Origin: Pseudanabaena galeata CCNP1313
GTDB taxonomy: Bacteria > Cyanobacteriota > Cyanobacteriia > Pseudanabaenales > Pseudanabaenaceae
Reading direction: 5' to 3'
Assembly: GCF_029910235.1 (NCBI RefSeq)
Contig: NZ_CP112874.1
Location: forward strand, 2,232,001 to 2,296,000
Length of the DNA: 64,000 bases
Within the stretch, counting starts at the first letter, position 1, and each line of letters opens with the position of its first letter. Below, piece after piece: positions 1 to 64,000 of this stretch. Both the position numbers and the translations under genes were made by a program. The notes under the pieces are model-generated. The model ran no database searches. It worked only from the letters and a program-made list of their open reading frames with translations, and was not told where the DNA came from.

Positions 1-440
1 TCTTGCAATTTCTGCAAAGTCTCTAAATCTTCGCGATTAACTTTGTCGGCTAACCCCGCCGAAATGATTTCATTAATCTTGTCTAAACAAGCATTAAGTC
101 CAGCCGCGAACTCAAATCTGCTTGTCGCTTGTCTGCCACGAAAGGTGGAATCGGGATAACCTGCGATACAGCCATAACGTTCTACTAACGACTGTAAAGC
201 CGTAAAAGCCCAATCGGTGGGACGGACATCTGAGAGTTGGGAAACAGAAGTTACTTGGGCGATCGCATTTTCTTGCAGACTGGTCTTTTCGATAATTTGG
301 GAAGCGATCGAAGAGTTTCCAGACTGACTAGGGCTTTCTTGTAAAGAACTTAAAGGTTCGGCATAGGTTGGCATAACAGCCAGAAAACTAGCGGCAAAGC
401 CTGAAGCCACAGTAAAAGCAACGGATAGATGTTTATTCAA
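1..440 (-). CDS. SLH-domain iron uptake porin, N-terminal part (runs off left edge)
   Basis: The visible 146 residues are the N-terminus of an outer-membrane porin with an S-layer homology domain. I start it at TTG 440-438, which has a GAGGAG ribosome-binding site just upstream; no ATG fits better. The first 28 residues look like a signal peptide ending near PTYAEP. From about residue 68 comes an SLH domain (SVSQLSDVRPTDWAF, later RGRQATSRFEFAAGLNAC) almost identical to that of the complete porin at 26519-28384. In that cyanobacterial family SLH anchors to the cell wall and an OprB-like barrel follows; some members are linked to iron uptake. The barrel lies outside this window. It sits immediately downstream of the fut iron transporter on the same strand, which supports a role in iron passage across the outer membrane (inference). 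Confidence 0.85.
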   Translation of the reverse strand, partial: MNKHLSVAFTVASGFAASFLAVMPTYAEPLSSLQESPSQSGNSSIASQIIEKTSLQENAIAQVTSVSQLSDVRPTDWAFTALQSLVERYGCIAGYPDSTFRGRQATSRFEFAAGLNACLDKINEIISAGLADKVNREDLETLQKLQ

Positions 441-822
441 TTTATTACTCCTCAATTTTGATTACACACACTTTTCCAAAAACTGTCTTAAAAATTGCTT
501 TTTAGATACTTGTGATATTTATCTGTTGAGATTGCTATTGTAGCGACTCTTATTAAGAATAATACTAATAAAAGAAAGCACACTGTTTTTTTAATAGCCT
601 AAATAACAGATAAAACATCCATAGTAAAACTAGCAAAGACCTCAACTGGCTTTACTTTTACAAGTATTGATATTTGCATTTCTAAGGTTGTTTTGCAAGC
701 ACAAACAATTTTTATCTTATTAGTAGTAATATCATTAATTAAAGTCCAATGTCAAACTTATTGATAGTAATTTTTAATAAGCTATAGAAGATGTCAGGAG
801 GTAAACGCCAATCACTGAGAAT
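441..822. other. AT-rich intergenic region upstream of the SLH porin
   Basis: No ORF is supported here. The stretch is strongly AT-rich and contains several TTATTA/TAATAA motifs, the best of which is listed separately as a possible Fur site. The downstream gene is the SLH porin and the upstream gene ends with futC, so this is probably the porin promoter region. Confidence 0.6.
550..571. promoter_or_regulatory. possible Fur-type operator upstream of porin
   Basis: The 22-bp stretch is an imperfect inverted repeat, TTATTA-N10-TAATAA, of the AT-rich kind bound by Fur. It lies about 110 bp upstream of the SLH porin start, beside the fut genes. Cyanobacterial FurA sites are degenerate, so this is a suggestion from context only. 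Confidence 0.3.
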
Positions 823-1872
823 CTAGCCTAAACTTTCAAAAATTCTGACTTTACTATTGGTCATTGTTAACTGTACAGGCGTACCTTCGGGAATGGATGT
901 ATCAATTCCCGTTCTAACATTGATTTTCTGACCAGAGGGCGTATATAGACAGTAGTGATATTCTCTACCCAAAAAGCGCCGACTGTGAATTACGAGGGGA
1001 CTGGGAGCATGGGGCTTTAAGGTGAAGTCTTCTTGACGAATCATGATTTCTCCCGTTAATTGAGAACGCATCGTTTTGATTTTAAATTTGCCAATCTCCG
1101 TTGACCAAATATCCTCCTGACGATAAGCAGGTAAGAAATTTGCTTGAGTCACAAATTCAGCCACAAACCTTGATTTGGGATAGTTGTACAGTTCTTCGGG
1201 TGTGCCAATTTGCTCTAAATGTCCTTGGCGCATTACCCCGACAACATCACATATGGCAAGAGCTTCCTCTTGATCATGGGTAACAAAAATTGCGGAAGTT
1301 CCAGCCGCTTTGATAATTGAGCGCATTTCTTCGCGTAGTTGTAATCGCACTTGCACATCTAAATTTGATAGAGGTTCGTCCAGTAGTAATAGCTTGGGTT
1401 GAGTTGCCAAGGCTCTCGCTAGAGCCACTCGCTGCTGCTGACCGCCCGAAAGTTCGTGGGGATAACGCTGTTCTAAACCTGTGAGTTGCACAAGTTTTAA
1501 GGTTTCCCATACTCGCTGTTTGATTTCATGTTTATCAAGTTTTTTGAGTCCAAAGGCGACATTTTTTAAAACAGTTAAATGCGGAAATAGGGCATAGTCT
1601 TGAAATACAAGCCCCACATCTCGCGATTCTACTGGTATCCAATTATGGCGATCGCCGACTATTTTTCCATCAATGGTGATTTTGCCATCTTGAGGACGTT
1701 CAAGCCCTGCAATTAACCGCAGCAGAGTTGTTTTACCACACCCCGATGGACCCAGAAATCCTAAGATATCTCCTTCGTTCAAACGCAAAGATACTTGCTC
1801 AACCGCAGGCATACCATCTTTGGTAAATTGCTTGGTAATATTTTCTAAGCTAAGTATGATTGGCTTTTGCAT
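823..1872 (-). CDS. futC: ferric iron ABC transporter ATP-binding protein FutC
   Basis: ATPase subunit that powers ferric iron import through FutB. 349 residues, normal for the FbpC/FutC family. Visible motifs: Walker A GPSGCGKT (41-48), Q-loop FQDYALFPH (about 90-98), signature LSGGQ (141-145), Walker B LLLLDEP (161-167) and switch histidine H199. The C-terminal 110 residues are the TOBE-like regulatory domain of this family. The ATG at 1872 has AAAGGA just upstream. It is the third gene of futA-futB-futC, but 75 bp containing a 14-bp-stem hairpin separate it from futB. The iron assignment rests on the partner binding protein; on sequence alone the ATPase could serve another CUT1/FbpC-like substrate. 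Confidence 0.88.
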   Translation of the reverse strand: MQKPIILSLENITKQFTKDGMPAVEQVSLRLNEGDILGFLGPSGCGKTTLLRLIAGLERPQDGKITIDGKIVGDRHNWIPVESRDVGLVFQDYALFPHLTVLKNVAFGLKKLDKHEIKQRVWETLKLVQLTGLEQRYPHELSGGQQQRVALARALATQPKLLLLDEPLSNLDVQVRLQLREEMRSIIKAAGTSAIFVTHDQEEALAICDVVGVMRQGHLEQIGTPEELYNYPKSRFVAEFVTQANFLPAYRQEDIWSTEIGKFKIKTMRSQLTGEIMIRQEDFTLKPHAPSPLVIHSRRFLGREYHYCLYTPSGQKINVRTGIDTSIPEGTPVQLTMTNSKVRIFESLG

Positions 1873-1905
1873 ATCCTTTTGCGTATTTGCGATTAATGGA
1901 ATTAA

Positions 1906-1946
1906 GGATTAGCATGAACAGCGCTCAGCACCGTTCATGCTAATCC
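1906..1946. other. hairpin between futB and futC
   Basis: Arms at 1906-1919 and 1933-1946 (GGATTAGCATGAAC and its complement) form a perfect 14-bp stem with a 13-nt loop. It lies between the futB stop and the futC ribosome-binding site and lacks a T-run, so it is more likely an mRNA-stability or processing element than a terminator. Confidence 0.6.
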
Positions 1947-1947
1947 A

Positions 1948-3531
1948 TTAGGCTTGAGCTTTTTTTTCTTGGAATAACACTAATAGTGTCGAGATCATTG
2001 AAACAAATAATATCGCTAGGGAAGCCGCCGCCGCATCATCAAAATCAACATTTTCAGTTGCTTTCCAAATTTCGACAGATAGAGTGTCAAACTCAATTGG
2101 TGCAAGCATAATTGTGGCGGGTAGTTCCTTGATTGTCGTCAAAAATACTAGCAATGCACCGCTAAATAAACCAGAAGTAACCAGAGGAATCGTGACTTCG
2201 ATGAGGGTTTGCCAAGGAGTTCGCCCTAGACTCCGCGCTGATTCTTCAATGCGAGGACTAACTTGTAATAGCGAACTACGAATGCTGCCCACGGATTGCG
2301 GTACAAATAATACTATGTAAGCAAAGATCAACATTGGTAAAGTTTGGTATAGATCGGGAAGATAATTTGCACCAAAAAATACTATTGCTAAAGCCACGAC
2401 GATACCAGGTAAACCAAAAGCAATATAGGAACAGCGCTCAATCATTGCTGAAATTCTGCTCGGAAATCGTACTACTAAGATCGCAATTGGTAGTGCAAAT
2501 AGAGTTGTTGAGATGCCAGCTAAACCTGCGGTAGATACCGAATTAAAAATTGCGGGAATTAGATTGGGAACTGTGTAGTCGGCACTGCTCATGCCCCTAA
2601 ACAACCAAAATAGGCTCACACCAATGGGCAAGCCTACGCCTAAGAATGTAATCACCAAGCAAAAAACAAAGGCTACCCATTTCCAGATTCCTAAATTGAC
2701 TAATTTGGGCGATCGCTGAGCAGCCGTTCCACGTGTATAGTAGACTGCACGGCTACGGAATCGATATTCAGTCCACAAAATGGTCATGACGAGGGCGACT
2801 AATCCCAAAGATAAAACAGCCGCAGTATTCCGATCAAAGCTGGTTTTATATTGAATGAAAATTGCACTGGTGAAGGTGTCAAACTGCATTAGTGAAGGTG
2901 TACCAAAATCACGCAGGCTATACAAAGCCACCAGCAACGCTCCCGCGATCAAAGATGGTTGCAACTGCGGTAAGATCACCTTCCAGAAGGTAGCACGGCT
3001 ACTATAGCCAAGGCTGCGACTGGCTTCTTCGATCTCAGGATCTAGTCCTTGCAAAGCCGATCGCACGGTCAAAAGCATATAGGGATAGGTAAACAGAGTT
3101 AATGCCAAAATCACGCCAAACCAACCATAGAGGGAAGGTAATTCTTCGACTCCCAATGGCTCCAATAGTAATTGCAGCAAACTCCCCCTTGGCGAGAACG
3201 CTGCGATTAACGCAAAACTACCCACATAGCTAGGTACAGCTAGAGGTAAAGTGGTGGTCACAAACCAAAATCTGCGCCAAGGTAAGTTTGTTCGCACGGT
3301 CAGAAATGCTAAAGGCACAGCGATCAGCGCTGATAATAAAGTTACGGCTGATGCCATGCCGATGCTATTCCAAATGATCGTGAGATAACGAGATTCATAG
3401 GTTAGTTCTTCTAATCCTTCGCTACCCACATTAGCGGCGCGAAGGATTAGATAGAGAAATGGCAAAATAATTGCGATCGCCACCACCCCTGATGAGATCG
3501 TCAGAAACAATGGTGGACGAACAGACTTCAT
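1948..3531 (-). CDS. futB: ferric iron ABC transporter permease FutB
   Basis: Inner-membrane permease of the FbpB/FutB family, 527 residues, built as a tandem duplication of two permease modules of about six membrane segments each. Each half carries an EAA-type loop that contacts the ATPase: EEASRSLGYSSRATFWKVILP in the first half and EESARSLGRTPWQTLIEVTIP in the second. N-terminal start ATG at 3531. The futA stop lies 3 bp upstream, so the two genes are almost certainly co-transcribed and translationally coupled. Fused double-domain permeases of this size are typical of bacterial ferric iron uptake systems. Confidence 0.9.
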   Translation of the reverse strand: MKSVRPPLFLTISSGVVAIAIILPFLYLILRAANVGSEGLEELTYESRYLTIIWNSIGMASAVTLLSALIAVPLAFLTVRTNLPWRRFWFVTTTLPLAVPSYVGSFALIAAFSPRGSLLQLLLEPLGVEELPSLYGWFGVILALTLFTYPYMLLTVRSALQGLDPEIEEASRSLGYSSRATFWKVILPQLQPSLIAGALLVALYSLRDFGTPSLMQFDTFTSAIFIQYKTSFDRNTAAVLSLGLVALVMTILWTEYRFRSRAVYYTRGTAAQRSPKLVNLGIWKWVAFVFCLVITFLGVGLPIGVSLFWLFRGMSSADYTVPNLIPAIFNSVSTAGLAGISTTLFALPIAILVVRFPSRISAMIERCSYIAFGLPGIVVALAIVFFGANYLPDLYQTLPMLIFAYIVLFVPQSVGSIRSSLLQVSPRIEESARSLGRTPWQTLIEVTIPLVTSGLFSGALLVFLTTIKELPATIMLAPIEFDTLSVEIWKATENVDFDDAAAASLAILFVSMISTLLVLFQEKKAQA

Positions 3532-3534
3532 ACC

Positions 3535-4542
3535 CTACAATACTCCTGCTTGCTTCATCACCCTCAAAGTACCTTGCAAATCAGATAGTTGACCTAGATC
3601 TAAGTTGGGAGGAGTGAGTTGATTGATAGGAATTTGACCTGATGGTCCCGCTATACCTCTGGCTAAAGGGTATTCGGTAGTTTGTTGGGCAAAATAATTT
3701 TGTGAGCTATTGCTGAGTAAATAGTTAATCAGCTTCTCTACGTCTTGGCGTTGATCGGTGGTTTTAAGAACCGCCACACCAGCAACATTGACCATAGAAC
3801 CAGCATCTCTACGGGTATAGTGTACCGCAACGGGGAAATTAGCATCTTTCTTTTTAAACTGGCTCAGGTAGTAATTGTTAGCCAAGCCAACCTGAATTTC
3901 ACCACGTCCAATTGCCTCTAAAATTGCGGTATTTTTACCGTAATTTTTAGTTCCATTGGCTTTCATGGCTCTCAACCATTCCACAGTTTTTGCGTCACCA
4001 TTTAGCTTCCGCATTGCCGTCACAAATGACTGAAAAGAACCGTTGGTTGGAGCCCAGCCAACTTTACCTCGCCACTTGGGTTGAGTGAGGTCAAAAATAG
4101 ATTTGGGTAAATCAGCACCTTTGACTAGTTTGGTGTTGTAATTGACCACCCGCGCCCGTCCAGAAATACCGATCCAATTTCCCGATGGTGAGCGGTATCG
4201 CGAGTCAACTTTGTTGAGGATTGTCAAGGGAATGCCGAGGGTGCGCCCACGCTGTTGCAAGGCTCCTAAAGCGCCTGCATCTTGAGCGAAGAACATATCC
4301 GCACGGCTGTTATTGCCTTCTTCTAAAAGGGCGATCGCTAATTCGGCGGTATCACCGTAACGAACTTGAATATTTAAATTGAGATCTTTTTTAGCTTTTT
4401 CGATCAAGGGACCGATCAGTTTTTGATCACGACCAGAGTAAATGATTAAGGTCTTTGACTGAGCATTGATATCTAAGGCTGTACCCAAGACTAAGGCTGA
4501 CGCTAAAGCACCAACACCAAGCTTTACTAATAGATTCTGCAA
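3535..4542 (-). CDS. futA: periplasmic ferric iron-binding protein FutA
   Basis: Substrate-binding protein that captures ferric iron in the periplasm and delivers it to FutB. 335 residues, usual for FbpA/FutA. The N-terminus has a signal peptide with likely cleavage after NAQ (about residue 28). The paired tyrosines typical of iron ligands are at Y224-Y225 (ANNYYLSQ), with another conserved tyrosine at Y135 (VVNYNTK). The frame opens at TTG 4542-4540, with no clear Shine-Dalgarno and no early ATG, so TTG is the best supported start. First gene of the fut operon. The AT-rich upstream region could bind Fur, but no convincing site stands out. Confidence 0.9.
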   Translation of the reverse strand: MQNLLVKLGVGALASALVLGTALDINAQSKTLIIYSGRDQKLIGPLIEKAKKDLNLNIQVRYGDTAELAIALLEEGNNSRADMFFAQDAGALGALQQRGRTLGIPLTILNKVDSRYRSPSGNWIGISGRARVVNYNTKLVKGADLPKSIFDLTQPKWRGKVGWAPTNGSFQSFVTAMRKLNGDAKTVEWLRAMKANGTKNYGKNTAILEAIGRGEIQVGLANNYYLSQFKKKDANFPVAVHYTRRDAGSMVNVAGVAVLKTTDQRQDVEKLINYLLSNSSQNYFAQQTTEYPLARGIAGPSGQIPINQLTPPNLDLGQLSDLQGTLRVMKQAGVL

Positions 4543-5052
4543 TTTATTTTGTTCTATTATTCATAATTTACTTTATTAAGATTATCAGAACTTAATCAAT
4601 TAATGACAGTAATTTTTATTAATACTGATATTTAATGTCAATACTAGTACTGAATTAACGATGACATTAGAAAGGTGTATTCTAATATCATCTCCTGAAA
4701 ACCTTGTTAAAGTAGCTTTACAGAAAAAATCTAAGGCAAAGCCAATCTAAAAAATTTGTAATAATGCTGCTATTCTTAGATATTTTTTATAAGATTAAAT
4801 AGTAATCTTTATAGTTATAAGTAGCTGTATATAATTAAAAAATAGAATCAAAAGCTGTGGCGCACGCATCGTGCGCCACAGCTTTTAGGGTTTTATATTT
4901 AATTGCGCCTAGCTATTTAGGATGTCTGAGTTAATCCAGCACTTTGAGCCCTTAATCCAGTCGTCATGGTGTTACGCTAAAGCAGGAAATCAACAGTAAA
5001 TTTAGTCCCGCTTGCGCTGTTTACTGATTGGCGTAGGTTTTGAGAGCAGAAC
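4543..5052. other. 510-bp intergenic region with one perfect hairpin
   Basis: This divergent region lies between futA (minus) and the MoxR gene (plus), so it should hold both promoters. The first 300 bp are very AT-rich. At 4850-4886 there is a perfect 17-bp stem, AAAAGCTGTGGCGCACG, with loop CAT and its complement followed by GCTTTTAGGG. I see no conserved ORF and no RNA gene here. Confidence 0.6.
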
Positions 5053-5991
5053 ATGGAAAAGCAACTTAAAGTACAACAGTTAGTTGATAATCTGGCGAAA
5101 GCGATCGTTGGCAAAGATGAAGCCATTCAACTGGTCTTAGTAGCACTATTTTCAGGTGGTCACGCTTTACTTGAAGATGTGCCGGGGGTGGGCAAGACTC
5201 TACTCGCCAAATCTCTAGCTGCCTCTATTTCTGGTAAATTTCAGCGTGTGCAATGCACCCCTGATCTACTACCCACCGACATTACAGGTACAAATATTTG
5301 GAATCCTCAAAAAGGTGAATTTCAGTTTTTGCCAGGTCCAGTATTTGCGAATGTGTTGCTTGCTGATGAGATCAATCGAGCGACACCACGCACCCAGTCA
5401 GCCTTGCTCGAAGTAATGGAAGAGAGCCAAGTCACCGTTGATGGCATATCACGGAAAGTCCCCTCACCATTTTTTGCGATCGCCACTCAAAACCCCATCG
5501 AGTATCAAGGGACTTTCCCTTTACCTGAAGCCCAACTTGATCGCTTTGCCTTATCCTTTAGTATTGGCTATCCCAATGAAGCGGAAGAGCTAGAAATGCT
5601 GAAACGGATGCAATCTGGAAAAATTGGCTCGGCTCAATTAGAAGCATGTATCACCCCTGAAGAAGTACTAGAAATTCGGCAACTCTGCACTCAATTACCC
5701 GTCAGTGATGCGACTAGCGAATACATAGTGAATATTGTTAGGGCAACTCGTAATGATGAGGAAATTACCCTTGGCGTGAGTCCTAGAGGTACGACAGCCC
5801 TATTGAGATCAGTTCAGACCTATGCCTTTATTCAACAAATGCTAGATCGCGATCGCAAGTCTAATTATGTGCTGCCTGATGATGTGAAGTTCCTAGCCCC
5901 ATTTGTTTTAGGACATCGGATCATGGCGGCAGGCAGACGATCTCCACAGAAGATCATTCAGCGTTTGCTAGATGTCGTGCCTGTTCCTTAG
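5053..5991 (+). CDS. MoxR-family AAA+ ATPase
   Basis: Chaperone-like AAA+ ATPase of the MoxR family, 312 residues, the usual length. Motifs: Walker A GVGKT (45-49), Walker B LADEINRA (103-110) with the MoxR-typical INRA, sensor 1 ATQNP (144-148), and the AQLDRF arginine-finger region shortly after. MoxR proteins usually act with DUF58 and von Willebrand factor A proteins on envelope or metal-insertion tasks. None of these partners lies next to it here; it is flanked by futA upstream on the opposite strand and a repeat element plus an aminotransferase downstream. Family assignment is firm, substrate unknown. Confidence 0.9.
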   Translation: MEKQLKVQQLVDNLAKAIVGKDEAIQLVLVALFSGGHALLEDVPGVGKTLLAKSLAASISGKFQRVQCTPDLLPTDITGTNIWNPQKGEFQFLPGPVFANVLLADEINRATPRTQSALLEVMEESQVTVDGISRKVPSPFFAIATQNPIEYQGTFPLPEAQLDRFALSFSIGYPNEAEELEMLKRMQSGKIGSAQLEACITPEEVLEIRQLCTQLPVSDATSEYIVNIVRATRNDEEITLGVSPRGTTALLRSVQTYAFIQQMLDRDRKSNYVLPDDVKFLAPFVLGHRIMAAGRRSPQKIIQRLLDVVPVP

Positions 5992-6004
5992 ATTACAGCT
6001 ATTG

Positions 6005-6110
6005 TCGATTTTTGAAAGCCCGCCGTTGGCGGGCTTTCAAAAATCGATTTTGGTATTTCCAGCGCCAAAGACGCTGGAAATACCAAAATCGTTTTCATAA
6101 TGAGAATTGC
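6005..6110 (+). repeat. family E double-hairpin repeat, copy 1
   Basis: Two successive hairpins: GATTTTTGAAAGCCCGCC/complement around TTG, then CGATTTTGGTATTTCCAGCG and its complement around CCAAAGA, followed by TTTCATAATGAGAATTGC. The same layout and the end TTTCATAAT recur at 41983-42096 and 48956-49060, and inverted without that end at 10534-10637. Stem sequences differ but covary to keep pairing. Confidence 0.75.
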
Positions 6111-6198
6111 GGCTTATGCATTTGATTAATTTATTTGTCCATCTACTGCTATAGAATACTAGATCTAGTATTTAACCAAGCACTCAAGATTTCGACTC

Positions 6199-7353
6199 AT
6201 GGAAGATAAGTTGATGTTAATGATTCCAGGTCCAACACCTGTGCCTGAACAGGCTCTGTTGGCTCTGGCAAAAGCTCCCATCGGACACCGAAGCGGCGAT
6301 TTTAGCAAGGTCATGGCAGATGTGACCGCTAAGCTCAAGTGGCTACACCAAACAACTAATGATGTATTAATTCTCACCGTAAGCGGTACGGGTGCGATGG
6401 AGGCAGGCATCATTAATTTCCTCAGCAAAGGCGATCGCGTCCTTGTTGGTGATAATGGCAAGTTTGGCGAACGCTGGGTCGAAGTCTGTCAAGCCTATGG
6501 TGTCAATGCTGAAGTAATCAAAGCAGAATGGGGCAAGGCACTTGACCCCGAAGATTTCCGAGCCAAGTTAGAGGCTGATACCAATAAGGAAATCAAAGCT
6601 GTAATCATCACCCATAGCGAAACCTCGACGGGAGTTCTTAACGATTTAGTTGCAATTAATCGCCATGTCAAAGCCCATGAAAAGGCTCTGATTATCGTTG
6701 ATGCAGTTACCAGCTTGGGAGCAATGAATGTTCCCATCGACGAATTAGGCTTAGATGTAGTCGGTTCTGGTTCTCAAAAAGGCTACATGATCCCCCCCGG
6801 ATTGGGATTTGTGGCAGTTAGCCCTAAGGCATGGGAAGCTTATAAAACAGCGAATCTACCTAGGTTCTATCTCGATTTGGGCAAGGCTCGTAAAGATGCT
6901 GCAAAAAATTCCACTCCTTTCACTACTTCTGTGAATATGGTGATGGCGTTGCAAGCTTCACTAGAAATGATGCAACGTGAAGGTTTAGAAAATATCTTTG
7001 CGCGTCACTTGCGCCACCGTGAAGCTACTCGCGCCGCAGTCAAGGCTCTTAATCTGGGTTTATTGGCTCCTGATGATGCGGCGAGTGCTTCGATTACCTC
7101 AGTAGTTCCACCCGAAGGCTTGGACGCAGAAAAGATTCGCGCCACAATTAAGAAGAAATTCGATATTGTCATGGCTGGTGGTCAAGATCACCTCAATGGC
7201 AAGATCTTCCGCATTGGTCATCTCGGCTTTGTCGGCGATCGCGATATTCTCACAGCGATCGCTGCACTCGAAGCATCCATTTCGGCTCTTGGCTACAGTA
7301 ATTTCACTTACGGTGCTGGTGTAAAAGCTGCGATCGAAGTCCTGAACGGCTAA
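6199..7353 (+). CDS. alanine/serine-glyoxylate aminotransferase family protein
   Basis: PLP-dependent class V aminotransferase, 384 residues. The PLP-binding lysine is K194 in GSGSQKGYMIPPG, and the ring-nitrogen aspartate is D168 in IIVDAVTS. N-terminal MIPGPTPVP and the SGTGAMEA loop (62-69) are typical of alanine-glyoxylate and serine-glyoxylate aminotransferases. In cyanobacteria this ortholog is often mislabelled the small subunit of soluble hydrogenase; the likely role is transamination of glyoxylate in photorespiratory glycine/serine metabolism. Exact amino donor cannot be read from sequence. The downstream 20 bp enter a family A repeat. Confidence 0.9.
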   Translation: MEDKLMLMIPGPTPVPEQALLALAKAPIGHRSGDFSKVMADVTAKLKWLHQTTNDVLILTVSGTGAMEAGIINFLSKGDRVLVGDNGKFGERWVEVCQAYGVNAEVIKAEWGKALDPEDFRAKLEADTNKEIKAVIITHSETSTGVLNDLVAINRHVKAHEKALIIVDAVTSLGAMNVPIDELGLDVVGSGSQKGYMIPPGLGFVAVSPKAWEAYKTANLPRFYLDLGKARKDAAKNSTPFTTSVNMVMALQASLEMMQREGLENIFARHLRHREATRAAVKALNLGLLAPDDAASASITSVVPPEGLDAEKIRATIKKKFDIVMAGGQDHLNGKIFRIGHLGFVGDRDILTAIAALEASISALGYSNFTYGAGVKAAIEVLNG

Positions 7354-7365
7354 CTTCCTTTATAA

Positions 7366-7532
7366 ACTGATGTTACGTGGAACTCAGATGGTGAAAATTT
7401 ATTGCTGCTAGCGAAGCAGGGCAACCACGGGGGGATTGCCCCTACCCCAATAATTTGGATTCTGTAGGGGCTGTGCCCCCGTGCCAGCCCTAGCCCTCTA
7501 CCATCACAAAAATTCTTTACACATAACATCAA
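7366..7532 (-). mobile_element. family A TIR element, copy 1 (degenerate right end)
   Basis: Inverted copy of the 168-bp element seen at 9071-9238 and 50352-50519. Left end ACTGATGTTACGTGGAAC is intact; the right end has decayed to ACATAACATCA. The interior shares TTGCTGCTAGCGAAGCAGGGC and TAGGGGCTGTGCCCCCGTGC with the other copies. It has no coding capacity, as expected for a MITE-like element. Confidence 0.75.
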
Positions 7533-7572
7533 TCCATAAAAAAGGCGCAAAGCGCCTTTTTTTATGGATTGA
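7532..7572. terminator. bidirectional terminator-like hairpin
   Basis: Perfect stem ATCCATAAAAAAGGCGC, loop AAA, then its complement with a run of seven T. It lies between two convergent genes and can terminate both. The minus-strand gene ends inside it: its final Asn-Pro codons and TAA stop form part of the right arm. Confidence 0.75.
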
Positions 7573-8458
7573 TTGAAGTATAAGCACTTGGGCATTTATA
7601 TCCTTTATCTTGATTTTGAGGTTTAGTTGGGATTTGTTTAGTGGGAATATTGCTTTCACACAGAAGTAACTTTGTGACTTTTTGATTAGCATCATCACTA
7701 GCGATCGCATAGACAATCCCCGTATAAGCTTTCAATCCATCCTTTAAAGGAACCGCGCTATGCTGCGCCAGATTTCCCAAGATAGTAACTTTGTAGCTAT
7801 AGAATTCTGAATTCAGCGATAATCCCGATTTTAATTGATTGATATCAGACGTGAATTGTCCTTGCGCTTGGAATACTTGCTGTTGCGATCGCATGATGGC
7901 GCGAATGGACGACTTGCTCTCTGCTTCTCGAATTAAGGCTGAAGTTGCTATCAGATCTTGCGATCGCAAGATTTTGATGTCACTAGGAATAGTTGTACTA
8001 TCCGAAATTTTGGTTAGCTGTTGAGGCTGGGAATCTAGTGATGTGGGGCGAGGCTGATTGGGAACAGAATTGGCTATTTTTAACTGCCCATCACTATTGA
8101 TTTCATAGATAGTTTGGGTAGTAAGATCGCCAAAAGTAAGATCAATTTGTTGGGGAGTTTTACTGGAGTTGACTTTAAAAGTACCTGCGATCGCAGTCTT
8201 ACCTAATGGCAAATCTTCAGACAGAATGTAAACATTGCCATCAACATCATTTTGAGTCTCAAAAATTGCTGTACCAGTTTTAACTCCATTTTGTTTTTTA
8301 AATTCCCAAGTCCCCCCTAGTTTTTGGCTATTTGATTCCTTAATGAGAGACCCTGTATCATTACAACCTATCAACAATCCCATCGCAATGCATGGAGTGG
8401 TAATCACTTTGGCGAATAACTTAGCTACGGCAGCTTTTTGGGCGATTTGAGGTTTCAT
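7562..8458 (-). CDS. lipoprotein with type IV pilin-like G/H domain
   Basis: 298-residue secreted protein. N-terminus has a hydrophobic segment ending in a lipobox-like LIGC with C32, suggesting a lipid-anchored protein. The C-terminal half, about residues 165-298, resembles the cyanobacterial type IV pilin-like G/H domain: alpha-helical SSIRAIMRSQQQVFQAQGQFT, then a beta-rich part with YSYKVTILGN and LKAYTGIVYAI. The middle (about 45-140) is an unrecognised beta-rich domain. Family members are usually short pilin-like proteins with an N-methylation site; here that end is replaced by a lipoprotein signal. Function not known. It is followed downstream by a terminator that overlaps its stop, and lies 10 bp after the deaminase gene, probably co-transcribed. 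Confidence 0.65.
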   Translation of the reverse strand: MKPQIAQKAAVAKLFAKVITTPCIAMGLLIGCNDTGSLIKESNSQKLGGTWEFKKQNGVKTGTAIFETQNDVDGNVYILSEDLPLGKTAIAGTFKVNSSKTPQQIDLTFGDLTTQTIYEINSDGQLKIANSVPNQPRPTSLDSQPQQLTKISDSTTIPSDIKILRSQDLIATSALIREAESKSSIRAIMRSQQQVFQAQGQFTSDINQLKSGLSLNSEFYSYKVTILGNLAQHSAVPLKDGLKAYTGIVYAIASDDANQKVTKLLLCESNIPTKQIPTKPQNQDKGYKCPSAYTSINP

Positions 8459-8468
8459 TGGCTTCTCA

Positions 8469-9041
8469 TTAAGAAAACAAACGCAGTTCAGAAGTGGGGG
8501 AATTGAGAAATAAATTAGCTCTTTGTAGAACAGATGTTGAGATGTGAATTTGCTTAAGCGTCACCAAGCCCTCGTCCACAAAGGATTGGCATAGAGCAGC
8601 ATTATTGCCTTTATTAAAAGTCGTCTCATAAAAAACTTCACGAATACCTGCCGACACCACTAGCTTTAAACAAGAAATACAGGGTTCTAACGTGACATAA
8701 ATACTTGCGCCATCGGTAGAGATCCCATGTTTTGCGGCTTGGGCGATCGCATTGGCTTCGGCATGAACCGCCCTTGAGGGAAAGTCTTTGTTCACGGTAC
8801 AGTTACTCATCTCTGGATAGCAAAAACCTTGCGTCGTGCAATGGACTGAGCCTGATGGTGAGCCATTGTAGCCTGTAGCAAGTACCTGTCTATCTTTGAC
8901 AATTACTGCACCCACTGGGAAAGCTAGACAGGTCGATCGCATAGCAGCAAGTTTAGTCAACAGCATAAAATACTCGTCCCATGTGGGGCGTTGCTGAAAT
9001 GCAGCATTTTCGATCAATTCGGATTCGATCAATTCGGGCAT
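8469..9041 (-). CDS. dCMP deaminase family protein (ComEB-like)
   Basis: Zinc-dependent deoxycytidylate deaminase, 190 residues, converting dCMP to dUMP for thymidylate supply. The catalytic signature is complete: HAEANAI (93-99, His ligand and catalytic Glu95) and PCISC (120-124, two Cys zinc ligands). The segment GYNGSPSGSVHC is the family-typical loop. The start ATG at 9041 leaves a 20-residue extension before the conserved WDEYFM helix; a later start is possible. The next gene on the same strand, the pilin-like lipoprotein, begins 10 bp after its stop. Confidence 0.88.
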   Translation of the reverse strand: MPELIESELIENAAFQQRPTWDEYFMLLTKLAAMRSTCLAFPVGAVIVKDRQVLATGYNGSPSGSVHCTTQGFCYPEMSNCTVNKDFPSRAVHAEANAIAQAAKHGISTDGASIYVTLEPCISCLKLVVSAGIREVFYETTFNKGNNAALCQSFVDEGLVTLKQIHISTSVLQRANLFLNSPTSELRLFS

Positions 9042-9070
9042 GGGTAATCAAGAACTATTTGGTTTTAGTT

Positions 9071-9238
9071 ACTGATGTTACGTGGAAGGAGTTCCTGTTA
9101 TAGCAAAGGTCTAGGGCTGGCACGGGGGCACAGCCCCTACAGTAACCTCTAAATTTTGAGGTAGGGGCAATGCCCCCGTGCTTGCCCTGCTTCGCTAGCA
9201 GCAAGAGGTCTAATATCTAAGTTTCACGTAACATCAGT
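9071..9238 (+). mobile_element. family A TIR element, copy 2
   Basis: 168 bp bounded by ACTGATGTTACGTGGAA and its near-perfect inverse TTTCACGTAACATCAGT. Interior carries two GC-rich inverted blocks (CACGGGGGCACAGCCCC and GGGGCAATGCCCCCGTG). Almost identical to the copy at 50352-50519. Both copies have TTA directly outside the CTGATG/CATCAG ends, a possible 3-bp target duplication. Confidence 0.85.
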
Positions 9239-9301
9239 TAGTTATAGCGCAAAGCGTTGTAACTAAAACCAAAACTGAAGATTTTGGCGAGTTAGGACTC
9301 T

Positions 9302-10483
9302 TCAGTTTTGCAGCTTTTTCTCTAATTTCTGACTAGCTTGAGATAGGGAGAAGCAGAACATCCAATAGATTAGAGCTACAAATAGATAAACTTCGGCATA
9401 GCGACCAATAAATTCTGGCTGTGATAAGACAGTGCGGGACACACCCATCAAATCGACTAGCCCCACGATCGCTACTAGGGACGTATCTTTAAATAATCCG
9501 ATGAATTGACCAACAATCGCAGGTATCGAAGCTTTGAGCGCTTGAGGTAAAACAATTAAAGCGATTGTCAAGGGAATATTTAATCCCAAGGCTCTAGCGG
9601 CTTCCGCTTGCCCTTTAGGAATTGACTGCAAGCCCCCACGCACATTTTCCGCAAGATAGGCGGCACTGAAAAATACAAAAGCGGCGATCGCTCTCAAAAC
9701 GCGATCTATCTCTAAACCTGCTGGTAAAAATAAGGGCAGCATCACTTGCGCCATAAACAGAATGCCAATTAATGGCAATCCGCGCACTATTTCAATATAG
9801 AAGACACAGAACCATTTAATTAAGGGCAATGTACTCTGTCTTCCTAAAGCTAGCAAAACTCCCAAGGGGAAAGAAAATACAATACCTGAGATCGCCACGA
9901 TCAAGGTTAAAACTAGCCCATTCCAAACATTCACATCCACGGCTGTGAGTCCCAGATTGCCACCAATTAGCCATAGAGAAATGGGTAAAGTTGCAAACCA
10001 TGCGATCGCTAAAATCAAAGAGCTTTGGGTAAACCTTTTGCCTTGCTGACCAATCAGAAACCCAATGGCGATCGCGCCACTAATTGCTAAAGTCAAAATT
10101 TTGGAGATGCCATCAACGGGTAGCAAAATTGCAAGGGCGATCGCCAGCGCACCGATAGAGATTGCCACAAACCGACTAAATCTGCCCCATAGCCCCCATG
10201 AGATGCCTGCCAAACTGCCTGTGATCGCTAAGATGCTCCACAACCGCCAAAACTCTTCAACAGGATAAAGCCCCACTAAAAACAACCGCAAATTACTACT
10301 GACTACCGACCACTGAGCTTGAGTAGTAGCCCAAAACCAGACATTGCTTACAAACTGATATAACAACCAGATACCAAAAACTGTAAGTAAACTATTAAGC
10401 CAACTGCTAAATAGATTTTTTTTTGCCCATGCTAGGGGGCTTTGTGATGCTAAGAGTGGTGGCGTGACCGAAGTTTGCGTCAT
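9302..10483 (-). CDS. natH: amino-acid ABC transporter permease, NatH/AapM-like
   Basis: Inner-membrane permease of a polar amino-acid ABC importer, 393 residues, length and N-terminus (WAKKNLFSSWLNSLLTVFG) typical of the long M-type permeases (AapM, BztC, cyanobacterial NatH). The conserved permease domain occupies the C-terminal 210 residues, with the EAA loop PKGQAEAARALGLNIPLTIALIVLPQAL. About four extra membrane segments precede it. In other cyanobacteria NatH works with NatF (binding protein), NatG (second permease) and BgtA (ATPase). None of these is adjacent here, so partners must be encoded elsewhere. A family E hairpin lies upstream. Confidence 0.85.
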   Translation of the reverse strand: MTQTSVTPPLLASQSPLAWAKKNLFSSWLNSLLTVFGIWLLYQFVSNVWFWATTQAQWSVVSSNLRLFLVGLYPVEEFWRLWSILAITGSLAGISWGLWGRFSRFVAISIGALAIALAILLPVDGISKILTLAISGAIAIGFLIGQQGKRFTQSSLILAIAWFATLPISLWLIGGNLGLTAVDVNVWNGLVLTLIVAISGIVFSFPLGVLLALGRQSTLPLIKWFCVFYIEIVRGLPLIGILFMAQVMLPLFLPAGLEIDRVLRAIAAFVFFSAAYLAENVRGGLQSIPKGQAEAARALGLNIPLTIALIVLPQALKASIPAIVGQFIGLFKDTSLVAIVGLVDLMGVSRTVLSQPEFIGRYAEVYLFVALIYWMFCFSLSQASQKLEKKLQN

Positions 10484-10533
10484 GATGCATCTACAAATTA
10501 TTTACCGCGCAATGCGCTGCATAAACAATACAC

Positions 10534-10637
10534 CAAAAAAATATAAGGGAACGCAAAGCGTTCCCTTATATTTTTTGAAACCAATTTTATTGTTTTCAAC
10601 GCCTAAGGCGTTGAAAACAATAAAATTGGTTTTGGGG
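10534..10637 (-). repeat. family E-like double-hairpin repeat
   Basis: First hairpin AAAAAATATAAGGGAACGC, loop AAA, and complement; second hairpin AACCAATTTTATTGTTTTC...GCC, loop TAA, and complement ending in GGTTTT. The second stem ends in the same AAACC/GGTTT edge as the other family E copies. It lies between natH and a small gene, and may terminate the small gene. Confidence 0.65.
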
Positions 10638-10639
10638 TT

Positions 10640-10786
10640 TTACTTAGAATTCTCAGAGGCAGGATCGCCTTTATAGGGTTGTGCGCCAGTGGCGGGGAAA
10701 TCATCTTTGTTTGGGGTGAAAATTTTAGCGATCGCATCGCTTAGATATTCCACCATGCTTCTAAATTTTTGTGCTAAACCGTTCAT
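10640..10786 (-). CDS. conserved small cyanobacterial protein, 48 aa
   Basis: Short ORF from ATG 10786 to TAA 10640, with GAGGGTGAT about 5 bp before the start, a good ribosome-binding site. Sequence begins MNGLAQKFRSMVEYLSDAI and continues with KIFTPNKDDFPATGAQPYKG. The pattern of an amphipathic helix followed by a P-x-TG-x-QP-(Y/F)-x-G segment is one I associate with a family of very short cyanobacterial proteins of unknown function; I cannot name it with certainty. Its stop lies 2 bp from the family E hairpin. Confidence 0.65.
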   Translation of the reverse strand: MNGLAQKFRSMVEYLSDAIAKIFTPNKDDFPATGAQPYKGDPASENSK

Positions 10787-11058
10787 AACTATCACCCTCA
10801 AAGGAATATCTAGAGAACTTAATTTTTAGGATTAATGTAGGGCTTGATCCCTAACTCTGTATATTTTAATACTTACATTGTCAGGGATTGCTGATTTTAA
10901 GGTTGCTTAATAATTGTTTGAGTTTCGACACAAGTTCTGATGTTCATAGGTAAAACTGAGTCGGATGATACCAAATCTTAAAATTTATTATTGTATGGGA
11001 CAGTTTTGAGGGAAAATGTACCTGATTGAGTACAAAATTTTCTTAAGCAATTGTAACT

Positions 11059-13062
11059 ATGGTCGCTGCACCCTCGAAACCTCAAACTCTTGAGACACTC
11101 TGCATTAACTCCATCCGCTTTTTATCGATCGATGCGGTCGAAAAGGCAAAATCTGGTCACCCCGGTCTGCCGATGGGCGCAGCACCAATGGCTTTTGTGC
11201 TGTTCGATCAGTTTTTAAAGTTTAATCCTAAAAATCCTAAGTGGGTCGATCGCGATCGCTTTGTCCTCTCCGCAGGACATGGCTGTATGTTGCAATACTC
11301 ATTGCTACACCTGACTGGCTATGACAGCGTTAGCATCGAAGACATCAAAAATTTCCGTCAATTGGGTAGCCCCACCCCCGGACACCCTGAAAACTTTGAA
11401 ACCGCAGGTGTAGAAGTCACCACAGGGCCTCTTGGTCAAGGTGTTGGTAATGCCGTTGGTTTAGCGATCGCTGAAGCACATTTGGCGGCGCGTTTTAACA
11501 AACCCGGTCACAATATCGTTGATCACTATACCTATGTGATCCTTGGTGATGGTTGCAACATGGAAGGTATTGCTTCTGAAGCTGCTTCCTTGGGTGGTCA
11601 CTTGAAGCTCGGCAAGCTGATCATGATGTATGACAGCAACAGCATTTCCATCGACGGCAGCACCGACTTAGCCTTTACTGAAGATGTGGCTATGCGTTAT
11701 GAAGCTTACGGTTGGCACGTTGTCAAGGTTGCTGATGGCAACGAAGATCTTGATGCGATCGCAAAAGCACTTGCTGAAGCAAAATCCGTCACCGACAAGC
11801 CTAGCTTGCTCGTAGTCACCACCACCATCGGTTACGGCTCTCCTAAGAAAGCTGGTACATCTGGCGTTCACGGTGCAGCTCTCGGTGGCGATGAAGTTGC
11901 CGCAACTCGCGCTAACCTTGGTTGGACACATGAACCTTTTGATATTCCTGCGGATGCTTATACTCGCTTCCATCAGGCGATCGACAAGGGCGCAACTGCT
12001 GAAGCTGAATGGAATGAGCGCTTTGCTGCTTACGAAAAAGCATATCCTGCGGAAGCTGCGGAATTTAATCGGATCATGGCTGGCAAACTTCCTGAAGGTT
12101 GGGAAAAAGCCCTTGAGCCTGTTGCTCAAAAGGAAACTTCTACCCGTCTTCTTTCAGAAGCTTGCTTGAATGCTCTGTCTCCTGTACTTCCTGAATTCTT
12201 GGGCGGTTCGGCTGACTTGGCTCACTCTAACATGACCTATGTTAAGGGGCTTGCCGACTTCCAACATGGCTCTTACGAAGGTCGCAACTTCCGCTTTGGT
12301 GTGCGCGAACATGCCATGGGCGCAATCATGAATGGAATGTTCCTCCACGGCGGCACAATTCCTTACGGTGCAACTTTCCTCGTATTCGCTGACTATATGC
12401 GTGGCGCAATGCGTCTCTCGGCATTGTCAGAGATTGGTGTACTGTACATCCTCACCCATGACTCCGTAATGCTCGGTGAAGATGGACCTACTCATCAACC
12501 AGTAGAAACCATCGCTTCTTTGCGTGTAATTCCTAACTCCTTGACCATTCGTCCTGCGGATGCCAACGAAACCGTTGCCGCTTATCAAGTTGCGATCGCT
12601 AACCGTAAGCGTCCTAGTTTCCTAGCCTTCACTCGTCAGAACGTGAAGAATCTCGCTGGTACTTCCATCGAAGGCGCGAAGAAGGGTGCTTACACTGTTG
12701 TTGATGCAGCAAATCCTGAATTGATCATCATCGCGACAGGTTCTGAACTTGAGTTGGCAACTAAGGCAGCCGCTATCCTCGCGGGCGAAGGTAAGGCAGT
12801 GCGCGTAGTTTCTATGCCTTGTCAAGAACTCTTCAATGAGCAATCTGATGAGTACAAAGAATCCGTACTTCCTGCATCCGTCAAGAAGCGCGTCAGTGTT
12901 GAAGCTGGTAGCACCTTTGGCTGGCACAAGTATGTCGGTTTTGAAGGCGCAGCGATCGGTATGGATAGCTTTGGTGTTTCGGCTCCAGGTCCAATTGGTT
13001 ATGCCAAGTTTGGCTTCACCGTTGATAACGTTGTAGCAACTGCTCGCAAAGTTCTCGGTTAA
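11059..13062 (+). CDS. tktA: transketolase
   Basis: Thiamine-diphosphate enzyme of the Calvin cycle and pentose phosphate pathway, moving two-carbon units between ketose and aldose phosphates. 667 residues, full length. Visible motifs: substrate-binding SGHPGLPMG (32-40), the cofactor motif beginning GDGCNMEG (163-170), the central [11 protein letters not shown] and [14 protein letters not shown] regions of the pyrimidine domain, and [15 protein letters not shown]. Codon use is strongly biased to favoured codons (GCT, GGT, AAG), as in other highly expressed genes of the window such as ilvC. A strong terminator follows at 13097. Confidence 0.97.
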
Positions 13063-13096
13063 ATAGTAGAAGTATTTCCTTGAGAAAGATTTCCAT

Positions 13097-13123
13097 AAAA
13101 AAGCGCACTTAGTGCGCTTTTTT
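13097..13123 (+). terminator. rho-independent terminator after transketolase
   Basis: AAAAAAGCGCACT-TA-GTGCGC followed by six T. The stem is perfect and lies 35 bp after the tktA stop. Confidence 0.85.
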
Positions 13124-13308
13124 ATGTCTAAGGCGATCGCTAGTTGATTGAAGTGAACTTGCGATCACCTTAAATGATGTTAGACAAATGCTTGGTTTAT
13201 GAGATTGGGGCTAACTCGCTACTTGGATAAGTGCAGTAAAAGGCGATCGCTTACAGCTAACATCTAGACTAGAATAAGCTGAGATGAGTAATCGCGGGAG
13301 AATCTCTA

Positions 13309-13779
13309 ATGACTCAAACAATTGCAAAAAAAATATCACTTTATGACCAAGATCTAAATCTGTGGTTAGAAACGGTGATCGTGCAATTAAAGAGTGGTAA
13401 TTTAGAAAACCTCGATATTGAAAATCTGGTAGAGGAGTTGGAAGGCTTGGCAGGTAGAGATCGGCGCGAGTTAAGAAGAAGGCTATCAACTCTTCTAGAA
13501 CATTTACTCAAGCGTTGCTATGTTAGAAGCGAGTATGACTATGCAGGATGGGAAATCACTATTGATCGCACTCGATTTGAAATAATCGGTATTTTGAGTC
13601 AGTCGCCTAGCCTGAAAAGCTATGTAAATAGTGATGAATTATTTGAAGAAGCTTTTGCTCTTGCTTTGCGTACTGTAAGAAAAAATCAAGGGTACAAAAA
13701 TATTGATTTCCCAGATAAGTGGCAATTTAGTCACGATATTGATGACATCTTAAATGTTGATTTTTGGGTGATTTTATAA
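13309..13779 (+). CDS. DUF29 family protein
   Basis: 156-residue protein matching the cyanobacterial DUF29 pattern: an N-terminal YDQDLNLWLETVIVQLKSG, then LDIENLVEELEGLAGRDRRELRRRLSTLLEHLLK, and a C-terminal half ending FPDKWQFSHDIDDILN. DUF29 proteins are small helical proteins, often in many paralogs per genome, with no established function. A plausible AGAGAAT/GGGAGAA ribosome-binding site (GGGAGA) precedes the ATG. It stands alone between tktA and a family B repeat. Confidence 0.85.
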   Translation: MTQTIAKKISLYDQDLNLWLETVIVQLKSGNLENLDIENLVEELEGLAGRDRRELRRRLSTLLEHLLKRCYVRSEYDYAGWEITIDRTRFEIIGILSQSPSLKSYVNSDELFEEAFALALRTVRKNQGYKNIDFPDKWQFSHDIDDILNVDFWVIL

Positions 13780-13843
13780 AGTGAGATCGCCTCTCAAATA
13801 ATCACAAGGAGATCGCTTTAAATGATGTTAAGGGTCAGTAAAT

Positions 13844-13958
13844 TAACGTCAGTTCGACGAAAGCGAAAAATGGGAAGAATCGCTAAGCGATTCTTCCCAT
13901 TTTTCGCCATTTGCGGCGTGCGAAGCACGCCGCAAATGGCTATATCGAACTCACGTTA
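13844..13958 (+). mobile_element. family B TIR element, copy 1
   Basis: 115 bp with ends TAACGTCAGTTCGACGAA and TATCGAACTCACGTTA. Interior holds two hairpins, one centred on GAATCGCTAAGCGATTC and one on GGCGTGCGAAGCACGCC. Full-length relatives at 37172, 43354 and 58371, altered copies at 28621 and 33771. No coding capacity. Confidence 0.85.
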
Positions 13959-14002
13959 AATTAGTGATATGGAAAAATAGAGGCAGAGCCAAGGAGCAAG
14001 CT

Positions 14003-14070
14003 ATGAAATACCCCCACTGCCAGAGTCAAAAGATCATCAAAAACGGCAAACACACAAAATTTTGTGTTAA
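14003..14070 (+). pseudogene. IS1-type transposase (InsA-like) N-terminal remnant
   Basis: ATG at 14003 with AGGAG upstream starts MKYPHCQSQKIIKNGKHTKF, like the zinc-ribbon start of cyanobacterial IS1-family proteins (usually MKCPxCxSxxxxKNG). The first zinc cysteine is Tyr here. Similarity is lost after about 23 residues, where the sequence reaches the stop codon of the convergent AAA-WD40 gene. Probably a scar of an old insertion. Confidence 0.5.
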
Positions 14071-17000
14071 GGCTCATGGGTTTCCAAATAGTCTTGAATC
14101 CATTTGTTGCCCAATTCCATCAGATGCGCCAAATTAAAGTCCCATAAAATGATCTTCCCATTTACACTGGCTGAGGCAAGTGTTTCCCCATCAGGACTGA
14201 AACAGACACTTCTCACTGGTGATTGATGTCCTTGGAGAGTTAAGAGTTCCTTCCCATCAAGACTCCATATCTTAACTGTGCGATCGCTACTACCCGAGGC
14301 TAACGCATTACCATCAGGACTAAAACAAACACTTCTAACTTCGGCGCTATGTTCATTGAGGCTTTTTAATAACTTGCCATCAAGGTTCCATAATTTAATG
14401 CTGCCATCTTTACTACTGCTTGCCACGATCTGACTGTCTGGACTAAAGCAAACACTGTAAACTTCACCCGTATGCCCATTCAAAGTTTGTAATAACGTTC
14501 CATCCCAATGCCATATTTTCACCGTTTTATCTTGGCTGGCTGTCGCCAGCATATTACCATCAGGACTAAAACAAACTTGATACACAGCATTAGCGTGACC
14601 GATTAAGGTATGTATCCATTCCCCTTCTTTACTCCATAACTTGACAGTGCAATCAGCACTAGCCGAGGCAAATAGTTCTCCATCAAGACGGTAAGCAACA
14701 CTGTAGATCGAGGCTTCATGTTCGTTATATATACTTTTAAGTAAGATTCCTTTAGAATTCCAAATTTTAATGGCGCGATCGCTACTAACTGATACTAAAA
14801 ATCGATTGTCTGGACTAAAACATACACTATTCACACTCTCTTTATGCCCTTCAAGAGATGTAATTAACTGAGAATTAGCTAGCCAAATTTTAATCGTACA
14901 ATCATTGCTAGCTGAGGCAATAAACCGACTGTTATCACTAAAAACAATACAATTTATTTCATCTGTATGCCCAACTAAATGGGTTAGTAAGTTACCGTTA
15001 GTCCGCCAAAATTTGAGCATGGTATCCTGACTGCCAGTAATCATCGTACTGCCATTAGAATTAAAGCTAATACTATGAACACTACCTTTATGTCCATATA
15101 GAGTTTTCAATAGATTGCCTTTTAAATCCCAAATTCTAACTGTGCGATCGCTACTAACTGATGCGAGGGACTTACCACTTGGATGAAAGCGTACTCCCAA
15201 AACTTTATCGGTATGTCCTTCAAAGGTAGCGAGCAAATTTCCTTCCATATTCCAGAGATTAACAGTACGACCACGGGTTGCGGAAGCAATGATCCGACCT
15301 GATGGAGAGATATCAATATCTTCGATAAAACTATCATGGTCTTTAAAAGTTTTGATCGGAGTACCATTGATATTCCAGACAACTAATGTGCGATCGGCAC
15401 TACCCGTGATAATCCGCTCACCATCGGAGCTGAAACACAGACAAGTTATCCATTTATGATGTCCACCAGTAAAGGTGTTAAATGGAGTACCATCATTGCG
15501 CCATAATCGAACTTTGGCATCTTCGCCACAGGATGCAAATATGGCATCAGTAGGACTAAACCTCACGGCTAGGACTGGTGCTTGATGATCCTTCAAAATT
15601 TGGATCGGTTGGTCGATATACAATTTTGTATATCGATCCATTTTCCAGAGTCTAAGTGTACCGTCACGGCTAGCCGACACTAGATATTGTCCAGTATTGC
15701 TAAAACTCAGACTAGTAACCCAATTCGCATGTCCACTTAGAGTTTGTTTGAGATTTCCCTTATTGTCCCAAATTTTAATGGTGCGATCGCTGCTGCCTGA
15801 TGCAATGACGTGGTCGTTTGGTTGTACCGCAATACAGGTAACAATATCCAGATGCCCTGCGAGATGATTATATTCACGGACATTGTAAACGGCTTGGTGA
15901 AGGGCGCTCAGTCCATGCATACGAAGACTTGCTCTTTCACCTGTAGCTGATTCTAATTCCTGTAACTGTTTGCCCGCTTGCATGGACTCGATCAGCGCTT
16001 CAAACTGCTGATTGAGGATAAATGTTGCCTTTGCCGAAGCACTTTTGAGAACAACTTCAGCCTGCATTAAACTCGCCTGCAACTTCTGCTGCATTTCCAC
16101 CAAGCGGATCTTTGCTTCCTGCTCCGCATCTAAGGTTTTCTCTAATCGTCGTTTAGCTGCTGATAGAATCTGATTTGCCTCAGCTTGAGCAAAGAGAGCC
16201 ACTTCCACTTCCCGCTTTTCTAGTTCTTGACTTGCCGAAAAGAATTGGTAGTCATGATTGCTTAAATTTTTATCTGCTGACCATGCCAAAGCATCTTGCA
16301 AAGCTTGTCCACGTAACAATCGTGAATCATCTTGATAATCCGAATCCATCCAAGCTTTGAATGCTTCTCCATAGGGGCGTAAATTTGCGAGGGCTTGGTT
16401 TACCCAATTTTGATTAAAAATTGCGGCATAAATAGGGTTGTAGACCCTGAGTCTACCTTCTCGTTTCACAACTAGTCCTGTAATTCTTAGCTCGGTTTGT
16501 TCAGGACTATCATCAGCAATAATTCCACATTCAAGCTTGTGTAAAGATGGCTCAGACTTCAAAATTTGTTGGTACAAACCGAGCAGTTTACCTTGGCGAT
16601 TTTCACTACTCCAAAGAATGCGATCGCGAATTGTTTTAAAGTGTTCAGGCTGATCCTGTATTTCCCAGTTTTCAACTAGGCGCGATCGCACTAAATTATT
16701 CACCCAGACCAGTTCATGATTGAGAGGAATCGACTCTGATGAGGTCAGAATAATTTGACAAAGTTTTTGCGTGAGAAACGGTTGACCACCTGTATAGGCG
16801 AGAATGGCTTTGAGGACAGCAACGGGATTTTGCGATTTTGTTAATAAGCCTCGCATTAAAGGTTTTGCCTCTCTTAACTGAAAGCCCCTGAGTTCAATTG
16901 CGCGACCGATGTTAAATGGAGTACGTTGTTTATCGCGGATTAAATCCGCAGGTGTAGCCACTCCAAATAGTGCAAAGGTTAAGCGATTATAGGCTATGCG

Positions 17001-17525
17001 ATCGGCTCGACGATTAAATAATTCTCGAATCAGCGCAAAAAAATCATCAACAGCAAAATTCAAACTGAGAATACTATCAATTTCATCCACAAATAGAATT
17101 ACAGGTGAAGATGTCTTTTTGAGCAATCCTTCGTCAAGAAACTTGCCAAAACGCTGCACTGGAGATAGTAAACGGTTCCGTTCCCACCAATCCTCCAAAT
17201 CAAAGGATTCATACAAATCAAGACTGCTGATAATACTATCAATTAGTCCCGCATACCACTGCTCTGGCGTAATATCAGATGTCCCGATCGCGGTAATATC
17301 GACCGAAGCACAAGTGAATTTTTCCTCTTGCAGTCGTTTCATTGTACGAACTCGCAAACTCGACTTACCCATCTGCCGAGAATTAAGAACGTAGCAAAAT
17401 TCACCGTCTTTCAAGCTTTCATAGAGATCGTTGTCAGCTTGCCGCACTACATAGGTAGGTGCATCAACAGATAAACTGCCACCAACTTGATATAAATAAT
17501 TTGTAGCTTTTTCGGCAAGCATCAT
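14067..17525 (-). CDS. AAA_35 ATPase with 14 WD40 repeats
   Basis: 1152 residues. N-terminal AAA-like (AAA_35) domain, about 10-400: P-loop variant NSRQMGKSS (48-56), Walker [10 protein letters not shown] (142-150). A coiled-coil, Ala/Glu-rich helix spans about 435-540. From about 555 to 1130 I count 14 WD40 repeats, each ending in forms of D-x-T-(I/V)-K-(I/L)-W, enough for two seven-bladed propellers. This architecture (STAND-like NTPase plus propellers) is common in filamentous cyanobacteria and thought to be a ligand-sensing switch. It is the downstream gene of a kinase-AAA_35 gene, 50 bp away on the same strand, so the two probably form one signalling unit. Ligand and output unknown. Confidence 0.85.
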
Positions 17526-17575
17526 TCACCTTACACAAAACATAAACCTTAGAAGAAGATAATTTGAATCTTTTT

Positions 17576-19510
17576 TTAAGGCTTGACCAGTGTTTGTCGA
17601 AAATTTTGTTGAAAATATTGATAATACAATTTACACATAGGAATTGCTTGATTTCCCACTAGCTTGACTAAACCAATACTTCGCAACTTAAAGGCTATTT
17701 GGCTATCTAACTGCAATGGGCGAACACATGATACCAATTCTCTGTATGCTTCAAGCAGTTCAGGATCTTCTTTTAAGTAGCCAAGCTGACGACGAAGATG
17801 ATTGCCATAGATCCCTTCCTCAGTGGGGGCTAGTTGTAATAAATTTTCCCAATTTATCCGCCCTCTCGCTATTTGGTATAGAGCTTGCCTCACCAGATAG
17901 GGATGACCACCAGTGAGTACTAGTAATTGTTTTACCTGATCCTGTTGCCAATCTAGTTGATGTCTCTGAACTAAATCTGCAATTTGAGACAGATTCAATT
18001 CAGGTAATTCGATGGGTAATCCGACATTAAAAGGGGACTGATTAATATTTAAAGGAATATAGACTTCCTTAGAATGAACAATCACTAATCTTAACTTTTT
18101 CCAAACATCTTCATTCTTTGCTTTCTCATGCCAAGCCCTTAGCAAACCAAAAAAATCAGAAGCTATCTTGGGATATTGAAAGATTAAATCTACTTCATCT
18201 AGTCCCAGAACTAAAGGAGATTCCTTCGCTGTAAGTAAATAGCGCTGAAAATATTTAGTGCATTTGTTTTTGCTGCCTAGAACTCCTTGCCAATACTGAT
18301 CTAAATTGTCCTCTAGGTCTAGTTCTGATGCAATACTGGCGCAAAACCATTGCAGAAACAAATCTAGATCGTCAAATATATCACTATCAGCTTGTTGAAA
18401 GTATAGATGAGCAACTTGATATCCCTTGTGCTTGGCATAGGCTAGAGTACGTGATAGTAAAGATGACTTTCCCATTTGCCGAGGGGCTTTGATCCGAATC
18501 AGCGATCCAGGACGCAGCATGGTTTCTAGACAATCCTTTTCAATTGGAGGTCGCTGAATATAAAAACGAGAACCTAGTTCTATCTGACCTTCAGGTTCTT
18601 CCAATTGAAGTTGTTGTCTCGGTGGAGGGCTAGAAATAGTTGTTGCAGCCTTGGCATTGCGAAGAAGATTATCTAGAGCTAACAGAGCTTCTGTCGCATC
18701 ATGATATCTTTGGCGATAGTCATATCGCACCATTTTGTCAATGATGGCTGCCAGTCCTAAATTAATTTTAATGCTGACCTGAGCACAAGCCAAGGCACAA
18801 CTATATTCATTGGTTTGCTGATCCCTAGGCAATTCTCTAAAGGAAAGCCCTGTGAAAGCCTGTAGACACATTATTCCTAATGCGTAGACATCACTACAAA
18901 ATTTTGGCTGACCTGCCAATTGTTCATTTGGCATATACACTAATGAGCCAACCACAACACTTCGAGTCTGGTTTTCATCTTGCATAAAGTGTTCTAAAGA
19001 ATCTGGATTCAGCGCTTTGACTGCACCAAAGTCAATTAGGACGATTTTGCGATCGCTACGGCGACGAATTAAGTTAGCAGGTTTAATATCACGATGAATC
19101 ACTTGGCAACTATGAACAAAAGAAAGGACTTGCAAAATATCGTACAAACTAGAGATTAATTTTGCCTGTTGCCACTGTTTTCCCGCACCAATCTCAGACT
19201 CCAAGGTTTGCCCTTCGACAAACTCCTGAACTAGATAAAATTCCCCATTTTGTTCAAAGTGAGCGAACAGCCGTGGAATCTGATCGTGAATTCCTAATTC
19301 ATGCAAAGTCTTTGCTTCACTCTCAAATAGTCGTTTGGCTATCGCTAGTTCTTGGGTTTTAAGCAATTGAAGGTTGAGCTGCTTGACAACGCAAGTGGGC
19401 TGATTTGGCAGTTGTAAATCTCTTGCTAAAAATGTTCGCCCAAAACCACCACCACCCAGCGGTTTTACAATTTGATATCTGCCTGCAAGAATTGCTTCAG
19501 CATTGGTCAT
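17576..19510 (-). CDS. serine/threonine kinase fused to AAA_35 ATPase domain
   Basis: 644 residues. N-terminal Hanks-type kinase: glycine loop GGGGFGRT (19-26), catalytic lysine K43, HRDIKPAN (139-146), DFG (160-162); all catalytic residues present. A short linker at about 285-310 leads to an AAA_35 domain with P-loop PRQMGKSS (343-350) and Walker B LVLGLDEVDL (about 428-437). The AAA_35 half is related to the N-terminal domain of the next gene. ATG at 19510. The kinase probably phosphorylates a target when the STAND-like module senses a signal; the adjacent AAA_35-WD40 protein is the obvious candidate partner. That link is inference from operon structure. Confidence 0.88.
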   Translation of the reverse strand: MTNAEAILAGRYQIVKPLGGGGFGRTFLARDLQLPNQPTCVVKQLNLQLLKTQELAIAKRLFESEAKTLHELGIHDQIPRLFAHFEQNGEFYLVQEFVEGQTLESEIGAGKQWQQAKLISSLYDILQVLSFVHSCQVIHRDIKPANLIRRRSDRKIVLIDFGAVKALNPDSLEHFMQDENQTRSVVVGSLVYMPNEQLAGQPKFCSDVYALGIMCLQAFTGLSFRELPRDQQTNEYSCALACAQVSIKINLGLAAIIDKMVRYDYRQRYHDATEALLALDNLLRNAKAATTISSPPPRQQLQLEEPEGQIELGSRFYIQRPPIEKDCLETMLRPGSLIRIKAPRQMGKSSLLSRTLAYAKHKGYQVAHLYFQQADSDIFDDLDLFLQWFCASIASELDLEDNLDQYWQGVLGSKNKCTKYFQRYLLTAKESPLVLGLDEVDLIFQYPKIASDFFGLLRAWHEKAKNEDVWKKLRLVIVHSKEVYIPLNINQSPFNVGLPIELPELNLSQIADLVQRHQLDWQQDQVKQLLVLTGGHPYLVRQALYQIARGRINWENLLQLAPTEEGIYGNHLRRQLGYLKEDPELLEAYRELVSCVRPLQLDSQIAFKLRSIGLVKLVGNQAIPMCKLYYQYFQQNFRQTLVKP

Positions 19511-19674
19511 GGTGGTTGAGATGAAAATAAATTTTAAGTATCATTCCTCTACATGATACAGCGATCGTCAATTCGTGAAAACTGCTTTTGGTTGGGACTT
19601 AAGCATAATATCTTTCAATAATCACCCCTATTTCCTCTTTCAAAAAGAAAAAGGGAATCCAGAAAAATCTCTTA
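19511..19674. other. start of 483-bp repeat-filled intergenic region
   Basis: The gap between the kinase gene and ndhM (19511-19993) begins with this ordinary AT-rich sequence, likely the kinase promoter, and then holds a family D and a family C repeat. The last 100 bp before ndhM contain no recognisable element. Confidence 0.5.
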
Positions 19675-19786
19675 TAGCAATGTAAGTTTTGATTAGGACA
19701 TAAAAGCCAAAAGATGAGTGGCGGCGCGAAGCGCCGCCACTCATCTTTTGGCTTTTGATTTGTCCTAGCTATCTCTTGCATTGCTA
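19675..19786 (+). repeat. family D palindromic repeat, copy 1
   Basis: Ends TAGCAATG and CATTGCTA, inner marks TAGGACA and TGTCCTA, and a central hairpin AAAGATGAGTGGCGGCGC-GAA-complement. Same layout at 28781-28892 and, with altered ends, at 43497-43608. Confidence 0.8.
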
Positions 19787-19805
19787 CTACCACAACACTT
19801 TGCAT

Positions 19806-19895
19806 TTAAACCCAAACCACAAGAAAAAGCCTAAAAACCTTGCAAAATAAGGTTTTTAGGCTTTTTCTTGTGGTTTGTTTGATCGGTAATTGCTG
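19806..19895 (+). repeat. family C repeat, copy 1
   Basis: Outer arms AAACCCAAACCACAAGAAAAA and TTTTTCTTGTGGTTTGTTTG, followed by GATCGGTAATTGCTG, enclose a hairpin of unrelated sequence (GCCTAAAAACCTT...). The tail GATCGGTAATTGCTG is shared with copies at 37558 and 48801 (GAGCGGTAATTGCTA). Confidence 0.75.
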
Positions 19896-19993
19896 TAACA
19901 CCAGTTTTTGTTGAAAGTTATATAAAGTTAATCCTTGAAAATTTGCAATAATCTAAAGTTAGTTCTTCAATAATTACCCAAGTCACAACCTTT

Positions 19994-20344
19994 ATGCCGC
20001 TCAAATCTACAACCCGTCACATTCAGATTTATGCTGCCATTGTTGAGGAGCAGAATGATGAGCTTATCGATAGCGAAAACATGCTCACCCTAGATGTCGA
20101 TCCTGATAATGAACTGAACTGGACAGATGGCGCTCTGCAAAAGGTATATCGCAAGTTCGATCAACTTGTAGAGGATTATAAAGGCGCAGACCTGTCTGAT
20201 TACAATTTGCGTCGCATTGGTTCAGATTTAGAGCATTTTGTGCGATCGCTATTACAAGAGGGTGAAGTTACTTACAATCTCAATCATCGATCGCTTAACT
20301 ACAGCATGGGTTTACCGCAGATCGTCAATACTGAAGCCAAATAG
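19994..20344 (+). CDS. ndhM: NAD(P)H-quinone oxidoreductase subunit M
   Basis: Subunit of the oxygenic-photosynthesis-specific part of thylakoid NDH-1, used in cyclic electron flow and respiration. 116 residues, normal for NdhM. Conserved features: TTRHIQIYAA near the start, LDVDPDNELNW, and the C-terminal RRIGSDLEHFVRSLLQ and LNYSMGLPQ. NdhM occurs only in cyanobacteria and chloroplasts, so it is one of the best lineage markers here. The DUF2996 gene follows after 62 bp, probably in the same transcript. Confidence 0.95.
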   Translation: MPLKSTTRHIQIYAAIVEEQNDELIDSENMLTLDVDPDNELNWTDGALQKVYRKFDQLVEDYKGADLSDYNLRRIGSDLEHFVRSLLQEGEVTYNLNHRSLNYSMGLPQIVNTEAK

Positions 20345-20406
20345 AGATATAGACAACCCTGCACGTTGTTTATTCTCATTATCAAATTTAGCAATACTCA
20401 AAAACT

Positions 20407-20817
20407 ATGTCTGAAACCACTGCATCAACTTCTGAAGAGCCAAAGGCAAAACCTGCCGCAAAGCCCAAAGCCGAGAAACCTCCAGCGATCGAAGAGCTAC
20501 CTTTTGACGAATTTATTAACAAGCATTATCTACCTGCCTTAACTAAAGCCTTTGCTAAGCAAGGTGTAGATGATTTGCAATTGGAGTTTGGTAATTCTCA
20601 AGTACATGGGATCTGGGCTCAAGGGCTACGCCAGTTTACGGTTTATTTTTCTAAAGCTGATCTCAATGCTCAGAAGGCTTTTTCCTGTGCTGATGCTGGG
20701 CGATCGCCTAGTACAATCGAACCATTTCTGATCGATGAGCGTAAAGCCCCTCTCGATTTACTTGTATTTGGTGTAATTCAACGCTTAAATGCCCAAAAGT
20801 GGTTAACAGCTAACTAG
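20407..20817 (+). CDS. DUF2996 family protein
   Basis: 136 residues. A Lys/Ala/Pro-rich disordered start (about 1-30) is followed by the DUF2996 domain: EELPFDEFINKHYLPALTKAF, HGIWAQGLRQFTVYF, and a C-terminal LDLLVFGVIQRLNAQKWL. The family is confined to cyanobacteria and plastid-bearing organisms and has no firmly assigned role that I can name. Its position right after ndhM suggests a link to photosynthetic electron transport (inference only). Confidence 0.85.
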   Translation: MSETTASTSEEPKAKPAAKPKAEKPPAIEELPFDEFINKHYLPALTKAFAKQGVDDLQLEFGNSQVHGIWAQGLRQFTVYFSKADLNAQKAFSCADAGRSPSTIEPFLIDERKAPLDLLVFGVIQRLNAQKWLTAN

Positions 20818-20852
20818 AAAAAAGGGGTGCAACGCACCCCTTTTTTCTAGTT
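20812..20852. terminator. bidirectional terminator
   Basis: AACTAGAAAAAAGGGGTGC, loop AAC (edges), then complement with six T and CTAGTT. It serves the convergent DUF2996 gene and the minus-strand gene ending at 20857. The DUF2996 stop codon TAG lies in the left arm. Confidence 0.8.
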
Positions 20853-20856
20853 ATTT

Positions 20857-21648
20857 TTATTTCGGAACAATAACTTGTACACCATTTTCTATTTCAATTT
20901 TCATTCCCAGTTTATCTAGCTCCTGAGCAATAATCTCAACAGTTTTTTTGTCCGTCGCATTTTGCAAAACTACTGACCAAGCGCCGATCTGGGCTTTCGT
21001 CAAATCCTGTTCTTCTTCTAACCATTTAGCCGATTGGCGCGATATCTCAGCGACAAACTTAGGATCTTCGATCAGATCTTTGCCTGACGAGCTAGCTCTA
21101 TCAGCCCATGCAGCAGCTTGGAGATAAGAAAATCTTGCGCCTTTAGCATCACCTAAAAACAATAGCTGATCCGTAGCCTTATAACGCCACACAGTATAAG
21201 CACTAGGCTGTTGATCGGGATTTATAGATTTGAGACCCTTACTGTAGATTTCGATCGCTTTGCTAGGAACTCCCGCGAACATTGAGACACTAGCTGACAT
21301 ATATATGTAGCTTTTAATAAATCTGGGATCTCGAGCAATAATATTTTCAAAATATAGCGGGCTTAACCCATATCCCGTTTGCAGGGCGTTTCTCGAAACA
21401 TCATCGCCAAAGTATTGCAAAAACTGCAAAAAAGCAAAGTTGGCAATCATGTTATTAAAGCCAAATCCGCGCGGTGGCAATTGCCTAATTAGTTTAAGAC
21501 GCGCTTCTTCATCTCTGACTGCCTTACGCGTCTCTTCTAGAGTTTGACCACTCAATCGTTGATTAAGTTTAGGATATTGCAAAGCGAGGGTGATCGCTGC
21601 AAAAACAGCGATCCCCCCTAAATTAATTGCAAGTTTACGCAACTGCAT
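20857..21648 (-). CDS. membrane-anchored conserved protein of unknown function
   Basis: 263 residues. One N-terminal membrane segment (about residues 8-24, INLGGIAVFAAITLAL) followed by a helix-rich, probably periplasmic domain. RQLPPRGFGFNNMIANFAFLQFLQYFGD and the later RDPRFIKSYIYMSASVSMFAG give the look of a TPR-like helical repeat protein found widely in cyanobacteria, but I do not recognise a named family. It starts 5 bp after the stop of the six-repeat peptidoglycan-binding gene, so it is co-transcribed with envelope proteins. Confidence 0.7.
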   Translation of the reverse strand: MQLRKLAINLGGIAVFAAITLALQYPKLNQRLSGQTLEETRKAVRDEEARLKLIRQLPPRGFGFNNMIANFAFLQFLQYFGDDVSRNALQTGYGLSPLYFENIIARDPRFIKSYIYMSASVSMFAGVPSKAIEIYSKGLKSINPDQQPSAYTVWRYKATDQLLFLGDAKGARFSYLQAAAWADRASSSGKDLIEDPKFVAEISRQSAKWLEEEQDLTKAQIGAWSVVLQNATDKKTVEIIAQELDKLGMKIEIENGVQVIVPK

Positions 21649-21653
21649 TTGAC

Positions 21654-23417
21654 TTAATTGCCTTCGGAAATGAATGTATCTTTAGTGAGACTATCAATTA
21701 GTTTATTGCTTGGCGAGCCATCAGCAGGGCTAATCGTGTAAAAGTTTTGCGCTCTAACGATCGCATTACGAGTTTCGCCACTCAATACGCCATCTACCTT
21801 ACCTGTGTAGAAACCTCTCTGAGTCAGTAATTTTTGCAATTCTGAGACTTGGGTATTAGCCGTTGTTGCTGGTGTTGTAGGCTGAGCTACTGGGGGGGCT
21901 GTTGTGGGTTGTACTAATGGAGCGGTAGGTTGAGGAGTTGCTTGGATTGTGGGTTGAGGGGTAGCGGCTGCTTGGGGTTGGGTTGTTGGTTGAGGGGGTA
22001 CTTGTGGTTTGGTTTCCACACGAATCGCTGGCGTGACATTTGTTGCCGCCACCTGTTGCTTGGGCGCACCTGCCTCTAGAGCGGCGATCGTTCTTGCACC
22101 AGCCACACCATCTGCTGTTAACCCATAGGCTTTTTGAGCAGCAATAATAGCATCTCTAGTACGTGGTCCCAGAAATCCTGTAATTGGTCCATTATAAAAT
22201 CCGCGATCGGTTAGCAAGTTTTGTAAATTAGCAACCCCACCATCGTTAGTAGTAGTTACATTGTTTGTTGCTTGGTTACTAGCTGGTGTGACGGTGGCTG
22301 ATGGTCTGGCATCTGATTGCAGTGCAGCGAGCGTTTGAGGACCTACAATACCATCGGTTGTTAAGCCATAGGCTTTCTGAGCCGCAGCGATCGCAGCATT
22401 AGTCTGCGCCCCTTTGATTCCATCGATCACCCCATTATAAAAACCACGCTTGGCTAGCAACTGCTGGAGTTCTACAACATTTTTATCTCCAGCCGCCGCA
22501 GTGGTGGTTGAGGATGTTGGCGCGTTCTTGCTGGCAATACTAACAGTGCTTGCTCCTGATTCAAGGGCAGCCATAGTTTGAACACCTGCAATCCCATCGG
22601 TGACTAAGCCATAGTTTTTCTGAGCAGCAATGATCGCCGAGCGAGTCTGTGGTCCCATGATGCCGTCAACAGCGCCGTTATAAAAACCACGTTTGCTAAG
22701 CAATTCTTGCAGCTTGGAAACTTCTGTACTTTTAGTAGTTGCAGTGGTGATGATGGGCATAGCTTTAGGTTTACCACCATCTGACTCTAGCGCTGCTAAG
22801 GTTTGCGGGCCTGCAACACCATCGGCTGTGAGGTTATAAGCTTTCTGAGCCGCCACGATCGCCGAGCGAGTCTGAGATCCCATGATGCCGTCAACAGCAC
22901 CGTTATAAAAACCACGGTCAGCTAGCAATTTCTGAAGATTCATCACAGTTGATGAAACGCTAGTAGTAGTTTCAACTGCGGCAACAGCCTCAGCAGCATT
23001 CGCTTTTGTGGTGATCGCATCTGAGACTTTGCCCCCTTCGAGGGCGGCGATCGTTTGACTACCGACAATCCCATCGGGAGTAAGTCCAAAGGCTTTTTGG
23101 GCGCGGAGAATGGCATTTTTAGTTGAAGACCCTGAAATACCATCGATCGCCCCAGGATCAAAGCCATTTTTGGCTAGTAGCGACTGCACATATTTCACAT
23201 CCGAGGATGGGGTCTCAGCAGCTAAAGCATTGAAGGTAGATCCTAAGCCAACCATGAGAGTAGCTCCTGTCAGGAGTACACTCAAACTAAGTTTTGCAGA
23301 TTTAGTAGTTAATTTCTTGAGCCATGTTTGGAAAGCTTCAGTACTTTCAGTACTTTCATTGGCGATCGCATCATCGGTATAGATAGATTCTTCTTGGATA
23401 TATGCTAGGAGTTCCAT
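21654..23417 (-). CDS. peptidoglycan-binding protein with six PG_binding_1 repeats
   Basis: 587 residues. N-terminal cytoplasmic-like MELLAYIQEESIY, a hydrophobic segment at about 42-66, then six PG_binding_1 modules of about 57 residues (each with LQ-x-LL-x-x-RGFY-x-G-x-x-DG and a DG-x-x-G-x-x-T end). A Pro/Thr/Gln-rich linker (about 455-525) separates the fifth and sixth. The modules bind peptidoglycan; no catalytic domain is present, so it is likely a structural or anchoring protein. The start MELLAYI matches the MELAAYI start of the upstream paralog, a signature I associate with this cyanobacterial group. Confidence 0.85.
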   Translation of the reverse strand: MELLAYIQEESIYTDDAIANESTESTEAFQTWLKKLTTKSAKLSLSVLLTGATLMVGLGSTFNALAAETPSSDVKYVQSLLAKNGFDPGAIDGISGSSTKNAILRAQKAFGLTPDGIVGSQTIAALEGGKVSDAITTKANAAEAVAAVETTTSVSSTVMNLQKLLADRGFYNGAVDGIMGSQTRSAIVAAQKAYNLTADGVAGPQTLAALESDGGKPKAMPIITTATTKSTEVSKLQELLSKRGFYNGAVDGIMGPQTRSAIIAAQKNYGLVTDGIAGVQTMAALESGASTVSIASKNAPTSSTTTAAAGDKNVVELQQLLAKRGFYNGVIDGIKGAQTNAAIAAAQKAYGLTTDGIVGPQTLAALQSDARPSATVTPASNQATNNVTTTNDGGVANLQNLLTDRGFYNGPITGFLGPRTRDAIIAAQKAYGLTADGVAGARTIAALEAGAPKQQVAATNVTPAIRVETKPQVPPQPTTQPQAAATPQPTIQATPQPTAPLVQPTTAPPVAQPTTPATTANTQVSELQKLLTQRGFYTGKVDGVLSGETRNAIVRAQNFYTISPADGSPSNKLIDSLTKDTFISEGN

Positions 23418-23500
23418 AATTAGACCTTATTTGGATTGAAGTTAAGATTAGCGATTGAGAAAAATTCAGCTTTAATGGATGAGATTTACTCAGTATTTAT

Positions 23501-24670
23501 TTAGGAGGAATTGGCATTTTTGGCTGCTGGTGCATTTTGACTAGAGGTTGGAACTTGAGTTCCATTTCCTAACGGATTGCTGCTAGGACTTAGAATTGGC
23601 TGAACGGTTGGATTAGCATTACTGGATGTGATTTGAGCAATAGTCTGAGCAGGATTTTGAGATTTGAGAGCTGTCAGTACATCTGTAGACAAATCACCTG
23701 TGGCGACTTGTCCATAAGCAAGTTGAGCCTTCAAAATACCTGCCTTGGTCTGCATATCGTATAAACCATTAAGATCCGCATCATAAAAGCCTCGTTCCTT
23801 GAGTAATGTTTGGATTGCTAAGACATCTTCAGTAGTCGGCAATCTGGGAAAAGCAGGCTGAGTGAGGGGAAGATTGTTGCCACCAGCTAATAGGGCGCGA
23901 ATAGTCAAAGGACCTACAAAGCCATCTTGAGCTAAGGCATAAGCTTTTTGCGCTCTCAATATGGCGTTAGTTGTAGTTTGCCCCAACTGTCCATCGATTT
24001 CACCTTGATAAAATCCCCTTCGTTTCAGTAGCATTTGCAAATTGCCAATCTCACTTATCGCTGGCTGTTGAAAGTTGCTGGCTGGAGGGTTATTTGACCG
24101 CACAATCACAATTGTTTGGTTTTGTGTCTGGCTTACCCGATCGCTACTAGTCGGGTTACCTATAGGTTGATTTTGTGGCTGAGGTGCTAAAGGCTTACTC
24201 ACAGATGAGTTTCGCAACAAAGCCAAGGTTTGTTCCCCCGGAATACCATCGGCAACTAGATTGGGTTGAGTTCTTTGAAAGTCAATCACGGCTTGCTTGG
24301 TATAGCGACCATAGACCCCATCAATTGCACCTACGGCAAACCCACGCTGGGCTAGCAATGTCTGGACTTCCAACATATAGCTGGTGTTGCAAAGATACAA
24401 ATTGTTACACCAAGGTGCAACATTCACCGATGGCTCTAGTACATGGGTTGCCATCGCAGGGGCTAAATTCCAGAGTAATCCACTGAAGCTAAAGGCGATC
24501 GCGGATAGTAAAGAGGCTTGCTGTTTAATCGCGATGAAATTCCAGTCAAACTTATTTACCTGCTCTTTGTCAGCACAAAGCTCGTCACAAGTAATCAGAT
24601 GCTGATCTGTTGTCCCTTGATTGGCTTGTTCATATGCCCATGCATCATATATGTATGCTGCAAGTTCCAT
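23501..24670 (-). CDS. peptidoglycan-binding protein with three PG_binding_1 repeats
   Basis: I choose ATG 24670 (MELAAYIYDAWAYEQ), giving 389 residues; the longer frame opens at a TTG four codons earlier. A hydrophobic segment at about 56-75 precedes three PG_binding_1 modules (about 98-155, 205-262 and 277-335) linked by Pro/Gln/Ser-rich stretches. Related to the next gene 83 bp downstream, and both precede a membrane-anchored unknown protein. Together they look like a small cell-wall-associated operon. A mature N-terminus in the periplasm is inferred. Confidence 0.82.
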   Translation of the reverse strand: MELAAYIYDAWAYEQANQGTTDQHLITCDELCADKEQVNKFDWNFIAIKQQASLLSAIAFSFSGLLWNLAPAMATHVLEPSVNVAPWCNNLYLCNTSYMLEVQTLLAQRGFAVGAIDGVYGRYTKQAVIDFQRTQPNLVADGIPGEQTLALLRNSSVSKPLAPQPQNQPIGNPTSSDRVSQTQNQTIVIVRSNNPPASNFQQPAISEIGNLQMLLKRRGFYQGEIDGQLGQTTTNAILRAQKAYALAQDGFVGPLTIRALLAGGNNLPLTQPAFPRLPTTEDVLAIQTLLKERGFYDADLNGLYDMQTKAGILKAQLAYGQVATGDLSTDVLTALKSQNPAQTIAQITSSNANPTVQPILSPSSNPLGNGTQVPTSSQNAPAAKNANSS

Positions 24671-24755
24671 AACGGCTACCAAATGATTGCGGTCTAACTT
24701 ATTTTAAACGATTTTTTCTGGTTTTTTACGTCAAAAAATGTATACATTTTTTTTA

Positions 24756-24842
24756 CAGCGCTTTGCGCTCAAAACCAAATCAAGAAAAAAATTTAAAAGC
24801 GTTGCTTCTCAACGCTTTTAAATTTTTTTCTTGTAGCTCGTT
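24756..24842 (+). repeat. family C repeat, copy 2
   Basis: Begins CAGCGCTTTGCGCTCAAAAC, then CAAGAAAAAAATTTAAAAGC hairpin and ends TTTTTTTCTTGTAGCTCGTT. The 5' part CAGCGCTTTGCG is shared with copies at 37558 and 28502. Confidence 0.75.
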
Positions 24843-24849
24843 AGCAAGC

Positions 24850-24891
24850 AAAAAAATAGAATGGGGCGCTTAGCGCCCCATTCTATTTTTT
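24850..24891. terminator. hairpin containing the helicase stop codon
   Basis: AAAAAAATAGAATGGGGCGC, loop TTA (edges), and its complement. The last codons of the minus-strand helicase gene (Lys-Lys-TAG) lie in the right arm. The T-run on either strand makes it a plausible bidirectional terminator. Confidence 0.7.
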
Positions 24892-26370
24892 ATCGTAATC
24901 ATTGGAAATTTCAGCAGCGATTGGTTGTTTTTTATGGATATCTGCATCGTACTTAATTCCTATTTGCACCACATTGTCCTGTTTCTGTTCTGAACGCGAT
25001 CGCTCAATTCCCCTGCGCCTTTCTGAAGTCCTTACTTCACTAGTATCTTCAGTCACTACTTCATAGAGAATTGCTTGTTTATTTGCCTCAGTGCCGCGCC
25101 GCAACACCCGCCCCAAACGCTGAATATATTCTCTGGCTGAACCTGTACCTGATAGGAGGATGGCAATTCGCGCATCAGGTACATCCACACCTTCATTTAA
25201 AACATGGGAAGCAACTAGAGTTTTATATTTACCCTCACGAAAGAAAGTTAGAATTTCGTGGCGTTCCTTCACGGGAGTTTGGTGAGTAAGGGCTGGAATT
25301 AGTAAATCCTGCGAGATGCGATAAACCGTAGCGTTGTCATTGGTAAAAATCAGAATCCGTTCGCCGAAATGTTGAGCCAGTAAATCTGACAAGACTCGTA
25401 ATTTTGATTCTGTTCCTAAAGATAATTCCTTCGATTCACGGTGGGCGAGCATTGCTCTTCGACCTGCCTGCGATCGCGCACTTGCTTGGACAAATCTTTG
25501 CCAACCTTCGAGACTACCGAGGGAAATTTTTGATTCCTTTAAAAACTGGTTCCGACTTTGAATTAAAGAATCATAGCGATCGCGTTCTTTTTCTGAAAGA
25601 GAAACTTTAATCTGCACGATTTTATGTTCGGCTAAAGCTTGCCCTGCTAAGTCTTCAGCAGATTTGCGGTAGACTTCTTCACCGATGAGAAGTTCTAAAT
25701 CGGCATGTTTGCCATCACTACGTTCAGGTGTAGCGGTTAATCCGAGGCGATAGGGCGCGATCGCATATTCCGCAATCACGCGATTAAAGTCAGTGGGTAA
25801 ATGGTGGCATTCATCAAACACGATCAAGCCGTAGAGATTGCCTAAAGCTTCCGCTTGAATCGCGGCACTGTCATAGGTTGAAACGAGAATTGCTGTGCGA
25901 TCGCGGGAACCACCGCCCAATAAACCAATCTCCACATCAGGAAACGCCGCCAATAAATGGGCATACCACTGATGCATCAGATCGAGGGTTGGCACAATAA
26001 CCAAGGTGCTGCGATTGGTGACTTGCATCGCTAACTGGGCTAGATAAGTTTTACCCGCAGCAGTCGGTAAAACCACCACACCACATTTCCCGACTCGCTG
26101 CCATGCTGCTAGAGCTTCACTCTGATGTGGATAGGGTTCCATTTTGGTGTGAGAAATCAAGTTAATTTCTTGATATCCCCGTGACTTATCTTCGATGGCA
26201 ATGCCTTCTGAGCGTAGAGTCAAAATCAACTCACGATAACGATTAGCAGGGATGCGAAACTTCTCAATGCGATCGTCCCATGTTGCAAATTCAATCCATG
26301 ATTTACCTTTAGGTGGTGGATGGAGAATTAAGGTTCCGCGATCGTAGGTTAGCTGGGAAATACGGGGCAT
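24883..26370 (-). CDS. superfamily II DNA helicase (XPB/RadD-like)
   Basis: 495 residues with a complete SF2 helicase core. Motif I PTAAGKT (102-108), motif II DECHH (186-190), motif III GLTATPER, motif VI QRLGRVLRRG. The DECHH box and the short N-terminal region fit XPB-like and RadD-like DNA repair helicases. The last 50 residues are charged and probably disordered (RTSERRRGIERSRSEQK). It has no nuclease or methylase neighbour, so a restriction role is unlikely. Exact repair pathway unknown. Confidence 0.85.
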   Translation of the reverse strand: MPRISQLTYDRGTLILHPPPKGKSWIEFATWDDRIEKFRIPANRYRELILTLRSEGIAIEDKSRGYQEINLISHTKMEPYPHQSEALAAWQRVGKCGVVVLPTAAGKTYLAQLAMQVTNRSTLVIVPTLDLMHQWYAHLLAAFPDVEIGLLGGGSRDRTAILVSTYDSAAIQAEALGNLYGLIVFDECHHLPTDFNRVIAEYAIAPYRLGLTATPERSDGKHADLELLIGEEVYRKSAEDLAGQALAEHKIVQIKVSLSEKERDRYDSLIQSRNQFLKESKISLGSLEGWQRFVQASARSQAGRRAMLAHRESKELSLGTESKLRVLSDLLAQHFGERILIFTNDNATVYRISQDLLIPALTHQTPVKERHEILTFFREGKYKTLVASHVLNEGVDVPDARIAILLSGTGSAREYIQRLGRVLRRGTEANKQAILYEVVTEDTSEVRTSERRRGIERSRSEQKQDNVVQIGIKYDADIHKKQPIAAEISNDYDKK

Positions 26371-26518
26371 ATCTAGTACAAATTAAATAATCTTATATAC
26401 AGACTTTGCAAAAATCCGCAAAAATCTTTTAAATAGTAAGGAACTAATTAAAAAAAAATTCGTCTTTCGCAGAAGTGTGCCTTTGTACCTAAATACAGTG
26501 ATCATGTGAGGATTGTAA

Positions 26519-28384
26519 ATGTTTATGCTCAAATCCAGATCTAGTAACTCGATCAATTTAGTTGCACTTACAGCAACAACGATCGCATCAACATTGATGG
26601 CTAGCGCTTTGCATCCCAACTATGCTCAAGCTGAAGTTCAAAAGGAATCCGCGATCGCTACAAAGGAATCTGAACTAGTTCGGTCAATTGGCAATGATCC
26701 AATGATCATACCTGCCATTACAGTCAATCAATCACAGACATTACAAGTTTCCAACAATCCTAGTACTGATTCAGAAATTATTCGGGCAATTAATACTGAA
26801 TTAGGTCAATCAAAACCTGTCAAAACCAGCGATCGCGCGAAACTAAGTCTTAATGCTCAGGGGGTTACTTCAGTTTCGCAACTAAGTGATGTTAAACCTA
26901 CAGACTGGGCTTTCACAGCATTACAATCCCTCGTTGAGCGCTATGGTTGCATCGCAGGCTATCCAGACAGTACCTTTCGCGGTAGACAAGCTACTAGTCG
27001 TTATGAATTTGCCGCTGGGTTAAATGCTTGTCTCGATAAAATCAACGAAATCATCTCCGCAGGACTAGCCGACAAGGTTGGTTCGGACGATATCATCTCG
27101 TTGAAAAAGCTACAAGAAGAATTTGCCACAGAACTTGCTACATTACGCGGTCGAGTTGATGCTCTCGACGCTAAAACCACCAAACTTGAAGCTCAGCAAT
27201 TCTCGACTACAACAAAGCTATTTGGTCAAGCTATTTTTGGACTGCAAAGCCGTTTGCCAAATACGGGCAGTCTCACTCCTAGAGATGGTACACGCAACAC
27301 CGTCGATGATGCGACTAATCTTACCTTTGGCTATAACCTGCAACTCAGCCTAGTCACCCAGTTTGACAATCGCAGTCTTTTGTTAACAGGTATCCAAGCA
27401 GGCAATGCTTCCACCGCTTCGACACTTTTTGCCAACAATAACTTTCTAACCAATTCTTATACTCGCCTTGGATATGAGTTGGATACAGGTAATTCACTGC
27501 AATTGAGTGATTTGTCCTATCGCTTTTTAGTGGGCGATAACCTTGCAGTGATCGTAGGTGCAGCAGGGGTTGCTCCATCAAGTGTATTTCGTGGCCCGAA
27601 CCGTTATGAAAGCGCGGGTCAAGGTGCGCTCTCTGCCTTTGCTCAACGCAACCCCATCCTCAACTTTCCAGGGCAAGCTGGTATTGGTTTTGACTGGCAA
27701 ATCAGCGATAACATCAGCTTGCAAGGCGTTTATGCGGCAGCATTAGCTTCAGACCCCAACAATGGTTTAACAGGTGGGCCTTTTACCGCAGGTGTGCAAC
27801 TGGCGCTTACTCCCAGTGATGCCATTGATCTCGCACTTTATTACCTTAATTCCTATACCACCAACGCCAGCTTAAATACAGGCATTGGCGATAACTTGCT
27901 TGGTCCGATCGCAGGGCGTTTCTCCACTAATGCCTTTGGTGGTACGGCAACATGGAGAATCTCTCCTCAAATTACTTTAGGTGGATGGGCTGGCTACACT
28001 ACATCGGCTACTAGAGATGCAGGACTCGGTGGTTCAGTTGACACATTTAATTGGATGGCGTTTTTAAACTTCCCCGACTTATTTGCTGAAGGTAACTTGG
28101 GCGGTATCTACGTGGGACAGCCTCCCAAGATTACCAGCAGTAACCTTACTTCTGGAGGAGTACCTGCGTTTAACATTCCTAGTGCGATCGGTTTGTCTGG
28201 TGTTGCCCCAGGAGACTTTGGTGGTCAGCCTGCCTCAACCACTCATTTAGAGTTGTTTTATCGGATGAGTCTAAATGACAATATTAGTATTACCCCAGGG
28301 GTGCTATTTATTTTTAATCCTGTACAAACTTCGGGCAGTGATACTATTACCGTCGGCGCTATTCGCACAACTTTCACATTTTAG
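26519..28384 (+). CDS. SLH-domain OprB-like porin (iron uptake porin family)
   Basis: 621 residues. Signal peptide ending near NYAQA (about residue 37); SLH domain about 118-180 (SVSQLSDVKPTDWAFTALQ, RGRQATSRYEFAAGL); coiled-coil linker about 200-232 (ELATLRGRVDALDAKTTKLEAQ); then a beta-barrel to the C-terminal phenylalanine (RTTFTF), as expected for outer-membrane proteins. The coiled coil spans the periplasm and the SLH domain binds the cell wall. Paralog of the truncated gene at 1-440. The ATG at 26519 has AGGA about 9 bp upstream; ATG 26525 is an alternative. Substrate unknown: related porins pass iron or inorganic ions. Confidence 0.9.
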   Translation: MFMLKSRSSNSINLVALTATTIASTLMASALHPNYAQAEVQKESAIATKESELVRSIGNDPMIIPAITVNQSQTLQVSNNPSTDSEIIRAINTELGQSKPVKTSDRAKLSLNAQGVTSVSQLSDVKPTDWAFTALQSLVERYGCIAGYPDSTFRGRQATSRYEFAAGLNACLDKINEIISAGLADKVGSDDIISLKKLQEEFATELATLRGRVDALDAKTTKLEAQQFSTTTKLFGQAIFGLQSRLPNTGSLTPRDGTRNTVDDATNLTFGYNLQLSLVTQFDNRSLLLTGIQAGNASTASTLFANNNFLTNSYTRLGYELDTGNSLQLSDLSYRFLVGDNLAVIVGAAGVAPSSVFRGPNRYESAGQGALSAFAQRNPILNFPGQAGIGFDWQISDNISLQGVYAAALASDPNNGLTGGPFTAGVQLALTPSDAIDLALYYLNSYTTNASLNTGIGDNLLGPIAGRFSTNAFGGTATWRISPQITLGGWAGYTTSATRDAGLGGSVDTFNWMAFLNFPDLFAEGNLGGIYVGQPPKITSSNLTSGGVPAFNIPSAIGLSGVAPGDFGGQPASTTHLELFYRMSLNDNISITPGVLFIFNPVQTSGSDTITVGAIRTTFTF

Positions 28385-28441
28385 GCGAATTATAACAATT
28401 CATAAAAGTGTGGTCACACTTTGTGAATTAAAAAACAAAGT

Positions 28442-28502
28442 CAGTAAGTAATATCAAAGTACAAAATGGCTAAGCCATTTTGTACTTTGATATTACTTAC
28501 TG
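28442..28502. repeat. 61-bp perfect palindrome
   Basis: CAGTAAGTAATATCAAAGTA is followed by CAAAATGGCTAAGCCATTTTG and the complement of the start. Every position pairs outside the central TAA. A long near-copy of the inner part (CAAAATGGC...GCCATTTTG) stands at 56898-56934. Confidence 0.85.
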
Positions 28503-28602
28503 CAATTACCGATCAAACGAACCACACGAAAAAAATTGAAAGCGTTGCAAAGCAACGCTTTCAATTTTTTTCCTTGGTTTGGGGTTGAGCGCAAAGCGCT
28601 GT
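28502..28602 (-). repeat. family C repeat, copy 3
   Basis: Inverted copy: GCAATTACCGATCAAACGAA at one end, hairpin AAATTGAAAGCGTTGC-AAA-complement, then TTGGTTTGGGGTTGAGCGCA and AAGCGCTG at the other. Confidence 0.75.
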
Positions 28603-28620
28603 AGATATTCCCTTCCTAAA

Positions 28621-28728
28621 TAAACGTCAGTTCGACGAAAGCAGAAAATGGTAAGAATCGCTAAGCGATTCTTACCATTTTCTGCCATTTGCGGCGTGCG
28701 AAGCACGCCGCAAATGGCTATATCGATA
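28621..28728 (+). mobile_element. family B TIR element, copy 2 (right end lost)
   Basis: Left end AAACGTCAGTTCGACGAA and both internal hairpins are present; after GGCTATATCGA the sequence diverges to TAAGAATTAGTG, so the right terminal repeat is missing or replaced. Confidence 0.75.
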
Positions 28729-28780
28729 AGAATTAGTGATGTGGCGCAAAGCGTCGCACCACTAATTCTATGGATAGCTA

Positions 28781-28892
28781 TAGCAATGTAAGTTTTGCTT
28801 AGGACATAAAACCAAAAAGATGAGTGTCGGCGCTTTGCGCCGCTACTCATCTTTTTGGTTTTGATTTGTCCTATCTATCTCTTGCATTGCTA
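28781..28892 (+). repeat. family D palindromic repeat, copy 2
   Basis: TAGCAATGTAAGTTTTGCTT opens it and CTTGCATTGCTA closes it, around hairpin AAAAGATGAGT(G/A)..GGCGC-TTT-GCGCC. Compared with copy 1, the loop is inverted (TTT for AAA type) and paired changes keep most of the stem. Confidence 0.8.
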
Positions 28893-28965
28893 TAGATTTA
28901 TATAAAGGAAGAGCAATTGATAGGCTATATTTTGGCATACCATTCTTCGGAGTTACGTCAATGTT

Positions 28966-30453
28966 TTATGGTTTGTAGTTTTGCCCGATCGCAATTTCAT
29001 AGGTCTTCAAATACAGTCCAAATCTAGCGATCGCCACATTACTAATAGAAGTAACTTGATCAAAATGGGCGATCGCTTCATCGGTAAGGGGATACCATTG
29101 GTCAGAAATTAAAATGGCATTTTTACCCTTCTGTTGTGCTGCATTCTCTAGATTCCAAATTGTAAATTGACTAATCCGCTTAGATATAGCCGTCACATCA
29201 GGATTTCCCATCTCATAGGCAAGTGCTGCTGCCGAACGATAATCAGAAGTAATTAACAAAGGCTTTTCTGGCAAAGTATTGCTGATTTTCTGTACTTCAG
29301 CAGCCACCTCCTGCCATCCGTAAATCATCCTGCCATCTTGATCGCCATCCTTCCCAAATATGGCACTCACTGGGAATATACAGGAATTCCACACAAATAA
29401 AATTGCGAATAATATTCCAAAGACTTCTGCTCCATAAAAAATTTGCAAATTCTCCCCCCCTCTCCCTTTGGGAGAGGGGGCAGGGGGGTGAGGGCAATCT
29501 GCTAAAGCTAAAGGCAACAATGGAAATAACAATAAATAAGCATGAATATTCCAATAATAGAGCGCCGTAGAAAACAGCGACACTACCATCAATAAACCTG
29601 TAGAAGTGATAAATGTCCAAAACGCTACTCTTTTGTATAGCCCATTTGCCTTGCGAAAGCCTCGCCAGAGCAACCATGCTAAAAATGGTGAAAGCATTAA
29701 TAGGGAAATACCAATGAAGCCCAGTGGTTCTAACAATCGCATAATCACAGTTCCACTATCGACACTCCGATTTGCATAGAAACGGAAAGACACAAAATTA
29801 TTGCTGTAGTTCCAATAAAACACAGGCAGAAATCCGATCGCACTAATACCAACACATAACCACAAGCGGATATCTTTAAATAATCTTCTTAATTGTGAAT
29901 CTGAAGCGATCGCTGCTAATAAGCCCAATGTCATAAACAGCGAATTATATTTAGTGATATGGGCTAGAGAGAGGGCGATCGCACTGCCATATAGTCGCCA
30001 ACTTGATCCTTTGCCATTGATTAAATATTCATCAAGAAAGCGAATGCATAGATATGCACCAACAAGACTAAGAACGATCGCTAAATGGTCATGCCATGCC
30101 AAGGAAAGCATCATGTTATACAAAGGTGAAGCCATGACTGCGAGAACCACCCACCAAATATAACGACTGACTCTTTCTTGATAAAGATATTGGAGAATGC
30201 AGTAATAGGTATAAAAGAAGACGCTGCTAGTAACGAGATTTAGCGATCGCAAGGTGAGCAGAGATTTACCGAACCATGCAGTTATCCATCCCTGTAACCA
30301 TGCCTGCAACGGTGGATGATCGTAGTAGGAAAAGTCTAAATGCTGCCCCCATAGCCAATAGTAAGCTTCATCAGGATTTGGTGGGGCAAATAGCCAAAAG
30401 ATGCATCGCAATCCAATCAATAACAGCAAAAATATTGGTAGATAAAAGCTCAT
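28966..30453 (-). CDS. glycosyltransferase family 39-like (ArnT/PMT type) membrane protein
   Basis: 495 residues with about ten membrane segments. The motif PNPDEAYYWLWGQHLDFSYYDHPPL near residue 26-50 is the DE-containing first loop of GT-C dolichyl/undecaprenyl-phosphate sugar transferases (PMT_2). These enzymes transfer sugars from lipid carriers to proteins or lipids on the outer face of the membrane. Acceptor unknown. An extra stretch of about 16 residues (CPHPPAPSPKGRGGEN, about 320-335) is a palindromic repeat read in frame and probably a surface loop insertion. ATG at 30453; no operon partner. Confidence 0.82.
   Translation of the reverse strand: MSFYLPIFLLLLIGLRCIFWLFAPPNPDEAYYWLWGQHLDFSYYDHPPLQAWLQGWITAWFGKSLLTLRSLNLVTSSVFFYTYYCILQYLYQERVSRYIWWVVLAVMASPLYNMMLSLAWHDHLAIVLSLVGAYLCIRFLDEYLINGKGSSWRLYGSAIALSLAHITKYNSLFMTLGLLAAIASDSQLRRLFKDIRLWLCVGISAIGFLPVFYWNYSNNFVSFRFYANRSVDSGTVIMRLLEPLGFIGISLLMLSPFLAWLLWRGFRKANGLYKRVAFWTFITSTGLLMVVSLFSTALYYWNIHAYLLLFPLLPLALADCPHPPAPSPKGRGGENLQIFYGAEVFGILFAILFVWNSCIFPVSAIFGKDGDQDGRMIYGWQEVAAEVQKISNTLPEKPLLITSDYRSAAALAYEMGNPDVTAISKRISQFTIWNLENAAQQKGKNAILISDQWYPLTDEAIAHFDQVTSISNVAIARFGLYLKTYEIAIGQNYKP
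29450..29495 (-). repeat. in-frame palindromic coding repeat in glycosyltransferase gene
   Basis: CTCCCCCCCTCTCCC-TTT-GGGAGAGGGGG followed by CAGGGGGGTGAGGG. Read on the minus strand it encodes CPHPPAPSPKGRGG inside the GT39-like protein without breaking frame. The same element, in double form, lies in the cobB gene at 57654-57745. Confidence 0.85.
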
Positions 30454-30592
30454 TAGTCTTTAGCGGCTTTACTTTGATAACTGATAGGTTTAGATCTCCG
30501 ACTTTTTTTGTGCGAGCAAGGATAGTTTGTGCATTTACAGAAAAAGTCGGAGATCTTGGCTACCTACTAATTGCGCTTGTTTACTCACCAAC

Positions 30593-31144
30593 TTACTTGA
30601 TAAATTTTGCGTCAAGGGGAGGACGATCGCGTTTAACTTGACGCGAATTTTTAGATTTCATATTTGGGCGATCGCCATAGGGAACGGTATCAGGATCATC
30701 GTCTTCATATTCTTCCTCTTCATCATCATCTTCATACTCCTCTTCCTCCTCTTCATATTCTTCATCCTCATAATCATCTTCAACAATTTCTTCTTTGTAC
30801 TGAGATGGATTGGCTTTAACCTGTTCTTTGCTCTCTTTACCAGAGCCAGAGGCAATCACAGCCCGACGAATTAAGAGATTATGCCGCCATGAAGCGATCG
30901 CATTAATCACAAATGCTAGAAAACCGCCACCAACAAATGCAGCTAACATGGCAAAACTCAGGGGAATCGCAATCGTCTTTTGACCTAAAAAGAAAATCTG
31001 CACCGCAGGCTGTAAATTTTGGACAAAGATAGCTGCAAGTAAGGTTATCGTAATCCCTAAGACTACGAGTTGCGCGATCATGATCGCACCTGAAGATTTC
31101 TTGTTAACAGCATTTGCGGTTTCAGAAAAACGCGATCTCGTCAT
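30593..31144 (-). CDS. LapA-domain (DUF1049) membrane protein with acidic tail
   Basis: 183 residues. Two membrane segments at about 22-42 and 58-82 with VQNLQPAVQIFFLGQKTIAIPLSFAMLAAF between them, the LapA/DUF1049 hallmark. After residue 110 comes an extremely acidic Glu/Asp/Tyr tail of about 45 residues, then a basic end (KSKNSRQVKRDRPPLDAK). In E. coli LapA helps regulate lipopolysaccharide assembly; the cyanobacterial role is not established. Its ATG overlaps the ubiX stop (ATGA at 31141-31144), so the two are translationally coupled. Confidence 0.82.
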   Translation of the reverse strand: MTRSRFSETANAVNKKSSGAIMIAQLVVLGITITLLAAIFVQNLQPAVQIFFLGQKTIAIPLSFAMLAAFVGGGFLAFVINAIASWRHNLLIRRAVIASGSGKESKEQVKANPSQYKEEIVEDDYEDEEYEEEEEEYEDDDEEEEYEDDDPDTVPYGDRPNMKSKNSRQVKRDRPPLDAKFIK

Positions 31145-31800
31145 AGTTCAGCATCTCCTGTGACCATATTAGAAGGAATTCTACCCTGCCAGCGCTGGAT
31201 TAAATCTGCATCAATATCCAGTTGATCGAGCGCTCTCGCAATCACAAAATCCACCAAATCATTGATCGTCTGCGGGTTGTGATACCAAGCAGGAATCGCT
31301 GGGACAATTCTCGCCCCAGCTTCCGCTAAAGCGGTGAGATTTCGCAAATGGATCAAGCTTAATGGCGTTTCACGCGGTACGATTACCAATCTTCGTCCTT
31401 CTTTGAGATGGACATCCGCAGCCCGCTCTAACAAATCAGAACTTAATCCATGAGCAATCTTCGCCACCGTTGCCATACTGCAAGGAATTACCAGCATTCC
31501 CAATGTCCGAAATGAACCACTAGCGATCGTCGCCCCCACATCGGCAAATTGATGACAAGTTAGTTTGCCATCATGTGTCTCACTGCGATCGCGCCAAAAC
31601 TGTTCTTGCGATCGCAAATTACTTGGCATGGCAATATTATTTTCCGATTGCCACACCATCATCGCCGCCTTAGAAGCCACCAGATCGACGTTGTAATGAT
31701 TATTTAATAAAAATTTGAGCGATCGCACGGCATAAATCATGCCAGATGCCCCAGAAACCCCTAATACAATCGCTTTTTTAATCTCTTTGTTATTTTGCAT
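31141..31800 (-). CDS. ubiX: flavin prenyltransferase UbiX
   Basis: 219-residue UbiX/Pad1 family enzyme that makes prenylated FMN, the cofactor of UbiD-type decarboxylases. Motifs: GVSGASGMIYA (14-24), the FMN-binding PCSMATVAKIAHGLSSDLLERA, and VPRETPLSLIHLRNL. Cyanobacteria use UbiX-UbiD-like chemistry in plastoquinone synthesis; this is the likely context, though ubiD is not nearby. Start ATG 31800. First gene of a two-gene unit with the LapA-like protein. Confidence 0.92.
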   Translation of the reverse strand: MQNNKEIKKAIVLGVSGASGMIYAVRSLKFLLNNHYNVDLVASKAAMMVWQSENNIAMPSNLRSQEQFWRDRSETHDGKLTCHQFADVGATIASGSFRTLGMLVIPCSMATVAKIAHGLSSDLLERAADVHLKEGRRLVIVPRETPLSLIHLRNLTALAEAGARIVPAIPAWYHNPQTINDLVDFVIARALDQLDIDADLIQRWQGRIPSNMVTGDAEL

Positions 31801-32124
31801 TCAATATCTAAATTCAGCATTTAATTCAGCACATTAGCTCAATCATAGCTCTGTTTGTTAAGCTTAAAGTTATATATAGCAATCCTAAATAGGTTGTGAG
31901 AGTGCGCCCCTTCGGGGCGAACTCTCACAACCCTCCAAATCTTACAAATCATTTAGGATCGCTATAGCTGTCGCCAGTTATCAAAGTAGAAAGTGGCGGT
32001 GCTTTGCGCCATCACTGCTCTGGGTTTAATATAGGCTGATACTATAGCAATTAGCCTGACAATAAATATGTTGTGATCAAGCAAATTATTGGTGAAGCAA
32101 AGTTCTGTAACTTGGTAAGTAACT
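31801..32124. other. 324-bp intergenic region with nested palindrome
   Basis: Divergent spacer between ubiX and a kinase gene. 31873-31965 is the palindrome listed next; around 31990-32012 there is a GCGGTGCTTTGCGCC-type fragment. The remaining sequence is AT-rich and should contain both promoters. Confidence 0.5.
31873..31965. repeat. nested inverted repeat
   Basis: Outer arms TATAGCAATCCTAAAT and ATTTAGGATCGCTATA (one mismatch) enclose GGTTGTGAGAGT, a CGCCCCTTCGGGGCG hairpin and AACTCTCACAACC. Ends TATAGCAAT recall the family D ends. Confidence 0.7.
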
Positions 32125-33750
32125 ATGTTAGTAGGCAAAACATTAAAGAATCGGTATAAAATCCTCACAGTTTTAGGGAGTGGGGGATTTGGTGATACCT
32201 ACTTAGCACAAGATATAGACTTACCAGGACACCCCACCTGTGTGGTTAAGCAACTCAAGCCTAAGGACACCAATCCCAATGTTTTGCCGATCGCCAAAGG
32301 TTTATTTGATCGGGAAGCGGAATATCTATATAAATTGGGAAATGCTCATCCCCAAATTCCGAATCTATTTGCTCATTTTGAAGAGAACAATGAGTTTTTT
32401 TTGGTGCAAGAATTTGTGGAAGGGCATAGCCTTGCCGAAGAAATTCCCATCGGTCAACGATTATCAGAGATTGCTACAACTACTCTATTACTGGAGATTT
32501 TAGAAGTTCTCGCCTTTGTTCATCAAAATAATATTATCCATCGTGATATCAAACTCACCAACATTATGCGCCGTCGGCAAGATGGCAAAATTGTTCTCAT
32601 TGACTTTGGCGCAGTTAAAGACATCAGTGCATTAAAAACTGACTCCCAAGGTCATACCGATGTTACTGTTAGCATTGGCTCCCCTGGATATATGCCAAGC
32701 GAGCAAGCTAGGGGGAAACCTCGCCTCAGTAGTGATGTTTATGCTGTCGGTATGATTGGCATCCAAGCTCTTACGGGTATTGCACCTGATAGCTTGCAAG
32801 AAGACGCAAATACAGGCGAAATCCTGTGGCGCGATCGCGCAGATGTTAGTAATGCTTTTGCCGAAGTACTCCAAAAAATGGTGTTTTCCCATTTTAGTCA
32901 GCGCTATAAATCAGCGATCGATGCTTTACAGGCAATGCAATCTCTTTGTGCAACTAACATTAGTAATAGTAATAATATTGCTCCAACTGAAGCGATCGTC
33001 TATCCATTATTCAACACAGATTCATCGCCAACTATAGTTACCAATACAGGTAGAGAGACTGCGCCTGCATCTGCACCAACAACCCCACAGGCCCATATCC
33101 CAACAGCACCACAAAATCCTGCCACAACGCCCCATGTCACAGTCTCCGCTCCTAATCCAGTATTCTCGAAGTTTCAACCATTTCTATGGATTGTCTTGAC
33201 TGGAGTAATATCAGTTTCAGCGGCGATCGCTACATCGATGCTGTTACCTAAATTAACTAATCAAACTGGTAATAATCCCCAACCCAACGCTACACAAACA
33301 CCAATTAATTCTAGTATCCCCCCCAGTGTTTCTCCCGGCGTTTCTCCCAGTCCTGATGAAATACTAGAGTCAGAGATAGAAGAGAAAAACACCCCAGAGT
33401 CACCTTCTACAATCTCAACTACTAATACCGCTATGCCAAGTTTTGGGGCGATCGCTCGTTCCCCCTCAACCCAAGACAAAGGCTACTCTTGGAACTATAC
33501 TTCTCAAATGGATGCTGAAGCAAGAGCTTTGAGCGAATGCGAAAGTAATTCTAGCTCAGGGGATTGCAAAATACTAGTCTGGGCGCGGAATGCCTGTATG
33601 TCTCTAGCCGAGGGTTCTAATGGAGCCGCAGGTTCAGGCTGGTCAACGGATATGATAGAAGCGGAAAATACGGCAAAACAAGTTTGTCAGCAATATCAAG
33701 GTATTAATTGTAAAATCACCCGCACAATTTGTCTGCCAGTCCGACAGTAA
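32125..33750 (+). CDS. membrane serine/threonine kinase with extracytoplasmic DUF4189 domain
   Basis: 541 residues. Kinase domain about 10-275: glycine loop GSGGFGDT (18-25), K42, HRDIKLTN (139-146), DFG (160-162). A Thr/Pro-rich linker follows, one membrane segment at about 352-372, another Pro/Ser-rich linker, and a C-terminal DUF4189 domain (about 442-541) containing the SYNYTSQMDAEARALSECE-like stretch and four or more cysteines (GDCKILVWARNACMS, CQQYQGINCK, TICLP). Here the real sequence reads YSWNYTSQMDAEARALSECE. DUF4189 is usually secreted, so this looks like a sensor outside and kinase inside. The kinase half resembles that of the 17576-19510 gene. ATG at 32125. Confidence 0.88.
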   Translation: MLVGKTLKNRYKILTVLGSGGFGDTYLAQDIDLPGHPTCVVKQLKPKDTNPNVLPIAKGLFDREAEYLYKLGNAHPQIPNLFAHFEENNEFFLVQEFVEGHSLAEEIPIGQRLSEIATTTLLLEILEVLAFVHQNNIIHRDIKLTNIMRRRQDGKIVLIDFGAVKDISALKTDSQGHTDVTVSIGSPGYMPSEQARGKPRLSSDVYAVGMIGIQALTGIAPDSLQEDANTGEILWRDRADVSNAFAEVLQKMVFSHFSQRYKSAIDALQAMQSLCATNISNSNNIAPTEAIVYPLFNTDSSPTIVTNTGRETAPASAPTTPQAHIPTAPQNPATTPHVTVSAPNPVFSKFQPFLWIVLTGVISVSAAIATSMLLPKLTNQTGNNPQPNATQTPINSSIPPSVSPGVSPSPDEILESEIEEKNTPESPSTISTTNTAMPSFGAIARSPSTQDKGYSWNYTSQMDAEARALSECESNSSSGDCKILVWARNACMSLAEGSNGAAGSGWSTDMIEAENTAKQVCQQYQGINCKITRTICLPVRQ

Positions 33751-33770
33751 ACTTACAGCGCTTTGCGCTG

Positions 33771-33887
33771 TAACGAGAGTTCGATATAGCCATTTGCGGC
33801 GTGCGAAGCACGACTCAAATGGCGAAAAAAAATGGTAAGAATCGCTAAGCGATTCTTACCATTTTTCGCTTTTGTCGAACTGACGTT
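33771..33887 (-). mobile_element. family B TIR element, copy 3
   Basis: Inverted orientation: TAACGAGAGTTCGATATAGCC to TTGTCGAACTGACGTT. One internal hairpin is damaged (GCACGACTCAAATG for GCACGCCGCAAATG), so this is an older copy. It follows a CAGCGCTTTGCGCTGTAA fragment like the family C start. Confidence 0.75.
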
Positions 33888-33933
33888 GCTTTACTACATA
33901 CTGCATTTTCGATGGTGCGGGGCGCAAATAGCC

Positions 33934-34857
33934 CTACATCATAGCCTTAACCAAATGACCTTGAGCATCTTGTAACAATTGCTCGGCAGTAGCCATATCT
34001 AAATTTTTCCAATGCATTAGTAAAGCTAATTTCACTCGCCTACCCGATCTCTCTAGCAATTGGGCGGCATCCTCTCGACTGCTCGATGTGAGATCGCGAA
34101 TAATCCGAATGGCGCGATCTTCAAGCTTACTATTGGTGACAGACACATCGATCATCCGATTGCCATAAACTTTACCAAGCTGCACCATCACACCTGTCGA
34201 GATTGTATTTAGTACAAGTTTTGTAGCTGTCCCAGCCTTCAATCTAGTTGATCCTGTTAAAACTTCGGCTCCTACTAAAGGACGGATCTCGATATCGTAT
34301 TGTCTAGGAAATTGGTCGGGTGGCACGCAGCAAAAAAAGATCGTTTTCGCTCCTCGATACTTGGCTTCCTTGAGCGCTCCATGAACATAGGGCGTGGTTC
34401 CACCTGCGGTAATTCCAAAGACAACATCAAGATCGCATATATTTCTTTCGGCGATCGCATCTGCACCGTCATCTTCGCGATCTTCGAGGGCTTCGGAACT
34501 ACGTACCATGGCCTTCATCCCACCCGCCAAGATACCTTGAATCAATTCAGGATCACTACAAAAAGTGGGTGGACATTCGGCTGCATCTAGCACACCGAGC
34601 CGACCACTCGTACCAGCACCAACATAAAACAATCGACCACCATTAGAGATCGCCTCAGCAATCGTCGTAATCGCGGCGGCGATCGCTTCTTTTTCGATGC
34701 CAACCGCAACAACAGCTTTAGCATCTTCTTGGTTAAACAGTTCGACAATTTCTAAAGCACTGAGTCGATCCAAATTCTGGCTGTGGGGATTTGCTTGCTC
34801 GGTCAACAAATAACCGCGATCGCCATTACTTGCTGCAATATCTATGGGGTTATTCAC
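33934..34857 (-). CDS. murQ: N-acetylmuramic acid 6-phosphate etherase
   Basis: Cleaves the lactyl ether of MurNAc-6-phosphate in cell-wall recycling, giving GlcNAc-6-phosphate. 307 residues, full length, SIS-type fold. The signature [20 protein letters not shown] (about 81-100) is present, as is the conserved [11 protein letters not shown] and the [16 protein letters not shown] segment. Start ATG 34857 overlaps the stop of the PCP_red gene (ATGA), implying translational coupling. No PTS or kinase supplying the substrate is in the window. Confidence 0.93.
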
Positions 34858-35039
34858 TGTCCAAACTCAACTCTTGCTTTTTCGACAATTTCTGCGGTAA
34901 TCGTATCACTACCTGCGGCTTGAGCGAGTTGTTCAATTCTCTGACGTGCCTGTGATCTTACGAAGTAGGGAATATTTTTGTACTTGACTTTTGCTTCGGC
35001 AGTCCAAGGTAAGCCCTCAAAATAATCAGGATTTTGCAT
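34854..35039 (-). CDS. small PCP_red domain protein
   Basis: 61 residues from ATG 35039 ([17 protein letters not shown]); the frame also extends seven codons upstream to a TTG, less likely. It matches the short PCP_red domain (W-(T/D)-x-E-A-x-x-x-x-x-x-x-I-P-x-F-V-R) found at the end of the light-independent protochlorophyllide reductase subunit B. Stand-alone copies are common in cyanobacteria and their role is unclear. Its stop overlaps the murQ start, an unexpected pairing. Confidence 0.8.
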
Positions 35040-35148
35040 GGTCTTGTTGATAATTAGCAATCGCTAGTATGCCATCACCTTAGTTTTCAGCAAAACTTGC
35101 TTCGTGTAGATTTACAATTATGCTTTAAAACCGAAAAGCTCATCCACA

Positions 35149-35207
35149 GCAATTGGCTTTAGCAAAAAAGACTTGCAAAGTCAGTCTCTTTTGCTAAAGC
35201 CAATTGC
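35149..35207. repeat. palindrome containing the CHAT gene stop
   Basis: GCAATTGGCTTTAGCAAAA at the left and its complement at the right (one mismatch in the 25-bp stem). On the minus strand the right arm reads Asn-Trp-Leu-stop, the last codons of the CHAT gene. Confidence 0.8.
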
Positions 35208-36849
35208 CAATCAAGGCAAATGAAGACCAATAGTAGGGATGTTTTAGATCAACGCCTCTGGTATCAACTTGGAATGGAATATTGGGAAATCCTTTGATAC
35301 CAAGGATTTGGTTATTCTTAATCGTTACTTCGCCACGTAAGAATGCTAATTGAGCCTCTTGTAGGGCTATAGCTTTGCTGGGGGCTGTGGGCAATCCACG
35401 ATAAAAACGAATCATTAGGGGAGCCGTACCTGCATCACTGACTGTCCAAAGCGAAGCTAAGACACTCTTCGCACCCGAATCTACTGCTAAACCTGCTAAG
35501 CCTAGATTTTGCCCCACTGCGGTTTCACAGGCACTAAGGGTCAATAAATCCGTCACTAGATTCATCTTCGAGATTTGATTCATTTGTAAGCGATCGCCCC
35601 AAAATTGAATAAAAGACTCCTCTTGAGATTGTTTAACAAATTTGGCATGGGTGGCAAGGTGGATAATTCCAAAATTTTGACTGCTAGTTTGTGATCGCAA
35701 ATTGTCCTTAGTAAATGCGCTATTCATAAAGTTTTTGCCAACTAGCACCCGAGAAGAAATCGTCTCAACTTCTATTTTGGCAGCAGGTAAAGGCGACAAT
35801 CCTTCGATGGATTCAGATAGCCCCATGGCTAAGATTTGTGGGGTTTGAGAGCGATCGGGACGGTTTGGTTCCGTTAACTGCCAAGATGGAATCGTTGTGA
35901 CTGCATATTTCTCAATCAGATAACGCTTGCCATCATGGAAGGCGGCTGGCGGCACGACGCGCAAATTACCATTCATCACAAATACAAGGGTTTTGACTTG
36001 AGCTTTTTCTAGCTCAGATTCCATTGGGCGCACCACCCAGTCATAAAGTTGCTGTGATTGTGTTAAGAAATCTTCGGAACTGGTATCGCGCAAATTATTG
36101 CGAAAATCAATGATTACGCGATCAACTTCTTCGGTGGTAGTGTTATAGGCTACCTTCCGAAAAGGCTTACCGCTATTTTGATTGTTCTGAGAAATCGGTA
36201 TTCCCATTTTCTCATCTAAGGACTTAGCACCAATCCGAGTACGTGAGAATATTCCCGCAGGTTTATTAGGAGTAGAAGGTGGTACGCCAATTAACTCTAA
36301 ACCCCCCCTAGAAGTGGTGACATAAATTAGCGCTGTCGGGCTGCCTGTCAATTTAGAAATTCTCTCCACTTCTGATGCATAGCAGTCATTACTGTCGGTG
36401 TGAAGCGATCGCAGACGTTTGCGTAAATAAGCCTCTAGTTCGGCACTATATCCTTTTTCGAGGGCATTACAAGCTTCGGGCAATTGATTTTGAAAAGCAT
36501 ATTGCCTTGCTAAGAGAAAGTATAGTCGCCCGATTTGTCCGCGAATTTCGGCAATATCAGGAGATAGATCCACCTGTTGTTGATCGCTATTGCCAGAACG
36601 AGTTAAGGAATTAATTAGATTTAAGATTATAAAAGGATTGAGTCCGTTACTCGAAGGCGTTCGTGAGTCATTAGGATTACGACTGTCATTATCATTATTA
36701 AACTGACTATTATTAAACTGACTATTATTAAACTGACTATTATTAAACTGTGGTGTTAGATCTGAAGTCTGCGATCGCGCAGATTTGGGAGCATTCAACG
36801 ATAGCATCGCAAATGTTAAGGAAAGAAACCATAACAGAAAATATCTCAT
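35194..36849 (-). CDS. secreted CHAT-domain (caspase-like) protein
   Basis: 551 residues. Signal peptide about 1-26 (cleavage near SARSQ). A low-complexity stretch follows (about 34-52) with four NNSQF units. The middle is helical (about 98-145). The C-terminal CHAT protease domain (about 285-551) keeps the catalytic pair His401 in IIHLATHAKF and Cys441 in LTLSACETA. CHAT proteases belong to the caspase-separase clan; in cyanobacteria they are abundant, some acting in programmed death or regulation. An extracytoplasmic one is notable. Its 3' end forms part of a palindrome. No partner gene adjacent. Confidence 0.85.
   Translation of the reverse strand: MRYFLLWFLSLTFAMLSLNAPKSARSQTSDLTPQFNNSQFNNSQFNNSQFNNDNDSRNPNDSRTPSSNGLNPFIILNLINSLTRSGNSDQQQVDLSPDIAEIRGQIGRLYFLLARQYAFQNQLPEACNALEKGYSAELEAYLRKRLRSLHTDSNDCYASEVERISKLTGSPTALIYVTTSRGGLELIGVPPSTPNKPAGIFSRTRIGAKSLDEKMGIPISQNNQNSGKPFRKVAYNTTTEEVDRVIIDFRNNLRDTSSEDFLTQSQQLYDWVVRPMESELEKAQVKTLVFVMNGNLRVVPPAAFHDGKRYLIEKYAVTTIPSWQLTEPNRPDRSQTPQILAMGLSESIEGLSPLPAAKIEVETISSRVLVGKNFMNSAFTKDNLRSQTSSQNFGIIHLATHAKFVKQSQEESFIQFWGDRLQMNQISKMNLVTDLLTLSACETAVGQNLGLAGLAVDSGAKSVLASLWTVSDAGTAPLMIRFYRGLPTAPSKAIALQEAQLAFLRGEVTIKNNQILGIKGFPNIPFQVDTRGVDLKHPYYWSSFALIGNWL
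36691..36750. repeat. 15-bp tandem repeat inside the CHAT gene
   Basis: Four units of ACTATTATTAAACTG (first one ATCATTATTAAACTG) in frame, giving repeated Asn-Ser-Gln-Phe-Asn. A multiple of three, so copy-number change keeps the frame. Confidence 0.9.
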
Positions 36850-36954
36850 ATGAGTTTGCTCCTAAATTTCCTTGGGGTTCTCTGAAGTAATTTTAGTAAC
36901 GTGGCGAAGCTACGTTAGGGATTTGCAAGAAAATATGATGCCAATCCAGATTTT

Positions 36955-36995
36955 CCATAATCAGTGGGGCGGCGGAGCCGCCCCACTGATTATGG
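36955..36995. repeat. 41-bp perfect palindrome
   Basis: CCATAATCAGTGGGGCGGC, loop GGA, then its exact complement; 19-bp stem followed by TTTTATATTTT. Could terminate transcripts but there is no gene directly upstream. Confidence 0.8.
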
Positions 36996-37171
36996 TTTTA
37001 TATTTTGTATCTTATTAAGTCGCAAGTCCCTTACTAAAATTACTTCTATACTAAGGGATAAGTCAGAAATTTATGGGAATGTTGCTATCTATCATTGACA
37101 GCAATCCGCAGAAAAAGCAGTTAAAGGCTTTCTGGTTTTACACAACCAAAATTTCCCTAAAACCCATAATA

Positions 37172-37286
37172 TAACGTCAGTTCGACGAAAGCGAAAAATG
37201 GTAAGAATCGCTAAGCAATTCTTACCGTTTTTCGCCATTTGCGGCGTGCTTCGCACGCCGCAAATGGCTATATCGAACTCACGTTA
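37172..37286 (+). mobile_element. family B TIR element, copy 4
   Basis: 115 bp, TAACGTCAGTTCGACGAA to TATCGAACTCACGTTA, both hairpins intact apart from single changes (GCAATTC for GCGATTC and CCGTTTTTC). The next element begins 3 bp later. Confidence 0.85.
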
Positions 37287-37289
37287 TTT

Positions 37290-37519
37290 TAACGTCAGTT
37301 CGATGAATTTTGATGGCTGTCGTCCTTGCCTAGTAAAGATTACAAGGAATCGTGTTGTATAAAAGTGTTCAAACCTGTTGAGAATGGAGTCAATAAATCA
37401 CAGATTTGCAGTCTATTGACTTTATTTTCAATAATAATTTGGATTTGCTTGTATGCTTAGATCCCAAGACTATTGATTTATAAAGATTCTGAGGTCTAAA
37501 GTTCGTCGAACTCACGTTA
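37290..37519 (+). mobile_element. 230-bp element with family B-like TIRs but different interior
   Basis: Ends TAACGTCAGTTCGATGAA and TTCGTCGAACTCACGTTA match the family B ends over about 18 bp, but the 190-bp interior (AT-rich, no hairpin, no ORF) is unrelated. It may be a longer MITE ancestor or a remnant of the autonomous element. Confidence 0.7.
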
Positions 37520-37557
37520 TTTTATTTGCTGCTGAACCAACCATCGGACAATGCAAA

Positions 37558-37658
37558 CAGCGCTTTGCGTCTAAACCCAAACCAAGAAAATTCTTAAAAG
37601 TGTTGCAAAGCAACGCTTTTAAGAATTTTCTTGTGGCTCGTTTGATCGGTAATTGCTG
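37558..37658 (+). repeat. family C repeat, copy 4
   Basis: CAGCGCTTTGCGTCTAAACC, hairpin AAAATTCTTAAAAGTGTTGC-AAA-complement (one G-T pair), then TTTTCTTGTGGCTCGTTTGA and TCGGTAATTGCTG. Confidence 0.75.
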
Positions 37659-37681
37659 GAAATTGTAAGCCTGAGTAGTTA

Positions 37682-38674
37682 CTAGAGAATGACTATTTGA
37701 TTGGTGGTAGCTGACTTTTCGGCAGCATTAGCAACCGCAAGGGAATGCAGAATACTCTCATGGTTAGTGTAGAGTGGCGTACCTGTAAACAGATGCGAGA
37801 GAACATTTTCGGTATCCTTCTTAAATAAACCTCGCGTTGTTCCTGCATCAAGTTCCATTTCTCCATCTGCTGTAATTAATTTCCCCTTGTCACCAGAAAA
37901 AATTAGCGCTCCTTGACTACCCTGCAACTCCATAACCCTTTCTGGTTGCCAAAAGTCTTCACCTTTACTATAGCTAACATCAGCCAAAACTCCATTCTCA
38001 AATTGAAGTTGGGCATTACAGACACAGGAAGTAAAATGATGTGGTAAATGATCACCCCTATAGCGCAACTGACAAGATACAGCCCTCACCTTCCCAAACA
38101 GAACTATTATTCGATTCAGTCGTGAAACTGCCGCAGTTAGGGGAAATCCAAATAAATCTGGTTTGTATGTCCATTTGTCTGGGACAGGACGCTGTGGACT
38201 TTTAGTGGAATATCGAGCATAAAAAGGCTTACCAACTTTAGCTAGATGCTCCATTACTAGTTGATGTACACCGCCCAATAGTTCAATATGTTCGACATGG
38301 AGCATTAAATTTTGCTGCTGGGCAAGTTTTACTAATTCCTCAGCTTCAGCCAGATTAAAAGAAAGAGGATATTCGACAATCACATGCTTGCCCGATCGCA
38401 GGGCTTGTCCCACTACAGCCCCATGATCGCGATTGACATTACAGATTACTACTAAGTCAATATCAGGACGCACAACTAGTTCTGACCAATATTGATGCAC
38501 ATTGGAAATCGCAAATTCTTGGGCGATCTCCTGTGTTTTTTCGGGATTACCTGCGATCGCCATCAGCGTAATGCGTGGATCTTGACTGAAGATTTCAGCG
38601 CGTAATTTGGCAACAAAGCCAGACCCAACAATACCAACTCGCAAAGGTTGATGAGAGATCGCGTAACTAGTCAT
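37682..38674 (-). CDS. bvdR: biliverdin reductase
   Basis: 330-residue Gfo/Idh/MocA-type oxidoreductase with Rossmann start RVGIVGSGFVAKLRAEIF (about 12-29). The segment LHVEHIELLGGVHQ (about 125-138), the following FYARYSTKSPQ and the FGFPLTAA-SR region closely match cyanobacterial BvdR as I remember it. BvdR reduces biliverdin to bilirubin with NAD(P)H and affects phycobiliprotein biosynthesis. A generic Gfo/Idh/MocA dehydrogenase is the alternative, but the HIELLGGVH block argues for BvdR. No tetrapyrrole operon around it, though a PPOX gene lies 2 kb away. Confidence 0.85.
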   Translation of the reverse strand: MTSYAISHQPLRVGIVGSGFVAKLRAEIFSQDPRITLMAIAGNPEKTQEIAQEFAISNVHQYWSELVVRPDIDLVVICNVNRDHGAVVGQALRSGKHVIVEYPLSFNLAEAEELVKLAQQQNLMLHVEHIELLGGVHQLVMEHLAKVGKPFYARYSTKSPQRPVPDKWTYKPDLFGFPLTAAVSRLNRIIVLFGKVRAVSCQLRYRGDHLPHHFTSCVCNAQLQFENGVLADVSYSKGEDFWQPERVMELQGSQGALIFSGDKGKLITADGEMELDAGTTRGLFKKDTENVLSHLFTGTPLYTNHESILHSLAVANAAEKSATTNQIVIL

Positions 38675-38708
38675 GATTTGGAAGTTCTCTAATTATGTAA
38701 ATACATAA

Positions 38709-38783
38709 TAAAGGCGGCGCGATGCACCGCTTTTATTTTTTCACTTTATAAAAAAAGGCAGCGCATCGCGCCACCTTTTTTTA
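38709..38783. terminator. two adjacent hairpins between bvdR and next gene
   Basis: First, AAAGGCGGCGCGATGCACCGCTTTT; second, AAAAAAAGGCAGCGC-ATC-GCGCCACCTTTTTTT (one mismatch). The second includes the TAA stop of the minus-strand gene 38781-39068 and can act as its terminator. Confidence 0.7.
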
Positions 38784-39068
38784 TTTGAGGCGATGCAGTT
38801 TAGACGGTGGCAATAGTTTGCGCTCTGGGGCAACTTTTTGCCTTGGCGATCGCACATAAAAGATTTTGCGTCCTGTCGTCTCATTCACCCAACGGGCAAA
38901 GCGACTCCACACTTTTTCAGATAAGTATTTCTGAGCAACGATCGCTAAACCAATAACGACAGCGATCGGAAATACTGAATCAAAGGGATTTCCATCGCGG
39001 CTACCCACAAATAGCATCACAACTGCGGAAATCAGTGCAGAGATCAGTAAAAATTGAAATTTAGACAT
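38781..39068 (-). CDS. small membrane protein, unknown function
   Basis: 95 residues from ATG 39068. Two hydrophobic segments (about 4-22 and 31-47) and a basic C-terminus (RSPRQKVAPERKLLPPSKLHR). I do not recognise the family. The hairpin after the stop and the clean start support a real gene. Upstream it borders the heptamer array at 39104, which lies in its promoter region. Confidence 0.6.
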   Translation of the reverse strand: MSKFQFLLISALISAVVMLFVGSRDGNPFDSVFPIAVVIGLAIVAQKYLSEKVWSRFARWVNETTGRKIFYVRSPRQKVAPERKLLPPSKLHRLK

Positions 39069-39103
39069 ATATTTCCTGAATTATGCGTTTATTGGGGATT
39101 GGC

Positions 39104-39243
39104 TTTTAGCTTTTAGCTTTTAGCTTTTAGCTTTTAGCTTTTAGCTTTTAGCTTTTAGCTTTTAGCTTTTAGCTTTTAGCTTTTAGCTTTTAGCTTTTAG
39201 CTTTTAGCTTTTAGCTTTTAGCTTTTAGCTTTTAGCTTTTAGC
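39104..39243. repeat. tandem heptamer array TTTTAGC x20
   Basis: Exactly 140 bp of perfect TTTTAGC units. Such 7-bp tandem arrays (STRR type) are known from cyanobacteria. Copy number is likely variable between strains. It lies 36 bp upstream of the small membrane protein start. Confidence 0.97.
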
Positions 39244-39283
39244 TTTTAAATTTACTTGAGAAACCATTTAAGAATTGTAGTTT

Positions 39284-39362
39284 TTGCCCCCCCTAGCCCC
39301 CCAATTCTGGGGGGAACCATATTTAAGTCCCCCAGAATTGGCGGATTTAGGGGGCTAGACAC
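39284..39362. repeat. inverted repeat with CCCCCAGAATTGG arms
   Basis: CCCCCCTAGCCCCCCAATTC and TGGGGGGAAC at left, CCCCCAGAATTGGCGGATTT and AGGGGGCTAG at right, pairing around ATATTTAAG. Similar CCCCC-AGAATTGGGGG sequences recur in many cyanobacterial genomes (from memory). Confidence 0.75.
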
Positions 39363-39414
39363 CTAGAGCTTTAAACGAGATTTTAAGTATCGTGTCATTC
39401 TTAAATGGGTTCTG

Positions 39415-39470
39415 AGCTAACAGCTAACAGCTAACAGCTAACAGCTAACAGCTAACAGCTAACAGCTAAC
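39415..39470. repeat. tandem heptamer array AGCTAAC x8
   Basis: 56 bp of perfect AGCTAAC. Read on the other strand the unit is GTTAGCT, one base from the TTTTAGC unit in phase (T-T-T-T-A-G-C against T-G-T-T-A-G-C), so the two arrays are related and inverted. The thrB stop codon TAG lies in the last unit. Confidence 0.97.
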
Positions 39471-40374
39471 GAGTTTTAAACGTTGTACCATCTTTAGCGA
39501 TCGCTAGACATTTAGTTATAGCCGTAACACCTATTGATTGCCATGCTTGTTGCATAGCTTGGGCGACTGACTCTATTGTACCCATTGGGGCTAAAGAAAG
39601 TAGTGTTGGCCCCGCGCCACTGATTACTGTGCCATAGGCTCCTGCGGCGATCGCGGCGGTCTGCACATCAGCCATACCTGTAATCAAACTTTGGCGATAG
39701 GGTTGATGCAGACGATCTTGTAGTCCCGCCTTGAGCCAACTAGCATTTCCTGTCTGAATCCCGTGCGTTAACAATGCCAAATGCGAAGCGTTAAAAACTG
39801 CATCATGCATAGAAAATTGCTTTGGCAAAACTTTTCGTGCTTCGGCAGTCGATAACTCAAAGGCGGGAATTGCCACGGCGATCGCAATATCTTGATGCCA
39901 TTGCAAATCACAAAATTCCCATCCCCCCGCTTGATTGGAAGCCATTAGTTGACATCCGCCCAACATTGCTGGAGCCACATTATCAGGATGTCCTTCCATC
40001 TCGATCGCAAGATCTAATAAAGCCATGCGATCGAGGGGCGATCCTGCCAATAAATTCGCGCCAAAAATACCGCCCACAATCGCGGTTGCCGAACTGCCCA
40101 ACCCTCGTGATAGTGGGATGGCTGTATCTGTATGAAAGGCGATCGCTGGAATGGGGCGATCGATATGCTGATAAAACTTAGCTATGCTTTGATAAACAAG
40201 GTTGGTTTCGTCGCGTTCCACCTTGTCTGCGCCTTCACCTGTTGCCGTGATGGTTAAGCGATCGGCGAGGGAAAATTCAAAACGGTTATAGAGCGATAGG
40301 GCTGCCCCAAGGCAATCAAATCCGGGGCCAATATTAGCAGTGGTGGCGGGAACGGAAACTTCAAAAATGGTCAT
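39466..40374 (-). CDS. thrB: homoserine kinase
   Basis: GHMP-family kinase phosphorylating homoserine in threonine synthesis. From ATG 40374 (MTIFEVSVPATTANIGPGFDCLG) it has 302 residues, the normal length; the frame also opens three codons earlier at a TTG. ATP-binding motif IPLSRGLGSSATAIVGG (about 82-98) and the C-terminal GAYGTVISGAGPTLL are typical. Its stop codon is inside the AGCTAAC heptamer array. No other threonine gene nearby. Confidence 0.94.
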   Translation of the reverse strand: MTIFEVSVPATTANIGPGFDCLGAALSLYNRFEFSLADRLTITATGEGADKVERDETNLVYQSIAKFYQHIDRPIPAIAFHTDTAIPLSRGLGSSATAIVGGIFGANLLAGSPLDRMALLDLAIEMEGHPDNVAPAMLGGCQLMASNQAGGWEFCDLQWHQDIAIAVAIPAFELSTAEARKVLPKQFSMHDAVFNASHLALLTHGIQTGNASWLKAGLQDRLHQPYRQSLITGMADVQTAAIAAGAYGTVISGAGPTLLSLAPMGTIESVAQAMQQAWQSIGVTAITKCLAIAKDGTTFKTR

Positions 40375-40395
40375 GTTAAACAACTGGAATATGTG

Positions 40396-40442
40396 GAGCA
40401 GTTTTTTTTGGTTCGGCGAAGCCGAACCAAAAAAAACTGCTC
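40396..40442. terminator. long hairpin between thrB and PPOX gene
   Basis: GAGCAGTTTTTTTTGGTTCG-GC, loop GAA, and complement: 22-bp stem followed by TTTATTTTAA. It lies just after the PPOX stop and may terminate that gene. The tail CTTTATTTTA also follows the hairpins at 43304 and 62127. Confidence 0.75.
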
Positions 40443-40443
40443 T

Positions 40444-41883
40444 TTATTTTAAGAATGCATCAATTTTAGTAGCTTCTTGCAAACTCCGCTTGATGCAATC
40501 ACCTAAAGCCACACCGCCAATAAAGTTGGCACTGATATACAAGCCTTGAGATTTTTGTAATTCTTTTTCTACCGTCGCAAGACGGTCTAAATGTCCCAGC
40601 TCGTACTGAGGAATGGCTTTATCCCAGACATGCACAGCGATCGCTTTCGGTTCGGCTTTTGTATCAGGACGCAGGATTGTTTTCTTAAGATCTTGATGTA
40701 CGGCGGCAATGATTTCAGGCTCTGAAAGCTTGGCTAAAGCGGGATCGAGTGTGCCACCGATAAAGTTTAATAACAGTTGCCAACCTTCAGGGGCGCGTCC
40801 AGCAAATAAACTGGATGACCAGATTGTGCCTAGAGTTCTCACGCCTTGAGTGCGGGGAATGAGATTGCCAAAGCCTTTCATGTCATAGGCAAATTCGCTC
40901 TTAGGGTAAGCAAGCACTACACAAGCTACAGTCGGATAAAAAATTTCGTTTAAGGCTTGGCTAGCTGCTGGTAAATAGTCTTGCAATAGTTTGGCGGTGA
41001 CATAGGCGGGAGTACTGAGAACCACCGATCGCGATCGCACCGTTTCTTCACCTATGGGCGTATCAAACTTAGAAATATAGATTTCGCCTTGCTTTTCTAG
41101 CGATCGCAAAGTCCATTGCTGCTTGACGGCTGTACCCTGCTCTCGTAACTTCGTAGCGATCGCCTCAGGCAAAGTCTGAATCCCTTGCCGAAATGAACCC
41201 AACTCACCAGCTTTAACTTTAGGAAGATTGGGATCATTCAGCTTTTGGGCTTTACGTTCCTTTGCCGAAAGGATCGCGCCTGCAAGCAAACCGTTATAGC
41301 TATTTTCTAAGCGAAAAATCTTAGCAAAGGCAGCCTTGGCACTGAGTCGTTTAGGATCACCTGCGTATACACCTGAAATAAATGGTGCAACTAATCTTTC
41401 AACCGCTTGTTTACCCAATAGGCGAGAAAAGAATTGATCGACGGATTCTTCGCCAGCCATTGCGGGACGCGCAAAGCCGATCGCACCTAAAGCCAGACGA
41501 ATTTTGCCGCCCCAAGTCAAAATTTTGGAGGCGATCGCTGTCGGTGGACTCATGGGTAAAGCGTTTAACTTGCCATTGAGAAAGACAAAACGGGGCAGTT
41601 TGCCATTAGCTAATACCAATTCGTCCTTTAGTCCCACCTGCACTGCTAAACGCAATAGCTCAGGCGCAGGCTGAAAGCTATTTGGACCCTCTTCCCACTG
41701 ATAACCTTCATCATTTTTAGCGCTGGTGATTGCACCGCCCACCCGATCCTGTGCTTCCGCAACCAAGACGCGATACTTTTTGGCGATCGCCAGTTCATGG
41801 GCGATCGTTAGCCCTGATATTCCTGCGCCAACGACAAGAACATCTAAGGGTTGATTGGTTTCAGAGGAGGGTGTTAAGGACAT
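40444..41883 (-). CDS. hemY: protoporphyrinogen oxidase, HemY/HemG FAD type
   Basis: Oxygen-dependent enzyme converting protoporphyrinogen IX to protoporphyrin IX for heme and chlorophyll. 479 residues. FAD-binding VLVVGAGISGLTIAHELA (about 15-32), the second dinucleotide motif EAQDRVGGAITSAK, and the substrate region WEEGPNSFQP. C-terminal YISANFIGGVALGDCIKRSL closes the FAD fold. Most cyanobacteria are thought to use HemJ instead, so the HemY/plant-like type is of interest. It is named hemG in some annotations. The thrB gene lies downstream on the same strand. Confidence 0.9.
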   Translation of the reverse strand: MSLTPSSETNQPLDVLVVGAGISGLTIAHELAIAKKYRVLVAEAQDRVGGAITSAKNDEGYQWEEGPNSFQPAPELLRLAVQVGLKDELVLANGKLPRFVFLNGKLNALPMSPPTAIASKILTWGGKIRLALGAIGFARPAMAGEESVDQFFSRLLGKQAVERLVAPFISGVYAGDPKRLSAKAAFAKIFRLENSYNGLLAGAILSAKERKAQKLNDPNLPKVKAGELGSFRQGIQTLPEAIATKLREQGTAVKQQWTLRSLEKQGEIYISKFDTPIGEETVRSRSVVLSTPAYVTAKLLQDYLPAASQALNEIFYPTVACVVLAYPKSEFAYDMKGFGNLIPRTQGVRTLGTIWSSSLFAGRAPEGWQLLLNFIGGTLDPALAKLSEPEIIAAVHQDLKKTILRPDTKAEPKAIAVHVWDKAIPQYELGHLDRLATVEKELQKSQGLYISANFIGGVALGDCIKRSLQEATKIDAFLK

Positions 41884-41982
41884 AGCTAAAAGGACTTAAA
41901 AGCAATGAGCAATTTTCAGTCTAGTACAACAAAGATCCTATAGCTTAGTACAAGCTTTGTTTAAAGCTACATCAAGTTATAA

Positions 41983-42096
41983 AAATTGGTTTTTTAGAAG
42001 CCAGCCATAGGCTGGCTTCTAAAAAACCAATTTTGGTGATTCCAGTGCCAAAGGCACTGGAATCACCAAAATTGGTTTCATAATATGAATTATTGC
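41983..42096 (+). repeat. family E double-hairpin repeat, copy 2
   Basis: Hairpin 1: GGTTTTTTAGAAGCCAGCC-ATA-complement. Hairpin 2: CCAATTTTGGTGATTCCAGTG and complement. Ends TTTCATAATATGAATTATTG like TTTCATAATGAGAATTGC in copy 1. Confidence 0.8.
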
Positions 42097-42139
42097 TTTA
42101 TTGAGTTTTATGCAGCGCCATAGGCGCTGCACAACCTGT

Positions 42140-42376
42140 TTATACTGTGTGCTGAAATAAAGCGTTCAAATACACTTTGGCAGTACTGCGATAGCTATGG
42201 GATGCATTGGGAGATGTGCCGTGGCGATCGCTACCACCGTTTTGTAACAGAAACAAAGACAAAGCAGCCGCAAATACACGATCCTGATCCCAGTCAGGAT
42301 GTGACTCTAGGTAACTTTTGAGGGTTTCGTGCAATTCTTCTGGAATTTCGGCCAATATACTGACGGTCGTACTCAT
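42140..42376 (-). CDS. DUF2811 family protein
   Basis: 78 residues: an N-terminal beta strand and helix (VSILAEIPEELHETLKSYLE), then HPDWDQDRVFAAALSLFLLQNG, a disordered Ser/His-rich segment, and a hydrophobic helical end. This is the cyanobacterial DUF2811 pattern. It resembles short DNA-binding or antitoxin-like folds but no function is known. It stands alone, 63 bp from a family E repeat and next to the DnaA-box cluster. Confidence 0.78.
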   Translation of the reverse strand: MSTTVSILAEIPEELHETLKSYLESHPDWDQDRVFAAALSLFLLQNGGSDRHGTSPNASHSYRSTAKVYLNALFQHTV

Positions 42377-42661
42377 GCTGAAACCTCAACTCTTAAACAA
42401 GTTTGATAGAAATGACGCAACCATTTTTCAGAGGTCGGGTTTTAATTGTGCTTGCAAGTAGCTATTCTTGTCAACGTAACGAAGCGTTAAGTATTAGTGA
42501 CAAATAAATGAAACTGGTTTGATGGAATCAGCATTTCAAAGCGATTTAGTTTACGTTTCTTAACAATAAATAGGCTTCAAAAGTTTTCCCAAGTGAAATG
42601 CTCATTCTGTTAACGAATCCTTAACCAGTAAGGCAGCAGTATCTTAATCTCAAAAAGCACC

Positions 42662-42724
42662 TGTGGAAAACTAACACTTATCTGTGGAAAAAGTCGCAAT
42701 ATCTGTGGAAAAGTCTGTGGAAAA
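42662..42724 (+). other. cluster of four DnaA-box-like 9-mers
   Basis: TGTGGAAAA occurs at 42662, 42683, 42704 and 42716, all in the same orientation, with spacings of 21, 21 and 12 bp, so the first three face the same side of the helix. The complement TTTTCCACA differs by one base from the E. coli DnaA box and equals the form described for some cyanobacterial origins. Confidence 0.6.
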
Positions 42725-42797
42725 CTTTTGAGCATTTAAGTTGAAAATTATTTTTTTCTTAATATTTATGGCGATTTATACATCAACAAAAAACGAC

Positions 42798-42827
42798 AAT
42801 TTACGTTAATTTACGTTAATTTACGTT
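42798..42827. repeat. AT-rich 10-bp tandem repeat x3
   Basis: AATTTACGTT three times in a row, right after a T-rich tract (42745-42770), 70 bp from the DnaA-like boxes and 9 bp before the nfeD stop. Position and composition fit an unwinding element, an inference. Confidence 0.7.
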
Positions 42828-42835
42828 TTTTGCTG

Positions 42836-43270
42836 CTAGTGACTCAGCCAATTTTCAGGAACAACGATCAATGTTGTGCCTTGTCGCCTCAGAATAATGA
42901 CTTTTTGTTGAGCAGCGATCGCGATTTGAGGATTATCACATTTGGCTTTCCATGAACCGCCTTCATAACGAACTCTTCCCGTTTCTCCTGCGGGGATTTC
43001 CGTAAGCGTAACCCCTTCACTCGCCTCTTTTAGTTGGTGCGAGTCCTTGGGAATAAATCGCCGTGAAGCAACTGCTAACATTGCCGAGATCAGCATCCAA
43101 GCAAGGATTTGCAAGGCAGGAATCGGCAAAATCAGCGCGATCAAACCTACTAGTAACGCAGCTAAGCCCATTGCCCCAGCAATCATAAAGGTTGGCAATG
43201 GTACTAATAACTCAATAACGCAAAGGGCAATACCGATCAGTAGCCAGACTTGACTAGGTAGTAAATTCAT
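42836..43270 (-). CDS. NfeD-like membrane protein
   Basis: 144 residues. Three hydrophobic segments at about 5-25, 27-48 and 52-70, then a soluble OB-fold domain (about 85-144): EIPAGETGRVRYEGGSWKAKC and VIILRRQGTTLIVVPEN, as in NfeD/ClpP-class accessory proteins. NfeD usually acts with a stomatin-like (SPFH) protein and a serine protease; neither is adjacent here, although an SPFH protein is encoded at 60128. Start ATG 43270. Confidence 0.85.
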   Translation of the reverse strand: MNLLPSQVWLLIGIALCVIELLVPLPTFMIAGAMGLAALLVGLIALILPIPALQILAWMLISAMLAVASRRFIPKDSHQLKEASEGVTLTEIPAGETGRVRYEGGSWKAKCDNPQIAIAAQQKVIILRRQGTTLIVVPENWLSH

Positions 43271-43303
43271 CGCTCACCTGATTTATCCGAATTATCCCAA
43301 AAC

Positions 43304-43344
43304 ACAGTTTTTTTAGCGCAACGAAGTTGCGCTAAAAAAACTGT
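43304..43344. repeat. perfect hairpin upstream of nfeD
   Basis: ACAGTTTTTTTAGCGCAAC, loop GAA, complement, then TCTTTATTTTA; the family B copy begins 9 bp later. The tail TTCTTTATTTTA is shared with hairpins at 40396 and 62127. Confidence 0.75.
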
Positions 43345-43353
43345 TCTTTATTT

Positions 43354-43468
43354 TAACGTGAGTTCGATATAGCCATTTGCGGCGTGCGAAGCACGCCGCA
43401 AATGGCGAAAAATGGTAAGAATCGCTTAGCGATTCTTACCATTTTTCGCTTTCGTCGAACTGACGTTA
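43354..43468 (-). mobile_element. family B TIR element, copy 5
   Basis: Inverted 115-bp copy from TAACGTGAGTTCGATATAGC to TCGTCGAACTGACGTTA. Hairpins intact; compensatory change CGCTTAGCGA for CGCTAAGCGA. Confidence 0.85.
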
Positions 43469-43496
43469 TTTTACTTTCTTCCTACCACAGGAATTA

Positions 43497-43608
43497 TAGC
43501 TGTAGTCACTTTCAATAGGACAAGCCAAAACCCAAGAAGCGAGTGGCGGCGCGAATCGCCGCCACTCGCTTCTTGGGTTTTGTGTCCTAACAAGAGTGGC
43601 TATAGCTA
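43497..43608 (+). repeat. family D palindromic repeat, copy 3
   Basis: ATAGGACAAG...CCAAAACCCAAGAAGCGAGT and GGCGGCGC-GAA-TCGCCGCC, with complement ending TGTGTCCTA. Ends TATAGCTGTAG and GGCTATAGCTATA are changed compared with copies 1 and 2, and the stem sequence differs while pairing is kept. Confidence 0.75.
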
Positions 43609-43636
43609 TAGTAATACGTAGATTCATTGCACACTA

Positions 43637-44962
43637 CTAATTCTTGCCTGTAGCCTCTGTCGCAGGGACTATTTCTGATTTAACAATCGTGCTAGTGGGT
43701 TTGGGGCTATTGATTTTGATTTTTTGGGAGTCTAAAGATTTTTCCCGTCTAAAGCGATCATCCTCAGTGGTCGATTTAATCACCTTATTGCGAGCGACTT
43801 CTACTGTTTCTGGTAGTTTTACGGGTAGGTTTGGGCGATCGCTTGCTGTCGGTTCGCTAGGACGTGAATTAGTTGCCGTTGGTGCAATTGAGTCCAAATT
43901 TGGCGCATTGGATAGCAATCCACCTAAACCATTAATCAAATTGCGAATATTGCTACGCAGCTTGGGATCTCCTGTCAGTTCATCGAGATCGGCGGTAATT
44001 TTCTTAGCATTGGCAAAAGTTGCCCTAGCCGAGTCCAGAGTTTCGCGTAACGCTGTCATGGTAGCAGGATCATTTAGTTCACCCGATACTTTACGAAGAT
44101 TTGCCGAGGTTTCCGCAGCATTTTCCGCAAGTTGCTGCAAGTTGGCGATCAACTTGCCATCATTTAATAAAGGTTTGGCACTGGCTAGCAGCGATCGCGC
44201 TTCTTTGGAAGTAGCCGCAATTCCATCAAGGGTTTGGGCTAGTTTTTCGCGATTGACCTCAATTAAGTCTTGGGCGCTATTTGCCACATTGCCAACCTTG
44301 GTCGCCGCACCACTAATTGCATCAGCAGTATCACCAAATCTTGTCAGCTGATTTTCAAACGTACCGACCATCCGATTGGCTGAATCCGTTAGCTTTTGTA
44401 CACTTTTAGCTGTTGCTTTTGCGGCGGTTAGAGTTTCATTAAGGTTATCGACTAAATTTTGATCGTTGATTTTGCGTAATGCAGTACTTGAATCTTTGAG
44501 TAAGGCAATGAAGCTCACACCACGCACACCGTCAATCTGTCCGCCCTGACAAATGATCAAATCAGCATTGCAATCCTTAGCGATCGGATTCATTTTTGGA
44601 TCAATGGCTAATTTATCTTCAGGCGGGAAAATATCAATATTGGTATTGCCCAGAAAACCACTTTGGTTAGTCTCTGCAACCGATTGCTTGGGAATAATCA
44701 ACTTTGGATCTTCAATACTTACTTGTACATCAACGCCTTCAGTTTGGGCGGTTAGAGCCGTTACCCGTCCCACTTCTACACCACGAAACCGAACCACTGA
44801 GCCAGTATTTAGTCCACTCGCGTCGGCGATTTTGATCGTAAACGTAAACTTAGAACTATTGAGTTGCAACCCGCGCAGCCATAGTAATGCGCCCCCAAGC
44901 GCCACTACTCCACCAATGATAAATAAGCCAAGCGCACCGTCGCGTAATGTTTTTCGCTGCAC
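43637..44962 (-). CDS. MlaD/MCE-family lipid transport protein
   Basis: 441 residues from GTG 44962 (MQRKTLRDG). One membrane segment at about 12-30, an MCE domain about 36-115 (IADASGLNTGSVVRFRGVEVGRV), then long helical and coiled-coil sequence and a Pro/Ser-rich tail. Such proteins form hexameric rings or tubes carrying phospholipids between membranes; in cyanobacteria and plastids (TGD2) this is the MCE subunit. The MlaF-like ATPase gene ends 5 bp upstream on the same strand. The MlaE-type permease is not here. Confidence 0.86.
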   Translation of the reverse strand: MQRKTLRDGALGLFIIGGVVALGGALLWLRGLQLNSSKFTFTIKIADASGLNTGSVVRFRGVEVGRVTALTAQTEGVDVQVSIEDPKLIIPKQSVAETNQSGFLGNTNIDIFPPEDKLAIDPKMNPIAKDCNADLIICQGGQIDGVRGVSFIALLKDSSTALRKINDQNLVDNLNETLTAAKATAKSVQKLTDSANRMVGTFENQLTRFGDTADAISGAATKVGNVANSAQDLIEVNREKLAQTLDGIAATSKEARSLLASAKPLLNDGKLIANLQQLAENAAETSANLRKVSGELNDPATMTALRETLDSARATFANAKKITADLDELTGDPKLRSNIRNLINGLGGLLSNAPNLDSIAPTATNSRPSEPTASDRPNLPVKLPETVEVARNKVIKSTTEDDRFRREKSLDSQKIKINSPKPTSTIVKSEIVPATEATGKN

Positions 44963-44967
44963 GAGCC

Positions 44968-45807
44968 TTATACCTCCCTAGTCAAAAGTTGAATTGGACC
45001 TTCAGTACTGCCACTAAAAAATTGTCTGACATACGGATTGTCGGCAGTATCAATTGTACTAACGTTTCCTGCATAGCGCACCGATCCGCGATAAAGAACG
45101 ATCAGGCGATCGGCTGTACGGCGGATCGTGCTGTCTTGGTGAGTAACGACAATATAGCTATCACAGACCTGTTGCTCTCGGAGCGATCGCATCAAGTCTT
45201 CGATAATGGTCGAAGCCACAGGATCAAGTCCTGCGGTGGGTTCATCATAGAGCAGCACTTTTTTGGTTTGTGTTTTGGTGGTGGGGTCATCCATAATCGC
45301 ACGGGCAAAACTCACCCGTTTCCGCATCCCGCCTGACAGTTGGCTCGGATAGCGATCGCTAATGTTATCTAAACCCACCATGGCAAGCTTATGTTCGACC
45401 AGTCGATAAATCTCGCGGCGTGACAAGCGGGAATGCTCAAATAATGAGAATCCCACATTTTCGGCAACCGTAAGCGAGTCAAAGAGGGCGGCATTTTGAA
45501 ATACCATCCCAATGTTTAGACCATAACCTCCTTCTTGGATATCATCTTCAGAAGAAACAAGGTTGCCGTTGATATATAACTCACCTTGGTCAGGGGCAAG
45601 TAGTCCGCAAACAATGCGTAAGATTGTCGATTTGCCAGTACCAGAGGGGCCAATGATGGCGATCGCTTCACCTGTATGTACAGTGAGATCGACACCATTT
45701 AATACAGCATTAGATCCAAAACTTTTATGAATATCACGCAGTTCTAGCAAAGGTGTAACCACATTGCTACTATTTTTGATCAGAGATCGGACTGGCTCCA
45801 TCGACAT
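44968..45807 (-). CDS. MlaF-like ABC ATPase of MCE lipid transporter
   Basis: 279 residues. Walker A IGPSGTGKST (about 52-61), signature LSGGMRKRVSFARA, Walker B LLYDEPTAGLDP and a His-loop VTHQ; the GMRKR form of the signature is characteristic of MlaF/TGD3. It powers lipid movement with the MlaD-like protein encoded 5 bp downstream. Start ATG 45807 (MSMEPVRS); an ATG two codons later is also possible. Strand and spacing show an operon. Confidence 0.9.
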   Translation of the reverse strand: MSMEPVRSLIKNSSNVVTPLLELRDIHKSFGSNAVLNGVDLTVHTGEAIAIIGPSGTGKSTILRIVCGLLAPDQGELYINGNLVSSEDDIQEGGYGLNIGMVFQNAALFDSLTVAENVGFSLFEHSRLSRREIYRLVEHKLAMVGLDNISDRYPSQLSGGMRKRVSFARAIMDDPTTKTQTKKVLLYDEPTAGLDPVASTIIEDLMRSLREQQVCDSYIVVTHQDSTIRRTADRLIVLYRGSVRYAGNVSTIDTADNPYVRQFFSGSTEGPIQLLTREV

Positions 45808-45900
45808 GTATTTCTGATTGAAAAAATCGCTCTACCAAAAACTAACATTTTTTCAGAAACTTTTCCTAAAAAATAACTCTAAACCAGAAATTTTTACTAA

Positions 45901-45951
45901 AACCTGAAAGAGGAGAGGCAGTGCTGAACACTGCCTCTCCTCTTTCAGGTT
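45901..45951. repeat. 51-bp palindrome
   Basis: AACCTGAAAGAGGAGAGGCA-GTG, loop CTGAA, and complement; 23-bp perfect stem. It lies upstream of mlaF and asparaginase in a divergent region, followed 24 bp later by another such palindrome of different sequence. Confidence 0.8.
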
Positions 45952-45974
45952 ACATAGCGCAAGCAAATTGCGAT

Positions 45975-46027
45975 AAAACCGAAAAACTAGAAGCAGTGCT
46001 TTGCACTGCTTCTAGTTTTTCGGTTTT
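45975..46027. repeat. 53-bp palindrome
   Basis: AAAACCGAAAAACTAGAAGC-AGTGC, loop TTT, complement; perfect 25-bp stem. Both palindromes share the core GGCAGTG/AAGCAGTG-NNN but not the rest. Ends 43 bp before the asparaginase start. Confidence 0.8.
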
Positions 46028-46070
46028 GAATTACCGTAAGATGTTGATGGCGATCCTAAAGCATTAATAT

Positions 46071-47030
46071 ATGAACCTTGGCAAGCGCAATCGTTTCTCC
46101 GCTAACAAAATTACCGTCCAATTGCTACGTGAGGGCATTGTCGAGTCAATTCACTCTTGCCAAGCTGCTGTCGTTGATACTAGAGGTCGAATCCTCTCAG
46201 CCGCAGGTGATCCGCAGACAACTACCTTTGCCCGTTCTAGCCTCAAACCTATTCAAGCGCTACCCGTCTCGATTACTGGCGCACAGGAGCGGTTTAACCT
46301 TTCAGAAACCGATCTTGCGATTATTTGCGGCTCGCACCAAGGGACGATCGCTCAAGCCCGACAAGTTTTTAGCATTCTTTGGCGATGTGATGTAGAGCCA
46401 AGCGCTTTACAATGTCCAGTCCCCGAATGTCAAAAAAGCCCACTACAGCATAATTGTTCTGGCAAGCACGCAGGCATGATTGCCATCTGCAAACAACAAG
46501 GGTGGCAGATTTCTTCCTATATGGATCGCCATCATCCTGTACAGCAACTGGCGCTCAATACAATGGCAGATCTTTTACATATGCCTGCTGCCGAATTTAT
46601 CTGTGCCCATGATGATTGTGGTGTTCCTACCTATTTATTAGAGATTGGTCAACTAGCGCGACTCTACGCTTTACTATCGGCTCATGATCAATTGCATCTA
46701 GAACGTATTACCCGTGCGATGACTAGACATCCTGATATGGTGTCTGGAAATGGACAATTTGATACAGAGCTAATGCGCCTCAGTAATGGTGAAGTTATCA
46801 GTAAGTCTGGTGCAGAAGGGGTGCAATGTATTGGACGGATTGGCGAAGGATTGGGGTTAGCCATCAAGGTGATGGATGGCTCTAAAAGAGCAAAAAATGC
46901 GGTTTCTATCCATTTGTTAAAACAATTAGGATGGATTAATCCGACAGTTGCTCAAAGTCTCGAAGAATCATTTCTTTCCGTAGGTAAATATAGCCGTCTT
47001 GAAGCAGTTGGTGAGTTGTCTCTAGCATAA
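46071..47030 (+). CDS. asparaginase II family protein
   Basis: 319 residues. The N-terminal strand VQLLREGIVESIHSCQAAVVD, SLKPIQALP (SxxK-like pair at about 56-59), GSHQG and CSGKHAGMIAIC are typical of the Asparaginase_II family, which is unrelated to the type I/II enzymes of E. coli. It hydrolyses asparagine to aspartate and ammonia in the one studied group of bacteria; activity here is inferred. ATG at 46071; no operon partner. Confidence 0.85.
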   Translation: MNLGKRNRFSANKITVQLLREGIVESIHSCQAAVVDTRGRILSAAGDPQTTTFARSSLKPIQALPVSITGAQERFNLSETDLAIICGSHQGTIAQARQVFSILWRCDVEPSALQCPVPECQKSPLQHNCSGKHAGMIAICKQQGWQISSYMDRHHPVQQLALNTMADLLHMPAAEFICAHDDCGVPTYLLEIGQLARLYALLSAHDQLHLERITRAMTRHPDMVSGNGQFDTELMRLSNGEVISKSGAEGVQCIGRIGEGLGLAIKVMDGSKRAKNAVSIHLLKQLGWINPTVAQSLEESFLSVGKYSRLEAVGELSLA

Positions 47031-47058
47031 AAGAGGGTTGAAAGAGGGCTTGGAAACC

Positions 47059-47165
47059 AAACCCCTAAATCTTTTGGATAGGTAGGGGCTTGGTGTCCAA
47101 GTTGGCAGAGGATTTGGGAATCAAACCCCTACATCTTTTGGATCGGTAGGGGCTTGGTCTCCAAG
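47059..47165 (+). repeat. two tandem copies of a 43-bp repeat
   Basis: AAACCCCTAAATCTTTTGGA at 47059 and AAACCCCTACATCTTTTGGA at 47123, each continuing to GGTAGGGGCTTGG-x-x-TCCAAG; 3 differences in 43 bp, 64-bp period. Lies between convergent asparaginase and MFS genes. The AAACCCCTA and TAGGGGCTTGG parts form a hairpin in each unit. Confidence 0.85.
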
Positions 47166-47190
47166 CCCAAGTCTCTGATTTTAATCGATA

Positions 47191-48420
47191 TCACTGGAGT
47201 ACTCTCATCACTGCGTAGCTTTTGCGCTTTATAAATGCAAAAATTAGCACTAAAAACGTACATATTCCCGCTAAATAAAGTGGATAACCATAGGAACTAG
47301 GATTATTTTGATTAACAACTAATCCTGCGATTACGGGGCCAAAAGCGTTGGATACACTGAGATAGGAGGAGTTTAGCCCTAAAATTGTACCCTGTTGCTC
47401 AGGACTAGTATTCAGCGAAATTAGCGCACTAATCATTGGCTGCACAACTGAGTTCAGTAGCGAAAAGAGAACGCAAACAGCAACAAAATAATATGCATTC
47501 TCCCAAATAGGCATTAAAACGAAAGATAGACTACGGATAAATAATCCTAAAAAGAGAATCTGGACTAGTTGCAGATGTTTGGTCATTTGAGCAATACCTA
47601 AAGTCTGCATCACAACACCTAATACTCCAAATAAAACAAACATTAGAGTAAGTGCGTCGCTATTCTGTTTGAGAACCTGCAAAAAATAGGGTTGAAATGC
47701 AAACGTAAATAGAGTGAACGTCATTCCCGTGAGGAAATTGATAATCAATAAAATACCGATTTTCGGCATAAACAATCCTGTAATCAGTTTCTCTAAACCA
47801 ATGTCAAAGATGTTTTGAGCCTTCTGAGCTTTGGTTTTGAGAGTTTCTGGCAAGAGGAAAATTGTGAGGACTAAGGCGATCGCGGCAATGGTTCCCGCTA
47901 CTAAAAAAGAAGCACCAAAGGATTTGCCCAAAGGTGTATTCAGGGCTGCTTTTTGAGCAAGTAAACTGATTGCAGGTCCCAAAATAAACCCTAACCCAAA
48001 GGCTGCTCCATTAATTCCAAAAGCTTTAGCGCGGTCTTCAGGATTAGTAACATCGGAAATAACAGCTTGGGCAACTGAAGCATTACCACCTGTGATGCCA
48101 TCCAGAAATCTCGCCAAGAATAGGACTGCGGCACTTCCTGCTGTCCCTGCCATCAGATTGGCAATCACCGTCCCCGCTAAACTGATGATCAGCAGTGGCT
48201 TTCGTCCAAAGCGATCAGAGAGCTTACCAATGATGGGGGTGGCAAAAAACTGGGCGATCGCATAAATTGCAAATAGCAAACTGGTCTGAAAATCATCTAA
48301 TTTAAACTGTCTGCCATAGAGATACAAAACAGGGATCAGAATCGTAAAACTCAGGGAGTTAATAAAAGAAATAAGAGCAATAATCCAAAATTTACGATTC
48401 ATTCGCTTAGGCGATCGCAT
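47191..48420 (-). CDS. major facilitator superfamily transporter
   Basis: 409 residues with about 12 membrane segments. The loop between segments 2 and 3 carries GKLSDRFGRKPLL (about 63-75), the MFS signature (G-x-L-x-D-x-x-G-R-(K/R)). The sequence resembles drug/proton antiporters of the TetA or multidrug type (DHA1). Substrate cannot be read. ATG at 48420; MNRKFWII six codons later is an alternative start. Convergent with asparaginase. Confidence 0.85.
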   Translation of the reverse strand: MRSPKRMNRKFWIIALISFINSLSFTILIPVLYLYGRQFKLDDFQTSLLFAIYAIAQFFATPIIGKLSDRFGRKPLLIISLAGTVIANLMAGTAGSAAVLFLARFLDGITGGNASVAQAVISDVTNPEDRAKAFGINGAAFGLGFILGPAISLLAQKAALNTPLGKSFGASFLVAGTIAAIALVLTIFLLPETLKTKAQKAQNIFDIGLEKLITGLFMPKIGILLIINFLTGMTFTLFTFAFQPYFLQVLKQNSDALTLMFVLFGVLGVVMQTLGIAQMTKHLQLVQILFLGLFIRSLSFVLMPIWENAYYFVAVCVLFSLLNSVVQPMISALISLNTSPEQQGTILGLNSSYLSVSNAFGPVIAGLVVNQNNPSSYGYPLYLAGICTFLVLIFAFIKRKSYAVMRVLQ

Positions 48421-48634
48421 ATAGTCCTTGTCTATACTACAGCGCCATAGAGGTTTTCATATTACTGTCCAAATGAACTCAGTAGTTCTCATTGTGAAAA
48501 GAAGCCAGTCAAACTGTCGATCTGTCGATACAGAGTATTGATAATGCCATCATGATGGATGCAGGGTAGGAGCTTTAAAACAACTAGGCTCGTTTGAGAC
48601 AATAGTAGGATTTTTTCGGTAACAACTAGGATCA

Positions 48635-48790
48635 TTGCCGAATAATCATACTGGCAAGAATAGACGCTATGGGATGGAAGAATTAGCCCTAAGTACTTTC
48701 AGTGTATTTTCACTCAGAATTCATTATCGGTCTATTGGGAAGCATTTATTGGCTTTTATGATTCAAGGCTTAGAGCTAGATCTCCCGCCT
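48635..48790 (+). pseudogene. possible transposase relic
   Basis: Reading NNHTGKNRRYGMEELALSTFSVF, with a one-base frame change the sequence continues FTQNS, resembling the start of a cyanobacterial transposase group (MEELALSAFSVFFTQ) as I recall it. After about 40 residues no similarity is visible. The 3' end runs into a family C repeat. Low confidence: it may also be an unrelated spurious ORF. Confidence 0.3.
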
Positions 48791-48800
48791 AACTGTAGTT

Positions 48801-48901
48801 TGAGCGCAAAGCGCTCAAACCCAAACCAAGAAAAAACTTGAAAGCTTTGCGAAGCAAAGCTTTCAAGTTTTTTCTTGTGGTTCGTTTGAGCGGTAATTGC
48901 T
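48801..48901 (+). repeat. family C repeat, copy 5
   Basis: GAGCGCAAAGCGCTCAAACC, hairpin AAAAAACTTGAAAGCTTTGC-GAA-complement, then TTCTTGTGGTTCGTTTGAGC and GGTAATTGC. Start is itself a small hairpin. Confidence 0.8.
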
Positions 48902-48906
48902 ATAAA

Positions 48907-48957
48907 TTTCCATCATGAGAATTGCTGAAGTGCTGTTAGTAATTCTCATGATGGAAA
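48907..48957. repeat. palindrome before family E copy 3
   Basis: TTTCCATCATGAGAATT(G/C) and AATTCTCATGATGGAAA pair around GCTGAAGTGCTGTTAGT. It reuses the TCATGAGAATTGC end seen in family E copies, so the two elements appear to be nested. Confidence 0.7.
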
Positions 48958-49060
48958 TCAGTTTTTTGAAACCCGCCTTTGGTGGGCTTTCAAAAAACTG
49001 ATTTTGGTTTTCCAGTTCTGAAGGCGCTAGAAAACCAAAATCGGTTTCATAATGAGTACT
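48956..49060 (+). repeat. family E double-hairpin repeat, copy 3
   Basis: Hairpin 1: ATCAGTTTTTTGAAACCCGCC and complement (G-T pair and one mismatch); hairpin 2: CTGATTTTGGTTTTCCAGTTC / complement with mismatch. Ends TTTCATAATGAGTACTGC. Lies 150 bp upstream of ilvC. Confidence 0.8.
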
Positions 49061-49161
49061 GCTAAAGTGCTGTAAATATATTTAAGAGTTGCAACGATTT
49101 TTGTTAGACTAGGAAAAGTGTTTGAAGGCAATTGACAATAAATCTTCCAAACTACACCTAA

Positions 49162-50197
<1,036 letters not shown>

Positions 50198-50199
<2 letters not shown>

Positions 50200-50235
50200 T
50201 TAAAAAAAAGCGGTGCTAGCACCGCTTTTTTTAAT
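50198..50235 (+). terminator. rho-independent terminator after ilvC
   Basis: AATTAAAAAAAAGCGGTGC-TA-GCACCGC, seven T and AATT. It begins at the TAA stop of ilvC, so the stop codon is again part of the hairpin. Confidence 0.85.
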
Positions 50236-50285
50236 TCAACTAAGGGTAAATACCCCACCGCTCCGCGATGTGAGTATATTCCAGT

Positions 50286-50340
50286 AAAAAAAGAAAGAAT
50301 CACCACGTCGCAAGCCGACGTGGTGATTCTTTCTTTTTTT
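50286..50340. repeat. 55-bp palindrome
   Basis: AAAAAAAGAAAGAATCACCA-CGTCG, loop CAAGC, complement; perfect 25-bp stem ending in T7. It stands between ilvC and family A copy 3. Confidence 0.8.
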
Positions 50341-50351
50341 AATTGTAAATT

Positions 50352-50519
50352 ACTGATGTTACGTGGAAGGAATTCCTGTCATAGCAAAGGTCTAGGGCTG
50401 GCACGGGGGCACAGCCCCTACAGTAACCTCTAAATTTTGAGGTAGGGACAATGCCCCCGTGCTTGTCCTGCTTCGCTAGCAGCAAGAGGTCTACCATCTA
50501 AGTTCCACGTAACATCAGT
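50352..50519 (+). mobile_element. family A TIR element, copy 3, providing the mrdA stop codon
   Basis: 168 bp, nearly identical to copy 2 (9071-9238). Its right end CCACGTAACATCAGT overlaps the 3' end of the minus-strand PBP2 gene: read on the minus strand, the final Asn codon AAC straddles the border and TGA lies in ACTGATG. The element therefore now ends the gene. Confidence 0.85.
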
Positions 50520-52338
50520 TAATCACAGGAACTGGTGGATTATTGGGTGAGTTGGGCTTATTTTTGATTTGCATATAAGCTTCGATCGTTTGTACTGCTA
50601 AAGGAGCAGCGATCGCACTACCACCACCACCACCTGCATTTTCCCCAAAAACGGTCACTACAATTTCAGGATTTTCATAGGGTGCATAGGCTGTAAACCA
50701 TGCATGGTTTGGACGAGGTGGATCTTGAGCCGTACCAGATTTACCAGCCATGGCAATTTCCGCCGAATTTAGAGGCGCGGCTGTACCATACTCAAATACA
50801 GATCGCAAAGACTTTTGCAGAGCTGCCAGATTTGTAGGCGATATATTCAAAGACTGCCGCCACTCCCTTGCATCATTATCTTCTAAGAGCAAATGGGGTC
50901 TAATCTTAAACCCACCATTAGCAACAATAGCTGTCATCATTGAGACTTGGACAAGATTAGATTGGACATCACCCTGTCCAATTGACATATTTAAAGTATT
51001 ACCAACATACCAAGGTTCACCGATGACGCGCTTCTTCCACTCTTCATCAGGCACAGTGCCTTTAGTTTCTTCCTCCTTGATTTCAATGCCCGAATATTCG
51101 CCATAGCCATATTTACGTGACCATAGGGCAAGATCTTTTTCACCCACACGCATACCGACTTGTCCGAAGAAAGTATTGCTGCTATAGGCCATCGCCTCCG
51201 AAAATCCAATCGTGCCAAATCCTGCCTTGTTGTGATCCCAGAATTGAAAGCCGCCTACATCAAGATAAGGGTAGGTCGCCAGCACATCATTGATCCCAAA
51301 TTTTTTGGTTTCCAAACCTGCTGTCATAGTTACGACCTTAAAAGTACTAGCGGGCGGATATACCTGCAAAACTCGATTGACAAAAGGATGATCCTTTTCT
51401 TGCAAGCGTTTCCATGTTGCCTCGGAAATCTTACCTGAAAATAGATTAGGATCGAAGGCTGGATGGCTAACCATAGCAAGGATTTCACCATTATTAGGGT
51501 TCATGGCGATAATCCCACCTTGCTGATCCCCTAAAATCTTTTCAACGGCTTTTTCTAAATCTAAGTCAATCGTCATTTTGACAGCGCTACCTGCTTTCGG
51601 TGGCTTTTGTCCTAAAACTCGCAGTACCTTTCCAAAAGCATCGACCTCTACCTGCTGACCGCCCCACTCACCCCGTAGCTGATTTTCAAAGGCATATTCC
51701 ACACCAGCTTTACCGATTACATCTCCTGGGCGATAGCCTTTTTCTCGTAATTTGGGTAATTCTTCAGCATTTAGTTCGCCTGTATATCCCAACACATGCG
51801 CCGCGACATCGCCATTGGGGTAATAGCGCACCGCTTCAGGCTCCACTTTGACCCCTGGTAATTCGAGGCTATGCTCGGAAAGTACGGTTACCAGTTTGGG
51901 GCTAATTGAGGTGGAGACTCTGACTAGGTTAGGCGAGTTGTATCCTTCCTGTTCCAGCTTGTCGGTAATCGTTTGCGCTGAAACACCGATTAACCCAGCT
52001 AAGCGATTAATAATTGGCTCCCATTTGTCCTTGGGTTGGGCGATCGGCCAGAGATACACCACATGCGCTAATCGACTTGAGGCAAGAATATTACCTTTGC
52101 GATCAAAAAGCCGCCCTCTTTCTGGAGGTTTGGCAATTAATCTGATCCGATTGTTTTCCGCAAGCTGCTGGTTGCGATCGCCCTCAATCAGTTGCAAATA
52201 AAAAAGCCGCCCACCTAAAATCCCGATTAGCACCAATACGCTTAACAAAAATAAAATAGCTGCTCGCATCCCCTTCCCCATGGTGCGGGTGTTTTCAGTG
52301 GGATTAAAAGGGGAATTTTGTCGTTGCGTAAAAGTCAT
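50515..52338 (-). CDS. mrdA: penicillin-binding protein 2
   Basis: 607-residue transpeptidase of the cell elongation machinery. One membrane segment at about 25-47; the N-terminal dimerisation domain with RGRLFDRKG (about 74-82); transpeptidase motifs STFK (331-334, active serine), YSSN (about 386-389) and KSGTAQ (about 537). Cross-links side-wall peptidoglycan with RodA. The last residues (PVPVIN) end at a TGA within a family A terminal repeat, so the original C-terminus may have differed. Start ATG 52338. Confidence 0.93.
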   Translation of the reverse strand: MTFTQRQNSPFNPTENTRTMGKGMRAAILFLLSVLVLIGILGGRLFYLQLIEGDRNQQLAENNRIRLIAKPPERGRLFDRKGNILASSRLAHVVYLWPIAQPKDKWEPIINRLAGLIGVSAQTITDKLEQEGYNSPNLVRVSTSISPKLVTVLSEHSLELPGVKVEPEAVRYYPNGDVAAHVLGYTGELNAEELPKLREKGYRPGDVIGKAGVEYAFENQLRGEWGGQQVEVDAFGKVLRVLGQKPPKAGSAVKMTIDLDLEKAVEKILGDQQGGIIAMNPNNGEILAMVSHPAFDPNLFSGKISEATWKRLQEKDHPFVNRVLQVYPPASTFKVVTMTAGLETKKFGINDVLATYPYLDVGGFQFWDHNKAGFGTIGFSEAMAYSSNTFFGQVGMRVGEKDLALWSRKYGYGEYSGIEIKEEETKGTVPDEEWKKRVIGEPWYVGNTLNMSIGQGDVQSNLVQVSMMTAIVANGGFKIRPHLLLEDNDAREWRQSLNISPTNLAALQKSLRSVFEYGTAAPLNSAEIAMAGKSGTAQDPPRPNHAWFTAYAPYENPEIVVTVFGENAGGGGGSAIAAPLAVQTIEAYMQIKNKPNSPNNPPVPVIN

Positions 52339-52438
52339 ACTGCTTAGGAAAGATTTTAAGAAAGAATTTTTCGCTAGAATAATAGATAGATCTATTGTAT
52401 GGCGATCGTGAATTTAATTGATTCCATTACATTTTTCG

Positions 52439-52458
52439 TGAATAGCTTCGCTGTTCAC
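52439..52458. repeat. small hairpin upstream of anti-sigma gene
   Basis: GTGAATAGCTTCGCTGTTCAC, a 9-bp stem with one G-T pair and loop TTC. Between the divergent mrdA and anti-sigma factor genes. Confidence 0.5.
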
Positions 52459-52506
52459 AAGATAAAAAAGCAAGCTATAGCCGTCTTTCAGAGGAGTTAA
52501 AAGTCC

Positions 52507-52944
52507 GTGATTGTGACCCCTGTGCGTTCAGTAGGACGAAAGTGGAGTAATCTCAGTTTTACTTCAACCCTCTATCTTGCCCCAGTATTAGACTTGTTGC
52601 TTGACGAAGTACCGTCAGAATGGCAGCCAGAGTTACGATTGGGTTTACAAGAAGCCTTAGTCAATGCCGTCAAGCATGGCAATGCTCTCGATCCATGCAA
52701 GCAAATCACCGTTAAATTTTCAATAGTTTCGCAAATGTACTGGTGGGTGATCACTGATCAGGGAAGTGATTTGCAATCCTCTGGCGGATCAAAAGATGAT
52801 CCTACACCCTGTCATGACTTAGAATGCGGTCGGGGTTTTTATATATTACGCAAAATTTTTGAGCATGTGCATTGGGATAGTGATAGCCATCGTTTGACTT
52901 TATGCAAGCGTATTGATCGATTGAGCAAACCGATGATTTTTTAA
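52507..52944 (+). CDS. anti-sigma regulatory factor (RsbW-like HATPase)
   Basis: 145 residues, starting at GTG 52507 with GAGGAG 10 bp upstream. GHKL ATPase features: N-box LGLQEALVNAVKHGN (about 45-59), G1 WVITDQGSD (about 80-88) and G2-like CGRGFYILRKIFEHV (about 108-122). These serine kinases bind or phosphorylate anti-anti-sigma factors in partner-switching systems. No STAS partner in the window. The (p)ppGpp synthetase gene follows 120 bp downstream on the same strand, suggesting both serve stress control (inference). Confidence 0.85.
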   Translation: MIVTPVRSVGRKWSNLSFTSTLYLAPVLDLLLDEVPSEWQPELRLGLQEALVNAVKHGNALDPCKQITVKFSIVSQMYWWVITDQGSDLQSSGGSKDDPTPCHDLECGRGFYILRKIFEHVHWDSDSHRLTLCKRIDRLSKPMIF

Positions 52945-53064
52945 ATGCATAAAAAACTACCAAAATTTGTTTTTCCAGAGACAAAAACGTATATTTGACA
53001 TATAAGTTTAAAATGAGATTATGAGAATCTTAACAACTATCTTTGCTAAGGCGAAATTAAACGT

Positions 53065-55350
53065 ATGACTCCGATGACATTATTAGCTGAAGCTCCAGTA
53101 GAACGTTTAGGTCATCCGATTGTTGGTGAAATAGATTGTGAAAACTTTCAGGAATGTAACACAGTAGTAGATGCTTGGATTCCAGATTGGCTAAGAAGTA
53201 GTTGGGAGAAATCGCAAAGGGGTGAAAGTTTAGAGAATGAAGATATCGTTGGTCAAGCTTTAGAGTTTGCCTATCGGCTGCATGATGGGCAATGCCGTGC
53301 ATCGGGGGAACCATACATACTGCATCCGATCGCAGTTGCAGCCATCCTGAAGGATTTAGGGGGCAGTGATGTGATGATCGCCGCAGGATTTTTGCATGAT
53401 GTTGTTGAGGATACCGATGTATCCTGCGAACAGATCGAAGAAATGTTTGGCAAAGAAGTTCGTCAGTTGGTGGAAGGGGTAACCAAGTTATCGAAACTGA
53501 GTTTTGAGAGTAAGACTGAAAGTCAAGCCGAAAATTTTCGACGCATGTTTCTGGCGATGGCTCAAGATATTCGCGTGATTATCGTTAAGCTTGCCGATCG
53601 CCTGCACAATATGCGAACTCTGCAACATCTGCGACCTGAGAAGCAAGTCCTGATTTCCAGAGAAACGAGAGAGATTTTTGCACCTTTAGCAAACCGTTTG
53701 GGTTTAGGGCAAATTAAATGGGAACTCGAAGATATTGCTTTTAAGTATATTGAGCCAGAACAATATCAAATGATGGAGTCTCTCGTTGCTGATACCCATG
53801 AAAGTCGCCATGAACAATTGGTAGAAGTGACGCGGGTATTAGCTGAACGACTGGAATTGATGGGTATTGATGATTTTGATATTAGTGGTAGACCGAAACA
53901 TTTGTATGGCATTTATCGCAAGATGGAACGCCAAAAGAAGCAATATAACGAGATTTATGACATTCAAGCTGTCAGGGTAATCGTTAATACTAAGGAGGAA
54001 TGCTACCGCGTTCTTGCCGTTGTCCACGATCATTTTTGTCCGATCCCCGGTCGGTTTAAAGACTACATTGGCTTACCTAAGCCCAACCGTTATCAATCTT
54101 TGCATACGGCGGTAATTGGTCCAAAAGGACAACCTGTGGAAGTCCAGATTCGCACATGGGAGATGCATCACATTGCTGACTATGGGATTGCAGCCCATTG
54201 GAAATATAAAGAAAGTAATTCGACTAGCAAGCCACTCAAGGGCGACGATCAGAAATTTACATGGTTGCGCCAGTTGGTGGAATGGCAACGTGAACTAAAA
54301 GATCCTCAAGAATATCTTGATAGCGTCAAGGAAGATTTATTTGATAGTGAAGTTTATGTATTTAGCCCCAAGGGGGATGTGTACTGTTTACCTCGTGGCG
54401 CAACGCCTGTAGATTTTGCTTACCGTGTGCATACGGAAGTCGGTAATCACTGCTCAGGTGCATTGGTAAACAATGTAATGGTTTCTTTGCATCGTCCACT
54501 CAAGCATGGTGATATTGTCACAATTCTCACCCAAAACAATGCCCATCCCAGTACCGATTGGATCAATTTCGTGGCGACAAGTTCGGCAAAAAGTCGGATT
54601 CGCCAATGGTTTAAGCGATCGCGTCGTGATGAAAATCTTGCCCTAGGACGCAGTGCCTTAGAACGTGAACTTGGTAAAAATGGTTTAGAGACACTGCTTA
54701 AATCCGATCAGATGCAGAAGCTTGCTGAACGATGTAACTATCACAACGTTGAGGATCTGCTGGCAGGTATTGGCTATGGCGAAACTTCAGTCAATACTGT
54801 AGTTAATAAACTGCGCGAACATCAGCACCATGATCGTGACTTGAATCCTCAAAAGTATGAAGCACGCCATGAACCTACCCATAGCCATAGCTCCAAATCA
54901 CCAATTTTAGGGCTGGATGGCATGGTTTACTCGATCGCAGGTTGCTGTGCGCCTTTACCTGGGGAACCTATTACGGGAGTTGTGGCGTTAGGTAGCAATC
55001 GTGGTATCACCATCCATCGCCATGATTGCCATAATTTAGCGAATATTCCTAGCGATCGCCTGTTGCATGTGGGTTGGAATCAGCAGAAGGAAAATGATCA
55101 TGCTCAAACCTATCCCATTGATATTCGGGTAGAAGCGATTGATCGGGTTGGGATATTGCGCGATATTTTGACTCGCCTCTCCGACAACAAAATCAATGTG
55201 CGAAGGGCAAATGTACAGACTAAAAAAGGCAAAGCTGCAATTATTGATTTAAGTATTGATATTAGCGATCGCCATCAATTTGATCGAGTTTGCAATCAAA
55301 TCAACAAGCTGTGTGACACCCTTTCGGTTTCGCGTCTTGTTGTTGAATAG
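53065..55350 (+). CDS. spoT: bifunctional (p)ppGpp synthetase/hydrolase (RelA/SpoT)
   Basis: 761 residues with all Rel domains in order: HD hydrolase (about 60-200; HD at 111-112 and ED at 115-116), synthetase (about 240-380; RFKDYIGLPKPNRYQSLHT and VEVQIRTWEMHHIADYG), TGS (about 425-490; VYVFSPKGDVYCLPRGATPVDFAY), helical region, CC/zinc-finger-like (YSIAGCCAPLPGEPI) and ACT (about 690-761). Both catalytic sites look complete, so it should make and degrade (p)ppGpp. The only copy in the window. An alternative gene name is rsh or relA. Confidence 0.95.
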   Translation: MTPMTLLAEAPVERLGHPIVGEIDCENFQECNTVVDAWIPDWLRSSWEKSQRGESLENEDIVGQALEFAYRLHDGQCRASGEPYILHPIAVAAILKDLGGSDVMIAAGFLHDVVEDTDVSCEQIEEMFGKEVRQLVEGVTKLSKLSFESKTESQAENFRRMFLAMAQDIRVIIVKLADRLHNMRTLQHLRPEKQVLISRETREIFAPLANRLGLGQIKWELEDIAFKYIEPEQYQMMESLVADTHESRHEQLVEVTRVLAERLELMGIDDFDISGRPKHLYGIYRKMERQKKQYNEIYDIQAVRVIVNTKEECYRVLAVVHDHFCPIPGRFKDYIGLPKPNRYQSLHTAVIGPKGQPVEVQIRTWEMHHIADYGIAAHWKYKESNSTSKPLKGDDQKFTWLRQLVEWQRELKDPQEYLDSVKEDLFDSEVYVFSPKGDVYCLPRGATPVDFAYRVHTEVGNHCSGALVNNVMVSLHRPLKHGDIVTILTQNNAHPSTDWINFVATSSAKSRIRQWFKRSRRDENLALGRSALERELGKNGLETLLKSDQMQKLAERCNYHNVEDLLAGIGYGETSVNTVVNKLREHQHHDRDLNPQKYEARHEPTHSHSSKSPILGLDGMVYSIAGCCAPLPGEPITGVVALGSNRGITIHRHDCHNLANIPSDRLLHVGWNQQKENDHAQTYPIDIRVEAIDRVGILRDILTRLSDNKINVRRANVQTKKGKAAIIDLSIDISDRHQFDRVCNQINKLCDTLSVSRLVVE

Positions 55351-55418
55351 GATCAGCTCACATGCATCAAATATAGCTTTCGCCCTAATTCTCAGTAAAT
55401 CCAACAGAATTAACTAGA

Positions 55419-56519
55419 TTGGCTCCATCAAATTCTCGAATTAAAGTATTTTTCTTAGTCATCGCCTCAATCGTTTCGATTGTGTCGCTAATCGCTATGT
55501 ATCTAGACCGCGATGAACTAGTGTACATAGGGCTTGCTATCATCTCGACGATTATCTTGCCAATTCTCTTGCCACCATTTCTATCGGCGATCGCCCAATC
55601 GCCACTAGGAAAACGCTGGGATATTACCATCTCAATTATTCTCGGTGGAGTTGCGATATTAATGACAGCCCATGTCACTGCGTTTGATAGCGCTTTTACG
55701 AGATGGTTTGACAGCCTGAAATGGGAGGCTTTAGGAGCGGTAGGACAGATTTTAATTGCGATTTTGGCGGTGTGGGTGGCTTGGCGACAAAATGAAATTT
55801 CGGAAAGTTTGACGGGGCAGCAAAATGTCATTACCCAACAGCAAACCATTGATTCTTATTTTCAGGGGATTTCCGATCTCGTTCTTGATCCACAGGGACA
55901 ATTGGAAGACTGGCCTTTAGAAAGAGCGATCGCTCAAGCCAGAACCGCAGCATTGCTGGGGGGATGTGATGCTGACGGACGTGCCAAAATTATTCGATTC
56001 TTGTCCAGTGCCAATCTTTTAACTCCACTCAAACGTGATGGCTTACTCGGTCGTCCGATTCTGGATGGAACTGGTGGCTATGTGGTGGACTTAGCTAATG
56101 GAGTGCGCGTAGTTAATTTGGGAATGATGCTAGCAGGTCGTGATGTTTGTAATACGGACTTGCGAAATGCGGATTTAAGCGGCGCGAATTTGATTAAGAC
56201 AAATTTTGTAAACTGCGATCTTACGGGTGCAAACCTCGTGGGAGCGATCTTGGCTAAGGCAAATTTACGTAATACGGATCTAAGTCGAGTAAGGCTATTT
56301 TATGGCAAGCTAGAAACTGCTTCTCCCCGCGATCGCCAACATCTCCCAAATTTCGAGACAGGGGAATATACGGGTGTAGTAGTGGAAGATGCGGACTTTA
56401 GCAAGGCGATCGATTTATCCGAAGAAACACGTCAATATCTCTGTGCATGGTGTGGAAAAAAATCTCGTAAAACTATCCCAGGAGGCTGTGAAGATGTACC
56501 AAATAGATTGGGGCGCTAA
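55419..56519 (+). CDS. membrane protein with pentapeptide repeats
   Basis: 366 residues. Three or four N-terminal membrane segments (about 8-27, 34-54, 65-85 and 105-122), a helical segment, then pentapeptide-repeat units of the A(D/N)LXX type at about 245-290 (DLRNADLSGANLIKTNF, DLTGANLVGAILAKANL, RNTDLSRVRL). The last part contains a CAWCGKKSRKTIPGGC segment with three Cys. Pentapeptide membrane proteins are common in cyanobacteria, function mostly unknown. It overlaps the following gene by 26 bp. Confidence 0.85.
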   Translation: MAPSNSRIKVFFLVIASIVSIVSLIAMYLDRDELVYIGLAIISTIILPILLPPFLSAIAQSPLGKRWDITISIILGGVAILMTAHVTAFDSAFTRWFDSLKWEALGAVGQILIAILAVWVAWRQNEISESLTGQQNVITQQQTIDSYFQGISDLVLDPQGQLEDWPLERAIAQARTAALLGGCDADGRAKIIRFLSSANLLTPLKRDGLLGRPILDGTGGYVVDLANGVRVVNLGMMLAGRDVCNTDLRNADLSGANLIKTNFVNCDLTGANLVGAILAKANLRNTDLSRVRLFYGKLETASPRDRQHLPNFETGEYTGVVVEDADFSKAIDLSEETRQYLCAWCGKKSRKTIPGGCEDVPNRLGR

Positions 56520-56895
56520 AAGTTGCCAAGCTTCGCAACGCCAAAATTTATCACTGCAAAGCAGAAATCACAGATTAGCGATCGCTACTTTCTTCAGTTT
56601 CCAGATCTCAACCCTGACAATGATGCCAATGCTCAGTTTTGCCGAAACCCAGTCAAAACCATTTGTGCAGGAAGATACACCCGAAGAAGTTTTGCGTGCA
56701 GAGATCTATACCGATGCGCGATCGCCGATCGATGGCAAACAACTCTCCGCCGCCGAATATACTGAACTCATGGAAAAACTGCGATCGCTCGACGGTATAC
56801 CACCTGAAGATTTAGTCTCACCAAAGGTGCGCGAAGTCATCGGTCTATTAAAGCTTCGGAAATTCCTAAAACAGTTTATTCCATTTATCCCATAA
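56494..56895 (+). CDS. secreted hypothetical protein
   Basis: 133 residues from ATG 56494, preceded by GGAGG 8 bp upstream; a longer frame starting at 56389 is less likely. N-terminal hydrophobic segment (about 28-46, AIATFFSFQISTLTMMPML) ending SFAET suggests a signal peptide. The rest is acidic and helical (EYTELMEKLRSLDGIPPEDL, VREVIGLLKLRKFLKQFIPFIP). I do not recognise the family. Starts within the end of the pentapeptide gene, so translation is coupled. Confidence 0.68.
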   Translation: MYQIDWGAKSCQASQRQNLSLQSRNHRLAIATFFSFQISTLTMMPMLSFAETQSKPFVQEDTPEEVLRAEIYTDARSPIDGKQLSAAEYTELMEKLRSLDGIPPEDLVSPKVREVIGLLKLRKFLKQFIPFIP

Positions 56896-56897
56896 TA

Positions 56898-56934
56898 CGA
56901 AAGCACAAAATGGCGTAGCCATTTTGTGCTTTCG
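56898..56934. repeat. 37-bp palindrome
   Basis: CGAAAGCACAAAATGGC, loop GTA, complement; 17-bp perfect stem starting right after the upstream stop. The core CAAAATGGC-NNN-GCCATTTTG also occurs in the 28442-28502 palindrome. Confidence 0.8.
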
Positions 56935-56968
56935 TTGCCTTCACTACCAAAAACACGATCTATCAAAA

Positions 56969-58372
56969 ATGGCAATTATTATCGCAGGTGAGCGTAGTGG
57001 TGTCGGCAAGACCACCGTAACTTTGGCACTACTAGCAGCAATGAATGCGCGATCGCCATCTGCTAAATCTCCAGTGCAATCTTTTAAGGTGGGACCCGAT
57101 TACATCGATCCCATGTTCCATTCCTACATCACGGGGCTACCATGTCGTAATCTCGATCCTGTTCTTACTTCGGAAGTGTACGTAAAGGAATGTTTTGCGA
57201 AACATCGCCAGAATGCTGAATATGCACTCATCGAAGGGGTGATGGGGCTATTTGATGGGGCAACAGGGAAAGATGATACGGCTAGCACTGCTCACATTGC
57301 AAGGCTACTAAATGCGCCAGTAGTCCTAATTCTTAATTGTGCTAGTACTTCTCGTTCAATTGCGGCGATCGCGCATGGATATCGCACCTTCGATCCACGT
57401 ATTCACATTGCAGGCGTTGTGCTTAATCGCGTTGGTAGCGATCGCCATTTAGAGTTATTAACCCAAGCTCTAGAACCATTAAATTTGCCAATCCTAGGTG
57501 TTCTCCGTCGTCAAGATGATATCTCAATTCCCGATCGCCATCTAGGACTAGTTCCCACTGCGGAAATGTCTGATCTTGATGGAATTATTGAGCGGTTGGC
57601 TCATTTAGGCGAGACCTGCTTTGATTGGGAGAAATTATTGCCATTGATGGCATGCCCTCACCCACCAGCCCCCTCTCCCGCAGGAGAGGGGGAGCAAGAA
57701 ATATTACTCCCCTCTCCCTTGGGGAGAGGGGCTGGGGGTGAGGGGCTTCGCATTGCGATCGCCCAAGATCGCGCCTTCAGTTTTTACTATGCTGACAACC
57801 TCGATTTGTTTAGAGAAATGGGTGCTGAGTTAGTCCCTTGGAGTCCAATTCGCGATCATGCTTTACCTGAAAATATCCAAGGTTTGTACTTTGGTGGGGG
57901 CTTTCCTGAAGTATTTGCCCGCGAATTAGCCGAAAATAAAACCGCTAGATCATCCGTTCACAAAGCAATCACCTCAGGAATTCCTACCTACGCCGAATGT
58001 GGAGGACTCATGTATCTATGCGATCGCATCATTGATTTTCAGGAACAGTCATTCCCAATGGTGAATATTTTCCCGACAGCAGCAAAAATGGGTAAGCGCT
58101 TAACTCTTGGATATCGTCAGGCGATCGCTTTGCAAAATAGTTCATTGGTTGATAAAGGTGATCGGATTTGGGGACATGAGTTTCATCGTTCATCTTTAAC
58201 CGAATTAAGCGATCGTTCCTTATATTCTTTGCAAGGTTATGACTCGCATTTACAGTATCCATCGGAAGGATGGCAAAAATATCAAGTTCATGCTTCCTAT
58301 GTCCACCTCCATTTCGGCGCACAGAAACACTTATTAGATCGGTTTCTCACTAATTGTAATCAATGTAAGTAG
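56969..58372 (+). CDS. cobB: cobyrinate a,c-diamide synthase
   Basis: ATP- and glutamine-dependent amidase of corrin-ring synthesis (cobB/cbiA). I start at ATG 56969 (MAIIIAGERSGVGKTTVTL), 467 residues; a longer frame from 56924 has no conserved sequence. N-terminal P-loop GERSGVGKTT (about 7-16), KVGPDYIDPMFH (about 35-46), then a C-terminal glutamine amidotransferase domain with the Cys nucleophile in YAECGGLMYLCDR and GHEFHRSS near the end. About residues 229-259 (MACPHPPAPSPAGEGEQEI to GAGGEGLR) are an inserted palindromic repeat, at the junction of the two domains, so it probably does not destroy activity. Confidence 0.9.
   Translation: MAIIIAGERSGVGKTTVTLALLAAMNARSPSAKSPVQSFKVGPDYIDPMFHSYITGLPCRNLDPVLTSEVYVKECFAKHRQNAEYALIEGVMGLFDGATGKDDTASTAHIARLLNAPVVLILNCASTSRSIAAIAHGYRTFDPRIHIAGVVLNRVGSDRHLELLTQALEPLNLPILGVLRRQDDISIPDRHLGLVPTAEMSDLDGIIERLAHLGETCFDWEKLLPLMACPHPPAPSPAGEGEQEILLPSPLGRGAGGEGLRIAIAQDRAFSFYYADNLDLFREMGAELVPWSPIRDHALPENIQGLYFGGGFPEVFARELAENKTARSSVHKAITSGIPTYAECGGLMYLCDRIIDFQEQSFPMVNIFPTAAKMGKRLTLGYRQAIALQNSSLVDKGDRIWGHEFHRSSLTELSDRSLYSLQGYDSHLQYPSEGWQKYQVHASYVHLHFGAQKHLLDRFLTNCNQCK
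57654..57745 (+). repeat. in-frame palindromic coding repeat in cobB
   Basis: Two copies of the GC-rich element facing each other: CCCTCACCCACCAGCCCCC and the inverse GGGGCTGGGGGTGAGGGG, with CTCCCGCAGGAGAGGGG and CTCCCCTCTCCCTTGGGG between. The whole block is 92 bp and contributes about 31 residues in frame. Same family as 29450-29495. Confidence 0.85.
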
Positions 58373-58485
58373 ACTTCAGTTCGACGAAAGCGAAAAATGG
58401 CAAGAATCGCTAGGCGATTCTTGCCATTTTTCGCCATTTGCGGCGTGCTTCGCACGCCGCAAATGGCTTTATCGAATTCACGTTA
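58371..58485 (+). mobile_element. family B TIR element, copy 6
   Basis: TAGACTTCAGTTCGACGAAAG to TATCGAATTCACGTTA; paired change of T-A to C-G in the first hairpin (GGCAAGAATCGC...GCGATTCTTGCC). It begins at the cobB stop codon TAG. Confidence 0.8.
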
Positions 58486-58501
58486 AGTAGCAAGGTATAA
58501 T

Positions 58502-58531
58502 CTGTCCCGCCCACGTAGCGGGCGGGACAGC
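58502..58531. repeat. GC-rich hairpin
   Basis: CTGTCCCGCCC at left and GGGCGGGACAG at right, around ACGTAGC. A longer relative with the same core (CTGTCCCGCCCGC-ATA-GCGGGCGGGACAG) is at 59963-60017. Confidence 0.75.
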
Positions 58532-58608
58532 CTGTAATGGTTTTAAAAGCAAAAACCAGACAGCTTTCTACTTTGCTCTATAATCAAACTTAAGTTAGTA
58601 ATTTTGAT

Positions 58609-59895
58609 ATGACACCTAATCTCTTCTCAAACCTCAATCGCCGCAAATTCATCGGACTCTCCACCCTGTTTTTACTTGGAGCCTGTGGAGCGCAAACCAC
58701 TCAATCCACAACCTCTTCAGGTAAAAGCAAAATCATTTTTTGGACAATGCAATTAAAACCGCAGTTTGACAAATATATGACGGATTTAATTGCAGGATTT
58801 GTAAAAGAAAATCCAATGGCGGAAGTGGAATGGGTGGATATTCCTTGGGGAGAGATGGAAACTAAGATCTTGAGTTCTGTCGCGGCAAAAACTGCTCCCG
58901 ATGTCGTGAATCTAAACCCTCAATTTGCATCGAAACTAGCGGAGAAAAAAGCACTTGTAGATATGGGTAAGGCGATATCTGATGCTGATAAGGCTAGTTA
59001 CTTCCCGAATATTTGGAAAGCGAATCAACTGGATAACGTCACCTTTGGATTGCCTTGGTATGTAGCCACTGACATCACTATTTACAACCGTTCTCTATTT
59101 GAAAAAGCTGGCTTAGATCCTGCAAAACCACCTAAAACTTTTGAAGAACTTACTAAGGTTTCCGAACAGATTAAAGCAAAAACTGGTAAATATGCTTTCA
59201 TGCTGACAATGGATGGGGGGCAGGTTTTAGAAGCGATGGTACAGATGGGCATGAAGTTGCTCGATCCAAATGGCAAGGCTGCTTTTAATGATCCTGCTGG
59301 CAAAGCAGCCTTTGACTATTGGGTAAATCTATTTGAGAAGCAACTAATTCCCCGTGAAATCTTAACCGAAGGACATCGCAAAGCCGTAGAACTTTATCAG
59401 GCGGGTGAATTGGCAATTTTATTAACTGGCCCGCAGTTTTTGCAAGCTGTAGCTAAAAATGCACCCGAAACTGCTAAAACAACCGATATTGGCTCACAAA
59501 TTACTGGCTCAACGGGTAAAAAGAGCGCCGCAGTGATGAATGTCGCTGTGCCGACGACATCTACTAATCAAGAGCTAGCTGTAAAATTCGCCCTCTATTT
59601 AACCAATGCTGAAAATCAGCTTGCTTTTACCAAAGTAGAGAATCTCTTACCTTCCACAATTAAGAGTTCTAGCGATCGCTATTTCACGGAAGCCGCCAAA
59701 GATGCATCTATCCTTGATCGCGCCAGAGTAATCAGTGCCTCACAACTTCCACAATCTGAAGTCTTAATCCCTCCTGCGAAAGACATTGAAAAGCTTCGCA
59801 AGATTATTTACGAAGAGTTACAACTGGCGATGCTCAAGGAGAAATCTAGCGATAAAGCGATCGCTTCTGCTGCCGAACGTTGGAACTCTCTTTAA
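58609..59895 (+). CDS. ABC transporter sugar-binding lipoprotein
   Basis: 428-residue solute-binding protein of the carbohydrate ABC (family 1) type. N-terminus has NRRKFIGLSTLFLLGACG: a twin-arginine-like start and a lipobox LGAC (cysteine at about 26). The mature part begins with a typical KIIFWTMQLKPQ strand, AEVEWVDIPWGEMETKILSS and APDVVNLN. Substrate probably a sugar or glycerol phosphate. Matching permease and ATPase genes are not in the window. Its TAA stop is within the palindrome 59890-59942. Confidence 0.87.
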   Translation: MTPNLFSNLNRRKFIGLSTLFLLGACGAQTTQSTTSSGKSKIIFWTMQLKPQFDKYMTDLIAGFVKENPMAEVEWVDIPWGEMETKILSSVAAKTAPDVVNLNPQFASKLAEKKALVDMGKAISDADKASYFPNIWKANQLDNVTFGLPWYVATDITIYNRSLFEKAGLDPAKPPKTFEELTKVSEQIKAKTGKYAFMLTMDGGQVLEAMVQMGMKLLDPNGKAAFNDPAGKAAFDYWVNLFEKQLIPREILTEGHRKAVELYQAGELAILLTGPQFLQAVAKNAPETAKTTDIGSQITGSTGKKSAAVMNVAVPTTSTNQELAVKFALYLTNAENQLAFTKVENLLPSTIKSSSDRYFTEAAKDASILDRARVISASQLPQSEVLIPPAKDIEKLRKIIYEELQLAMLKEKSSDKAIASAAERWNSL

Positions 59896-59942
59896 GAACT
59901 AGTTAAGGTGACACAGAGTGTCACCTTAACTAGTTCTTAAAG
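59890..59942. terminator. palindrome containing the sugar-binding gene stop
   Basis: CTTTAAGAACTAGTTAAGGT-GACAC, loop AGA, complement; perfect 25-bp stem. The gene's last codon and TAA are the first bases of the left arm. Lacks a long T-run. Confidence 0.75.
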
Positions 59943-59962
59943 TGCTAGGCATAAGTAAACTA

Positions 59963-60017
59963 AAAACCTAGAAAGCTGTCCCGCCCGCATAGCGGGCGGG
60001 ACAGCTTTCTAGGTTTT
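59963..60017. repeat. 55-bp palindrome
   Basis: AAAACCTAGAAAGCTGTCCC-GCCCGC, loop ATA, complement; perfect 26-bp stem. Shares CTGTCCCGCCC with 58502-58531. Upstream of the SPFH gene. Confidence 0.85.
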
Positions 60018-60127
60018 AATTATGGTGAGCTACTTGATAGTCTGGTTGTTAATTTTTTTATTGAATATTAAGGATTTCATAACAATTGCGCTAGATTAGC
60101 AGTAATTCTGAAAGCGGGGTATTACGC

Positions 60128-62113
60128 GTGAAAAAATTAATTGATATTCAGGATGTTTTTCAAGGCTTTAGCAAGAAGTTTTGGCAGCGATCGCTGGTTT
60201 CTGGTGCAGCGATCGCCATGCTAGGTACTGTTACATTACCTATTATCAGTAGTAATGGATCGGCGATCGCCCAACAAATTTCGCAAAAAGATACAACTCA
60301 AACGCGACCCGTTCAGGTTATGCAAGTGGGTAATCTCAATTTCCCCATATGGGTATGGGTAATTGGCGGCGTAGTGGTGGTATTTATCTTTCTGCCCCAG
60401 ATGGGTTGGATTTTAGGACTGATCGTGATTGGAGAGAGAGAAGTTGGCATCGTCGTCAAGAAATTTTCACTCAAGGGAGACTTACCCTCAGGGCAACTTG
60501 TTGCTCTTAATGGCGAAGCTGGTTATCAAGCTGATACCCTCGCCCCAGGATGGCACTTTGGCTTTTATCCTTGGCAATATAGCGTTCGTAAGGAATCCGT
60601 AGTCGTGATTCCCCAAGGCGAAATTGGCTTAATTATTGCGAACGATGGCAAATCAATTCCCCCCGATCGCATTCTTGGTAAAACCGTACCCTGTGACAAC
60701 TTCCAAAATGCGAGAGAATTCCTATTAGCAGGTGGTGAAAAAGGACGGCAACTAGGCATTTTGACCGCAGGAACCTATCGCGTAAATACGGCTCTATTTA
60801 CGATTGTCTCTTCTGCAAATGCTGCGCAAAATGGCATGTCTCCTGCGGAGTTAAGGCTGTATTCCGTTGCCACAGAAAAAGTTGGGATCGTCACGACTTT
60901 AGATGGTATTCCCATTGAAGCAGGGGCGATCGCAGGGGCGATTATTCCTGAACATGACAATTTCCAAAACGCGCAGTTATTTATCAATGGCGGCGGTCGT
61001 CGGGGATTGCAGGAGCAGGTGATTCTATCGGGTTCATGGAATTTAAACCCTTGGTTTGTCCAAGTAGAACAGGTGAAAATGACCGATATTCCCATCGGCT
61101 ATGTGGGCGTAGTAATTTCCTTTGTGGGTGGTTCGGAAAATGATGTCAGTGGCGCTCTATTTACCCATGGGCATTTAGTGAATGTGGGTGATAAGGGCGT
61201 ATGGATTGAGCCGCTTTACCCTGGAAAACATCCATTGAATACCCAAATTATGCGAGTGGAACTAGTTCCCACCACAAATATTGTGTTGAATTTTAGCGCT
61301 CAAGTTGAACAACATGGCTATGATGCTAAACTCAGTGCTTTAAATGTACGTTCTGTTGATGGTTTTGCTTTTAATTTAGAAGTAGCGCAGATCATTCATG
61401 TTGGTTCGCTAAATGCCCCAAGGGTAATTTCGCGAGTTGGATGTATGCAAAATCTTGTCGATCATGTGCTGCGTCCGACTGTCGGCAATTACTTCCGTAA
61501 TTCCGCACAAGCTTATACTGTCCTAGACTTTTTGATTGCACGTAGCGATCGCCAAGCAGAAGCTGCCGACTTTATTCGTAATGCCATGGAAGCCTATGAT
61601 GTGCAAGCCGTTGACACTTTACTTGGTCAAATTGAACCACCTGAAACCTTGATGGAAACGCTTACCGATCGCAAAATTGCCGAAGAGCAGCGTAAAACCT
61701 ATGAAGTACAGCGAGTTTCTCAAACTCAACGTCAAGAGCTTGTACGTGAAACTTCCCTTGCCGATATTCAAAGAGAAATCGTCACTGCTGAGCAGGGTGT
61801 TCGTATTGCTGAATTGCAAGCTAATGCCAATGTCAAAGAGGCAAGTGGTGAAGCTGAAGCTATCCGCGTTATTGGTGAAGCAAAAGCCGATGCCTATCGC
61901 GCTGGGGTTGATGCCCTTGGAGGTAACTCCTATGTAGCGTTACAATTAATGCAAACGATCGGCGATCGCAATGTGCGGGTTGTGCCAGATGTGGCTGTCA
62001 ATGGTGGCGATCGCGGCGGCGGGTTGCTCGATGGCGTATTAGGAATGTTGCTTTGGAATCAAAATAAAGAAGCGAAGGAATCAAAATCAGATAGCCTTAC
62101 CAAGTTGCCATAA
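60128..62113 (+). CDS. flotillin-like SPFH/band 7 membrane protein
   Basis: 661 residues from GTG 60128. Membrane segment(s) at about 74-104 (VWVWVIGGVVVVFIFLPQMGW), an unusual region of about 110 residues, then an SPFH domain (about 330-520; LNFSAQVEQHGYDAKLSALNVRS) and a C-terminal coiled coil rich in Glu/Ala (about 540-640; RQELVRETSLADIQREIV). Two homologous stretches precede the SPFH domain: NFQNAREFLLAGGEKGRQL (about 195-213) and NFQNAQLFINGGGRRGLQE (about 277-295). Such proteins scaffold membrane microdomains. The partner NfeD-like protein is 17 kb away. Start GTG has no strong SD. Confidence 0.8.
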   Translation: MKKLIDIQDVFQGFSKKFWQRSLVSGAAIAMLGTVTLPIISSNGSAIAQQISQKDTTQTRPVQVMQVGNLNFPIWVWVIGGVVVVFIFLPQMGWILGLIVIGEREVGIVVKKFSLKGDLPSGQLVALNGEAGYQADTLAPGWHFGFYPWQYSVRKESVVVIPQGEIGLIIANDGKSIPPDRILGKTVPCDNFQNAREFLLAGGEKGRQLGILTAGTYRVNTALFTIVSSANAAQNGMSPAELRLYSVATEKVGIVTTLDGIPIEAGAIAGAIIPEHDNFQNAQLFINGGGRRGLQEQVILSGSWNLNPWFVQVEQVKMTDIPIGYVGVVISFVGGSENDVSGALFTHGHLVNVGDKGVWIEPLYPGKHPLNTQIMRVELVPTTNIVLNFSAQVEQHGYDAKLSALNVRSVDGFAFNLEVAQIIHVGSLNAPRVISRVGCMQNLVDHVLRPTVGNYFRNSAQAYTVLDFLIARSDRQAEAADFIRNAMEAYDVQAVDTLLGQIEPPETLMETLTDRKIAEEQRKTYEVQRVSQTQRQELVRETSLADIQREIVTAEQGVRIAELQANANVKEASGEAEAIRVIGEAKADAYRAGVDALGGNSYVALQLMQTIGDRNVRVVPDVAVNGGDRGGGLLDGVLGMLLWNQNKEAKESKSDSLTKLP

Positions 62114-62126
62114 GGATAGATTTTTA

Positions 62127-62149
62127 ATGGTGCGGCTTCGCCGCGCCAT
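62127..62149. repeat. small hairpin with TTCTTTATTTTA tail
   Basis: ATGGTGCGGC, loop TTC, GCCGCGCCAT, then CAAAAGGTTCTTTATTTTA. Same tail as at 40396 and 43304. Between the SPFH and McrC genes. Confidence 0.65.
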
Positions 62150-62187
62150 CAAAAGGTTCTTTATTTTATAGCGAAGCTCTAACCACT

Positions 62188-63477
62188 ATGGATTGGTCAT
62201 TGTTTGAGTACGAGGTTAGCTCAGGGTTTGATTGCACAGAGCAAGAACAAAAGGCGATCGCTAAGTTAGAAAAAATCCTAGGCGATCGCTTATTTGACTT
62301 GACTATCCAAAAGGGTAAGTTGGAGCTAAAAGCGCGGCAATATGTGGGTGTGTTTCGATTAGGCGATCGCACAGTCGAGGTTTTGCCGAAAATGTACCGT
62401 TTTGATGCAACAACACCAAAACAAGAAGCGGTGCGAAATTTGCTGTATATGCTGGAATACACTCATCAACTGAATGTCAAGCAATATTCTCTGGCTTCTC
62501 TATGTCAAAAGGATCTCGATTGGTTTGAGATTTTGACAAGATTATTTTCAATGAATCTTCTGGAAGAATGGCAAAGGGGCGCTTTTCGGAATTATCAATC
62601 TGTGAGTGATACTTTACCAGTTCTCAAAGGGAAGTGGAACTTAACGGAGCAGCTACGCCGTCCTGAACGCAAGCATTTATTTGCGGTGACGTTTGATGAA
62701 TTCACGGCGGATAATCAACTGAATCGGGTTTTGCGCTATGTAGTAGAGCGACTGTATCAGTTAACGCGCAATTTCCATAATCGGCAAATGTTGCATGAGT
62801 TGCAGCAATGGATGGAAGAAGTAACTTTATTGTCAAAGGTGAATGTTGAAGATTTGCGATTAATTCCGATTACGCGCTTAAATCAACGCTTTGAGCCGCT
62901 TTTAAATTTGGCGCGTTTATTTCTAGAGAATGAGAGTTTGCAATTATCTAGTGGCAATTTCCAGACTTTTGCCTTTGCGTTGGATATGAATAAGCTGTTT
63001 GAGGAGTTCGTGATTAGTTTCATATCTCGCCATCGTCAAGAGATTTTACCAACTCAGTTACAGGATTGTGAATTATTACCACAGTCTTTGGGTGCAGTGC
63101 GTTATCTAGCAAAGAATAGTAGTAATCAGCAAGTATTTCAACTCAAGCCCGATTTGGTGATGCGTCAAAAGGGCGGATTCCCTTTGATTATGGATACGAA
63201 GTATAAGAGATTGAAAGAAGGCGATCGCAAGTTGGGGGTTTCACAGGCGGATTTCTATCAAATGTATGCCTATGCTCAACGCTACAAATGTGCAAATGTG
63301 TTGCTAATTTATCCGCAGGTCGAGGGGATGACAGAGCTTAGTGCTAGATTTGATATAGAAGGTAGGACGATTACGGCGGCGACGATTGATCTTTGTGGTG
63401 ATTTGAGCAAGCAGGGAGAGCGTGATAAGCTATTAGAGAGATTAAGAGGACTTTTTGCAGATAGTCAAGGAGTATGA
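62188..63477 (+). CDS. McrC-like nuclease subunit (stand-alone)
   Basis: 429 residues matching the McrC family: N-terminal domain with RQYVGVFRLGDRTVEVLPKM (about 50-69) and NLLYMLEYTHQL, and a PD-(D/E)xK nuclease core with D322 (KPDLVM), D336 and K338 (LIMDTKYK). In E. coli the nuclease McrC works with the McrB AAA+ GTPase that recognises methylated DNA. No McrB lies upstream (SPFH gene) or immediately downstream (antitoxin-like ORF), so this is an orphan subunit or uses a partner encoded elsewhere. ATG 62188. Confidence 0.85.
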   Translation: MDWSLFEYEVSSGFDCTEQEQKAIAKLEKILGDRLFDLTIQKGKLELKARQYVGVFRLGDRTVEVLPKMYRFDATTPKQEAVRNLLYMLEYTHQLNVKQYSLASLCQKDLDWFEILTRLFSMNLLEEWQRGAFRNYQSVSDTLPVLKGKWNLTEQLRRPERKHLFAVTFDEFTADNQLNRVLRYVVERLYQLTRNFHNRQMLHELQQWMEEVTLLSKVNVEDLRLIPITRLNQRFEPLLNLARLFLENESLQLSSGNFQTFAFALDMNKLFEEFVISFISRHRQEILPTQLQDCELLPQSLGAVRYLAKNSSNQQVFQLKPDLVMRQKGGFPLIMDTKYKRLKEGDRKLGVSQADFYQMYAYAQRYKCANVLLIYPQVEGMTELSARFDIEGRTITAATIDLCGDLSKQGERDKLLERLRGLFADSQGV

Positions 63478-63478
63478 A

Positions 63479-64000
63479 ATGGCAATATCAACAAGCGATC
63501 GCCAAAAAGTTATGCAGTTAGTTGAGCAGTTACCTGATGAATCCCTTAGTGAGGTGATTGACTTATTAAATAATTTGCTTAGGCAAACTAGGCAGTCTCA
63601 GCCTTTAATATCTTCCAAGTCTGAAGAGTTGTTATTGCAAGTTATCGGTCGGCGACTTTTGCCAGATGACCAAGCTAGGCTTGATTATTTGCGTGAACAA
63701 AATGAAAGTGGTGATATTACGGAAGCAGAGCATCAAGAGTTATTAGGTTTTGTCTCTCGTGTAGAAAATGAAGACGCTGAGAGGGCGGCGGCTATTTTGC
63801 AACTAGCACAAAATCAGGTTGAGGTTGATGATTGGCAATATTTAGCAAAACGAAATCATCCTTGGCGAAAACAGTTATATGTGAAAGGACAAAAACTACT
63901 TGCTTCGACTATTTGGCAAGACATGATAGCTAATGAAATGTCAGTTGAAGAGGCTGCTGATAATTGGGATTTGCCTTTAGAAGCAATTGATGAAGTTATT
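63479..64000 (+). CDS. antitoxin-like hypothetical protein (runs off right edge)
   Basis: At least 174 residues from ATG 63479, whose GGAG ribosome-binding site overlaps the end of the mcrC gene, so the two are coupled. It begins MAISTSDRQKVMQLVEQLPD, resembling the N-terminus of small cyanobacterial antitoxin-type proteins, then DYLREQNESGDITEAEHQE and LLASTIWQDMIANEMSVEEA-ADNWDLPLEAIDEV, which resembles DUF433/VapB-like cores. This suggests a fusion of two antitoxin-like modules. The true 3' end is outside the window. Confidence 0.6.
   Translation, partial: MAISTSDRQKVMQLVEQLPDESLSEVIDLLNNLLRQTRQSQPLISSKSEELLLQVIGRRLLPDDQARLDYLREQNESGDITEAEHQELLGFVSRVENEDAERAAAILQLAQNQVEVDDWQYLAKRNHPWRKQLYVKGQKLLASTIWQDMIANEMSVEEAADNWDLPLEAIDEVI

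Follow-up and report, generated by a model that had tools for sequence, protein, structure and literature searches.

A conserved DnaA-box array upstream of the cyanobacterial DUF2811 gene: a putative DnaA-responsive control region

The datA, DARS1 and DARS2 loci of E. coli are non-coding clusters of DnaA boxes located away from oriC, and IHF/Fis sites accompany them. The array analyzed here is likewise a non-coding DnaA-box cluster off oriC, but it differs in that array, promoter and the DUF2811 gene travel together, and genomes without dnaA mostly lack DUF2811. Cyanobacterial oriC lies mostly beside dnaN or dnaA. In Bacillus subtilis, eight intergenic regions are regulated by DnaA (Ishikawa et al., 2007, cited in PMC7198777), and they also consist of off-origin DnaA boxes adjoining particular genes. 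In contrast, our array type accompanies a single gene in many families of the phylum, in one orientation and at a preferred distance upstream of a promoter. DnaA in cyanobacteria is treated in earlier work: TTTTCCACA is given as the species-specific motif of cyanobacteria, and DnaA work on oriC boxes is reported (PMC4674748); DnaA ChIP-qPCR was done at oriC (PMC6478999); and dnaA-less cyanobacteria are known, the job of DnaA in cyanobacteria with DnaA-independent replication being stated as unclear (PMC7198777). The DUF2811 promoter resembles RpaB-regulated HLR1 promoters, examples of which are given with RpaB named as the binder in PMC6331805, in having HLR1-like direct repeats upstream, but it differs from those in combining the repeats with a DnaA-box array. 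The literature searched, with most subscription journals outside its scope, yielded no report of this array and no paper that mentions DUF2811.

The window, the whole 64-kb stretch that was analyzed, is C1:2232001-2296000 of a 5.84-Mb genome. Four exact TGTGGAAAA boxes lie on the plus strand at 42662..42670 (box 1, nearest DUF2811), 42683..42691 (box 2), 42704..42712 (box 3) and 42716..42724 (box 4), with start-to-start distances of 21, 21 and 12 bp. This is the arrangement that an earlier sequence-only reading of this DNA had described, and its T-rich tract (about 42748-42768), its three AATTTACGTT repeats (three TTTACGTT units at 42800, 42810 and 42820) and its 459-bp gene-free region (the gap between flanking ORFs, 42377-42835) were also recovered. 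TGTGGAAAA has 5 matches in the window vs. 0.96 expected (100 shuffles, largest 4), and the sampled chromosomal background, with the oriC stretch left out, is 10 TGTGGAWAA boxes per 380 kb. The segment TCAAAAGTTTTCC (42577..42589, plus strand), complementary to 42719-42731 and conserved in alignment A4, is part of a weak box-like element in the opposite orientation. Both flanking genes are on the minus strand, with the end of an NfeD-like gene at 42836 and the start of DUF2811 at 42376; of these two, the array is therefore upstream of DUF2811 only. The DUF2811 (PF10929) gene (42140..42376, minus strand, 78 aa, Pfam E 4e-27) is the constant neighbor of the array. Rfam gave 33 matches with E of 1 or less, none of which reached its gathering score, and a search of the plasmid collection gave no match. 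TTAAC units 11 bp apart at 42610-42628, which we take to be Pho-box-like, show good conservation within alignment A4 of the Pseudanabaena group, and long intergenic hairpin-like inverted repeats surround the locus (42021-42079, 43393-43458 and 43527-43581).

A 471-bp region was searched against 29 genomes, its own included, and 25 gave a match. Four boxes at 21, 21 and 12 bp are present in 15 of the 17 genus loci (L008-L024), the others being L011, with three boxes, and L024, with none and a match limited to its initial 132 bp; 16 of the 17 show the DUF2811 motif. Within the genus, the only match in G015 was to its own oriC-like cluster, and outside the genus the matches were short and mostly box-like.

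At larger scale we read 94 loci (93 listed places of the phylum sample plus the window) and 80 named loci (best 80 of 533 relatives). The two sets overlap, the loci are related and partly duplicated, and the counts are not independent; redundancy was cut by identity only, and box calls are exact TGTGGAWAA matches. An exact box lies at -640..-200 of DUF2811 in 155 of 167 loci (full upstream region, window excluded), two or more in 111, and 305 of 315 boxes share the same orientation. Box density upstream of DUF2811 is 4.29/kb vs. 0.043/kb elsewhere in these loci (about 100x), with neighboring boxes 21 bp apart in 109 of 161 intervals and 22 bp apart in 20. The box-free loci (12 of the 171 with at least 400 bp upstream) comprise four copies from picocyanobacteria of family f2, four from genus g17, G081, and the named L170, L189 and L229. 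The f2 genomes with box-free copies carry two or three DUF2811 copies each; among the 15 marine-type f2 copies read, boxes are present in 11 and absent from 4. Far-side ORFs, read by eye without family search, differ widely between loci. Paired boxes occur somewhere in the genome in 71 of 80 DUF2811-bearing genomes, the nine without being eight f2 genomes and G208. Family f18, most of whose members examined here have dnaA, keeps DUF2811, usually with one exact box and degenerate partners; beyond many f18 arrays, on their far side (e.g., L040-L045), stands AATGATAAGAATTA, which resembles a Fur box. A different off-origin array, with three boxes at 20-22 bp, was seen in several cyanobacterial families (L130-L132, L134-L137 and L141-L143) next to guaA-like or CDF-transporter-like genes (by eye) or to a ~117-aa protein without a Pfam family over the cut-off. 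Presence of the protein beside a third type of array does not track dnaA.

The likely DUF2811 promoter is sigma-70-type (TTGACA-18-CACAAT). Its -35 element TTGACA (42469..42474, minus strand), 196 bp from the start of box 1, is invariant in 13 sequences of A4 and found in many families; the -10 element CACAAT (42445..42450, minus strand, A4 alignment) follows after an 18-bp spacer. DnaA boxes lie in the putative control region of the gene, as at DnaA-regulated promoters. In 98 of 160 loci, 181-184 bp separate TTGACA from the gene-side box. Among 76 non-redundant loci this spacing is found in 36 and missing in 40, vs. a random-placement mean of 0.81 and a largest value of 4 in 1000 placements; TTGACA lies at 149-210 bp in 57 of the 76, and 13 have none before the ATG. 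The ATG lies some 220 to 610 bp away from the gene-side box and, among 119 anchored loci, 63 to 426 away from TTGACA; since the latter distance varies, the array keeps station with the promoter and not with the start codon. Other recurring distances are 196-197 bp in the Pseudanabaena group, including the window, and 204 bp in Laspinema, which may be 183 + 21 after decay of an original first box. The 196-bp spacing of the window is off the commonest one by 13 bp, a difference that is not a whole number of helical turns, and 9 of the 11 marine-type f2 loci with a box have no TTGACA between box and ATG. A conserved RNA leader was considered and rejected: between families, no conservation extends beyond ~36 bp after the TTGACA start.

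The HLR1 consensus is (G/T)TTACA(T/A)(T/A)-N2-(G/T)TTACA(T/A)(T/A). The window holds four HLR1-like hits: one at 42550..42567 (plus strand), between array and promoter, two overlapping ones in the three TTTACGTT units of 10-bp period (42800..42827, plus strand), and one at 59807; the sites by the array and promoter have 2 mismatches to the consensus. With this consensus and up to 2 mismatches, 39 of 73 non-redundant promoters, preselected for TTGACA 140-210 bp from a box, have a site vs. a mean of 2.1 and a largest value of 7 in 20 shuffles, and 34 have none. A TTTGTAAAGTTATGTAACAAAA-like sequence is frequent ~92 bp before TTGACA in the aligned regions and reads on the other strand as an HLR1-type repeat. 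Tandem TTTACGTT-type units were seen in only one of 12 named relatives checked, so the TTTACGTT repeats are a local feature.

The occurrence of DUF2811 was then compared with that of dnaA. DUF2811 matches were found in 104 of 244 phylum genomes (103 in the class and a weak one outside it) and in 210 of the 214 genomes of an unselected class sample. The phylum sample lists 11 genomes of the class that have no DUF2811, and none of these has a dnaA over the cut-off. Three further genomes are dnaA-less: G173, whose DUF2811 match has two stops, and G208 and G081, good genomes that keep DUF2811. By family and genus labels, the 14 would represent at least six lineages. Ten of them have no box pair anywhere and the other four hold five pairs, none near DUF2811, vs. 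pairs in 25 of 26 comparison genomes (24 shown with dnaA, the other two being G153 and G179). In the class sample, 207 genomes have both genes, two have neither (G078 and G083), two have dnaA without DUF2811 (the draft assemblies G015, in 460 contigs, and G275, in 380) and three have DUF2811 without dnaA (G081; G322, 62% complete; G333, 83% complete). Array decay is seen under the same genus label: the best match in dnaA-less G081 has 2 mismatches vs. three exact boxes in G147, and dnaA-less G208 has one exact box vs. two in G169. Four genomes of genus g17 have dnaA and DUF2811 and no array. As a control, the unrelated conserved small protein A3 was looked for: 13 of the 14 dnaA-less genomes carry it, in one case as a partial match, as do 42 of the 46 other genomes, while the genome of the window does not have it.

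These data suggest, with good probability, that (i) the array is a DnaA-responsive upstream control array of DUF2811; and (ii) DUF2811 itself most likely has a part in DnaA-dependent replication control, given that dnaA-less lineages have no array and mostly no gene. DnaA would bind ~175-250 bp upstream of the -35 element, probably in oligomeric form on boxes two helical turns apart, and the HLR1-like sites lying between the array and the promoter, bound by an RpaB-family regulator, would bring in light, so that DUF2811 transcription would be set by active DnaA and the light or redox state. The sequences show the boxes with their orientation and their link to DUF2811, the preferred distance to the promoter, the HLR1-like enrichment and the joint absence with dnaA; binding by DnaA and RpaB, any sign of the regulation and the role of DUF2811 are inference. 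Several points argue against a control array: the distance of the array from the promoter, which is large for a classical regulator; the loci without the preferred TTGACA spacing or an HLR1-like site; the g17 genomes with dnaA and no array; and the genomes that have only one of dnaA and DUF2811. A narrower proposal, which we put forward tentatively and hold to be less likely than not, is that DUF2811 is a cyanobacterial DnaA partner or regulator under joint control of DnaA (array) and RpaB/RpaA light/redox or clock signals (HLR1), becoming purposeless and being lost without DnaA; if so, its promoter would be a node tying light to replication initiation. Through a promoter that carries DnaA boxes together with RpaB-type sites, light could act directly on replication control. 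The array is a concrete, conserved candidate DnaA target, and DUF2811 is an uncharacterized gene that mostly occurs where dnaA does, its natural losses being available for comparison.

The DUF2811 sequence might suggest a ribbon-helix-helix protein. Profile searches hit no ribbon-helix-helix family and detected no homology to DNA-binding families; the AlphaFold2 model is poor (mean pLDDT 56.9), and Foldseek found nothing at E 0.001 or better. Among the best 80 of 533 relatives, the named ones closest to the DUF2811 protein of the window are from Phormidium tenue FACHB-1050 and several Pseudanabaena. The sole hit in viral contigs (L250, IMGVR_UViG_3300037420_002493) encodes a relative with 43% identity.

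The several boxes in one orientation, distant from the core promoter, would also fit an array that acts mainly in sequestering or recycling DnaA, like E. coli datA/DARS and the B. subtilis DnaA-box clusters. The link to DUF2811 would then be secondary, and the preferred spacing would be needed for a nucleoprotein complex formed with the -90 region, not for transcription. The conserved sequence between array and promoter would parallel the IHF/Fis sites at datA/DARS, and the phylum has other off-origin arrays at 20-22 bp spacing. However, the array is tied to the same gene and promoter in different families, and a bare titration site would not predict that genomes lacking dnaA mostly lack DUF2811 too; we regard sequestration as the main function as rather unlikely. 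That the boxes are bound by a factor other than DnaA is very improbable: the same 9-mer is used in the cluster beside dnaN, box pairs nearly vanish in dnaA-less genomes, and the motif is the cyanobacterial DnaA box published in PMC4674748. As the exact cyanobacterial DnaA box is present, and the array is conserved across families and absent where dnaA is absent, the array is a putative DnaA-binding locus, a designation that the sequence comparison supports well.

The sequence-only reading had offered a candidate chromosomal origin or DnaA-binding locus, and only the latter half stands. The look-up of dnaA and dnaN went against an origin here: dnaN is at C1:3877124, dnaA at C1:31 and the array, beside neither, at C1:2274662. 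A genome scan for exact TGTGGAAAA pairs returned two places, the window array and C1:3876479-3876592. The latter is an oriC-like cluster upstream of dnaN, 1.6 Mb from the array, with nine boxes, five one way and then four opposite; it ends ~440 bp before the dnaN ORF and is followed by CCCCTACTACTACTATTTAAT, a DnaA-trio-like run. No box was found in the first 3 kb of C1, where dnaA starts. The window array shares with this cluster, and with cyanobacterial oriC beside dnaN as described in PMC4674748, the exact DnaA box and in part the 21-bp spacing, and it has a T-rich tract on its far side, all of which would suit a second origin. In contrast to the cluster, it has no boxes in both orientations, no DnaA-trio-like run and no dnaN. 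Such runs occur at 7 of 12 box clusters checked, including the five oriC-like clusters of the window's genus (dnaN adjacency checked for the window genome's own only), vs. none of 160 DUF2811 arrays (within 90 bp). The dnaN-side cluster with its nine boxes and trio-like run, and the arrays without a trio, speak against the chromosomal origin reading, which we reject, and a second replication origin at the array is hardly credible. Both within the window and in 20 stretches of 20 kb sampled from the genome, GC skew is small and irregular, with no clear switch at the array. The claim that genes left of 52 kb are mostly on the minus strand and those right of it mostly on the plus strand holds roughly when non-overlapping ORFs are counted from a length of 120 aa upward (left: 9 plus, 25 minus; right: 8 plus, 0 minus), but the switch is ~9 kb from the array.

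Within the oriC-like cluster (L038:3554-3593, genome G000), two boxes 31 bp apart flank GGTATTTATAC, and similar elements are present in box pairs of several other genomes. That DUF2811 might act on the GGTAT..TTATACC element of oriC-type box pairs is offered as an idea only. Second, divergent dnaN matches were seen in nine genomes, often on a separate contig (G091:C2, G099:C18, G101:C10, G105:C21, G130:C2, G193:C6, G256:C2, G155:C11 and G222:C68).
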